Shown here piece by piece: positions 1-38,668 of a stretch of 38,668 nt of DNA. The position numbers were made by a program, and so were the translations under genes. Source of the DNA: Candidatus Thalassarchaeaceae archaeon (GTDB taxonomy: Archaea; Thermoplasmatota; Poseidoniia; Poseidoniales; Thalassarchaeaceae). The stretch's first letter is position 1. Each line of letters begins with the position of its first letter. Location of the stretch: assembly GCA_030747395.1 (NCBI GenBank), contig JASLKT010000008.1, positions 1-38,668 of the forward strand. Reading direction: 5' to 3'. Below the pieces are notes generated by a model. That model searched no databases. It worked only from the letters and a program-made list of their open reading frames with translations, and had not been told where the DNA came from.

Positions 1-573
1 AGTTTGGATCCAAAACTTGCTCGAACCATGGTCAATCTCGCTTGTCCAGAAGGAGGACAACTCTTAGATCCATTTTGTGGAACAGGCGGCCTCATTATCG
101 AGGGTATTCTTTGCGGTTTCACATGCAGTGGAAGTGATCTCGCTTGGCCAATGGTCGTCGGCACTCGCGAAAATGCTGCATGGGCTCAGCAACGCGGAGG
201 CCAAGGAACTTTTGAGATTCGAAACGGTTCTGCTCTTGAGTTGTCTAATATTTGGGATGGACCCTTTGATGGATTTGCATTCGATCCACCATATGGTCGA
301 AATGCATGGAAATCTGCAGATGGTTTTGAGTTGTTAGAAGGATCTCTCTCCGCTTGCAATTCGGTGGCGAATGAAAAAGCGAATTTGGTGACTCTGATTC
401 CGTGGCCACCTTCAGCAATTTTTGAGCCCATAGATTCAGGGATATCGTTTGGTAAATCATGGCCCGAGATTTCAGAAGCATTTTCGACATCGGGTTGGGA
501 AATCATCGAAACCACACCCATCCGAGTTCATCGAAGTTTGGCAAGGATGCTTATCCACGCAGTGAGGAAGTGA
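1..573 (+). CDS. tRNA (guanine-N2) methyltransferase, Trm-G10 type, 5'-truncated
   Basis: This is the C-terminal catalytic part of a Rossmann-fold RNA methylase; the reading frame is open to the first base, so the N-terminal part (a THUMP domain in complete relatives) lies outside the window. The visible part has the SAM-binding motif LLDPFCGTGG near residues 21-30 and the catalytic motif DPPYGR near 94-99, the D/N-P-P-Y signature of amino-N-methyltransferases. The phrase DPKLARTMVNLA just before the SAM motif is typical of the archaeal Trm-G10 family, which methylates guanosine 10 of tRNA. The stop codon overlaps the 3' end of a convergent tRNA-Arg gene by three bases. Family assignment is fairly sure; the exact modified base is inferred from the family. 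Confidence 0.82.
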   Translation, partial: SLDPKLARTMVNLACPEGGQLLDPFCGTGGLIIEGILCGFTCSGSDLAWPMVVGTRENAAWAQQRGGQGTFEIRNGSALELSNIWDGPFDGFAFDPPYGRNAWKSADGFELLEGSLSACNSVANEKANLVTLIPWPPSAIFEPIDSGISFGKSWPEISEAFSTSGWEIIETTPIRVHRSLARMLIHAVRK

Positions 574-644
574 GCGGTGCAGGATTCGAACCCGCGTCGA
601 CGGGTCCGAAGCCCATCAGGATATCCAGACTACCCTAACCGCCC
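571..644 (-). tRNA. tRNA-Arg (anticodon TCG)
   Basis: Read on the minus strand, 638-644 and 572-578 form a seven-pair acceptor stem (one G-T pair) with discriminator A from position 571. The anticodon stem is ATGGG/CCCGT and its loop CTTCGGA gives anticodon TCG (607-609), reading CGA as Arg. The T arm has the TTCGAAT loop. The D arm is of the GGGTAG...GGATATCC type. CCA is not encoded. The last base pairs and discriminator overlap the stop codon of the convergent methylase gene. Confidence 0.93.
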
Positions 645-662
645 GTTCCGAACCGAGCCGGA

Positions 663-696
663 CCTCCTCCTTCAAATCGTCGGAGCGAAGAGGAGG
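663..696 (+). promoter_or_regulatory. stem that would hide the ribosome binding site of the next gene
   Basis: CCTCCTC at 663-669 is perfectly complementary to GAGGAGG at 690-696, the strong Shine-Dalgarno sequence of the gene that starts at 702. TTC 671-673 and GAA 687-689 extend the stem past a bulged C. In RNA this would occlude the ribosome site. Whether the stem lies in the transcript depends on the unmapped transcription start. Confidence 0.45.
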
Positions 697-701
697 CTTC
701 A

Positions 702-1112
702 ATGGGAACATGGCCGACCTCGCCTTGCCTTGAAAAGGGCTGCAGTTTTTGTTGTCGAAGCACGGAAATGCCACTCTCTTCCAGTGATATATTGCGAATT
801 GCAACTACGACAGGGCAACATCCCAATCACTTCAGTAAAGAAGAAGAGGGCATTCGAATTCTTCTGAACAATCCAACAACAAAGGCCTGTGTTTTTCTGG
901 ACACAGATTCAGAAGACCCGCATGCACCCGGACTTTGCTCTATTTACGAGAATAGGCCGACAGGTTGTCGAACATACCCCTTGATACTCAACACAGATGA
1001 TGAGGCGTTTCTCGACACATTGTGTCCTCATCGTGAGGACTTTCCCGAAGCACCACCCGAATTGTTAGAGATGTTGAGAAATCTCGACTCAGAACTTCAG
1101 GGCCAATCATGA
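702..1112 (+). CDS. YkgJ family cysteine-cluster protein
   Basis: A 136-residue protein of the YkgJ/UPF0153 type, a family thought to bind zinc or an iron-sulfur cluster through spaced cysteines; its cellular role is not settled. Visible family signatures are the first cysteine group at C9, C14, C17 and C18, then C63 in CVFL, then C79 in LCSIYENRP and C89 in GCRTYP. The start ATG at 702 is supported by GAGGAGG five bases upstream. The gene lies just outside the 5' end of tRNA-Arg and its end overlaps the convergent ribD gene by 16 bases. Family assignment is good; no substrate can be named. Confidence 0.85.
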   Translation: MGTWPTSPCLEKGCSFCCRSTEMPLSSSDILRIATTTGQHPNHFSKEEEGIRILLNNPTTKACVFLDTDSEDPHAPGLCSIYENRPTGCRTYPLILNTDDEAFLDTLCPHREDFPEAPPELLEMLRNLDSELQGQS

Positions 1113-2188
1113 GATGGCCATGGTAGATTTGGGCGCGACCAAAGGGCAACAGAATCCCCTCCCCAATTGGTTTGTTCAAGATGAATCAATCCTGAATCAG
1201 TGAGTTTCTTTTCATCGAGGCCACTGTTGGGCCCAATACCCAATGAGATTGGAGATTGAATGATGATGGCCCGATCCACGAGATTTTCGCCAAGGAAATG
1301 TTTCCAAACAATGGGTCCTCCTTCAATCAACAATTCCTGAACACCTCGGTCACCGAGATGATCGAGCAGGGTATTCAAATCAGCCCCACCATCGCCCGCA
1401 GGTAAAGCAACGCCTCTCGAATCCTGTTGAATGTGGACGAGTAAGGTATCTCCTCCATCGGTCAATACCTTTGAATCGAGAGGAATTCTCAGAGTCCTGT
1501 CGAGAACAATTCGTAGAGGTTGAGTACTTTGTTCAAGAGGCACACGCCGAATATTGAGTGTGGGGTCATCACGGATGATTGTGTTTACACCTACTAAAAT
1601 CGCATCACATTGCCGCCTCAATCTGTGAACTGCATCAAGGCTTTCTTCAGAGGTAAAGCGGCCAGGCGAATCACCATCTACAATTCCGTTTACATCCATG
1701 GCTGCCTTGAGTGTAACCAATGGGCGCTTGTATTCACACCAGTGCATGAAAGCCTGCATTTGTGTTTGTGCTGAACTCTCGAGTAACCCTTCACGAACAG
1801 TAATCCCAGCATCCAATAGTATCCGAATCCCTTCGCCACGCACCGTTGGATTTGGGTCTCGAGTCGCAACGACAACTTCCCCCACCCCAGCCCAGAGCAA
1901 GGCTTGCGTACATGGTGGTGTTCTACCAAAGTGATTGCATGGTTCTAGCGTGACGTAAGCCGTGCAACCTTCTGTTGCTGCACTACGTGCTTCCGCATCG
2001 GCAATCGCTGCTTGTTCTGCATGCAAATCACCAAGATGATCATGCCATCCCTCTGCAATAATTTTCCCATCCCGGGTCAAAACACAGCCTACAGGCGGGT
2101 TAGGTGAAACTTGCGCCCGCCCCCTTTCAGCGAGTTCAATCGCCCGCTTCATGCAGGAAACATCAAACTCAGACCACTCTGTGTTCAT
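1097..2188 (-). CDS. ribD: bifunctional riboflavin biosynthesis deaminase/reductase RibD
   Basis: RibD carries out two successive steps of riboflavin synthesis: deamination of the diaminopyrimidine ribosyl phosphate and reduction of its ribosyl side chain. The N-terminal deaminase domain (about residues 8-145) has the zinc site H56-A-E58, PC at 83-84 and C93 in the PPC motif. The C-terminal reductase domain (about 155-360) has VTLKAAMDVNG, GVNTIIRDDPTLN and the glycine motif LLIEGGP. Length 363 matches the bacterial fused enzyme. Many archaea instead have a stand-alone reductase, so the fusion suggests a bacterial origin. The ATG at 2188 gives a normal N terminus. No other riboflavin gene is in the window. 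Confidence 0.95.
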   Translation of the reverse strand: MNTEWSEFDVSCMKRAIELAERGRAQVSPNPPVGCVLTRDGKIIAEGWHDHLGDLHAEQAAIADAEARSAATEGCTAYVTLEPCNHFGRTPPCTQALLWAGVGEVVVATRDPNPTVRGEGIRILLDAGITVREGLLESSAQTQMQAFMHWCEYKRPLVTLKAAMDVNGIVDGDSPGRFTSEESLDAVHRLRRQCDAILVGVNTIIRDDPTLNIRRVPLEQSTQPLRIVLDRTLRIPLDSKVLTDGGDTLLVHIQQDSRGVALPAGDGGADLNTLLDHLGDRGVQELLIEGGPIVWKHFLGENLVDRAIIIQSPISLGIGPNSGLDEKKLTDSGLIHLEQTNWGGDSVALWSRPNLPWPSHDWP

Positions 2189-2212
2189 GTCTGCCGGAGG
2201 GGGGGCAACATA

Positions 2213-2226
2213 CCCATTATTTTCGG
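2213..2226 (-). promoter_or_regulatory. possible TATA element of ribD
   Basis: Within the 100-base divergent gap between ribD and the lipid kinase, the minus strand reads CCGAAAATAATGG about 25-38 bases ahead of the ribD start, a position suited to an archaeal TATA box with a short or absent leader. A-T richness alone is weak support. Confidence 0.25.
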
Positions 2227-2288
2227 TCTCATAATTTCTAGGCTATTGACGGGGAAAACTCTTGATTGAGTGCCACCCTCGCAATGGT

Positions 2289-3320
2289 ATGGTTCGTATT
2301 GCGTGTATTGTCAATCCGGCTGGCAGAGATGGCACCGTTCTGAAGAGATGGCCGAAGATTGCCGAGCAAATCAAAGAGGAAGGATTGGATTGTGAGATTC
2401 ACTGGACAGAGCGAACCGGTCATGCTTCTGAGATCGCCTTCAGCCTTCGAGACCGAGATGATCTCGATCTCGTTGTCGCCGTTGGTGGTGATGGAACGAT
2501 GAACGAAGTTGGTAGTGGATTGCGAGGGTCCTCGATGACCCTCGGAATCATACCCATGGGTAGTGGCAATGACTACGCACGTGCACATGGCATACGCAAC
2601 ACTCAGCAAGCGGTTTCAATCCTCAAGTCTGGTGTTGATCGGCGTGTGGGCGCCATGCGAATCGATGGGGCTCCAGCACCATCTCTACCGCATTACCCCT
2701 CGCCTGCTACAACCGAATGGGATGGCCAAGCCGATGAGGACTGTATGGTACGTCGTTGGGCTTTCCTTGAATCGGATGGCGGCACGACGAGTGATGTCTC
2801 TCGGCGGAAGACTCTCGGCCAAGGAAAGCACATTCGTGGGACGATGAAGTACACCTATCTTGGAATCAAGAGTATCTTTGGCTGGAAGAAACAAGATGGT
2901 TGGCTCAAAGTGGACGATACTGAATTTGGTCGTACAGACATGAGCGGATTGTTTACCACAATTATGACCCAGACTTTTGGTGGTGGTTATCGCATCGCCC
3001 CGGGTATGTGCGTTACACAGGATTCAATGTCCATAATTTTGGCTACAGGTCTTTCAAAATCACAGATGTTACGAATCATGGGCCCTCTCAAAAAGGGCAC
3101 ACATGTTGGCAAGTGGGGCATCACCCTCAATTCTGGAAAGAGACTTGAATTGCGCAATATCGACGAAAATAATCAACCTAGTAATCAACCTCATGATCCG
3201 CCAATGTGGGTTCAAGTTGATGGGGAACCATGTTTGATGACGCCCGCAATCATACAGTATGTATCTGATCAATTGACCGTCCGTGGCGGGCAAACGATTC
3301 CGAATGATTCGTCAGAATGA
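2289..3320 (+). CDS. diacylglycerol kinase family lipid kinase
   Basis: A 343-residue protein of the DAGK catalytic / YegS-like family, which phosphorylates lipid hydroxyl groups with ATP. The N terminus MVRIACIVNPAG has the family's I-x-NP phosphate-binding start; GGDGTMNEV lies near residues 66-74 and PMGSGNDYAR near 90-99, both nucleotide-binding motifs. Between about 120 and 190 there is an acidic insert not typical of the shortest relatives. The ATG at 2289 was chosen over the upstream TTG at 2262 because homologues start directly before the first beta strand. The end overlaps the convergent lipoprotein gene by nine bases. In an archaeon the lipid is likely an ether lipid or polyprenol; this is inference. 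Confidence 0.88.
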   Translation: MVRIACIVNPAGRDGTVLKRWPKIAEQIKEEGLDCEIHWTERTGHASEIAFSLRDRDDLDLVVAVGGDGTMNEVGSGLRGSSMTLGIIPMGSGNDYARAHGIRNTQQAVSILKSGVDRRVGAMRIDGAPAPSLPHYPSPATTEWDGQADEDCMVRRWAFLESDGGTTSDVSRRKTLGQGKHIRGTMKYTYLGIKSIFGWKKQDGWLKVDDTEFGRTDMSGLFTTIMTQTFGGGYRIAPGMCVTQDSMSIILATGLSKSQMLRIMGPLKKGTHVGKWGITLNSGKRLELRNIDENNQPSNQPHDPPMWVQVDGEPCLMTPAIIQYVSDQLTVRGGQTIPNDSSE

Positions 3321-4736
3321 GAAATCGCTGAAATCCCCATCATCGTTGACTTCAGAATCGTTCCTTCTGACCGGTGTTTCTTCTTCCTCTTCGACAGGTT
3401 CAGGTTCGGCAGATTTTGTTTTGCGAGTTTTTCTGGTCGGTTTTGATTTGGGCTCGGGTTCAGGTTTCGGTGAAGAGGACAATCTCGAGGTGTGCGGTGT
3501 TGTGGCCACGTTCTTTCGGCCAACCGTAGATCGCTTGCCACTACCTCTAGCATTTCCAATGATGTTTCGCAGGCCCTTATCCTTCAGCTCTTGCTCAAAC
3601 GCATGTTCTTCTTGCATATCCGAGATCATTTCTTCCATCGCCTCGGCTTCATCAGTGGATGTCACCGAACTGCCCGCGACAAAGTGTCCCGTATTGGTAC
3701 CTGGGGAATCCTCTGCAAGGGCCGCTCCAATGTCGAACATGGGGGCATCAGCCGATTTTTTAGTAGGCTTTCCTGAATATTCGGATTCTTTGGATTTGGT
3801 GGACGCGGCCATTCTCGCTTCATGTCGTGCGGCTTCGTGTCGCGCAGATTTACCAGCTCTCATCTGTTGCTCCGATAGCATTGCCTGGGCTTGGGTATCA
3901 GCACCGAGAATAATCTGATTCCGCGAGAAAATGTAGAGTGCTCCCGATGCCACGATTGAGATGAGCAGCATGGTTGTATACAGTCCACGGCCAAAGAACG
4001 GGATGTCTCCTCCAATGTAGGCTTCGTTAGAATTGACAACTCTTTCATCACCATAGTTCATCGATGTGACGACAAAATGCCCAGCCCAACCATTGTTGGA
4101 GACTCGAATATTGCAATCAACTGTTGAATCACGTGGAGTTGAATCTCCTTGTCGAAGGTAACCATTCAGCCTAACTGCTTGATTGGTATCCATCTGTATT
4201 GCAGCATCAAACACATTTTCGTTTGCTGGGATGATGGCTAGTAGAATCCACCCTTGGTGCGGGAAATCTCTTGCTTTGCCACTACCAAGTGTCCCATCGA
4301 CCATGGGGATTCCTTCAGCAGTAGTGGGTGATGCCCAATCTTCAGGTTTGACAATGCTAACAAAAATTGACCCGGGCTCAACCTCTCCAGCATCATCATA
4401 TGGCATTTGTTTTACCATCCATGAAGTGATAGCGGGCGTTTGTACTTGTGGCTGATCAAAGACTTTTGTCTGAACCAACCATCCAGTTACAGTGAATGTT
4501 GAATTTTCACATCCATCTAAATCATATGATTCTCCATCGATTTGTCTAGAGGATGTATCGGACAATTTGTTTGTGACTGAAATAGAATGTGTGGTAATGC
4601 TTGTGCTACCATCTGAGTCAAAACTGGTGCTATATTCCCCATTTGAGGAACCCCATGTGACATTCGGCCCTCCAATACAGCCCGAAAATGAGGGCATCAG
4701 GAAGAGAAAAACGAGGAGCGGAACGAGGCGTCGCAC
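3312..4736 (-). CDS. lipoprotein with one transmembrane segment and a charged cytoplasmic tail, unknown function
   Basis: I do not recognise the family. Starting from GTG at 4736 the protein has 474 residues and begins MRRLVPLLVF, a signal peptide ending in a lipobox FSGC with the lipid-bearing cysteine at residue 20. A beta-rich, probably extracellular part follows to about 250, then a transmembrane helix at about 252-272. The tail has an Ala/Arg/Glu-rich, probably coiled-coil stretch (about 280-320) and ends in a Pro/Lys/Glu-rich low-complexity region and an acidic tip. The upstream GTG at 4775 was rejected because it would put 13 residues ahead of the signal peptide and lies in the hairpin at 4771-4787. 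It follows the Sco-like gene on the same strand. Confidence 0.8.
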   Translation of the reverse strand: MRRLVPLLVFLFLMPSFSGCIGGPNVTWGSSNGEYSTSFDSDGSTSITTHSISVTNKLSDTSSRQIDGESYDLDGCENSTFTVTGWLVQTKVFDQPQVQTPAITSWMVKQMPYDDAGEVEPGSIFVSIVKPEDWASPTTAEGIPMVDGTLGSGKARDFPHQGWILLAIIPANENVFDAAIQMDTNQAVRLNGYLRQGDSTPRDSTVDCNIRVSNNGWAGHFVVTSMNYGDERVVNSNEAYIGGDIPFFGRGLYTTMLLISIVASGALYIFSRNQIILGADTQAQAMLSEQQMRAGKSARHEAARHEARMAASTKSKESEYSGKPTKKSADAPMFDIGAALAEDSPGTNTGHFVAGSSVTSTDEAEAMEEMISDMQEEHAFEQELKDKGLRNIIGNARGSGKRSTVGRKNVATTPHTSRLSSSPKPEPEPKSKPTRKTRKTKSAEPEPVEEEEETPVRRNDSEVNDDGDFSDFSF

Positions 4737-4770
4737 GCATCGCTGAGGGCGCTCCCCATTGAAGACTGTT

Positions 4771-4787
4771 CGCACCCGTAGGGTGCG
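4771..4787 (-). terminator. perfect seven-pair hairpin with GTA/TAC loop
   Basis: CGCACCC and GGGTGCG flank a three-base loop. It lies eight bases past the stop of the Sco-like gene and 35 bases before the next start on the same strand, so it is placed to end or process the Sco transcript. No T tract follows on the minus strand, so a classical intrinsic terminator is not assured. Confidence 0.45.
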
Positions 4788-4795
4788 TTTTCAAC

Positions 4796-5902
4796 TCAAT
4801 GATTGTGTCCACTGTGTCCGTCGTCTGCTTCATTGACCCCAGTATCATGGTGCAGGAGTTGTGTTAGATCTTCCATGAAATATTCAGTTGACCAGTCTGA
4901 ACCGGTGTAGACAAGCCGTTTCATTCCATTTTTGTCAATAATGTAAGTCACCGTATTGTGGCCCACTTCGTACATTTCTTCTTCCTCCATGTCCGCCCCA
5001 TCATGGTCGTGAGAATCACCATCTTCACTCATATCCATGCCACTTCCTGGCGCAGGAAGCAATGAGAGATTTGCATTGGAGGCAGCCCAAGCAACATGAT
5101 CCGTGTCTTGCATAATCATCACTTCATCGACGCCAACTTGACTCTCTTCCCAAGCCATAGTCGTGGCATTCCAAATGTGCAATGCCCAATACCATGACCA
5201 ATCACTGGGTGCATCAATACCGTTGATGCCATGTATCTGGTTTCCATACTGCTCGTGAACGGATGAATTCAGAGAGATGTTGTTCATCATCAGCGTACTC
5301 TTTGTGAGATTCCACCCTGTGGCATTCTCTTCAGGTAACATATCGTGGTGACCATCGAGCAATGCAGTGCTATTGTCAGGGTAGAGTACAGCGACTTGAT
5401 GAGACATATTCGAATGTTGGTTGTGATCGGAGTGATCAGAATTGATATGCGACGTATCGACAAACAAATTGTAGTTGGACCATACATGTGAAAGTTCACT
5501 GTGGTTTTCACTGGTAAGGTGAGTCCAATCATATCCGCGTTGAGTGGTCCACTCTAGCAAATGCTCTGGAGTATCTCGCGCAGGGTCGATGGTCATTGAA
5601 AGGATGACCAAATCATCTTCATCTGACATTCCTCCATTGACATAATGCAGATTTGCTTCAATTGCTAAACACACATCTGGGCACGCGGTGTATGTAAAGG
5701 CCAAAACCACGACTTTACCTTCGTAGTCGGATAGAGAAACAGCCAGTCCATTCTGGTCTGTTAAGGTAAAGTCAGGTGCAGGTGATGCTGGATCGTATTC
5801 CAGTCCATGAAATTCATATTCTTCATTTTCACTACCACCAATACATCCAGAAAGTGCTGTGATTAGTAGAATCATCACCATCAAGAAGGACCGACTTCGC
5901 AT
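4796..5902 (-). CDS. Sco1/SenC-like copper chaperone lipoprotein with a large inserted domain
   Basis: A 368-residue exported lipoprotein: signal peptide, lipobox LSGC with Cys20, then a thioredoxin-like domain with APDFTLTDQNG and the copper-binding CPDVC motif at 74-78. The third copper ligand of Sco proteins fits H315 in GHNTVTYIIDKNG. Sco proteins load copper into the CuA site of cytochrome oxidase subunit II, and the oxidase operon lies directly upstream. Sco proteins are usually about 200 residues; here about 160 residues (150-310) are inserted before the final strand. The insert is His/Asn-rich and has a segment near 215-277 that resembles a DUF4430-like fold. The tail is also His-rich. 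ATG 5902 is preferred to the earlier ATG at 5932 because it starts the signal peptide. Confidence 0.85.
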   Translation of the reverse strand: MRSRSFLMVMILLITALSGCIGGSENEEYEFHGLEYDPASPAPDFTLTDQNGLAVSLSDYEGKVVVLAFTYTACPDVCLAIEANLHYVNGGMSDEDDLVILSMTIDPARDTPEHLLEWTTQRGYDWTHLTSENHSELSHVWSNYNLFVDTSHINSDHSDHNQHSNMSHQVAVLYPDNSTALLDGHHDMLPEENATGWNLTKSTLMMNNISLNSSVHEQYGNQIHGINGIDAPSDWSWYWALHIWNATTMAWEESQVGVDEVMIMQDTDHVAWAASNANLSLLPAPGSGMDMSEDGDSHDHDGADMEEEEMYEVGHNTVTYIIDKNGMKRLVYTGSDWSTEYFMEDLTQLLHHDTGVNEADDGHSGHNH

Positions 5903-5918
5903 GATTTGATACCGTTGG

Positions 5919-5932
5919 ATATGGTATATCAC
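5919..5932 (-). promoter_or_regulatory. TATA-like promoter element of the Sco-like gene
   Basis: The minus strand reads GATATACCATATCC, centred about 24 bases before ATG 5902. This fits an archaeal TATA box for a leaderless transcript and separates the gene from the upstream tRNA-Ser. Confidence 0.4.
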
Positions 5933-5962
5933 ATTGATGCCGTACTAATTCGGTAGAGTTGG

Positions 5963-6044
5963 CGCGGACGGAGAGATTTGAACTCCCGCGGCGAATACCA
6001 CCGGATTTCAAATCCGGCGCGATACCAGGCTATGCGACGTCCGC
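5963..6044 (-). tRNA. tRNA-Ser (anticodon TGA)
   Basis: On the minus strand GCGGACG (6038-6044) pairs with CGTCCGC (5964-5970), discriminator G from 5963. The anticodon arm CCGGA-TTTGAAA-TCCGG gives anticodon TGA (reads UCA). A long variable arm follows, as expected for serine, then a T arm with the TTCAAAT loop. CCA is not encoded. It lies between the oxidase operon and the Sco-like gene on the same strand. Confidence 0.95.
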
Positions 6045-6053
6045 TGTGTGTGG

Positions 6054-6071
6054 GCCGAGACACTGCTCGGC
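6054..6071 (-). terminator. hairpin behind the cytochrome oxidase operon
   Basis: GCCGAG and CTCGGC form a six-pair stem with a six-base loop, 18 bases after the stop of the last oxidase gene and just before tRNA-Ser. It may end the operon transcript or mark a processing point for the tRNA. Confidence 0.35.
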
Positions 6072-6089
6072 TAAGTGTTTCACGCAACA

Positions 6090-6455
6090 TCAGGTGTAGA
6101 ATCCGGGCCGACACCATGCCGGCAGGGTATCTGCAGCATCAGGGTGAGTCAAACCGATGAATAACACCATGACGACGATGAAGAAGACTGGGAACAGCGC
6201 AGTAGCAGTCAGAACCCGACTATCCTCATCACCTTGCAGATGCATGAAAATAGCTGCAATTCCAACTCCCTTGACAATTCCAACGGCGACCAAGATGAAG
6301 ACAACAGTACTCATGCTGACCGTGCCTTTCATTGAGAATGTGAGTGCAACAGCAACGACTTCAATCGCTGTAAAAATCATCAGTACCCAGAAGTTGAAAC
6401 TGTAACGATCGAATCCGAAGATTGTGTGGTGTCCATCATGTCCATGTTCGCTCAT
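6090..6455 (-). CDS. cytochrome c oxidase subunit IV-like protein
   Basis: A 121-residue membrane protein with three predicted helices (about residues 20-40, 49-70 and 85-103), the pattern of prokaryotic cytochrome oxidase subunit IV, a small assembly/stability subunit of heme-copper oxidases. The second helix carries the family-like stretch VGIVKGVGIAAIFMHL. It is the last gene of the oxidase operon, 14 bases after coxC, with GGAGG nine bases upstream of the ATG. The N terminus has a short His cluster. Assignment rests on size, topology, the FMHL motif and context. Confidence 0.85.
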   Translation of the reverse strand: MSEHGHDGHHTIFGFDRYSFNFWVLMIFTAIEVVAVALTFSMKGTVSMSTVVFILVAVGIVKGVGIAAIFMHLQGDEDSRVLTATALFPVFFIVVMVLFIGLTHPDAADTLPAWCRPGFYT

Positions 6456-6469
6456 TTTTCATGCCTCCG

Positions 6470-7642
6470 TTAATACAGGTAGAATGCGGGGAAGACCAAC
6501 ACCCAAACCAAGTCCACAAAGTGCCAATAGAGGCCGAAATATTCGATACTGACAGCATTCTGGGGTGTATATCCACCACGGAACGCCTTCAAAACCATGT
6601 AGGCCAATGCAACCATTCCACCGAATACGTGAACACCGTGTGTACCTGTGGTCACATAGAATGTAGAAGCCGCCATTCGTATATCGAAAATAGCATCCTG
6701 TCCTGGTTCACAAGCTCCATGATGATCTGCACCTCCGTGATGATCCCAAGAATGACAATACGTGTACGCTGACTCATGTATCGTGAAATGATCAGCACTC
6801 AATGATGGGGCGTGGAAGTAATACCAATCGCCTTCATGTCCAATCTCAAATCCAACGAACCACTCAATCAACTTGAATGTCAAGAAAAGAGATGCTAGGA
6901 AGAGAGTGATTGAGAGGTACTTCCCGACCTTGCTGTTGCGCTCAGCATCACTGAGGCTTGCATCCTTTGCCGTCTTCAATGCAAGTACGATTGTGTATGA
7001 CGAAATAATCAGCGCGAAGGTGTTGATTGCACCCGGAATGAGAGTGTCTGGCATAAAGCCCAGAGCAGCATTCGCATGCTCTTGATGGTAACCACCTTCT
7101 GCGATGAAGTAGGATGCAGGGAGCCAGCATTGTTGTCCGGCTTCTAGCACAATAGTCGAGCCAGGTTCAATACTGCTCTGGAAGAGATCCTCACAGTTGT
7201 CAAAGCCAGTTCTGTATCGAATGTAGGTGCTGAAGAGACTGCTGAATACCATCATCTCAGACATGAGGAACATCCAAACTGCGACTTTGCGAATTTGGAT
7301 ATTACGGAAAGGTGCACCCACTGCCATTGCTTCATAGGAACCACTGTGGCTCCAATCCTGTCGCCAAAACACAGTGAGCCCAGCAGTGAAGATGGCCAAT
7401 CCCGCAATCAGTAGGCCAATTTGCGATGAGTGAATCGCATATGTCCAGATATTGGCATCAGTGTCCCATGTTTGTGTGAATACTTTGGTAAAGCCGAGCA
7501 GGAAGATACTCGCACCAAAGGCAAGCATAATTGGGGCCCACGAATTGTGAGGTGCACCACCATGCCCGTGGTCCCAATCGTGAGGGCCCCAATGGCTGTG
7601 CTGGTGATCATGGTGATGGTCATCGTGTCCGCCGTAACTCAT
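6470..7642 (-). CDS. coxC: cytochrome c oxidase subunit III
   Basis: Subunit III of the aerobic heme-copper oxidase, a multi-helix protein that stabilises the catalytic subunit. Family features are the helix SEMMVFSSLFSTYIRYR (around 128-144), EWFVGFEIG, and the C-terminal TTGTHGVHVFGGM and HFVDLVWVLVFPAFYLY. At 390 residues it is longer than the usual 200-280. The extra length comes from a His-rich N terminus (about residues 6-32) and two extracytoplasmic loops containing Cys and His (about 150-190 and 265-315). The start ATG overlaps the coxA stop as ATGA, and GAGGTGA lies upstream within coxA, indicating translational coupling. Confidence 0.95.
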   Translation of the reverse strand: MSYGGHDDHHHDHQHSHWGPHDWDHGHGGAPHNSWAPIMLAFGASIFLLGFTKVFTQTWDTDANIWTYAIHSSQIGLLIAGLAIFTAGLTVFWRQDWSHSGSYEAMAVGAPFRNIQIRKVAVWMFLMSEMMVFSSLFSTYIRYRTGFDNCEDLFQSSIEPGSTIVLEAGQQCWLPASYFIAEGGYHQEHANAALGFMPDTLIPGAINTFALIISSYTIVLALKTAKDASLSDAERNSKVGKYLSITLFLASLFLTFKLIEWFVGFEIGHEGDWYYFHAPSLSADHFTIHESAYTYCHSWDHHGGADHHGACEPGQDAIFDIRMAASTFYVTTGTHGVHVFGGMVALAYMVLKAFRGGYTPQNAVSIEYFGLYWHFVDLVWVLVFPAFYLY

Positions 7643-9969
7643 TCTTCTTCACCTCCATTATCTTCAGGAATCATCATCCACTGAATCACTCTTCCAAAGA
7701 ATCCAGGTTCGCTATCATCATGAATTTCAGCGAACTTCAATTCAGGTAGGTTGCTTGGATCGTGGGATGGCGTGGGTGGTGGGCTGGAGACCAACCATTC
7801 CATGGACCAGCCACCCCATGGGTCGTTGGGTGCTTTTTTGCCTCGCAGGCCGCTACTAATCATGTTGTAAACCAAAATGAGGTTACTGGCAAAGAAAAGG
7901 AATGCTGCCACTGTAATCATCATGTTCCAATCTGCAGCCTCCGCTGGTAATGCAAAGTACTCATCTGTAGTGATGAAGTATGTGTGCTGCCTTCGAGGCA
8001 TGCCTTGAATTCCAAGTCTGTGCATTGGCCAGAATACTAGATTGTAAGAGATGAATCCAGTCATGAAGTGGAGGATTCCAATCTTCTCATTCATCATCCG
8101 ACCCGTAGCCTTGGGGAACCAGTAGTAGATTCCAGAGTAAAGTCCGAAGACAATTCCACCGACGAACACATAGTGGAAGTGGGCGACGACGAAATAAGTC
8201 TCATGCAAGTGTATATCCATGGCCACAGCAGGGAAGTACATTCCTGAGATTCCACCCAGAGTGAATGTCGCTAGGAAGCCTAGAGCCCACAATGTGTGTG
8301 TTCGGTAGACGAGGCTTCCACCGTGCATGGTTTGCAACCAATTGAAAATCTTGATTCCAGTTGGAACTGCGACCAACATCGTCGTCAACATTGTGACGAA
8401 GCGCAAGACTGGACTCATTCCAGAGGTAAACATGTGGTGGCCATAAACAATGAATCCAACAATTCCAATACCGGCCAGAGCGAAAACCATTGATTTGTAG
8501 CCGAAGATTGTGCGTCGTGCGCTGGTAGACAATACTTCAGAAATCACACCAAAGGCAGGAAGTACAACCACGTACACCTCAGGGTGTCCGAAATACCAGA
8601 ACAAGTGACTCCAGAGTAGAGGATCACCTCCAGCAGACGCTTCGTAGAACACAGTGCCTATCGTTCGATCTAACAATACCTGTATCAGACCTATACCAAA
8701 TGCCGGAATTGAGATGAAAAGCATCAGTGTTGCAATCAGCATTGACCATGAAAATAGTGGCATATGCATCCAACCCATGCCTGGTGCTCGCATGGTACAG
8801 AAAGTGGTCATGAAGTTGATTCCCGAAATGGTTGACGAAGCGACCAATAGTATCTGGCCCGCCACCCATAATGTCACACCTGAATGAGCGGTATTTGAGA
8901 CAACATATGGAGCATAACCAGTCCAACCGGTATCAGCACCTTGGCCACTGAAGATGCCACTGAAGATGAGCAGTGCAGCTGCCGGGTTCAGCCAGAACGC
9001 CAGTGCATTCAATCGCGGTAGTGCCAAGTCTTGAGCACCGATTTGCAATGGAACAATCCAATTTGCAAAACCCGCAATCATCGGCATTGCTGCCAAGAAA
9101 ATCATCGTTGTCCCATGCATGGTGAAGAATTGATTGTATTCGTCTTGGGTGAGGAAATCATTGCCCGGTGAGGCCAATTGAACTCTGAAGATGAGGGCAA
9201 ACAATCCACCAACACCAAGGAAGAAAAGGCCGTTGACCATGTACAGTGTCCCCACCTTCTTGTGATCCGTACTTGTGATAAAATCACTAAACCAAGGCCA
9301 GAATCGTTCCCAAGCGAATGCATCAGGGTCTTGACGATAGAATACCCAAGCAACACATCCAAGGGTAATGACGACCATCAGAAGAATCGCACTGGCTAGA
9401 ACGGTGAGACCACTTGCTTGTTCTACGGGTTGTGGGCCGACATCAGCCGTTAGACGCCCCCACAGATCTCCGCCGCTGGTTTCATCACCGTTGACGGAAT
9501 TGGTGTGGAGAATGAATTTCGCACCACCGTCCATTGGTGCAGTCCATTCAACTTGCCAGAGTCTCTGGTCGTTGCCTTGTCCACTGTCAGCTTTGTCTGT
9601 TCCAGTGTGAGTAACACTTCCATCTGAGTTGGTTTGCACCATATCGTCAACAGGCGTTAAGATTCCAGCACTGACCCAAAGGTGAAATCCACCCAAAGCC
9701 GAAGGATTCGTGTTTTCCGCAAAGGAAGGACCACCAGTGAATGAAATGTTCAGTGTATACGTTGCTCCGGCTTCAAGTTCATCGGGGAGTCCCTCAAGGC
9801 TTGGCACAACTTCGCTACTTGCAGTCTGTCCGTGACAGGAACACCCAGCATCTTGTGCACCAGAAATCCCAGTGGGATATGATTGCGCACTCGGTGCAAC
9901 AGCAACGGCGAGGAGTAGAATAGCGAGAATTGCAAGGGTGCGAGGGTTCTTCATTGAATTGAACATCAT
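7639..9969 (-). CDS. coxA: cytochrome c oxidase subunit I with an N-terminal exported domain
   Basis: The catalytic heme-copper oxidase subunit, reducing oxygen to water and pumping protons. The core (about 232-760) has heme a ligand H285 in FFTMHGT, the CuB/cross-link site GHPEVY (H462, Tyr466), CuB ligands HH511-512, and heme ligands H597 and H599 in AHFHYVF. The glutamate in HPEVY marks an A1-type oxidase. Unusually the protein is 776 residues: a signal peptide (about 1-30), then an extracellular domain (30-185) like the 'choice-of-anchor V'/Reeler-like domains, containing GCSCHG at 42-47, and a further helix near 187-210. The canonical heme-c motif would be CxxCH; here only one residue separates the cysteines. 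GAGGTGA precedes the ATG. Confidence 0.96.
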   Translation of the reverse strand: MMFNSMKNPRTLAILAILLLAVAVAPSAQSYPTGISGAQDAGCSCHGQTASSEVVPSLEGLPDELEAGATYTLNISFTGGPSFAENTNPSALGGFHLWVSAGILTPVDDMVQTNSDGSVTHTGTDKADSGQGNDQRLWQVEWTAPMDGGAKFILHTNSVNGDETSGGDLWGRLTADVGPQPVEQASGLTVLASAILLMVVITLGCVAWVFYRQDPDAFAWERFWPWFSDFITSTDHKKVGTLYMVNGLFFLGVGGLFALIFRVQLASPGNDFLTQDEYNQFFTMHGTTMIFLAAMPMIAGFANWIVPLQIGAQDLALPRLNALAFWLNPAAALLIFSGIFSGQGADTGWTGYAPYVVSNTAHSGVTLWVAGQILLVASSTISGINFMTTFCTMRAPGMGWMHMPLFSWSMLIATLMLFISIPAFGIGLIQVLLDRTIGTVFYEASAGGDPLLWSHLFWYFGHPEVYVVVLPAFGVISEVLSTSARRTIFGYKSMVFALAGIGIVGFIVYGHHMFTSGMSPVLRFVTMLTTMLVAVPTGIKIFNWLQTMHGGSLVYRTHTLWALGFLATFTLGGISGMYFPAVAMDIHLHETYFVVAHFHYVFVGGIVFGLYSGIYYWFPKATGRMMNEKIGILHFMTGFISYNLVFWPMHRLGIQGMPRRQHTYFITTDEYFALPAEAADWNMMITVAAFLFFASNLILVYNMISSGLRGKKAPNDPWGGWSMEWLVSSPPPTPSHDPSNLPELKFAEIHDDSEPGFFGRVIQWMMIPEDNGGEEE

Positions 9970-9975
9970 TTCACC

Positions 9976-10686
9976 TCACTCGTAGACCTCAACAACAGCG
10001 GTCATGTAACCGTGGTCCATTCCACAGTATTCTGTGCACATCAGCAGAGATGAACCAATTTCATCCATGCTGGGCGTGTAATACAATCTAGTTTCAACAT
10101 TCTGGCTGGTATCTTCTTTGAGCCCCCAATCGAGGAAGAATGGAGCATGTGTTACATCGTTTGATCTGAGGATGAATCCGTATGATTCATCCGCCTTCAC
10201 ACGTAACAGTGGTTTGATTTGACCTTCAACTTCGATGGTTGTAATTTCACAAATCAAAATGCCATTATCATTGTAGAACATCGTGGAAGAGCGATTTTCC
10301 ATCGCAACTGATGATTCTGGCGCATCCTCAGTATCTCTAAGGGGGTCACAATCAAAATCCCAATACCATTGATTTCCAGTGATATTGATTTCATGTGCAT
10401 CTGGATCAGCAGTCCACATTTCGTCAATGGGTCCCCAAGCAATATACGTTAGATAGACAATGAGAATGAAAGGCACAATCGTCCATGTTAATTCCATTCT
10501 GAGATCGTCGTTTTCTTTCGGGAAAACACCAGGGGTAAAGTTGTCGATATTGTTATCGCTACCATCCTTTGAACGGAATCGCAGAGAGTTGTAGAACAAC
10601 CAAACTACAACGATAACGAGGACGATTAAAGCCCAGAAATTGAAGATATCAAAGAGGTACCAAAAATGCTCTCCGCCTGCTTCCAT
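9976..10686 (-). CDS. coxB: cytochrome c oxidase subunit II
   Basis: A 236-residue subunit II carrying the binuclear CuA centre that accepts electrons from the reduced donor. Two N-terminal transmembrane helices (about 13-33 and 66-85) precede a cupredoxin domain. The aromatic electron-entry motif QWYW is at 106-109. CuA ligands are visible as H180, C217, E219, C221, H225 and M228 in the CTEYCGMDHGYM motif. There is no C-terminal cytochrome c domain, so the donor is probably a copper protein or another carrier. It is the first gene of the operon, six bases before coxA; the Sco-like gene downstream probably matures its copper site. Confidence 0.96.
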   Translation of the reverse strand: MEAGGEHFWYLFDIFNFWALIVLVIVVVWLFYNSLRFRSKDGSDNNIDNFTPGVFPKENDDLRMELTWTIVPFILIVYLTYIAWGPIDEMWTADPDAHEINITGNQWYWDFDCDPLRDTEDAPESSVAMENRSSTMFYNDNGILICEITTIEVEGQIKPLLRVKADESYGFILRSNDVTHAPFFLDWGLKEDTSQNVETRLYYTPSMDEIGSSLLMCTEYCGMDHGYMTAVVEVYE

Positions 10687-10717
10687 GGTGTATCCTCAGC
10701 CGGCCCGGAGCGAGGAC

Positions 10718-10725
10718 GCTATATG
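10718..10725 (-). promoter_or_regulatory. TATA-like element of the cytochrome oxidase operon
   Basis: The minus strand reads CATATAGC about 32-39 bases ahead of the coxB start. It is the only A-T-rich hexamer in an otherwise G-C-rich stretch and sits directly downstream of the palindrome at 10734-10756. Confidence 0.4.
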
Positions 10726-10733
10726 AGAGTTGT

Positions 10734-10756
10734 CTGGCCCCCCGTAGGGGGGTCAG
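10734..10756. promoter_or_regulatory. 23-base near-perfect palindrome between divergent genes
   Basis: Arms of ten bases (CTGGCCCCCC and GGGGGGTCAG, one G-T pair in RNA form) flank a GTA loop. The site lies between the divergent coxB and DUF167 genes, about nine bases upstream of the presumed coxB TATA box. In this position it cannot be an ordinary terminator of either gene, so an operator or DNA-structure role is possible. Confidence 0.4.
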
Positions 10757-10822
10757 GAAAACGATTAGAATTACAAAACCCGTCCGAATAAATCAAGAAT
10801 CAACATCTATGGTTGGTAGTTG

Positions 10823-11143
10823 ATGGGAGATTGGCCTGACGGACTCCTGAGAGAGGATGCGGATGCAGTGGTTTTGGCAGTCGCCGTTCAACCCGCTTCA
10901 AAGAGAATTGGAATCGAAGGAATCGATGTTTGGAGAGGCCGTTTGCAAATTGCAGTGAAGGCCGTTCCAAAGAAAGGAGCTGCCAATGAAGCGGTCTGTG
11001 AATTACTTTCAGAAACATTTGGAGTGCCATTGGTTTTTGTCGAGATTATTTCTGGACATCGTTCGCGACTGAAGTCGGTCAAATTGCGTCAGGTAAGCAT
11101 TTCTGACATTGAATCACAATTGGAGGCTTTCCGTGTCGAATAA
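10823..11143 (+). CDS. DUF167 (YggU-like) family protein
   Basis: A 106-residue protein with the DUF167 signature: a beta strand VVLAVAVQPASKRIGI, then RLQIAVKAVPKKGAANEAVCELLSETFGV, where the KKGAAN-x-A segment is the family hallmark, and later VEIISGHRSRLKSVKL. The fold is known, but the molecular role is not. ATG 10823 directly follows a TTG at 10820 that is also in frame. The gene overlaps the next one by 11 bases, so the two are probably co-translated. Confidence 0.9.
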   Translation: MGDWPDGLLREDADAVVLAVAVQPASKRIGIEGIDVWRGRLQIAVKAVPKKGAANEAVCELLSETFGVPLVFVEIISGHRSRLKSVKLRQVSISDIESQLEAFRVE

Positions 11144-11612
11144 TCGAGATGCACGCTATACTACAGCGGGTCGTGCATTGGGTGAAGCCCGCATTCGAAA
11201 CCGCCCAACGGCATCAGGTGGTTGTGGTTGTCCAATCATTGTCGAAGGCAGGAATGACCGCATTGCCCTAGAGTCGATGGGTTTCATCGGCCCAATTGAG
11301 CAAGTGAATCGTGGATGGGACCAATCTCGTTTTGTCACGTACATCTTTGAAACATACGGCATTCTCAACAAGGTGGATCAAGGAGCGTCGGTAATACTCC
11401 TGATGGATTGGGATCGGACAGGTGGCCGTCTCCAACGAAAAATAGGGGAGCGGTTGGAGGCTTTCGGAATGAAAATTGACCATGAAACTAGAATGGATTT
11501 GGTCCGCGCAATGAAACCTGAAGGTCGCACTGTAGAGGGGTTGAAACCCCATGCTGAAAAATTGCGCCCCTACATCGATATGGTTGATTCAGATGGCGCA
11601 GAAGAAGAATGA
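11133..11612 (+). CDS. small TOPRIM-domain protein
   Basis: A 159-residue protein with the two TOPRIM motifs: the glutamate motif PIIVEGRND (E38) and the acidic pair in LLMDWDRTGG (D92, D94). TOPRIM domains coordinate magnesium in topoisomerases, primases and RNase M5-like nucleases. This protein consists of little else, like the stand-alone archaeal TOPRIM proteins, whose substrate is not established. The GTG start at 11133 is supported by GGAGG at 11122-11126, inside the preceding gene; the TTG at 11109 has no such site. The stop codon TGA directly abuts the stop of the convergent helicase gene. Confidence 0.85.
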   Translation: MSNNRDARYTTAGRALGEARIRNRPTASGGCGCPIIVEGRNDRIALESMGFIGPIEQVNRGWDQSRFVTYIFETYGILNKVDQGASVILLMDWDRTGGRLQRKIGERLEAFGMKIDHETRMDLVRAMKPEGRTVEGLKPHAEKLRPYIDMVDSDGAEEE

Positions 11613-14492
11613 TTACTCGATTTGAATCGCTACACGTAGATTCAAGCGACCTTCCAAGTTGTCACGGATTTGATCCAATTCAGCAAGGCGCCTTGCGAGC
11701 TCATCCTGCAGTTTTGTGATGAGACTATTCTTCATTCGCACCCAACGAGGGTCCGGCATTCTCCCTTCTGCTCTTGCCGTCCAATCCGCTTCCGCAAGTT
11801 GTCCCATTTCACGCAGGATTCTCTGATGCCAAGCATGTTCTGCGTTGTCTCGTAGTTCTCCAAGAAGTGGCAATAATCGAAGTCGTTCACTCTCCAGCAA
11901 AGCTTCTTCGATTGGAGTGAGGAAACTCTGCAAATCTTGTTCTCCAACGACCTCGCTATTTTGCAGCAATTGCAGTGGATTGGCTCCATCATCAAGTACG
12001 GGTACTCCCCCAGCGTCAAGATAGAGCCAACGTCTCACCGTTGTCTGGGTAAGGCTATCCACAGTCCAATCAATACAGACACACCATGCTGCTTGATGGG
12101 GAGTCGACCCTAGAGCCTCCGTTCGAAGGAAGAGTGGTGCATCGGTTCCTACATCCATCAGTAAACGCACCAGTGGGTGATATGGAGTGATGAAAATGTG
12201 TTGGGGGTTTTCACGTGCAGTATCACGTTCAAAGACGACATGAAACCAGTGAGGGCCAGAACTATTTGCAGCTGTGGTGATGATATCTTTCCAACCCACA
12301 GTATCTCGATCAATACGGTTAGAGTCCATTGCTCGTTGTGCCAACTCTTGCACAATATTGCGTTCCAAACCAAGCATCCACACGCCCTGTTCTCGGGTAG
12401 GATGTAGTTGTGCACTGTCGCCTAGATGATGCATTAGCCATTCTAGTAATTGCTGTGAATTGATTCCAAGTTGATGTCTATTGACTGAATTTCGCAGAGC
12501 AGAAATCCCAGGATCTGGTCCAACCCATTCACGTTCATCTGTGGAGCGTTCATCAAGCCACATCTCTCTCTTATCGAGAAGTGTCATCACGGCATCATCG
12601 TCCTCGCTAGATGCATCTTCTGCCGTGATCATTCGTAGCCCTACGGGCCGTCCCAATTCTGTTCTTGCAACCATTCGCATTGCTTCTCCCAATAACGGGT
12701 CAAGCATCCCCAGCGCATCTTCAAACAGACGAATTCGGTGATACAGTCGGTGCAAGATTGCAGCATCAATTGTTCCTTCAACAGCAAGATTGAGAATTTG
12801 AATTTCTTCTGCGGTTTGACCGAATCGATCGAGTCTCCCAATTCGTTGTTCAATTCTCATTGGGTTCCAAGGTAAATCGTAATTGACCAATCTGTGGCAA
12901 TGCTGTTGATCCAAACCTTCACTACCGACCTCGCTTGAAAGCAGCACATCGAATTCACCATTTCTGAATCGCTCTCGTATTACATCTCGATCTTGCATAC
13001 GTGTTCGTCCGGTAATGACTTCACAACTAATTCCATCTGCCATCAAACGTTGTTGAAGATGTTGCAATGTCGCGTGGAAATGACTGAACAACAGAATACC
13101 GCCCTCCGTATCATCGTTGAGACTTTGAATAATCCAGGAACGAAACGCATCATACTTTGAATCCGTTTCACCCAATGCTTCAGCCGCTTCGATGAGTTCA
13201 TTCAAGTTTCCAAGGCGTCGTAACATTCGAATTTCGACTTCTTCCAAGTCGATATCAGCTTCATCATCAGTTGAATTATCTAGAACCTCACGAGCCTGTG
13301 AATGCAATTGTCTAACTACATGTCCTGCAAAGGCAGGTAGGCAAGAAGAAGCCATTCTTTCAGGAACGATTAGTGCCCAGTCGAAGACTTCACCTTCGGG
13401 GTGCCTCATTTGGATTAGAGTTCTTGCCCACGCACGTGCAGCCTCATAGAGTCGCCATTCCTCTTCGGTAAGATTAATGTCGAGTGTGATTGCTGATCTT
13501 TGGGCCAAATGCCAATCCAAATCTCGTCGTCTAGTTCGCACAAGGAGATCGTTCAGTGGTCGTAATCGTCGAATCAAATTCGCCAAAATGATTCTGGAAT
13601 TTTCGATTCTGAATTCAGTCCACGCAGATTCATCTTGCACTAAATTGACCGCTTGTTCAAGGCGGGGGTCGCCTGCAAATCCAATCGTGTTCTGTAGTGC
13701 ACGGAAGTGATCCAAGGCCCTTGGCAAGTTAGGAACCGGTCGTGATATGCCATCCAATACATCATTCAGCATACGAGTTGGTCTCATTGTACGATGAAAT
13801 TGTTCAATGGTAGGCCATCGATCAGGTGCCAACAAACTGAGTTGCACCCACAGTTCTTCTTCACGTAGATTGATGGGTGTAGCCGTCATCAGAACACTCT
13901 GCCGAGAACGCATGGTCAGCAATTGTGCAGCATCATGCAAACGATTTCTGGGATTGCGACAATGATGTGCTTCATCGATGATGGTCAGCATGACCTCAGG
14001 CAATGTTTCCATCAATTGCACAAGAGTCGCAGAGCGCCGCAGGATACCATGACTGACGATGAGGATTCGCGGTTCTCCTTCAATCAACCGTTCAACGATT
14101 CTAAGCAATCGCCTTCCACTGTCTACAATTTCAGCTTCAAGATCGCCACGATGGTGTAATTCTTGCTTCCATTTGGAGCGCAGTGAACCAGGACAAGCAA
14201 TGATGACTGCACCCGTTTCACCAGTGGAGTGAAGCCGACGAATAATTCGAATTGCAGAGATTGTTTTGCCGAGCCCTACTTCATCAGCAATCAACAATCC
14301 ATTCCAGGGGGACGCTGCCAACCGAGCCGCAGGAAGGTGTTGATGGGGCTGGTCTTCCCATCGACCAAAATCATGCATGGGTGCAGAATCACTTGCTGGA
14401 AATCTTAGCAGTAAATCAGTCCAACGTAGAGAGGCTGGTAGATTATCGGCCGTTGCCGAAAATGCATCATCCCTTGCCCCTGAGACGGTCAT
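11613..14492 (-). CDS. SNF2-family helicase (RapA/HepA-like)
   Basis: A 959-residue superfamily 2 ATPase. N-terminal lobe: Walker A in LIADEVGLGKT (residues 68-77), DEAH at 173-176, motif III TATP at 203-206. C-terminal lobe: ILLFSHFHATL, VLLSSEVGSEGLD and motif VI QRIGRLDRFGQ. The arrangement and length resemble E. coli RapA (968 residues), which remodels stalled RNA polymerase; the same branch includes bacterial defence helicases. The C-terminal 300 residues have no motif I recognise. No methylase or nuclease partner is next to it, so a defence role is not supported. It follows the Lrp gene by 53 bases on the same strand. Confidence 0.88.
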   Translation of the reverse strand: MTVSGARDDAFSATADNLPASLRWTDLLLRFPASDSAPMHDFGRWEDQPHQHLPAARLAASPWNGLLIADEVGLGKTISAIRIIRRLHSTGETGAVIIACPGSLRSKWKQELHHRGDLEAEIVDSGRRLLRIVERLIEGEPRILIVSHGILRRSATLVQLMETLPEVMLTIIDEAHHCRNPRNRLHDAAQLLTMRSRQSVLMTATPINLREEELWVQLSLLAPDRWPTIEQFHRTMRPTRMLNDVLDGISRPVPNLPRALDHFRALQNTIGFAGDPRLEQAVNLVQDESAWTEFRIENSRIILANLIRRLRPLNDLLVRTRRRDLDWHLAQRSAITLDINLTEEEWRLYEAARAWARTLIQMRHPEGEVFDWALIVPERMASSCLPAFAGHVVRQLHSQAREVLDNSTDDEADIDLEEVEIRMLRRLGNLNELIEAAEALGETDSKYDAFRSWIIQSLNDDTEGGILLFSHFHATLQHLQQRLMADGISCEVITGRTRMQDRDVIRERFRNGEFDVLLSSEVGSEGLDQQHCHRLVNYDLPWNPMRIEQRIGRLDRFGQTAEEIQILNLAVEGTIDAAILHRLYHRIRLFEDALGMLDPLLGEAMRMVARTELGRPVGLRMITAEDASSEDDDAVMTLLDKREMWLDERSTDEREWVGPDPGISALRNSVNRHQLGINSQQLLEWLMHHLGDSAQLHPTREQGVWMLGLERNIVQELAQRAMDSNRIDRDTVGWKDIITTAANSSGPHWFHVVFERDTARENPQHIFITPYHPLVRLLMDVGTDAPLFLRTEALGSTPHQAAWCVCIDWTVDSLTQTTVRRWLYLDAGGVPVLDDGANPLQLLQNSEVVGEQDLQSFLTPIEEALLESERLRLLPLLGELRDNAEHAWHQRILREMGQLAEADWTARAEGRMPDPRWVRMKNSLITKLQDELARRLAELDQIRDNLEGRLNLRVAIQIE

Positions 14493-14537
14493 AGGTCGAA
14501 CGGTCGAGCGGGCGTTCTTGAACCCTCGGATGGGGAA

Positions 14538-14552
14538 TCCCTTTCCTAGGGA
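14538..14552 (-). terminator. small hairpin around the Lrp stop codon
   Basis: TCCCT and AGGGA flank a five-base loop, overlapping the TAG stop of the Lrp-type gene. It lies between this gene and the helicase gene. The stem is short, so the role is uncertain. Confidence 0.25.
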
Positions 14553-14989
14553 AGTTCGACGCCATTTTGTTTGACGGTATTCAACACCACATGAGTCACC
14601 GTTCTGATAATACCTTCACTCGATAAGACCGTCTTTGACAAATCATCCAAGTGCGCGCGATCGCGCACACGCGCGAGAACCATTGAGTCGAATTCACCCG
14701 TGACATCGTAGATTCCGAATACACGTGGATCATCAGCAATTCTTCGTTGAACCTCCATCAATCTCCCCTTCTCGATTCGAAGACCACACAAAACCGTCAT
14801 TGTCCAACCCACCTTTTCGGCATCAAGGTGAACGCCATATCCATGAATGACACCCATCTCTTCCATTCGCTTGACTCGATTGGAAACGGTACCGAGTGCC
14901 ACCCCCACTTCTTCTGCAATCGAACGCATCGAAGTTCGTGCATCTGCGAGCAGAACTGCCAAGATTCGACGATCGGTGTCGTCAATCAT
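14546..14989 (-). CDS. Lrp/AsnC family transcriptional regulator
   Basis: A 147-residue regulator: an N-terminal winged helix-turn-helix (IDDTDRRILAVLLADARTSM, then SIAEEVGVALGTVSNRVKRMEEMGVI) followed by an Lrp-type ligand-binding/oligomerisation domain with the G-x-YDV-TGEFD motif. Lrp proteins are common archaeal regulators of amino-acid and central metabolism. The ATG at 14989 matches the usual Lrp start; the longer frame reaching 15067 would run into the next gene's end and adds an Arg-rich stretch with no family counterpart. Its targets cannot be read from the window. It may be autoregulated, as is common in the family. Confidence 0.93.
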   Translation of the reverse strand: MIDDTDRRILAVLLADARTSMRSIAEEVGVALGTVSNRVKRMEEMGVIHGYGVHLDAEKVGWTMTVLCGLRIEKGRLMEVQRRIADDPRVFGIYDVTGEFDSMVLARVRDRAHLDDLSKTVLSSEGIIRTVTHVVLNTVKQNGVELP

Positions 14990-15020
14990 GATTCGTGGGT
15001 ATTCCCGACGGACCTTGAAT

Positions 15021-16073
15021 CTATGTTGGGGGCTCTTTGTGGAGTGTAAGGTCGAGAACCCATCCACCCATTTCGTCGACTTCGATACTCCATTCGGTCT
15101 CTATGATTGTTGTTTGAACATCGTTTCCACCTTGAGCAGGTTTGACATGTACAGGGATTGTTTTTTCAGTTCCAGCAGGTAAATCCATCGAGCGGATACC
15201 CTTTGCCAATTTCCATGGGTCCAATACACGGACCTCTCGTAGATGCACGCCACATCTACCCGCCTTGAGGTAAGCAATTGATTGTCCGGTGGCATCCCGG
15301 CCCCCCCGCAATTTTGGTAACATCACTTCACGCTTCCACTCGGCTCGCGAGATTGCCGCGAGACTCAAGATGATGACTCCTAGACCCATCAATGTGGAAA
15401 CGCGTTGACCAGTTTCAATGGGACCATTGTTTATCAGAGGTACTGACATGGAGAGTAACGCATGATTTTCTTCAGTCATCATATCAGAAAGTAGTATTAC
15501 GAATTTGAGTCGATGAGCATCGTCATTATTCAAGCCATTTACAAGCGTCAATTCACGATAAATCGTTCCATTTCCTTCACCAATGGGTGTTGGATCGTAA
15601 AGTCGAACGACAGCATGTTGAGTCGGTGTACGACCAAACATTTCAACATCCTCTTCGATTAAAATTAGACGAAGTATTCCATTCTCAATTTCAGAAGTCA
15701 AATTGACATCAACTGTAACATTGAGGCTTTGTTCGGAGGACCACCGAATCGTGGCATGTAGGATTGCTGATGCCGGTTCAGAGGCGTGGTCAACAACCGA
15801 CAACTCACCGAGTTCGATGTATCGATCCTCCGTTTTCAGCGTCCCCAGTAGACTCTCTTCCGGATACCAAGCCAGCCGAATCACCTCATCATTTGGTATA
15901 CCCTCATTCATCTCTGTCGGAAAATGCTCGACAAAGCGAGGAATGCTTTCTCCCGATTCAGCATCAAGGGATTCCGAATTTTCGGGAATGGACCACAGCC
16001 CCCATCCCGAAAGTGACAACAAGAGAAGGGCGACAACGAAGGGCATCCAAGCGCCCGCATCATCTGCGTCCAT
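15021..16073 (-). CDS. membrane-anchored protein, unknown function
   Basis: Unrecognised 350-residue protein. A transmembrane helix near residues 10-27 is followed by a long beta-rich, probably extracellular part (30-220) with repeated short strands, then a second helix near 225-242, and a C-terminal domain of about 105 residues on the other side that is Lys/Arg-rich at its start. ATG 16073 is preferred over TTG 16079. It sits between the RNA methylase and Lrp genes on the same strand and 31 bases ahead of the Lrp start, so the four minus-strand genes may share a transcript. Confidence 0.75.
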   Translation of the reverse strand: MDADDAGAWMPFVVALLLLSLSGWGLWSIPENSESLDAESGESIPRFVEHFPTEMNEGIPNDEVIRLAWYPEESLLGTLKTEDRYIELGELSVVDHASEPASAILHATIRWSSEQSLNVTVDVNLTSEIENGILRLILIEEDVEMFGRTPTQHAVVRLYDPTPIGEGNGTIYRELTLVNGLNNDDAHRLKFVILLSDMMTEENHALLSMSVPLINNGPIETGQRVSTLMGLGVIILSLAAISRAEWKREVMLPKLRGGRDATGQSIAYLKAGRCGVHLREVRVLDPWKLAKGIRSMDLPAGTEKTIPVHVKPAQGGNDVQTTIIETEWSIEVDEMGGWVLDLTLHKEPPT

Positions 16074-16110
16074 GTGCAACGGAATGGTCGATGGCGCATG
16101 AATGTCGTGA

Positions 16111-17679
16111 CTAGAGGTCCAGTTTCCATCTGAGAATCCGCTGATCAGCCTCAGCCATCATCAAACTGAGTTTTCCAGCAATCCAAGCGGGCAAGAATTC
16201 ACCCTCATATTCTAGCAAAACACCACCATCTCTCAAATTCTGAAAATCTGGACCGAGCGTAGAGCGCCCCGGTTCTTCACCTGAAAGCAAGTTCTTCACT
16301 AACGCCTCTTCGATTTCGATTCTGTGATTATTGACAAGATGTGCTATACCATGTAATCCGGTTGAAATCAAGCGATTGTGTTCATTTCTGATTTTCCAAA
16401 CAGGTTGTCCGGCTTGCAGGACACGCACTGGCTGCCAATGTTCACCGGGAAAGAGTTGATTTTTGGCCGTCAAACGCGGGGCACTCCACATCCATTCACG
16501 AATATCATCTGTGCTAATATGCGCAAAGTGTCCTCTACGCCACATCGTCAAACCGTCAGAATGCACACCCCATTCTTCAAACAAATCGAGATCCTTTTGT
16601 TCAGGAATCCGCAAGTCCTTTTTTTTGAGAGGTCTAGGTTCAATCGGCACGGGTTCTTTCCCTTCATCACGGGGATGCGAGCGTGTTGCACGCGCTGAAT
16701 CATGATCGGTTTCCGTTTGAGTGAATACTGCGATAAAGAATCCCGAACCATCATTTTCATCATTCCATACACGTATGCAAGGTTGTGTATTCTCGGTCAT
16801 CCCCGGTCGCGTCTTCAATCCTGGGAAAACTGTACTTGAGTTGATTTCAATTAGAGATAACCAAGGAAACCGCTCAAGTACAACTTCAACGACATTTTCG
16901 TTTTCTTGAGGGTCAATTGAGCAGGTCGAATAGACCATTCGACCACCGGGCCGAAGGAGGAGAGCACCCCTGGAGAGAATACCGATTTGCAATCTAGACA
17001 TATGCTCACCATGCCTCGGTTTCCACTTCGCCCAAACATCGGTGTTTTTCCGAGTTGTACCACTGCCAGTACATGGCGCATCGACCAGTACCCGATCAAA
17101 ACCAGGTTCGGCAACCCGAGGGAAGTTTCGACCATCTTCACGAACGATGACCATATTCAGATGCCCAACTCTCTGTGCATTGGATACCAGGTGATTGGAA
17201 CGTCCTGGATTGGGCTCACTCGCAACCACCAATCCCCTTCCATCTAGACATTCTGCAATTTGGGTGGCTTTGGATCCAGGTGCGGCACACATGTCGAGGA
17301 CCCGCAGTCCGGGTTGAACATCTAAGGCCTGAACAGGCATCATCGAAGCCGCTTCTTGTTGCGTAATTCGTCCTGTTGAATGCAACGATTGAATCTTCAG
17401 CCGATACTCCTCATCAGGGCATTTTGATTTGTTCCAAGGCAGTGTATATGCTCCACCTGCACCTGTAAACCACTCGATTGGTTTGGCTCCCATTTCAAGG
17501 AGAATATTTCGAGTCCATTCAACATCTGACCTACACGGATTAATCCGCACGGTTTCGGGGAGTCTCGGCGTAGCTGAGTCCAGCCAGGTTTCAAGTTCAC
17601 CGGGGCGCAATTTCTCCACCAGTTGAGACAATTCACTGGCTGCAGCATGGGCACGCCAATCGGAAATCATCTCGCCCAT
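16111..17679 (-). CDS. NOL1/NOP2/Sun family RNA m5C methyltransferase
   Basis: A SAM-dependent RNA cytosine-5 methylase. From ATG 17679 it has 522 residues. The SAM motif VLDMCAAPGSKATQ lies near 127-140, the motif IV DAPCTGSG (C203) near 200-207, and motif VI YSTCSIDPQENE (catalytic C253) near 250-261. These two cysteines define the family. After the catalytic domain (to about 310) there is an extra C-terminal region of about 200 residues, as in the longer NSUN2/Trm4-like members acting on tRNA, so tRNA is the likely target. The TTG at 17733 gives a longer N terminus of doubtful value. It diverges from the membrane protein gene at 17758. Confidence 0.93.
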   Translation of the reverse strand: MGEMISDWRAHAAASELSQLVEKLRPGELETWLDSATPRLPETVRINPCRSDVEWTRNILLEMGAKPIEWFTGAGGAYTLPWNKSKCPDEEYRLKIQSLHSTGRITQQEAASMMPVQALDVQPGLRVLDMCAAPGSKATQIAECLDGRGLVVASEPNPGRSNHLVSNAQRVGHLNMVIVREDGRNFPRVAEPGFDRVLVDAPCTGSGTTRKNTDVWAKWKPRHGEHMSRLQIGILSRGALLLRPGGRMVYSTCSIDPQENENVVEVVLERFPWLSLIEINSSTVFPGLKTRPGMTENTQPCIRVWNDENDGSGFFIAVFTQTETDHDSARATRSHPRDEGKEPVPIEPRPLKKKDLRIPEQKDLDLFEEWGVHSDGLTMWRRGHFAHISTDDIREWMWSAPRLTAKNQLFPGEHWQPVRVLQAGQPVWKIRNEHNRLISTGLHGIAHLVNNHRIEIEEALVKNLLSGEEPGRSTLGPDFQNLRDGGVLLEYEGEFLPAWIAGKLSLMMAEADQRILRWKLDL

Positions 17680-17757
17680 ATTATCTCCGAAGTGTTGCTG
17701 AACTTCAGCGCATCGGCTACGCCCAACCTTCAACGGCTGGGAGCGAAAGGAACCGCT

Positions 17758-18906
17758 ATGGCGAATGGCACGACGCTGGTACTAACCGTCGGCTTACTGC
17801 TTGTTCCAGTTCTATTGCTCGGTAGAGATTGGATGCCAAAGTGGGTTCATAGAATCCCTTTTGCAATCATTTCGCTAGCCGTTCTCTTCAGAGTTTACGC
17901 CTTTTGGACCATCGATATTACCGATGCACAAGTTGCGGGTTATCTTCCAGATCATGTAACTGGAATTGAGACCATTTTGCACATTTTTGACGGCCCGGCA
18001 GGTCTCATGCTTGGATTGTTACTCGGCTTTTCAGCAGGTCTCGCTTTGGTTGAACCAAACACCAGTGAATGCCGATGGGCCACTCTTTGCTGGATTCTTC
18101 TTCTTGGATGGGGTATTGATTCCGATGGCTTTGCAACCATCGCCGCAACGCCCCTCAACGCCCAACCGTCCATTATGGATTGGCACAGTGCCATTTATCC
18201 ACTTCTTGGATGGGGCTTGTCGTTTGTTGTGATTCCAACCCTTGTGCAGATTGAAAATGCCACACCCTCTCGCCTTGCTGCTACATTTTGCATCTGCATT
18301 GCTCTTATCGATATTTCTTCAAGTCCAGTCGCGTGGATGTTACTGGGTCTGATTGCACACAGGATTTCCTCCTTGAGAATACATTCGATTCGAGGGGTGG
18401 CACCACAACGCCGTTGGGTTGGATTATTGTTGACTTTCTTCCTCTCGTCTGTCATCATTGTGATTGGTTTGTCTTGGTTAGCGATGCCAGATGAATTTTG
18501 GAAAGCAATATGGTATGCTCGTCTCGCTGTGGGCTGGATATTGTTGTGTGGAATTGTTGGTGCATTGACTCCAATGATGGGTTACGACGCTTACCCCCGT
18601 CCAGAAGCATGGGGCTTCCATACAGGTTTGATTCTCGCCCCTGCAATCTTGCCCCATCTTGAGTTGATTGAATATGCAATTCTTCCCATTTTTGTCATTG
18701 GAATCGTGATGCCCATTCTTGCGACACTCCCTGAGTATAGGCCACAAATTGATTGGAAACGTCGCGGGTTGGAGATGATTTTATTGCTGTCACTCCTACT
18801 GTTTTCCCTCTATCTAACAAACTACATCCCTCTTTCATTGGTTGCCATTCTTGCTGTACTACCATTGCTAATCCAATTCAAACATTCGGTGGATGAAGAG
18901 GAGTAA
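17758..18906 (+). CDS. polytopic membrane protein, unknown function
   Basis: A 382-residue protein made almost entirely of hydrophobic helices, about ten to twelve by eye, beginning with MANGTTLVLTVGLLLVPVLLL and ending in a short acidic tail. No transport or enzyme motif was recognised. Polar residues inside helices (for example WGIDSDGFAT and GYDAYPRPEAWGFH) hint at a channel or sensor site. The ATG at 17758 has AAAGGA upstream and begins the first helix; earlier in-frame starts would run through the opposite methylase start. It diverges from the RNA methylase gene. Confidence 0.75.
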   Translation: MANGTTLVLTVGLLLVPVLLLGRDWMPKWVHRIPFAIISLAVLFRVYAFWTIDITDAQVAGYLPDHVTGIETILHIFDGPAGLMLGLLLGFSAGLALVEPNTSECRWATLCWILLLGWGIDSDGFATIAATPLNAQPSIMDWHSAIYPLLGWGLSFVVIPTLVQIENATPSRLAATFCICIALIDISSSPVAWMLLGLIAHRISSLRIHSIRGVAPQRRWVGLLLTFFLSSVIIVIGLSWLAMPDEFWKAIWYARLAVGWILLCGIVGALTPMMGYDAYPRPEAWGFHTGLILAPAILPHLELIEYAILPIFVIGIVMPILATLPEYRPQIDWKRRGLEMILLLSLLLFSLYLTNYIPLSLVAILAVLPLLIQFKHSVDEEE

Positions 18907-18924
18907 AGAAACCTACATTTTGAG

Positions 18925-18990
18925 CATCGGTTCATCCCGAACGGTTATACCTGCACCGTCTCCGATGAGAGATTCGTAACCAATGGTTAC
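18925..18990 (+). promoter_or_regulatory. structured leader or intergenic RNA element
   Basis: CATCGG (18925-18930) pairs with CCGATG (18962-18967), enclosing ACGGT (18941-18945) paired with ACCGT (18955-18959). A separate hairpin GTAACC-AAT-GGTTAC (18976-18990) ends three bases before ATG 18994. The three stems fill the gap between the membrane protein and the small unknown gene. They could be a terminator plus a leader, or a regulatory RNA. Confidence 0.4.
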
Positions 18991-18993
18991 AGG

Positions 18994-19368
18994 ATGGGAT
19001 TCAAAATGACAACACAGCGCAAGCCGGCTCGCAGATACGCATCTGAGAGCGAGACAAAGAGAACGAACGCAGTTGAGACTGCAGTGAAACTGACACAACT
19101 GACTGACCGCGCTCGCCGCATCGGCGCAGCGCAGGGGCCTCTGGTTCCCGTTGAAGCACTCATGACCATTGAGTCTGATGCCTGGGTTTGGCAAACAGTG
19201 GATCGTAAAGTGCTCGAACAACTGAGCCATCGCTTGGTACTTCAGACGGAGGACGGACGTCGCCGTGAACTCTTCATGACCAATGGAATTGATTCGGCAA
19301 TGGACGCTGCAAGTCGCATTGTTGAATTCAACAATGGCGTTGTATTGATTGAGACTCTAGACCCCTGA
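18994..19368 (+). CDS. small basic protein, unknown function
   Basis: Unrecognised protein of 124 residues (120 if it starts at the second ATG, 19006). The first 45 residues are basic and look disordered or helical (TQRKPARRYASESETKRT); the rest looks like a small folded domain with alternating strands and helices. No cysteine cluster, signal peptide or catalytic motif is visible. It lies 67 bases upstream of the Sec61-beta gene on the same strand and has a structured leader; its stop codon lies within a strong hairpin. Confidence 0.72.
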   Translation: MGFKMTTQRKPARRYASESETKRTNAVETAVKLTQLTDRARRIGAAQGPLVPVEALMTIESDAWVWQTVDRKVLEQLSHRLVLQTEDGRRRELFMTNGIDSAMDAASRIVEFNNGVVLIETLDP

Positions 19369-19376
19369 AAGGGGTC
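19360..19376 (+). terminator. six-pair hairpin overlapping the stop codon
   Basis: GACCCC and GGGGTC flank the loop TGAAA, and the loop begins with the TGA stop of the upstream gene. It is followed by an A/T-rich stretch, as expected of an archaeal end signal between this gene and Sec61-beta. Confidence 0.45.
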
Positions 19377-19435
19377 ATATTCCGATAAATTTGGATTCGG
19401 CGTCTTGAAATATGAAAGGCGGGTCGGCGAATCGC

Positions 19436-19642
19436 ATGGCTGTAAAGAAGTCGAAGAAGAAGGGCGGCCCCAACATCCAGCAGGCCGCTGGTCTCATTCG
19501 CTATTTCGATGAGGAGAGCGAAGACGCAATCCAGATTTCAAAAGGCGCCCTTTACTTCGCTTGTATTTCTGTTAGCATCGTGATTTACTTGCTCAATCAC
19601 GGAGTCCTACAGTGGGCTTGGGCACAATTGACTGGCTTCTGA
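19436..19642 (+). CDS. secG: preprotein translocase subunit Sec61-beta (SecG)
   Basis: A 68-residue tail-anchored subunit of the SecYE-beta protein-conducting channel. It has a basic N terminus (MAVKKSKKKGG), then GGPNIQQAAGLIRYFDEESED, the family's conserved G-L-x-R-Y-F/Y-x-E-E segment, and one C-terminal transmembrane helix (about 38-58). ATG 19436 starts the usual MA-x-K-K sequence; the ATG at 19412 would add eight residues. The stop TGA directly abuts the stop of the convergent gene at 19643. Confidence 0.92.
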   Translation: MAVKKSKKKGGPNIQQAAGLIRYFDEESEDAIQISKGALYFACISVSIVIYLLNHGVLQWAWAQLTGF

Positions 19643-20536
19643 TTAATCCTCTTCGGATAAATCAACGAAGGGAATATCTTCCTGTTTTATTGCATCCTGT
19701 AGCATGGTTGCATCTGGGGGTAATTCCTCATATTCAAGCACGGTATCTGAAATATCGAGATCATCAACTTCGATGGCAGCCATTTCCTCCAAGGCATCTC
19801 CTCCCGAATGTTGAGCAGCAACCTCTGTTCTAGGATCAGCTGCAATGATGTGAACCTCGGCACGAGAAAGCGCTCGTTCTAATCCCGTTGATGAGCGATC
19901 GTGTAATGCATCATTGGCAATATCGCATTCTGAAAATGCAGCGCCAATTTCATCGAGAGCCCCCTCTTTTATCCAGCCCTTTGGAGCATCTTCAGCGAGA
20001 GTAGTCAATTCCTTCTCTAGGGCACGCGCCTTTGAGCGAATCACCTCAATTGAATCGGCCAAATCTGAATGTCCACGTTCAATCAGTGCTTCCCATTCGG
20101 CTTTCTCATCGATAGGATTCACTCCGGTCGCTTTTGCAAATCGCCCAATCCACTTGGCTTCCCATGGATTTCTACCGAGTGATGCAGCCAAATCGAAAAC
20201 CAATCTTGCACGTTGATTGAGTGGTCCAGTCATGTGGATTGAATTTAGAAAGCAGGAGGAAAACAATCCGAATCCCCAATACGAGCGACTCTCAATGGTT
20301 ACACTCACCTCGGCGTTAGACGTAACAATCCTCCAAATTTGTTGATCAAACCCTGGAATCTCTGTAACACGTGGAGGTTCGTGAGCACCAAAGCAACGAA
20401 GGAGCGCATCACCAACATCCCCGAGGTATAGGCTGCCTTCAGTTTCAGGATAATTTGCGTGGCGCAATCTCCTATCTGCATCGATTTTCATTTCAGGGTT
20501 TCCAGAACGAACCTGTGCATGCAGATGGCTTTCCAT
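19643..20536 (-). CDS. conserved-looking hypothetical protein
   Basis: Unrecognised 297-residue soluble protein with no signal peptide or membrane helix. The first half looks globular, with IWRIVTSNAEVSVTIESRSYWGFGLF and the helix LVFDLAASLGRNPWEAKWIGRF. The middle (about 150-215) is a helical, probably coiled-coil region rich in Glu, Ala and Lys. The last 50 residues are acidic. ATG 20536 is preferred over TTG 20569. It diverges from the HhH protein gene, with about 118 bases between the starts. Confidence 0.7.
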   Translation of the reverse strand: MESHLHAQVRSGNPEMKIDADRRLRHANYPETEGSLYLGDVGDALLRCFGAHEPPRVTEIPGFDQQIWRIVTSNAEVSVTIESRSYWGFGLFSSCFLNSIHMTGPLNQRARLVFDLAASLGRNPWEAKWIGRFAKATGVNPIDEKAEWEALIERGHSDLADSIEVIRSKARALEKELTTLAEDAPKGWIKEGALDEIGAAFSECDIANDALHDRSSTGLERALSRAEVHIIAADPRTEVAAQHSGGDALEEMAAIEVDDLDISDTVLEYEELPPDATMLQDAIKQEDIPFVDLSEED

Positions 20537-20654
20537 CGCATTCAGTTCAACTATTTCCGTGATGTTCAACTCCCCCCTTGGTCCGCACTTATCCTTGCGA
20601 GAGGAAGAACAACTTCAATACGTTCGACGGTTTGTACGATACGGAGCGGAAATA

Positions 20655-21125
20655 ATGGCGAAGAAGAAGTCCTCCGGCGATGACAAGGCAATAGCAAATC
20701 TACAAGCCGTACCAGGCGTTGGTAAATCGACTGCACAAAAGTTAGCCGAATCGGGCATCCGAACGGCTAATCAATTGTCAAAAGCAAGCATGAAAAAGTT
20801 GCTTGCAGCGGGCCTATCATCTGGAATGGCAACCAAATTGGTCGCTGCCGCAGCCAAGAGCACGGGCAAGAAGGTCGCAGCCAAAGCGAAGGCGGCACCC
20901 AAGAAGGCCGCAGCCAAAGCGAAGACCATTGCAATGTCCGCTAAGACTGCAGCAGTGAAGGGCAAAGCCAAGGCCAAGAAAAAGGCCCCTGCCAAGAAAA
21001 AGGCCCCTGCCAAGAAAAAGGCAGCTGTAACCAAGAAAGATAGCAAAACAGTTGAGGTTAGGAGCAAGACAATTGCGACTCCTTCATTGAAGGATCTTCT
21101 GAAGAGGATCAAGAAATCAGATTGA
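20655..21125 (+). CDS. helix-hairpin-helix protein with histone-H1-like Lys/Ala tail
   Basis: A 156-residue basic protein. Residues 12-62 form a helix-hairpin-helix module of the Rad51/topoisomerase-V type (LQAVPGVGKSTAQKLAESGI, then a second helical pair), which binds DNA backbone non-specifically. Residues 65-125 are almost only Lys, Ala and Pro with AAKAKAAPKK and PAKKKA repeats, like histone H1 tails and bacterial H1-like proteins. A short C-terminal element SLKDLLKRIKK follows. A role in DNA compaction or chromatin is inferred. ATG 20655 was chosen because it starts the basic N terminus MAKKKS. Its end is four bases from the convergent xer gene. Confidence 0.82.
   Translation: MAKKKSSGDDKAIANLQAVPGVGKSTAQKLAESGIRTANQLSKASMKKLLAAGLSSGMATKLVAAAAKSTGKKVAAKAKAAPKKAAAKAKTIAMSAKTAAVKGKAKAKKKAPAKKKAPAKKKAAVTKKDSKTVEVRSKTIATPSLKDLLKRIKKSD
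20973..21022 (+). repeat. 18-base tandem repeat in the H1-like tail
   Basis: The unit GCCAAGAAAAAGGCCCCT occurs twice exactly, followed by the first 14 bases of a third copy. It encodes AKKKAP repeats. Identity at the codon level points to recent slippage expansion. Confidence 0.9.
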
Positions 21126-21129
21126 TAAT

Positions 21130-22197
21130 TTACTCAATTTCCTTTCGCCCTTGTTGTGCTCGATGATAGATCTCTCGTAGGCTCTGGTCACCGATTTCAA
21201 GGTAGACTCGGGTTGTAGAGATATTCGCATGCCCCAGAAGTCTCTGGATGCTGACAAGATCAACTCCATTTTCCAGTAGCCCCGTGGCAAAATTATGCCG
21301 CAATGTATGCGGACTCAGTTTCGAACGAGGTATGTCTGAGGCATCAGCGAGTACATCCATCAATTTCTGAACTGCACGAGGTGTCAATCTGCGTCCACGT
21401 CGATTTAGAATGAGTGCATCGCGATGGTCATCGGAAGGCACATGCCGAGATATGATTTTATTTCGCACACGGCCATAGGCTTCGATGGCCTCAACGGTGG
21501 ATTCTGTGAATAGAACCAGACGATCCTTCCCACCTTTCCCATCCCGCACGGTTGCTGATAAATCATCTAAATCAACTGATGACCGGTCTAGTGCGCAAAG
21601 TTCAGAAACTCGCATTCCAGTATCGAGGAATACAGTGATGACGACATTGGCAAAGGGATTCTCACTGGTCGCAGCCGCCTCCTTCAATCGATCCATTTCA
21701 CGATGTGTGAGAGTTTTCGGTAAACTTCGGCCCTTTTGTGGTCGTGTCACCCAATCAGGTACACGATGACCAACCCAATTCAAGAGGTGACTAACCGATG
21801 CTAAACGGGCATTGATTGTTGCAGATGCAAGATGCGATATCGATTGGACCCAAATGTCAAGGCGACCATTGTTTGGATCCACCCATCGAGAAATTTGAGT
21901 CACAGAGATATTCTGCAAAGCATCCCAAGAAGGTGGAAGTTCTCCAGGAAGCACAGTTGTCAAGAATTGTTTGGTTGCAGTTCGGTAGGATCGAAGCGTA
22001 TGTGCACTTTTCTTTTCACTTGCCAATTGCATTTCATAGCAACCATGCCACGGTAAATCTGCCAAACGTGTCAATCGACTAGGCAATCCATATGGTACGC
22101 CCAATTCTTCTTCTGAAAAAGGAGTGGCAAAGCGACCCCCTTTTACTGATTCTGACCAATTGTTTTCTGTTGACTTTCTTTGATTTCCATCCTGCAT
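21130..22197 (-). CDS. xerA: tyrosine recombinase, XerA/XerC-like
   Basis: A site-specific recombinase of the lambda-integrase family; from ATG 22197 it has 355 residues. An N-terminal SAM-like DNA-binding domain (about 40-145) precedes the catalytic domain. The catalytic set is complete: R196 in DTGMRVSEL, the lysine in GKGGKDR (K224), H297-xx-R300 in SPHTLRHNF, H323 in LLGHANISTT and the nucleophile Y332 in RVYLEI. Xer proteins resolve chromosome dimers at dif sites; archaeal XerA acts alone. No integrase neighbours or attachment sites are visible, which supports a housekeeping role. ATG 22239 is also possible and would add a Gly/Pro-rich lead. The nearby H1-like and ParA genes fit a chromosome-maintenance neighbourhood. 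Confidence 0.92.
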   Translation of the reverse strand: MQDGNQRKSTENNWSESVKGGRFATPFSEEELGVPYGLPSRLTRLADLPWHGCYEMQLASEKKSAHTLRSYRTATKQFLTTVLPGELPPSWDALQNISVTQISRWVDPNNGRLDIWVQSISHLASATINARLASVSHLLNWVGHRVPDWVTRPQKGRSLPKTLTHREMDRLKEAAATSENPFANVVITVFLDTGMRVSELCALDRSSVDLDDLSATVRDGKGGKDRLVLFTESTVEAIEAYGRVRNKIISRHVPSDDHRDALILNRRGRRLTPRAVQKLMDVLADASDIPRSKLSPHTLRHNFATGLLENGVDLVSIQRLLGHANISTTRVYLEIGDQSLREIYHRAQQGRKEIE

Positions 22198-22212
22198 GCT
22201 GCTACCATCCTC

Positions 22213-22251
22213 AGGGCCCAAAGGCCCCTGCAATCCCATCCCCGAAGGGAT
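22213..22251 (-). promoter_or_regulatory. two small hairpins upstream of the xer gene
   Basis: On the minus strand ATCCC-TTCG-GGGAT (22251 to 22238) forms a hairpin with a stable TTCG tetraloop and overlaps the possible start ATG at 22239. A second, imperfect stem follows at about 22231-22213 (CAGGGGCC-TTT-GGGCCCTG, one mismatch), ahead of the preferred start at 22197. Either could modulate translation. Confidence 0.35.
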
Positions 22252-22341
22252 ACCGCAGTCAGGGGGTGATGGTATCAATGCTGCGCAGGGTCAATTGGAT
22301 TATCCGCCCCAAAGAGGTGCGAATTTGAAATGCCGGCTTCT

Positions 22342-23613
22342 TCAGCGGCGCCGATATCGCCAATGGTGTTCAGGAACTCGTGCCGCCCATGCTGCTTCGT
22401 TCTCAATGTTCGATTCAACATTCCACGGTTGTGGTTTTTCTGGCGCTGTAAAACGAGCATCAATTGTTTGTTGAATCAATGGACGAATGCGCTGATGTAG
22501 AACTTCAATTTCTCCGTAGAAGATGAGTTCATCAGCCTCACGAAGAACAAGATCACCAGATGGATTCCAAATGTGGGCTCCTGCACGACCAATCGCTGCG
22601 ACGGTTCCATCCTCATCAAATGTCATCAAATCGCCAAGGCGACGACCGACAAGTTCGGGATAGCGTCGCACTTTCAACGAAAGCGTACCATGCCCTTCTT
22701 TGTTTGAAAGCAATTGATTCAAATCGATTGGTGTGAAGGCATGAGTTTCAACAACGTGAGCCATAATGTGTCCTGCAACATTGATTCCGCTTGCCTTCTC
22801 AATCCCTTCTAGTCCTGGACTTGAGTTGACTTCGAGTAGTAGAGGGCCCCGGGATGATTCAAGCAAATCAACTCCAGCCACATCCAATCCAAGCAGACGG
22901 GCCGCCTTGCAAGCGATGCGAGCATAGTCATCTGGTAAATTGATACTTTCAACACTGCCACCCAAGTGGTAGTTTGATCGGAATTCCCGTCCATGGGCAC
23001 GTCGGCGCATCGATGCGACAACTTTGCCGCCCACTACGAGTACTCTCACGTCACGTCCGTGACTTTCCTGAATGTATTCCTGAACGAGAACACGGTCAGT
23101 ATCCTCAAGCACCTTCCATGCGAGTTCACTAGCTTCTCGTTCGGTGTGTGCTAGGTATACGCCAGTCCCCTGTGTGCCTTCTGGTGCCTTGATGACACAG
23201 GGCACCCCTCCAACTTGTCGAATGGCTCTCTCAACGTCACGCCAGTCGCGAACCAGTGCGGTTGTCGGTACAGGAATGTGATTTGCAGAGAGTACTTGAG
23301 TTGCGTGCAACTTATCACGACTGTTCTGAATTCCATCGCTACTGTTTGCCACATATGTACCCATGCGTTCAAATTGGCGAGCAATGGCCACACCATGGCC
23401 TGTAATCGAATATCCAATGCGTGGAACAACAGCATCTACTTCGACGTTCCACCCCTCATGCAGAATGCGTCGTCCATCATTTCCGACGGTTACGGAGAGT
23501 TTCATCGGATCCAAAACATCGACTGAACATCCGAGTGCATTTGCTTCATCTACAAGACGCCTTGTAGAGTACAGCCGAGGGCCGCGAGATAGGATGGCTA
23601 CGCGCAGGGTCAT
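22342..23613 (-). CDS. RimK-like ATP-grasp ligase fused to an RCK_C domain
   Basis: A 423-residue protein. Residues 1-290 are an ATP-grasp ligase of the RimK type, with VPCVIKAPEGTQGTGVYL (ATP loop), VLVQEYIQES, VRVLVVGGKVVASMRR and the metal-binding LLLEVNSSPGLEGIE near 258-272. RimK relatives join glutamate or another amino acid to a protein or cofactor (ribosomal protein S6, lysine carrier protein, coenzyme F420 or tetrahydrosarcinapterin). Residues about 308-378 match an RCK_C (TrkA-C) ligand-binding domain: YPELVGRRLGDL, VAAIGRAG, PSGDLVLREADELIFYG. Substrate cannot be told. It starts at ATG 23613 and diverges from the gene at 23722. Confidence 0.9.
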   Translation of the reverse strand: MTLRVAILSRGPRLYSTRRLVDEANALGCSVDVLDPMKLSVTVGNDGRRILHEGWNVEVDAVVPRIGYSITGHGVAIARQFERMGTYVANSSDGIQNSRDKLHATQVLSANHIPVPTTALVRDWRDVERAIRQVGGVPCVIKAPEGTQGTGVYLAHTEREASELAWKVLEDTDRVLVQEYIQESHGRDVRVLVVGGKVVASMRRRAHGREFRSNYHLGGSVESINLPDDYARIACKAARLLGLDVAGVDLLESSRGPLLLEVNSSPGLEGIEKASGINVAGHIMAHVVETHAFTPIDLNQLLSNKEGHGTLSLKVRRYPELVGRRLGDLMTFDEDGTVAAIGRAGAHIWNPSGDLVLREADELIFYGEIEVLHQRIRPLIQQTIDARFTAPEKPQPWNVESNIENEAAWAARVPEHHWRYRRR

Positions 23614-23660
23614 CGAATCGGGGCGGAACCGCTTCCGTTTTGAGTCCTACGCATGAAAAC

Positions 23661-23706
23661 CGCGTGACCGCGCGCCCGCTCGCACACACGCTCGCGCGCG
23701 TGCGAG
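23661..23706. other. alternating purine-pyrimidine, hairpin-forming tract
   Basis: This stretch of the 108-base divergent gap is rich in CG and CA steps and contains CTCGCAC (23679-23685) complementary to GTGCGAG (23700-23706), with further CG-rich complementarity inside. It could form a cruciform or left-handed DNA. It separates the divergent RimK-like and collagen-like genes. Confidence 0.4.
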
Positions 23707-23721
23707 AAGCGAGGCTTTGAA

Positions 23722-24948
23722 GTGGCATCCGGTAGTCGACAATTCATGCAGCCCGTCACCGGCCCCTCAGGTCCGCCCGTCGCTGGCCCCTCTGGAGCCC
23801 CTGATGTAGCAGGTCCATCCGGACCCCCTGTTTCAGGTCCTAGCGGCCCTCCTACTGACGTAAATCCCGCTCAATTCGACCCATTGGCCGAGATTGAAGA
23901 TGCTCGAGCCCGCCGACAAAATCGGGAAGAACGCCTTGAGATGCTTGAGAAAAAGCGCAATAGCGCTCGAATCAATGTATATCTCTTCTTGGCAGTCACA
24001 GTTATTTTGGGTATTTTCTCATTCTTCCCGGGTCCAATTTATGGCGATGTGTCAGACGACCCACAAGCCGGAATGGGTTCTACTGACGCCAAGGATTGGA
24101 TTCGTGAGGGGGGCGACAACGAGCATCGCGACAAAATATGGGATGGTTCTTCCAATGCTAGTTCCGCACACATGAACATCTACATCCCACCCCCACTACC
24201 CGACATGGGTTCAACATCAGCTGTTCGTGTTGAGGTCACCTTCGTATCATATCGAGCATCTGGTTCATCACACTTCAAGGCGGGAATGTTTGATGGAAAT
24301 TGTGATCAACCCCAACCAGCACATGAGGAATTGGATGCGGATTCGTGGCACTTGAGCGAAATAGATCTAGGCCCAGGTGAACAAGTAGAATTCACACTCT
24401 ACACTCAGCCGGGTCAGAAATGTATCCTCGTCCAATGGGTTGAACCCATTCCACAACATGAGCAGACTATACTTCGGACCATGGATCTAGAAGTGGCTGT
24501 CTATTGGCCTCGAATGCTCACTGTCCCCGTGGGCCTCATCACCTTCCTACTGGCGGGCTTCGCCTTCATCGGCGCCCAGAAGACTGGCAAGGCATACAAG
24601 TCGACAAAATATCCTGAAGGACGACCTGAGAAGAAGGTCGAGGAAGAGGTTCTTGAAGCGGCAGAAGCCGAGCAAAGAGGCGAACAGTTGGGTGTACCTG
24701 AAGTTGAAACTCCTGAAGATATGGATGCACCCGATGTCGATGGTCCGACCCTAGCAGAGGCTGCAGCAACCCCTGAGCAAGATGATGTCACACCCGATGC
24801 AGTTCCAGAAGAAGTGCCTGCGGAAGAAACAGATTCCCCAGCAGAAGAGTCCGCTCAAGCTGAGAATACAGCGTCAGCATGGACTGATGAACAACTACTC
24901 GGAGCCGGTTGGACACAAGACCAAATCGATGCTATGCGGAACGGTTGA
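23722..24948 (+). CDS. two-helix membrane protein with collagen-like N-terminal repeats
   Basis: Unrecognised 408-residue protein. The N terminus (14-44) has four GPSG blocks with intervening PP/AP, a collagen-like low-complexity stretch. A charged, probably coiled-coil segment follows (53-82), then a membrane helix (about 83-105), a 160-residue extracytoplasmic domain with a Cys pair, a second helix (about 267-290), and an acidic Pro/Glu-rich cytoplasmic tail. The end carries WTDEQLLGAGWTQDQIDAM, a short motif like those at the ends of other proteins. Start is GTG 23722; a GAGGC lies seven bases upstream. It leads the co-directional run with the SAP-domain, ParA and ParB-like genes. Confidence 0.8.
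   Translation: MASGSRQFMQPVTGPSGPPVAGPSGAPDVAGPSGPPVSGPSGPPTDVNPAQFDPLAEIEDARARRQNREERLEMLEKKRNSARINVYLFLAVTVILGIFSFFPGPIYGDVSDDPQAGMGSTDAKDWIREGGDNEHRDKIWDGSSNASSAHMNIYIPPPLPDMGSTSAVRVEVTFVSYRASGSSHFKAGMFDGNCDQPQPAHEELDADSWHLSEIDLGPGEQVEFTLYTQPGQKCILVQWVEPIPQHEQTILRTMDLEVAVYWPRMLTVPVGLITFLLAGFAFIGAQKTGKAYKSTKYPEGRPEKKVEEEVLEAAEAEQRGEQLGVPEVETPEDMDAPDVDGPTLAEAAATPEQDDVTPDAVPEEVPAEETDSPAEESAQAENTASAWTDEQLLGAGWTQDQIDAMRNG
23761..23853 (+). repeat. collagen-like GPSG(P/A)P repeat region
   Basis: Four imperfect copies encoding GPSGPP or GPSGAP separated by two or three residues (residues 14-44). Codons vary between copies, so the repeat is old or selected at the protein level. Confidence 0.8.
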
Positions 24949-25010
24949 AACTACTCAGAACGCATTGTAGGTTCACACGTTGAGCGAAGAGGTTGAAAGC
25001 GGCAGGCATT

Positions 25011-25031
25011 GCCATCCTCTCTGAGGATGGC
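25011..25031 (+). promoter_or_regulatory. perfect nine-pair hairpin directly before a start codon
   Basis: GCCATCCTC and GAGGATGGC flank a TCT loop. The 3' arm carries GAGGA, a Shine-Dalgarno-like stretch, and ends two bases before ATG 25034. It could be the terminator of the upstream gene (stop at 24948) or a translation-control stem. Confidence 0.5.
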
Positions 25032-25033
25032 CC

Positions 25034-27061
25034 ATGGACAAGGATGAACTCTCTGCTCTGACTGTTGTAGAGTTGAAGGTCCGCCTCAAGGAATTGGGCC
25101 TAACCACCAGTGGGAAAAAAGCCGATTTAATCACCCGATTGATCGAGTCCGATGACGAAGAAGAAGACGCCCTCATTCTCGAAGATGACGATGACAATTC
25201 AGAATTTGATTTGGATGAAGTCATAGAAGCAGAAGTCTTTGAGGCCGAAATCATTGATGATGAAGATGCAGAATTTGAGTTCATTGAAAGCATGACGAGT
25301 TCAACAATAAGGCACTCTGAGTCATTCTCTTCTGGGCCAGCATGGTACAAAGATGGAACCACCATTGCAACCATTCTTGTCGTGCTATTGTTGGCTGGAG
25401 CCGGAGGGTGGTGGTATCTCAGCAATGAGGCATCCGTCTATCAAACGGCCCCTTCTCGTTATGGTGATGATTTACAGTTCACCGTGAGCAATGGTTTGCT
25501 TCTAGCAGATGGAGATGAAATGGTTGCCCTGCTACGTGATGCACTATCGCCCAGTGCATTGGATGATGTCTGTGATGAATTACGTATTGAATTCACAGGT
25601 ACGGGTTCATCATCCATTACAGATGGGGCCATCAGTGACCTTCTCGACCCTAGTGATACAGACCTTGAAGGGGCTGTAATGGCCAAAGATGCCTATGGGA
25701 GAAATTGGAACACCGTCCAATCAAATCTCAACTATGATCTCAGTGCCGACCTCTCAGGATATACTTGGTCAGCCATCAATCAAGATAGTTGCAGTTCTCT
25801 AGAATGGTTGCGGAGAAACAATCAGTTGGATCTTGAAGTCAATCAGTGGCACGAAATCACAGAAAGAAGTTTGTTGCGTTCACAAACCGCACTCAATTTT
25901 GTTGACTCGGAAGGCCAATCTTTCAGTTCAGAGGCGACGACATTCGATGGCCTGATTGGTTCGAATACAATCTCAGAACTGATTGGTGCAGCAGTATTGC
26001 CAATGCATCCTGTCAATCTTTACGATATCTTTGGATTGACGGTTCTTGAAGAAGGATTGACCGGTGAAACCGATGATGGCTATTGGAGTTGGCAAGTGGG
26101 TTCAACGAGCACGATCGGTGGTCAAGATGCGATTCAAATCAGAATGTCTCACATCAAAATTGGAGAATGTCTAGGCAGAGCGGAAATGGTACTATGGGCC
26201 ATCCCAGGACAACCATTGGCAGCAAAACAAATCGTTGATGTTTACATTGACAAATCCAAAACCGAATCCGGTTGTTCGTTCACAGAATCTGAAGCGATTG
26301 ACCTCACTTTCCCTGAAGGCGAATTTGTGGTAAAATATACTCTGGAACAGACATCATTCAAGCGTGGAAACGAACTCTTGGATTGGCAGACATACTATGC
26401 CACACGCCCCGATAGTTCTGATGGCAAACCGTCGGCATCACAACGAGTATCATGGGTAAACCACATGCCTGATAATTCCTCAAGTCGATTCAATCTTGAG
26501 CAAGCAGTAAGTTGTGTAATGGCTGACGCAGCGGCATTCCCAGAGGCGAATACAGCGCTCAATGCTGATGGTTACGTGTTTGCAGCTAAGGATGACAGAA
26601 CAGGCAGTGACCCCACATGGAATCTATCATGGATTAGTTCTAGTGATGCAGGATGGGTTCGTGTCACATGGCCTGGCGGTGAAAATTGCTACAATTCAGG
26701 TGACGGTTTCTTCACTGTGGATGAGAAACCAGAACATTCTCGAGATCAAATCCCTCAAACCCACAAATTGGCATCACTAGAGAGCCGCATGGTTTCAGCC
26801 ACTTACTATCCGGATTTGAACCCACAAATCACCTCCAATGGAAACCTCCGGAGTGATGTCCAAATCGGCTATGCACTGGTTGTTCCAGAAGAAAATGCGG
26901 TTTCAGAATGGTTGGATGAATTCGACATCATGGGTGGTAAGGTCACCGTGTATCTGGAACGCACTTGGACAACGGGCAACACCGAACAGAGTCTTCGGGT
27001 CGGAATGGATGCTGAAACGGGACGAATGGCTGGTTGGGTCCTAACTTCGAGCCCAGCGTAA
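25034..27061 (+). CDS. transmembrane protein with an N-terminal SAP domain
   Basis: A 675-residue protein. Residues 5-39 are a SAP motif (ELSALTVVELKVRLKELGL, then TSGKKADLITRLIES), a helix-extended-helix DNA-binding module. It is followed by a very acidic linker (40-86), a transmembrane helix (about 108-129) and a 545-residue extracytoplasmic part rich in Ser, Asp and Trp with several cysteines. With the SAP domain on the cytoplasmic side this would tie DNA to the membrane. SAP-like motifs can also occur in proteins that do not bind DNA. It is followed by parA on the same strand after 83 bases. Extracellular function is unknown. Confidence 0.82.
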   Translation: MDKDELSALTVVELKVRLKELGLTTSGKKADLITRLIESDDEEEDALILEDDDDNSEFDLDEVIEAEVFEAEIIDDEDAEFEFIESMTSSTIRHSESFSSGPAWYKDGTTIATILVVLLLAGAGGWWYLSNEASVYQTAPSRYGDDLQFTVSNGLLLADGDEMVALLRDALSPSALDDVCDELRIEFTGTGSSSITDGAISDLLDPSDTDLEGAVMAKDAYGRNWNTVQSNLNYDLSADLSGYTWSAINQDSCSSLEWLRRNNQLDLEVNQWHEITERSLLRSQTALNFVDSEGQSFSSEATTFDGLIGSNTISELIGAAVLPMHPVNLYDIFGLTVLEEGLTGETDDGYWSWQVGSTSTIGGQDAIQIRMSHIKIGECLGRAEMVLWAIPGQPLAAKQIVDVYIDKSKTESGCSFTESEAIDLTFPEGEFVVKYTLEQTSFKRGNELLDWQTYYATRPDSSDGKPSASQRVSWVNHMPDNSSSRFNLEQAVSCVMADAAAFPEANTALNADGYVFAAKDDRTGSDPTWNLSWISSSDAGWVRVTWPGGENCYNSGDGFFTVDEKPEHSRDQIPQTHKLASLESRMVSATYYPDLNPQITSNGNLRSDVQIGYALVVPEENAVSEWLDEFDIMGGKVTVYLERTWTTGNTEQSLRVGMDAETGRMAGWVLTSSPA

Positions 27062-27144
27062 TGTGCATCAAATCGCCATTTCCCCCCTGAATTGCCCCGT
27101 CAGCCTCAAGAGCGCTGCAAGGGCGGACGCAATTGGGATGCATC

Positions 27145-28074
27145 ATGGATGAGGATGATCTGCTGCCTGAGGCGGTCGCAGCACCTTTGGTGGTAGAATT
27201 CACTGAAGAAGAGATTCAGGGACCTGATTCAGACCCTTTGAGTTCAGCAGAACCCCGTTCTGAAATTGAACTCCCTAGGGCAGGTCCAACCCCTGCCAAT
27301 CGTGGTCGAGTTGTTACAATCATGAATCAGAAAGGTGGTGTTGGAAAGACAACTACAGTCATCAATGTCGCCACACACTTGGCTATGCATGGCGTACGAG
27401 TATTGGTGGTAGATTGTGACCAGCAAGGAAATTGTGCAACTGGACTAGGCATTGACAAAAGTCGAGTCATGCACACCACTCGAACTCTTTTCACCGAACC
27501 AGAACAGGCAGCCTCGTGTCGCCACGCAACTGCTGTTCAAGGCCTCCACCTCGTTGTTGGCGAGAGATCATTGGTGGGACTTGAACAAGAACTCTCTACG
27601 CGCCTTGGGCGTGAACGTTGTCTATCCGAAGGTCTTGAATCCCTATTGCCACACTACGATCTCATTCTACTCGACACCGCACCAAGTTTGGGTCTCGTCA
27701 CCATCAATGCCTTGGTTGCAAGTGATGCGGTCCTCGTTCCAGTACAAACCGAATTTTTCGCCTTGGAAGGTGTTGCCATGCTATCTGCCACAATTCGAGA
27801 AGTTCGACGTCGCCTCAATCCCAATCTTGGATTTGATGGAGTGATGATGACAATGCATGCGCCAACGTTACTCAATAGTCAAGTTCAGAGTCAATTGAAG
27901 GAAACATTTGGTGATTTGATTGTTGAACCACCGATTCGTCGAAACATCAAACTCGCTGAAGCACCTAGTGAAGGTATTCCAATCCACATTCATGCGCCGG
28001 AATCGAATGGTGGGAAGGATTATCGCGACCTTGCGGTTAATCTAGCTCAACGGTGGAATATCACCCTGGAGTGA
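27145..28074 (+). CDS. parA: ParA/Soj family chromosome-partition ATPase
   Basis: A 309-residue ParA ATPase. An acidic, probably flexible N-terminal extension (1-52) precedes the ATPase. The deviant Walker A motif KGGVGKTT (63-70) has the signature lysine, and VDCDQQGNCATGLGI and LLDTAPSLGLVTINAL provide the switch and Walker B elements. ParA proteins bind DNA non-specifically in the ATP state and are released by a ParB partner, moving DNA or other cargo. No helix-turn-helix is seen, so it is of the small, Soj-like type rather than the autorepressing plasmid type. ATG 27145 is preferred to TTG 27133. Its stop is five bases before the ParB-like gene. Confidence 0.93.
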   Translation: MDEDDLLPEAVAAPLVVEFTEEEIQGPDSDPLSSAEPRSEIELPRAGPTPANRGRVVTIMNQKGGVGKTTTVINVATHLAMHGVRVLVVDCDQQGNCATGLGIDKSRVMHTTRTLFTEPEQAASCRHATAVQGLHLVVGERSLVGLEQELSTRLGRERCLSEGLESLLPHYDLILLDTAPSLGLVTINALVASDAVLVPVQTEFFALEGVAMLSATIREVRRRLNPNLGFDGVMMTMHAPTLLNSQVQSQLKETFGDLIVEPPIRRNIKLAEAPSEGIPIHIHAPESNGGKDYRDLAVNLAQRWNITLE

Positions 28075-28079
28075 ACCTC

Positions 28080-28493
28080 ATGTCGAAGAAGCGCGTTTTG
28101 GGCAGGGGTCTCGATGATTTACTCGCACAACACGATCAAGACCTTCCTTTTCTCGATGCGTATGGCCCTTCGATTGGTGAATCTGAAGGTTTACCGTCGG
28201 GTGTAGGTATAGATCCTGCCGAGCAATTGATGGAAGCCATTGCACGATTGTTGCAAGCAGAAGGTCATCAAAATACAGAATTGATGACAAGTGAAGTCAA
28301 GGAAAATGGTGTTCATATTACTGTGTTGAGTGGTGGTGATAAACTACCACTCGTGCCATCCGACCTCGGAGCACCAGGTTTCGAAGAAGGAAAATTGGCA
28401 GCAGACAGAAGTGAAGCCTCGGTCACCATTGTCCAATGGGGCATCCCTGCCCGCCGCCTCCTCGAACGCCTTTGTGAACATTGGTCCGGGTGA
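28080..28493 (+). CDS. small ParA-partner protein with a ParB-like N-terminal tip
   Basis: A 137-residue protein that starts MSKKRVLGRGLDDLLAQ. This matches the N-terminal tip of chromosomal ParB/Spo0J (K/R-rich, then LGRGLxALL), the peptide that contacts ParA and triggers ATP hydrolysis. The CTP-binding/nuclease-like ParB domain and the helix-turn-helix are absent: the rest is a helix (DPAEQLMEAIARLLQAEG), a short strand-rich part and a C-terminal helix (PARRLLERLCEHW). The gene follows parA by five bases and is followed by an unrelated hydrolase, so it is not a frameshifted parB. Its role as a ParA activator or adaptor is inferred from the motif and position. Confidence 0.8.
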   Translation: MSKKRVLGRGLDDLLAQHDQDLPFLDAYGPSIGESEGLPSGVGIDPAEQLMEAIARLLQAEGHQNTELMTSEVKENGVHITVLSGGDKLPLVPSDLGAPGFEEGKLAADRSEASVTIVQWGIPARRLLERLCEHWSG

Positions 28494-28497
28494 TTGC

Positions 28498-29394
28498 ATG
28501 AGCATCCGCAGTGCTTTGGTGTCCACCTCTCTTCGACCGAACAAGACCCTTTACCGATTGTTTCGCCCATCACCAGGCCTCATTCGTTTTTTTGTTCATC
28601 CACAAACATGGTTTTGGGGGAAGTTGCTGAGCCCGTTTGGCGTCCGCTCAGAGAATACTCATTATGAAAATGTACCGGGTGTGACCTTCATTCCAAAAAA
28701 GAATGTACGACCAAACACCATCATCGTGTTTCTACATGGTGGCGGTTACTGTATCGGTTCTTCACGCACGACACATCGAATCGGTTTGGCTAATCTATCC
28801 AAGACAACCTCTTGTGTTTGCCATTCAATCGACTATCGCTTGGCCCCCAAGCATCCTTATCCCGCCGCTCTAAACGATGTTATGCAGGCATGGAAGGCCA
28901 TTATTGCTGACAATCCCGATTCACAAATCATTCTCAGTGGTGATTCGGCTGGTGGCGGCCTCAGTTTAGCATTGATGATGCGGCTGCGCGACGAAGGGTT
29001 ACGCCTCCCCGATGCTGCTGTGTTGTTCTCCCCATGGACCGATCTGACCTGTAGTTCACAGACCTACAAGACGCTGGCAAAAGCAGATCCAATGATATTC
29101 CACGGTATTCCGAATGATTGTGCTGGCCATTACGTTCCTGATTCTGCAGATCGGAAGGATCCATACATATCTCCAATGTTCGGTGATTTCACAGGTCTTC
29201 CACGAACACTGATTCTCGTTGGTGATCGAGAGATTTTACTTGATGATAGTCGAAAGGTGGGTGAGAAAGCCAAAACCGCCGGCGTCGATATTGAAGTCGA
29301 CATCTGGCCGGGGATGTTCCACGATTGGTGGTTGTTCGGCGCATTCGTACCTGAATCCAAACAATGTCTTCGAAAAGTGTCGGAGTGGATCTAG
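28498..29394 (+). CDS. alpha/beta hydrolase, hormone-sensitive-lipase-type esterase
   Basis: A 298-residue esterase of the alpha/beta-hydrolase fold-3 family. Oxyanion-hole motif HGGGYC at 80-85, nucleophile S150 in GDSAGG, acid residue in VGDREILLDDS (242-251) and H275 in GMFHDWW complete the triad. SIDYRLAPKHPYPAAL is a typical family stretch. Substrates are short acyl esters or lactones in characterised relatives; the physiological one is unknown. ATG 28498 has GGTGAT six bases upstream, an excellent match to the archaeal anti-Shine-Dalgarno, and follows the stop of the ParB-like gene by four bases. Confidence 0.9.
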   Translation: MSIRSALVSTSLRPNKTLYRLFRPSPGLIRFFVHPQTWFWGKLLSPFGVRSENTHYENVPGVTFIPKKNVRPNTIIVFLHGGGYCIGSSRTTHRIGLANLSKTTSCVCHSIDYRLAPKHPYPAALNDVMQAWKAIIADNPDSQIILSGDSAGGGLSLALMMRLRDEGLRLPDAAVLFSPWTDLTCSSQTYKTLAKADPMIFHGIPNDCAGHYVPDSADRKDPYISPMFGDFTGLPRTLILVGDREILLDDSRKVGEKAKTAGVDIEVDIWPGMFHDWWLFGAFVPESKQCLRKVSEWI

Positions 29395-29396
29395 CC

Positions 29397-30722
29397 CTAA
29401 GCTAGAGAACCCATTGGATCCCAGGCTGGTAGGACCACAGGTTCAGTTTCCAATCCCTTCAGCATTTTCTCTGTAAGGTAGTCTTTGGGTGCAGCAATCT
29501 CGAACATGTATTCGTCATACCAAGAGTCATTCATCGTGTAATATCCCTTCTGACCCGTGTCGTCACCCCAAGAATTCTCAACGCGCCATCGTCGAGGTTT
29601 ACCATCCACCACATCGACCCCAGTGAATAGCATCGCATGTGTCATCATGGTCTGTCCATGTTGCAAACGATTCTCTTTGTTCATTCCATACTCGACACCA
29701 TACAGGTCACTGACATTGAACAAATTGGCATCCCAATATCCGCCTTTGCGATCCATCTCCTTACCAACATCACATCCCATCCAAACCGGTATTCCATCTT
29801 CGAGGAGTTTCTGCGTAACAGATTTCATTTCTTCACTTGGAACATTGAGGTAGACAACAGAAGGCCCCCCTGCAACATTCTGTAGATAATCAACTGTGTA
29901 GGTTTGATAGTATTCATTGCGGGGGTCATTGACGATACAGACATAGTTCCTCCAATCCACATCCACATATTCCTCTGCAAATTCTTGAGGAGTCATCGCA
30001 CCCTTGCGATGGAATTTGTTGTCTTTGTCTCTCCACTGCCAATCGAAACTAGTTGGGGGTGTTCCCAGATGGATGCACAGCATATTCCAGATGTCTGAGA
30101 CACGCTTCTCTTTGTGCGCTCGCGCCTCATTCTCGCTTCCACCATTTTCGAGAATCGCTCGAATTTCGCAAGCAGAACTTCTAAGGATATTTTTCAATTC
30201 CATATTCATCCATCGCGTTGCACTGCTTGAATTGGATTCGGGATAAACCGATTTTGGGACAAGGCCATGTTTCTCGATGAGATTCATCGCCATATTCCAT
30301 TGTCCACCATCGCCAATGGGGTCGGAAAGAAGAAAGTGAATGGTCCGATCATCCACTGGCCGATCAGCAGTATCAATAATGGCCTCAAGGAGATGGTTTG
30401 AGCGCTCAAACTTGTCCCAGAAGTGAATGTGGGCCTGGCTAAATTCGAAATTCTTGATATTCATTTTCTTCATTGCACCTACTCTGAAAAGATTCAGAGC
30501 GGCGAAAAGCCAGCAACGGCCACTACTCTTCTGCGACGTGACTTTCCATTCATCCAACTTGATGCTGAACGTGTTGTCCGTATTTTGGACAATACTTCGA
30601 TTTAGAGCTAATTTAGGAAGTTGAACGCCAGTCACAGCATTTTGTGCCACTTTGTTTGATGGATTTGCATCAAACGCCTTTCGAAGTTTCGCAATCTGTT
30701 TGTCAGTGATTGTCATTCCCAT
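29397..30722 (-). CDS. pepC: aminopeptidase C (bleomycin hydrolase family, C1B)
   Basis: A 441-residue cytosolic cysteine aminopeptidase. The catalytic residues are Q64 and C70 in QKSSGRCWLFA, H362 in MTHAMLFTGV and N383 in VENSWGD. NMAMNLIEKHGLVPK and the closing MEFEIA-like segment are usual for the family. Length fits PepC and eukaryotic bleomycin hydrolase (about 440-455). Related enzymes form a hexameric barrel with C termini in the active sites. The family is mainly bacterial and eukaryotic, so a transfer into this lineage is plausible. The start ATG at 30722 directly follows a nine-pair hairpin. Confidence 0.95.
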   Translation of the reverse strand: MGMTITDKQIAKLRKAFDANPSNKVAQNAVTGVQLPKLALNRSIVQNTDNTFSIKLDEWKVTSQKSSGRCWLFAALNLFRVGAMKKMNIKNFEFSQAHIHFWDKFERSNHLLEAIIDTADRPVDDRTIHFLLSDPIGDGGQWNMAMNLIEKHGLVPKSVYPESNSSSATRWMNMELKNILRSSACEIRAILENGGSENEARAHKEKRVSDIWNMLCIHLGTPPTSFDWQWRDKDNKFHRKGAMTPQEFAEEYVDVDWRNYVCIVNDPRNEYYQTYTVDYLQNVAGGPSVVYLNVPSEEMKSVTQKLLEDGIPVWMGCDVGKEMDRKGGYWDANLFNVSDLYGVEYGMNKENRLQHGQTMMTHAMLFTGVDVVDGKPRRWRVENSWGDDTGQKGYYTMNDSWYDEYMFEIAAPKDYLTEKMLKGLETEPVVLPAWDPMGSLA

Positions 30723-30743
30723 TGGCTCACCTTTGGTGAGCCA
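30723..30743 (-). promoter_or_regulatory. perfect nine-pair hairpin touching the pepC start codon
   Basis: On the minus strand TGGCTCACC-AAA-GGTGAGCCA ends immediately before ATG 30722. The 3' arm contains GGTGA, a Shine-Dalgarno-like sequence, and would be masked by the 5' arm. It is also placed 20 bases after the stop of the upstream gene, so a terminator role is possible. Confidence 0.5.
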
Positions 30744-30762
30744 TCCCCATCATCGACGACGC

Positions 30763-31347
30763 TTAGTCATCTCGCTTTGCAATCAATGCAGCGGATAGAC
30801 CCACGAGGATTGTAGATACCAATGCGGGTGCTGGCAACGATGTTTCCCCTGGGTCGGAAGCGATGATTGAATCCACTGAGCAGCCCTCACCACCGCTTTC
30901 TTCACCGGAAACCCAACAATCAGACCACACCTTTCCACCTTCTGAAAAACCACCCTCTGGAACCTTCTCATCCTCTCCATCCGCATAGATTAGAACGATG
31001 TCGTAATTGATGTAAGAATGTGTGTCAACGGGTGTGATGGTACTGGTCCATTTACTTCTATCCTCCGTGTAATTCATTGAGATTCTTTCTGGTGGGTTGC
31101 ATACACCGCTGTTGATGCATTGTTGAACAGTCCATTCCACAGTGGTTCCATTCCCGTTTGCCTCATCAGACAAACTTACCCAGATTGTGAAATTGTCGCC
31201 GTCAGTGGACACGTCCGGTGTATGAATTGAATCGATGGGTGTTCCATCTACTTCGATGGTTCGATTGACACCAGAATTCTCCGCTGCAATAGCAACGGGA
31301 AGGCAAAGCGAAAGTGCCAAGGTCAGAGTGAGCAAACGGCGCATCAT
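30763..31347 (-). CDS. exported protein with C-terminal sorting-like tail, unknown function
   Basis: Unrecognised 194-residue protein. It begins with a signal peptide (MMRRLLTLTLALSLCLPVAIA) and continues as a Thr/Ser/Gly-rich, beta-type domain of about 130 residues with two cysteine pairs. The end has a short Pro-containing motif (LPAPAL), a hydrophobic helix and a basic KR tip, the tripartite layout of archaeosortase or PEP-CTERM-like substrates. Surface attachment is inferred. The next gene on the strand is pepC, 40 bases away. The 127-base gap upstream (31348-31474) holds the divergent start of the cold-shock gene. Confidence 0.75.
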   Translation of the reverse strand: MMRRLLTLTLALSLCLPVAIAAENSGVNRTIEVDGTPIDSIHTPDVSTDGDNFTIWVSLSDEANGNGTTVEWTVQQCINSGVCNPPERISMNYTEDRSKWTSTITPVDTHSYINYDIVLIYADGEDEKVPEGGFSEGGKVWSDCWVSGEESGGEGCSVDSIIASDPGETSLPAPALVSTILVGLSAALIAKRDD

Positions 31348-31495
31348 ATGACGTGGTTGTGCCTTCCCTTGAATAATGCTCTCATGTTTTGTTTACAGAA
31401 ATCATGTTCGGAAAAATTTGTTAGTCTCAAACTAAGCATTTTAGGAAATCATCAAGGGTACCTGCTCAATTACTATGAGCGTGCGCGCGGGTGTT
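31348..31495 (+). other. leader region of the cold-shock gene
   Basis: A 148-base A/T-rich gap with the repeated word GAAATCAT or AGAAATCAT (about 31398 and 31444), a possible TATA-like GCATTTTAGG and AAGGG before a first ATG at 31475. No gene and no strong hairpin were seen. Confidence 0.3.
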
Positions 31496-31687
31496 ATGGC
31501 ACAAGGTACTGTCAAGTGGTTTAATCAGACGAAAGGCTTCGGATTTATCGAACGTGAGGGGGAAAGCGACCTCTTTGTTCACATATCCAACATCGAAGGA
31601 AGAATAGAAGACGGCGACACCGTCGAATTCGAAGTTGGAGAAAGTGATCGAGGGCCCAATGCGGTCAGCGTTCGCAAGGTTGAGTGA
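31496..31687 (+). CDS. cspA: cold-shock domain protein (CspA family)
   Basis: A 63-residue single cold-shock (OB-fold) domain that binds single-stranded nucleic acid. Both RNP motifs are clear: KGFGFIER (13-20) and LFVHISNI (27-34), after the usual [12 protein letters not shown] start. ATG 31496 gives the normal N terminus; an in-frame ATG at 31475 would add seven residues and cannot be excluded. CSPs are near-universal in bacteria but patchy in archaea. The stop TGA abuts the stop of the convergent PUA gene. Confidence 0.93.
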
Positions 31688-32242
31688 TTACAACTCAAGC
31701 TCCCAAAGTTCGTCACCAATGTGGTGAAGCATTTTCACGGCTTTGCCTTTTACGGCATCGACCATTTCGCTTGAGTCCATCATGGCCCAGCCGATAGCCA
31801 ACGGTTTACCATGGGCTTGGTCACGAATCCAAATGAGATCTCCAGCTTCAATGCAGTCACAGGCACTGTGAATCCCTGCGGCCATACAATCGGCACCATT
31901 CATCAGGAAGGGGATTGCTCCGTGGTCAACATCACACCATTTTCGTGTGGGATTCCAAGCAAGGATACCGCGTAATGTTGGAAAAGCAATAGTTTCACCC
32001 TCCAAATCTTCGACTTCCATGCCTAGGGGTGATTTGTCAACAATCAACATATTCCATGGTCCAAAAGTAGCGGTTTCAAGGAAAGCAGACGACAAGTCGG
32101 CCTCAACTCCAAGAGGAACCGTCAACCTCTCTATGAGCTTCTTGATTTTCTTGTGTCGCACCGGCTTGCGGCCTTTCAATTTCCAATCCTTCTTGGCCAC
32201 GTCTAAACGAGGAATCGACACTCTTTCAATTCTCCCGCTCAT
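31688..32242 (-). CDS. PUA-domain RNA-binding protein (MCT-1/Tma20-like)
   Basis: A 184-residue archaeal protein. The basic N-terminal half (about 1-90; RKPVRHKKIKKLIERL) resembles the pre-PUA domain of archaeal MCT-1-like proteins. The C-terminal half (about 95-170) is a PUA domain, with FLMNGADCMAAGI, AGDLIWIRDQAHGKPLAIGWAMMDS. PUA domains bind structured RNA, often tRNA acceptor stems; relatives act in translation initiation or ribosome recycling. The start ATG 32242 is preferred to GTG 32257. It diverges from the FAH-family gene. Confidence 0.85.
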   Translation of the reverse strand: MSGRIERVSIPRLDVAKKDWKLKGRKPVRHKKIKKLIERLTVPLGVEADLSSAFLETATFGPWNMLIVDKSPLGMEVEDLEGETIAFPTLRGILAWNPTRKWCDVDHGAIPFLMNGADCMAAGIHSACDCIEAGDLIWIRDQAHGKPLAIGWAMMDSSEMVDAVKGKAVKMLHHIGDELWELEL

Positions 32243-32260
32243 TTGATGTTCAACCACTCA

Positions 32261-32279
32261 CTCGGCTAACCATGCCGAG
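32261..32279 (+). promoter_or_regulatory. small hairpin with a start codon in the loop
   Basis: CTCGGC and GCCGAG flank a seven-base loop that contains most of the ATG (32272-32274) of the FAH-family gene. Six pairs only, so chance is possible. Confidence 0.25.
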
Positions 32280-32871
32280 CATCTGGTGTGCCCTTCGAAC
32301 CTTCGCGTCCCACGCCAAAGAAATGGGTGGACAACCCCTCAAATCTCCGCGTTTTTTCCTCAAGCCTTGGGCCGCACTCGCTCAACCTCCAGTAGGTTGT
32401 GAGATGATGCTCCCTACACATTTGGATGAAGTGCATCATGAGGTGGAATTGGTACTCAAATTGGGCGAAGATATGGGCCTTTCTCAAATTGCAGTGGGTT
32501 TAGATTTGACAGATCGTAATACTCAGAATATAGCCAAATCTGAAGGAATGCCTTGGACTCAATCGAAGGGTTTTGCCAACAGCGCCATCGTCGGCAATTT
32601 TGTCGAACCTCCTGTAGGCCTCGCCCATCTTCGTTTGGAACTCGCAATCAACGGTGAACCAAGACAAGAAGCAACCATTGGAGAAATGTCGTTCCCTCCA
32701 CTCGATCTGCTCAACAGTTTATCTCAATGGGCCCCATTGGAAAAAGGAGATTTACTATTCTGTGGTACCCCTTCTGGAATTGGTTCATTGGTCAGAGGTG
32801 ACCATATCCATGCGCGATTGCTGCGCGAAGATGGAACCGTTCTTTCTGAACTCGACCTAGTTTTGGTCTAA
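32272..32871 (+). CDS. fumarylacetoacetate hydrolase family protein
   Basis: A 199-residue member of the FAH family, single-domain type. The metal-binding acidic pair E57/E59 is in HHEVEL and D78 is in VGLDLTDR, with the closing FCGTPSGIGSLVRGD. Relatives of this size (FAHD1, YcgM-like) act as acylpyruvate hydrolases or oxaloacetate decarboxylases; the substrate here is uncertain. ATG 32272 starts MPSIWCALRTF, close to the usual beginning of the domain. Stop TAA abuts the stop of the convergent ACT gene. Confidence 0.9.
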   Translation: MPSIWCALRTFASHAKEMGGQPLKSPRFFLKPWAALAQPPVGCEMMLPTHLDEVHHEVELVLKLGEDMGLSQIAVGLDLTDRNTQNIAKSEGMPWTQSKGFANSAIVGNFVEPPVGLAHLRLELAINGEPRQEATIGEMSFPPLDLLNSLSQWAPLEKGDLLFCGTPSGIGSLVRGDHIHARLLREDGTVLSELDLVLV

Positions 32872-33282
32872 TCAGGGTGGAACTGATTCATGCAGGTTGA
32901 GTGTAGCGCGTGCCTTGTCGATATTATCAACCGAGAAGGCCAGTTCTGTCGCACCTTGGATTCTTGATAGCACATATATCGAAGTGATACTAACACCCGC
33001 TTCACCCAAGCGTTCTGAGAAATCCGCGAGTGCACCAGGTTTGTCTGGCATGGATTGTGATAGCAACTGGGTGGTGGCGTATGAAATTTCCAGTGAATCC
33101 AATGCCATACGAGCCTCAACGGTTTGGTTGGTAACGATGACTACGTTGGTATCAATCGCGCACATGGTCTCAATATTGATTCCACGATTTGCAAATTCAC
33201 GGCTTACAAGAGCCAATTGCCCAACTTCATCACGCAACTCTATTTTGAATTCTAAGCGTCCCTCACTCACAGTTATCGCCAA
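32872..33282 (-). CDS. tandem ACT-domain protein
   Basis: A 136-residue protein made of two ACT domains: EFKIELRDEVGQLALVSREFANRGINIET (first), and SQSMPDKPGALADFSERLGEAGVSITSIYV (second). ACT domains bind amino acids and usually regulate enzymes of their synthesis; stand-alone pairs are seen next to amino-acid genes. The branched-chain aminotransferase gene lies 1 kb away but on the same strand behind other genes. The reading frame offers only TTG 33282 or GTG 33270 as starts. Confidence 0.85.
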   Translation of the reverse strand: MAITVSEGRLEFKIELRDEVGQLALVSREFANRGINIETMCAIDTNVVIVTNQTVEARMALDSLEISYATTQLLSQSMPDKPGALADFSERLGEAGVSITSIYVLSRIQGATELAFSVDNIDKARATLNLHESVPP

Positions 33283-33370
33283 TTCTGCCGGGCCGTGTTT
33301 CGGCTATTTACCCACCGGATGACAAAAATTGTCAATCGCGCTCTTGAAATAAGGGAAGTAGGTCGCCCGA

Positions 33371-33383
33371 TTCCCAGAGGGAA
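33371..33383 (+). promoter_or_regulatory. short hairpin before the S8e start
   Basis: TTCCC-AGA-GGGAA ends five bases before ATG 33389. The 3' arm includes the purine-rich GAGGGAA that would serve as a ribosome site. Five pairs only. Confidence 0.3.
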
Positions 33384-33388
33384 GCACT

Positions 33389-33778
33389 ATGGCACACTGG
33401 CACGGTATCTCACGACGCAAGTCATCCGGCGGTCGACTCAAGCGACCAAGCAGTTATCGCGGCAAGCGTCGCACTGAAATTGCCTCGGAGAAGCAGTTCA
33501 CCATGATTGGTGATACAAGTCGCAAGTGTTACCGTAAGCGTGCTGGTTCACAATCCGTCCGAGTTTTGTTTGACACGGTCATCAATGTCGCCGACAAGAA
33601 GACGGGCAAGGTCACACAAGCAACACTCCAATCCGTATCAGAGAATGCAGCGGATCCCAACTACGTCCGACGTAACATCATGACCAAGGGCGCAGTTGTT
33701 GAAACAGACAAGGGACAAGTCCGAATCACCAGTCGACCAGGCAGTCACGGCGTCATTAACGGCGTTCTACTAGAGTGA
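33389..33778 (+). CDS. rps8e: 30S ribosomal protein S8e
   Basis: A 129-residue small-subunit protein specific to archaea and eukaryotes. The start MAHWHGISRRKSSGGR and the basic run KRPSSYRGKRRTEIAS are family hallmarks, as is YRKRAG. The end has ITSRPGSHGVINGVLLE, the usual closing. No intron or insert is seen. It is followed at once by the SRP19 gene; the pair is a common archaeal arrangement. Confidence 0.97.
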   Translation: MAHWHGISRRKSSGGRLKRPSSYRGKRRTEIASEKQFTMIGDTSRKCYRKRAGSQSVRVLFDTVINVADKKTGKVTQATLQSVSENAADPNYVRRNIMTKGAVVETDKGQVRITSRPGSHGVINGVLLE

Positions 33779-33796
33779 AGGTTGACAACAGAGGAC

Positions 33797-33820
33797 CTGT
33801 TCCCATTCTCAGAGGGACAG
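33797..33820 (+). promoter_or_regulatory. bulged hairpin before the SRP19 start
   Basis: CTGTTCCC (33797-33804) pairs with GGGACAG (33814-33820) with one bulged T and a nine-base loop, ending two bases before ATG 33823. The 3' part contains GAGGGA, a Shine-Dalgarno-like stretch. Confidence 0.35.
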
Positions 33821-33822
33821 AG

Positions 33823-34269
33823 ATGGCGAACCACCCAGACCGCATCGTCGTTTGGCCGGGTTACTTCGATTTGAAGACCAGTCGCCGCTCTGGACGCCGG
33901 GTTTCCAAGAACCGTTCAGTGGTCAATCCTTCTCTCGATGGTTTGGCTTATGCTGCTCGCAGTGCAGGTATTCGCAAGATGAAGCGTGAGGAAAATACCA
34001 GCCACCCTTCTCGCCCACATGCACAGGAAGGTCGATTGTGGATTTCAACCGCAGATGCTCTCTCAGCAACCGGAGCAGATTCCAAAGAAGGCATTCTTCA
34101 GGTGATTGGAAGTGCATGGAATAGTCAACAGTCCGAAGCGAAGGCTGCTGAGAAGGCAGCCAAAACAAGTGGTCCTAAGGCCGGAGATAAACGTGGACAA
34201 AGTCAACGCAAATCGTTCAAGACAGCAAAAGGCCGCAAACCGAGTGAACGCCGAAAGCGTCGCAAGTAA
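33823..34269 (+). CDS. srp19: signal recognition particle subunit SRP19
   Basis: A 148-residue SRP19, which binds SRP RNA and prepares it for SRP54. The first 90 residues fit the family, with IVVWPGYFDLKTSRRSGRRVSK at the start and the arginine-rich surface. After about residue 95 the protein has an extra basic tail (KSFKTAKGRKPSERRKRRK) not present in the shortest archaeal SRP19. ATG 33823 starts the family sequence MANHPDRIVV; the GTG overlapping the S8e stop would add 16 residues. The stop TAA abuts the stop of ilvE. Confidence 0.92.
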   Translation: MANHPDRIVVWPGYFDLKTSRRSGRRVSKNRSVVNPSLDGLAYAARSAGIRKMKREENTSHPSRPHAQEGRLWISTADALSATGADSKEGILQVIGSAWNSQQSEAKAAEKAAKTSGPKAGDKRGQSQRKSFKTAKGRKPSERRKRRK

Positions 34270-35307
34270 TCATTCAGCCTCAATATTGGGGATGGGCACT
34301 GCTCGAATCCATCCGAAGACATCTGCTTCAACCTGCGTTTGGATTCCTGTGAGGGCGTCATACAATTCACCCGTAACGGCTCCAACCTCGTTATTGGAAT
34401 ACATCGTGCAAATGTCTCCATGACAAATCGAACCAATGGGGCTAATCACTGCAGCCGTACCAGCACAGAAACATTCGTCTGCTTGCAAGACAAATTCGAT
34501 GTCAACTTTCTCTTCTCGAACTTCGTAACCTTTGTTGCGAGCCAAATCAATAATTGACGCACGTGTGATTCCAGGGAGGATGGTTCCAGTCAATTCAGGT
34601 GTGTAGATGACGCCATCTTTGACGCAGAAGAAATTGGCAGCTCCAACTTCCTCGATGTAGCGATGATCAACAGCATCAAGATAGATAATTTCGGCAAACC
34701 CTTCACTCTTTGCGCCCTTGGAGGGCATCATCCCCGGCGCATAGTTTCCAATGGCCTTGACGCCTCCCGAACCACCTGGGCAAGCCCGATGATAGTCATC
34801 ACTGACCTTCAGAGAAATGGGATGCATTCCACCCTTGAAGTAAGGCCCAACTGGACAGACATAGATCATGAATGTGTATTCGGGAGCAGGTGATACGCCT
34901 AGAATCGCACCAGTGCCCCACAATACGGGTCTGATGTAGAGGGCCCCCTTACCAGTGGGTGGAACCCAACGTGCATTGGCCGCGACCACGCTTTCCACAG
35001 CATCAAGGAACATTTCTTCGGGAACGGGTGGCATGCCCAAGCGCTTCGCGCCCGTCTGCAGGCGAGCCGCATTTCGCTCTGGGCGGAATAGGACAATGCC
35101 TCCATTGACACTACGTTGTGCCTTCATGCCCTCAAAGAGGCCTTGGCCGTAGTTGAGGACACCTGCAGCGGGAGAAATAGTGATGTCACCAAAGGGCATC
35201 ATCTCGCCTTGTGACCACTCTTCACCAAGTTTGCACTTGGCCACATACATCGTATCTGTCGGAGTAAACGAGAAGGTGAGTGCGTCCCAATCGATTTGCT
35301 CCTCCAT
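34270..35307 (-). CDS. ilvE: branched-chain amino-acid aminotransferase
   Basis: A 345-residue class IV PLP aminotransferase that interconverts Leu, Ile and Val with their keto acids. It is of the longer, BCAT type: GQGLFEGMKAQRS, the PLP lysine K184 in GGVKAIGNYAPG, LDAVDHRYIEEVGAANFF and TGTILPGITRASII. A cysteine motif CFCAGTAAVISPIG near the end fits the family. ATG 35307 is preferred since a TATA-like GATATA lies about 23 bases before it; ATG 35322 would put that element too close. Confidence 0.95.
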   Translation of the reverse strand: MEEQIDWDALTFSFTPTDTMYVAKCKLGEEWSQGEMMPFGDITISPAAGVLNYGQGLFEGMKAQRSVNGGIVLFRPERNAARLQTGAKRLGMPPVPEEMFLDAVESVVAANARWVPPTGKGALYIRPVLWGTGAILGVSPAPEYTFMIYVCPVGPYFKGGMHPISLKVSDDYHRACPGGSGGVKAIGNYAPGMMPSKGAKSEGFAEIIYLDAVDHRYIEEVGAANFFCVKDGVIYTPELTGTILPGITRASIIDLARNKGYEVREEKVDIEFVLQADECFCAGTAAVISPIGSICHGDICTMYSNNEVGAVTGELYDALTGIQTQVEADVFGWIRAVPIPNIEAE

Positions 35308-35325
35308 GACAATTGCTCCCATTTC

Positions 35326-35334
35326 CGTATATCA
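35326..35334 (-). promoter_or_regulatory. TATA-like element of ilvE
   Basis: The minus strand reads TGATATACG, centred about 23 bases before ATG 35307, fitting a leaderless archaeal promoter. Confidence 0.35.
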
Positions 35335-35447
35335 GGCTAGTTCGCGAACGCAGGGGGTGGTTCTCAACCATTCCGCCTGCGTTTTCTCAAACCAATGAGG
35401 GCGATGCACCCCATAGAATTCAAAGACACCCGCCTCAATCAAGGTTC

Positions 35448-37946
35448 ATGTCCGCTGAAGAGGAGGCCTGTATTGTCTCGGCTTCCTACCATCATTTTGG
35501 CTCACAAACAGTGGTCGAACTCTGGTTGCGCGCGCGTGAGGGCCACTCTACACTTCTGTTGGTTCATGGATTGCGACCCTTTCTTGAAATTGCAGTACCT
35601 GGAAAGACTGCAGAATTACCGACTGATATTGAAGAGCGATTGGAAAAGGCTCGCAACGTGAAAGATGTCACTCTAATTCATTCTCCAGTGGACAAGTGGA
35701 CTGATTTGGGAATCAAGCCACACTGGAAGGTTGAGGTCAAGCAACCCTACAATGTTCCAAAAATTCGAGAATCCTTGAAATCGAATTGGGAATTGAGTAG
35801 TGCAGATATTGTGTTTCCACAACGTTTGTTGCTTGAACTGGATCTTGGTCCACACATTGCTTGGAAAGGTGAATTGCTTCCAAAGGATGGTGACGCCATT
35901 CGTGATGCCGGGGGTCGTGGTTTGTATCCTACTGATCAGGTAGCCCGCTGCCACATTGATGATTTACGCGCAGTCGAAGCATTCGCAGCCCCCCTTGTCA
36001 CCTTCTCGTTTGATTTGGAAACCAGTATTGAATCGGGGAGAATCCTCTGTGCAGCAGCCGTTGTTGAACAAAATGGCCAAAGTGAGACGCATACATTCCG
36101 AGGCGATGAACGCGAGATGCTGGAAGGCTTGACGCGCTTGGTACGCGATAGTGACCCCGATATCATTACGGGATACAATATCGATAATTTCGATTTACCT
36201 AAAATCAAAGAGCGCATGGAGGAATTGGAAGATCGCAAGGACCGATTGACAAAAGCAACGCTTGCGGGGTGGGGTCGTATTCCCATCACCGAAGAGGCCT
36301 GCAAAGGAGGGATGCGTGGCCCACCTATTCTGGCCAATCGCCAACAAAATCGCAAATGGACCTTGACAGGCCGTTGTGTAATGGATGCTTGGTGGGAGGC
36401 ACGAATGACACTACGTCCCAAGCGCGAGACTCTCAAATTCGTCTCTGAATTGCTGTTTCCTGACCGCGAGGAACTGCGCAAGATGGATGTGGATGCCAGC
36501 CGCATGGATGAGGAATGGGCTTCCCGTCCAGATGTAGTTCTCGAATATTGTGCGCAAGACGCATTGTTACCCATCGAGATTCTAGATGCCATTTCCGCAA
36601 CCGCACGCAAGGAAGCTCTCGCTGCAGTTGGTAAGGTGCCATTGGAGACCGCTGTGGGCGGTTCGACGAGTCAGTGGTTGGATAGTTTGGTCATTCGCTT
36701 GGCCGATCGAGAAAATATTGCCGTACCGATGACTCGTCGAGGTGGTAAATCAGATGCGATTACTGGTGGCTATGTTCATGATATCGAAGGGGGTCGTTAT
36801 CCGTGGGTTGCAGTGCTCGATTTCAAATCGATGTATCCTTCGATTATGATTACCAACAACATCTGTCATACAACTAGAGTTGACAGTTCGGATGAATCCA
36901 CTGAAGTGAACCAGTCTCCGAGCGGCACGAAATTTCTCAAGAAGGAGGTGCGTGACGGCCTTGTGCCACGATTGTTGCAGGATTTGATGGCACAACGTGA
37001 CGAACACAAAGCACTGATGAAAAGTGCGAAGGATGAATCTACCCGCCTATTCCATGATCAGATGCAATCAGCCGTGAAAATTCTGATGAATACTTTCTAC
37101 GGAGTATTCGCCTCGGCTTTCTATCGGTTCACCCATCAGGACATCGGCTCAGCCATCACGGCTTGGGCGCGATCCAACATCAAGAAAATCATCCACGCAT
37201 TGGAAGAAGAAGGCCATCCAGTGGTCTATTCCGATACTGATTCTGTTTTTGTTTCAGCACCAGAAGAAGGAAAGGAACCATTGGTTACTTTCGGCCATGA
37301 ATTGGCCAGTAGATTCACCAAAGAAGGTGCTGAACTAGAATTTGAGAAAGGCCTCTCAGTCTTCTTCAGTCATGGTGCCAAGAAGCGATATGTCGGTCGC
37401 GTGGTTTGGCCCGAAGAAGAGTTATTGATTCGTGGATATGAGGTTCGAAGGACCGATTCATTCGATCTTCTCAACAGTACGATGATGGGTACATTTGAGC
37501 GGATTCTAGATGGTGATGAGGATGGAGCCTACAAACACGTCATCAGCCTGATTCGTTCGGTCAAAGCAGGCGAGGTCGATGTTGAGGATCTCATCATCAG
37601 TCGTTCTTGCAAAGGCAAGGTTCTGAAGGACGGGACGGTGGATTTCTCAGTTTATTCCAATCCCGATGGCTTGCCCTACGTGCAGGCTGCTCGCAAACGG
37701 ATTGCACGCGGATTGCAATTCACTCCAGGGATGAAGGTGAGTTACATCGTTACAGAATCCAAGAAACGCCCTCTAACCGTCGAACCATGGCTGGTCGCAG
37801 AGACAGGTGATGCACCTCCTGTTCCTGATTGGTCGTTCTATGCTGAACGCCTTGCTCGAGCCATGGGCCGAATAACAGAAGTGTATGGGTGGTCAGCCAA
37901 GGATTTGCTGTTAGGAAGCCGCCAGCAGACTTTCGATTTCTTCTGA
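35448..37946 (+). CDS. polB: family B DNA polymerase
   Basis: A replicative or repair family B polymerase of 832 residues with proofreading. Exonuclease motifs: FDLETS (D189, E191), GYNIDNFD (242-249) and EYCAQD (Y367, D371). Polymerase motifs: A in LDFKSMYPSIM (D458), B in KILMNTFYGVFAS (about 544-556) and C in YSDTDSVF (D596, D598), then KKRYVG. Every catalytic residue is present. No intein or insert is seen at motif A, B or C, the usual intein sites. ATG 35448 gives the natural start MSAEEEACIV. A hairpin overlaps its stop codon. It diverges from ilvE. Confidence 0.97.
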   Translation: MSAEEEACIVSASYHHFGSQTVVELWLRAREGHSTLLLVHGLRPFLEIAVPGKTAELPTDIEERLEKARNVKDVTLIHSPVDKWTDLGIKPHWKVEVKQPYNVPKIRESLKSNWELSSADIVFPQRLLLELDLGPHIAWKGELLPKDGDAIRDAGGRGLYPTDQVARCHIDDLRAVEAFAAPLVTFSFDLETSIESGRILCAAAVVEQNGQSETHTFRGDEREMLEGLTRLVRDSDPDIITGYNIDNFDLPKIKERMEELEDRKDRLTKATLAGWGRIPITEEACKGGMRGPPILANRQQNRKWTLTGRCVMDAWWEARMTLRPKRETLKFVSELLFPDREELRKMDVDASRMDEEWASRPDVVLEYCAQDALLPIEILDAISATARKEALAAVGKVPLETAVGGSTSQWLDSLVIRLADRENIAVPMTRRGGKSDAITGGYVHDIEGGRYPWVAVLDFKSMYPSIMITNNICHTTRVDSSDESTEVNQSPSGTKFLKKEVRDGLVPRLLQDLMAQRDEHKALMKSAKDESTRLFHDQMQSAVKILMNTFYGVFASAFYRFTHQDIGSAITAWARSNIKKIIHALEEEGHPVVYSDTDSVFVSAPEEGKEPLVTFGHELASRFTKEGAELEFEKGLSVFFSHGAKKRYVGRVVWPEEELLIRGYEVRRTDSFDLLNSTMMGTFERILDGDEDGAYKHVISLIRSVKAGEVDVEDLIISRSCKGKVLKDGTVDFSVYSNPDGLPYVQAARKRIARGLQFTPGMKVSYIVTESKKRPLTVEPWLVAETGDAPPVPDWSFYAERLARAMGRITEVYGWSAKDLLLGSRQQTFDFF

Positions 37947-37959
37947 CGCCGTAGGCGTC
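37945..37959 (+). terminator. six-pair hairpin overlapping the polB stop codon
   Basis: GACGCC and GGCGTC flank a GTA loop, and the first arm begins within the TGA stop. A short T-containing stretch (CCATCTT) follows. It is placed as the end of the polB transcript. Confidence 0.45.
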
Positions 37960-38004
37960 CATCTTAGCGAATGGTTGATGATGGACGAGCGCCCCCTTGA
38001 GTTC

Positions 38005-38668
38005 ATGCGACGCGCCACCGTGCTGTTCACCGCCACCCTTCTTCTGGCCACTGCAATGGCTGGGTGCCTTGAAACGATGTCGAGCAATGCTGCTCCCATC
38101 GTATCGTTCACAATCTCACCTTCTGGAACCGTCAAAGTTGGAGATACAGTCACATTTGATGCATCAGGAACACGAGATCCAAATAACGATCAAATGACCT
38201 TTGAATGGAATTTTGGTGACGACAATACACAGGAAGGCATTGGCCTATCCACGGTGACTCACACATACAATGTGGAAGGAGCTAGAACCATCAAACTGAC
38301 AGTTACAGACAGTGGTGATATGGCCGACATCGAAGAGAAAACCATCGTCGTCGCTTCTGCTGATGCCGCTCTTCCGACAGCATCGATTGTCCATTACAAA
38401 GACGACGATTGCACGGGTGATGATGCTCCAGCAGGCACATTCATCCTGGCTTGGATTTGTGAAGAAGAAATGGAGACCAGTGATGACACGGTCGATGCAA
38501 TGACTACCATTCAGTTGGATGGCTCGGACTCAGCAGCAGGCGATTCCAGTTCATATCTGACCGATTACGAATGGGATCTTGACATCAATGTCGACAGTGA
38601 TGGAGATGGCGATTTGGCCAATGATGTCGACAAGACCGGAGAGAATGCAGAGTGGACCAATGTTTGGC
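38005..38668 (+). CDS. PKD-domain lipoprotein, 3'-truncated
   Basis: The first 221 residues of a surface lipoprotein. MRRATVLFTATLLLATAMAGC is a lipoprotein signal with the lipid-bearing cysteine at residue 21. Residues about 28-110 form a PKD domain: VSFTISPSGTVKVGDTVTF, then DPNNDQMTFEWNFGDD, HTYNVEGARTIKLTV. A second, similar domain begins after about 125 (DGSDSAAGDSSSYLTDYEWDLD). PKD domains mediate surface adhesion or binding. The frame is open to the end of the window. ATG 37981 is also in frame but would put eight residues ahead of the signal peptide. Confidence 0.85.
   Translation, partial: MRRATVLFTATLLLATAMAGCLETMSSNAAPIVSFTISPSGTVKVGDTVTFDASGTRDPNNDQMTFEWNFGDDNTQEGIGLSTVTHTYNVEGARTIKLTVTDSGDMADIEEKTIVVASADAALPTASIVHYKDDDCTGDDAPAGTFILAWICEEEMETSDDTVDAMTTIQLDGSDSAAGDSSSYLTDYEWDLDINVDSDGDGDLANDVDKTGENAEWTNVW

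Follow-up and report, generated by a model that had tools for sequence, protein, structure and literature searches.

The 38,668-nucleotide stretch of DNA analyzed here (the window; Candidatus Thalassarchaeaceae archaeon, assembly GCA_030747395.1, contig JASLKT010000008.1, positions 1 to 38,668) encodes a 137-residue protein, F8 (28080–28493, + strand), in which a ParB-type N-terminal tip precedes a non-ParB body; orthologues occur in both families of Poseidoniales. The most economical account that we infer from these sequences is that F8 combines a docking tag with a non-ParB body and would join the adjacent ATPase, ParA1, to a cargo, with a transporter version of the protein pointing to the membrane. 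We lean, with modest confidence, toward F8 being the partner protein of a positioning ATPase of the ParA/MinD type: its tip would dock on ParA and its body would bind a cargo other than the parS centromere. The disordered, basic N-terminus would bind the ParA dimer as a ParB-type docking peptide and, once docked, would stimulate ATP hydrolysis; the folded C-terminal domain would hold the cargo or partner; and ParA1, in which basic DNA-binding residues are kept, would bind the nucleoid. In this way, the nucleoid-bound ATPase would be tied to some component of the cell. Because sister genera have a transporter in place of F8 and the upstream gene encodes a SAP (DNA-binding-type) membrane protein, that component is probably at the membrane. 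We entertain only tentatively a more specific formulation, that of an archaeal positioning system with no centromere, whose movable ParB-type tag, carried on either a soluble adaptor or a membrane transporter, would tether the nucleoid-bound ATPase to the membrane. A search of the open literature found no report of the ParA1–F8 locus.

The F8 translation, read from the window's open reading frame, begins MSKKRVLGRGLDDLLAQHDQDLPFLDAYG. Its ATG (28080) comes five bases after the stop of ParA1 (28074), and a ribosome-binding-like GGAG (28068–28071, +) overlaps the end of the ParA gene. The first-pass annotation described the F8 gene as complete, with its own start, stop, and downstream gene, and the reading frame at 28080–28493 and its translation agree. 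That next gene, an alpha/beta hydrolase (Abhydrolase_3; ATG at 28498; 28498–29394, +), is a variable neighbor missing from most other loci and lies outside the conserved unit. ParA1 (27145–28074, +) carries KGGVGKTTT and has Thermus Soj (1wcv) as its closest solved relative. Upstream of it is a putative DNA-binding SAP-domain protein with one predicted transmembrane segment (25034–27061, +; Pfam SAP, 2e-11; hydropathy and synteny), which occupies this position in every fully read locus with ParA1. The conserved order in the loci read is SAP-membrane protein, ParA1, and slot protein; in the genera labeled g13, g14, g15, and g22, the slot protein lies after or near the SAP-membrane gene without ParA1. 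A near-origin location, as in ParABS, was considered and rejected on the distances to orc1/cdc6: in one complete chromosome (G036, without ParA1) the nearer copy is ~185 kb from the locus, and in another genome (G281) orc1/cdc6 is on another contig or ~300 kb off.

Several other genes of the window accompany this locus in related genomes. A XerA/XerC-type tyrosine recombinase (21130–22278, −) lies a few kb from parA and is conserved in the neighborhood across most genera. Another conserved neighbor (22342–23613, −) looks, by eye, like an ATP-grasp protein of the RimK type with a TrkA-C/RCK-like C-terminus fused to it. A membrane protein (23722–24948, +) has GPSGPP repeats close to its N-terminus, is predicted to have two membrane segments, and carries a C-terminal tail that ends in WTDEQLLGAGWTQDQIDAMRNG. 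It is conserved next to the SAP-membrane gene in most of the genera that have F8 and is apparently missing from the genera with the transporter.

The ParA-binding motif of M. xanthus ParB uses L11, R13, L15, L18, and I19 (PMC12462528); the F8 tip (residues 7–15, LGRGLDDLL; 28098–28124, +) matches all five contact positions with identical spacing, in L7, R9, L11, L14, and L15. The general motif, (L/F/I)G[K/R]G(L/F/I) followed by later hydrophobic residues, is present as L7 G8 R9 G10 L11 and L14 L15, and the tips of 11 bacterial ParB proteins taken from public records read LGKGINALF, LGRGLDALL, LGRGLEGLL, and similar. In an HMM–HMM comparison with these 11 proteins, residues 3–22 of the F8 family alone align, to ParB residues 3–20 (E 1.6e-4), with a probability of ~50% because the aligned stretch is so short. 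Among 2,385 stretches from about 60 loci, each free of stops and 80 codons or longer, a relaxed form of the motif within 25 residues of a start turned up in 28 cases, of which 24 were F8 or the tip-bearing transporters described below and four look spurious. Judged from these comparisons, the match to ParB is more than chance, and the initial proposal that F8 starts like the N-terminal peptide of chromosomal ParB is borne out. A phmmer search of PDB sequences with the tip alone returned no match, the query being too short. The N-terminus is basic (K3, K4, R5, and R9) and, in the model, disordered, with pLDDT below 50 for residues 1–7 and the tip modeled as a short helix at 11–16; as in ParA/MinD partners, this peptide is conserved separately from the body, and it also sits on a different body, that of the transporter.

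Nothing comparable connects the remainder of F8 to ParB. The body (residues 44–137; 28209–28490, +) is predicted by AlphaFold2 to fold as α-β-β-α-β-β-α (body-only model: pLDDT 95.4, pTM 0.85), with conserved LPLVxSD and W-RR--ER--EH; the invariant or nearly invariant positions, namely LPLVxSD, a Gly, an Arg, a Trp, and RRxxxER, suggest an interaction surface. No Pfam or NCBIfam family matches F8, and a Pfam search with 36 members gave weak, scattered hits only. Foldseek searches of the PDB returned nothing below E 0.03 for the full-length model or E 0.07 for the body-only model, and the F8 profile found nothing convincing among PDB sequences (best E 0.28). These results uphold the earlier assessment that the body belongs to no known family. 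Type III chaperones surfaced in the Foldseek searches only at E about 0.5, and a known fold for the body was rejected. HMM–HMM comparison of the body with the 11 ParB proteins yielded no alignment (E 0.17, probability 0.4% over 11 columns), and at the level of profiles a disguised ParB C-terminal dimerization domain, a relationship that had been suggested by eye, was rejected. The ParB-CTPase fold (PF02195) is missing from F8, with no Pfam match and no alignment of the body with ParB, and no PF02195 gene was found in the window's genome, which is 84% complete. Nor does F8 contain the central helix-turn-helix of ParB, by either Pfam or the modeled topology. The first-pass annotation was correct that neither domain follows the tip; its description of F8 as a reduced ParB is unsupported, because nothing in the body visibly descends from ParB.

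Within Poseidoniales (Marine Group II), genera were labeled g1–g22 and the two families f1 and f2, which we infer to be Thalassarchaeaceae and Poseidoniaceae, respectively. A single-sequence search identified F8 orthologues in 43 of 59 relatives, and a profile search identified F8 in 192 of 340 genomes of the class, covering f1 genera g1, g2, g4, and g7 together with the f2 genera seen. Identity within genera is 64–90%, with one exception at 57%. Among the matches listed for 395 genomes sampled across the phylum, there were no relatives beyond the order. A virus-borne origin was also considered and rejected, no relative being encoded in viral contigs. One genome (G243; C9, C41) contains two F8-family copies, one almost identical to that of the window's genus; the extra copy is probably a misbinned contig. 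ParA1, scored as present above 200 bits against the window ParA, occurs in the f1 genera and in g16, g17, g20, and g21 of f2, and not in g12–g15, g18, g19, or g22. Some individual genomes of ParA1-bearing genera give no ParA1 match, as expected from the incompleteness of MAGs. F8 lies directly behind ParA1 in eight genera (g1, g2, g4, g7, g16, g17, g20, and g21), adjacent to an ATPase as ParA/MinD partners are, though seven more (g12–g15, g18, g19, and g22) carry F8 without ParA1.

In the remaining genera with ParA1 at the same locus (g3, g5, g6, g8, g9, g10, and g11), F8 is absent and the slot directly behind ParA1 holds an EamA protein of ~300 residues (Pfam matches of 82–93 bits for four proteins, against a cut-off of 28.2). 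This transporter occurs in 86 of 148 f1 genomes, all from those seven genera and none from the other four. Scored by alignment to the query N-terminus, with sequences read for a subset, the tip is present on 45 of the 86: 10/10 in g11, 8/8 in g5, 22/23 in g6 (the sole tipless protein being truncated), 4/14 in g3, 1/8 in g9, and none in g8 and g10. Examples of the tips read are MSSKGLGRGLESISELAKDGPDLSSYV (g11), MKKSGLGRGLDSMTNLAEDGPDLSRFV (g5), and MAKSGLGRGLEEIYSSTEGPDLSSFV (g6), with LGMGL or LGRSL in single members. The GPDLSSF/Y that follows resembles, by eye, DLPFLDAY of F8, so a common N-terminal module of about 25–30 residues is likely shared by the two proteins. Loop charges predict a cytoplasmic N-terminus for the transporter. 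Across g5, g6, and g11, LGRGL has a pN/pS of 0.04 and PDLSSF one of 0.10, against 0.23 in the spacer that follows LGRGL and 0.32 in the linker; the first membrane segment stands at 0.07. These values come from non-independent pairs with synonymous sites near saturation; no other part of the tip-bearing transporter is as constrained as the tip. The presence of the same tip on an EamA body, where it is under this constraint, favors its interpretation as a portable ParA-docking tag on a putative non-ParB partner rather than as the remnant of a trimmed ParB. The transporter genera form one clade in the ParA tree (98/99), so that a single swap suffices; as F8 is found in both families, it is probably ancestral, with the transporter version derived once and the tip lost afterward in some lineages.

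The tip and ParA1 go together, with exceptions. With a genus scored as positive if any member has the motif, and with g18, whose tips were unreadable, counted as lacking it, the strict motif is present in at least one member of 7/8 genera with ParA1 and 1/7 without (Fisher p 0.010); by genome, the corresponding figures are 29/36 and 6/31 (p 5.6e-7, relatedness ignored). A rule by which the tip occurs if and only if ParA1 does is rejected because of g22, where all six F8 proteins have LGRGL and ParA1 is lacking, and because of g8 and g10, where tipless transporters stand beside ParA1, as they do in most of g3 and g9. The tip reads LSKGF in g19, also without ParA1. LGRGL, the motif named in the first-pass annotation, is strictly kept in only part of the orthologues, and 4 of 16 F8 proteins from the window's own genus have LARGL. 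In F8 of g12–g15, the first Leu and the Gly are mostly gone, with RGLDHLM or RDLDHLM kept (LDHLI/LDHLL in g15). Since this stretch is retained without ParA1, the second half of the tip, on the evidence of its conservation, must have a further role that is independent of ParA1.

The docking surface of ParA1 is itself partly altered. Retained in ParA1 are PSLGLVTINAL, the leucines of the pocket, and RRNIKLAEAPS, a stretch that we take to correspond to DNA-binding residues of Soj. With ParA residue numbering mapped via the DxDPQGN motif, the equivalent of the invariant Tyr81 of M. xanthus ParA, which has been proposed to hold the motif Arg through an R13–Tyr81 contact, is Arg in every Poseidoniales ParA1 read (in the window, codon 27481–27483, +, by alignment). 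The equivalents of D110 and V116 are also changed; that of E117 is kept, except in g16 and for a conservative change in two g1 members. A second ParA, ParA2, with KGGCAKTTT rather than KGGVGKTTT, was found in 20/20 Poseidoniales genomes checked; wherever it shares a contig with the tip gene or ParA1, 19–36 kb separate them. It has LSGAE/DIELS, PPSLGLLTINA, and, in most genera, the docking Tyr; by sequence, ParA2 looks closer than ParA1 to the canonical ParB-docking site.

Given this site and its presence in all 20 genomes checked, ParA2 is a possible real or shared partner, and the tip might serve ParA2 in trans, the adjacent ParA1 being a secondary or former partner. At the position that is Arg in ParA1, ParA2 has the docking Tyr in most genera; it is the only ParA of its type found in the checked ParA1-less genera (g12–g15, g18, g19, and g22), and no tip-like protein was seen beside it in the loci read. 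However, F8 sits immediately behind ParA1, strict LGRGL tracks ParA1 and not ParA2, and in g19 and g22, the genera with a tip but no ParA1, the ParA2 Tyr is replaced by Ser or His; we consider this arrangement unlikely, if far from negligible. These observations bear on the earlier suggestion that F8 is a dedicated adaptor linking ParA to other cargo. An adaptor or tag fits the finding of the tip on an EamA body in the same slot; that it is dedicated is uncertain, because seven genera keep the body without ParA1, tipless transporters occur beside ParA, and the ParA2 site is the more canonical.

Two further explanations appear less probable. The body could be a new DNA-binding, centromere-recognizing domain, such that ParA1 and F8 would act as a minimal segregation system, like ParAB without the CTPase clamp. 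ParA1 is Soj-like, and the archaeal SegB is reported as a case in which an unrelated fold takes the role of ParB (PMC11381335, PMC12284271). Yet the body has no recognized DNA-binding fold, a membrane transporter takes the place of F8 in sister genera, and orc1/cdc6 is not near the locus where distances could be read, all of which make such a system improbable. We give slightly less credence still to the idea that the tip now has no role with ParA, being either vestigial or an N-terminal peptide of a general kind, and that the transporter tip arose by a deletion that fused the start of F8 to a downstream gene and is now decaying. The loss of the tip in g8, g10, and most of g3 and g9, and its erosion in most ParA1-less lineages, would be consistent with decay, but the tip is almost fully kept in g5, g6, and g11, where pN/pS for LGRGL is lower than for the first membrane segment.

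The preferred reading of F8, as a docking-tag partner of ParA1, can be set against several known systems. Like chromosomal ParB/Spo0J, F8 has an N-terminal LG[RK]GLxxLL docking peptide and a gene directly behind a Soj-type ParA; unlike them, it lacks, by profile, the CTPase fold, the HTH, and the C-terminal dimerization domain. As far as its sequence indicates, F8 is a protein that would work like a ParA/MinD partner with the docking peptide of chromosomal ParB, yet it is not a ParB, since these three defining domains were looked for and are absent. In SegAB of Sulfolobales, too, an archaeal relative of ParA has a partner gene other than ParB, whereas the F8 body has no detectable relation to a known DNA-binding domain. 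The F8 tip presumably also differs from SegB. PadC of M. xanthus and other ParB-like proteins similarly carry a ParA-binding motif on a protein serving a non-parS target, but they keep the ParB-CTPase fold (PMC12704722), to which the F8 body has no match. Partners of ParA/MinD ATPases (McdB, ParB, and others) combine a basic, disordered N-terminal peptide with a diverse cargo-binding remainder and are encoded beside the ATPase, as is F8 (PMC10241942); by comparison, the F8 peptide is of the chromosomal ParB type, its body is a new family, and the partner in sister genera is a polytopic EamA transporter.

A survey built on the ParB-CTPase fold reported chromosomal ParABS to be generally absent from archaea (PMC12704722); F8 and transporter bodies would escape a survey keyed on that fold. 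A chromosomal-type docking peptide is present, beside a Soj-like ParA, in an abundant marine archaeal order. It provides a natural case in which such a peptide has changed bodies, a membrane transporter being one of them, and bears on how orphan ParA/MinD ATPases gain cargos. The substitution of Arg for the docking Tyr in ParA1 makes the proposed R13–Tyr81 contact testable.

The ParA2 locus has a neighborhood of its own. In a representative example (L044:8693–9649, corresponding to G000:C62:74693–75649; relatives L212–L231), ParA2 adjoins a MoxR-like AAA gene, with IF2-like and ndk-like genes upstream (names assigned by eye). Two small genes lie behind ParA2 in several f2 genera (L240:9135–9666, L243:9810–10327, and L244:12011–12543); by eye only, they are ribbon-helix-helix-like and PIN-like, resembling VapBC or SegB.
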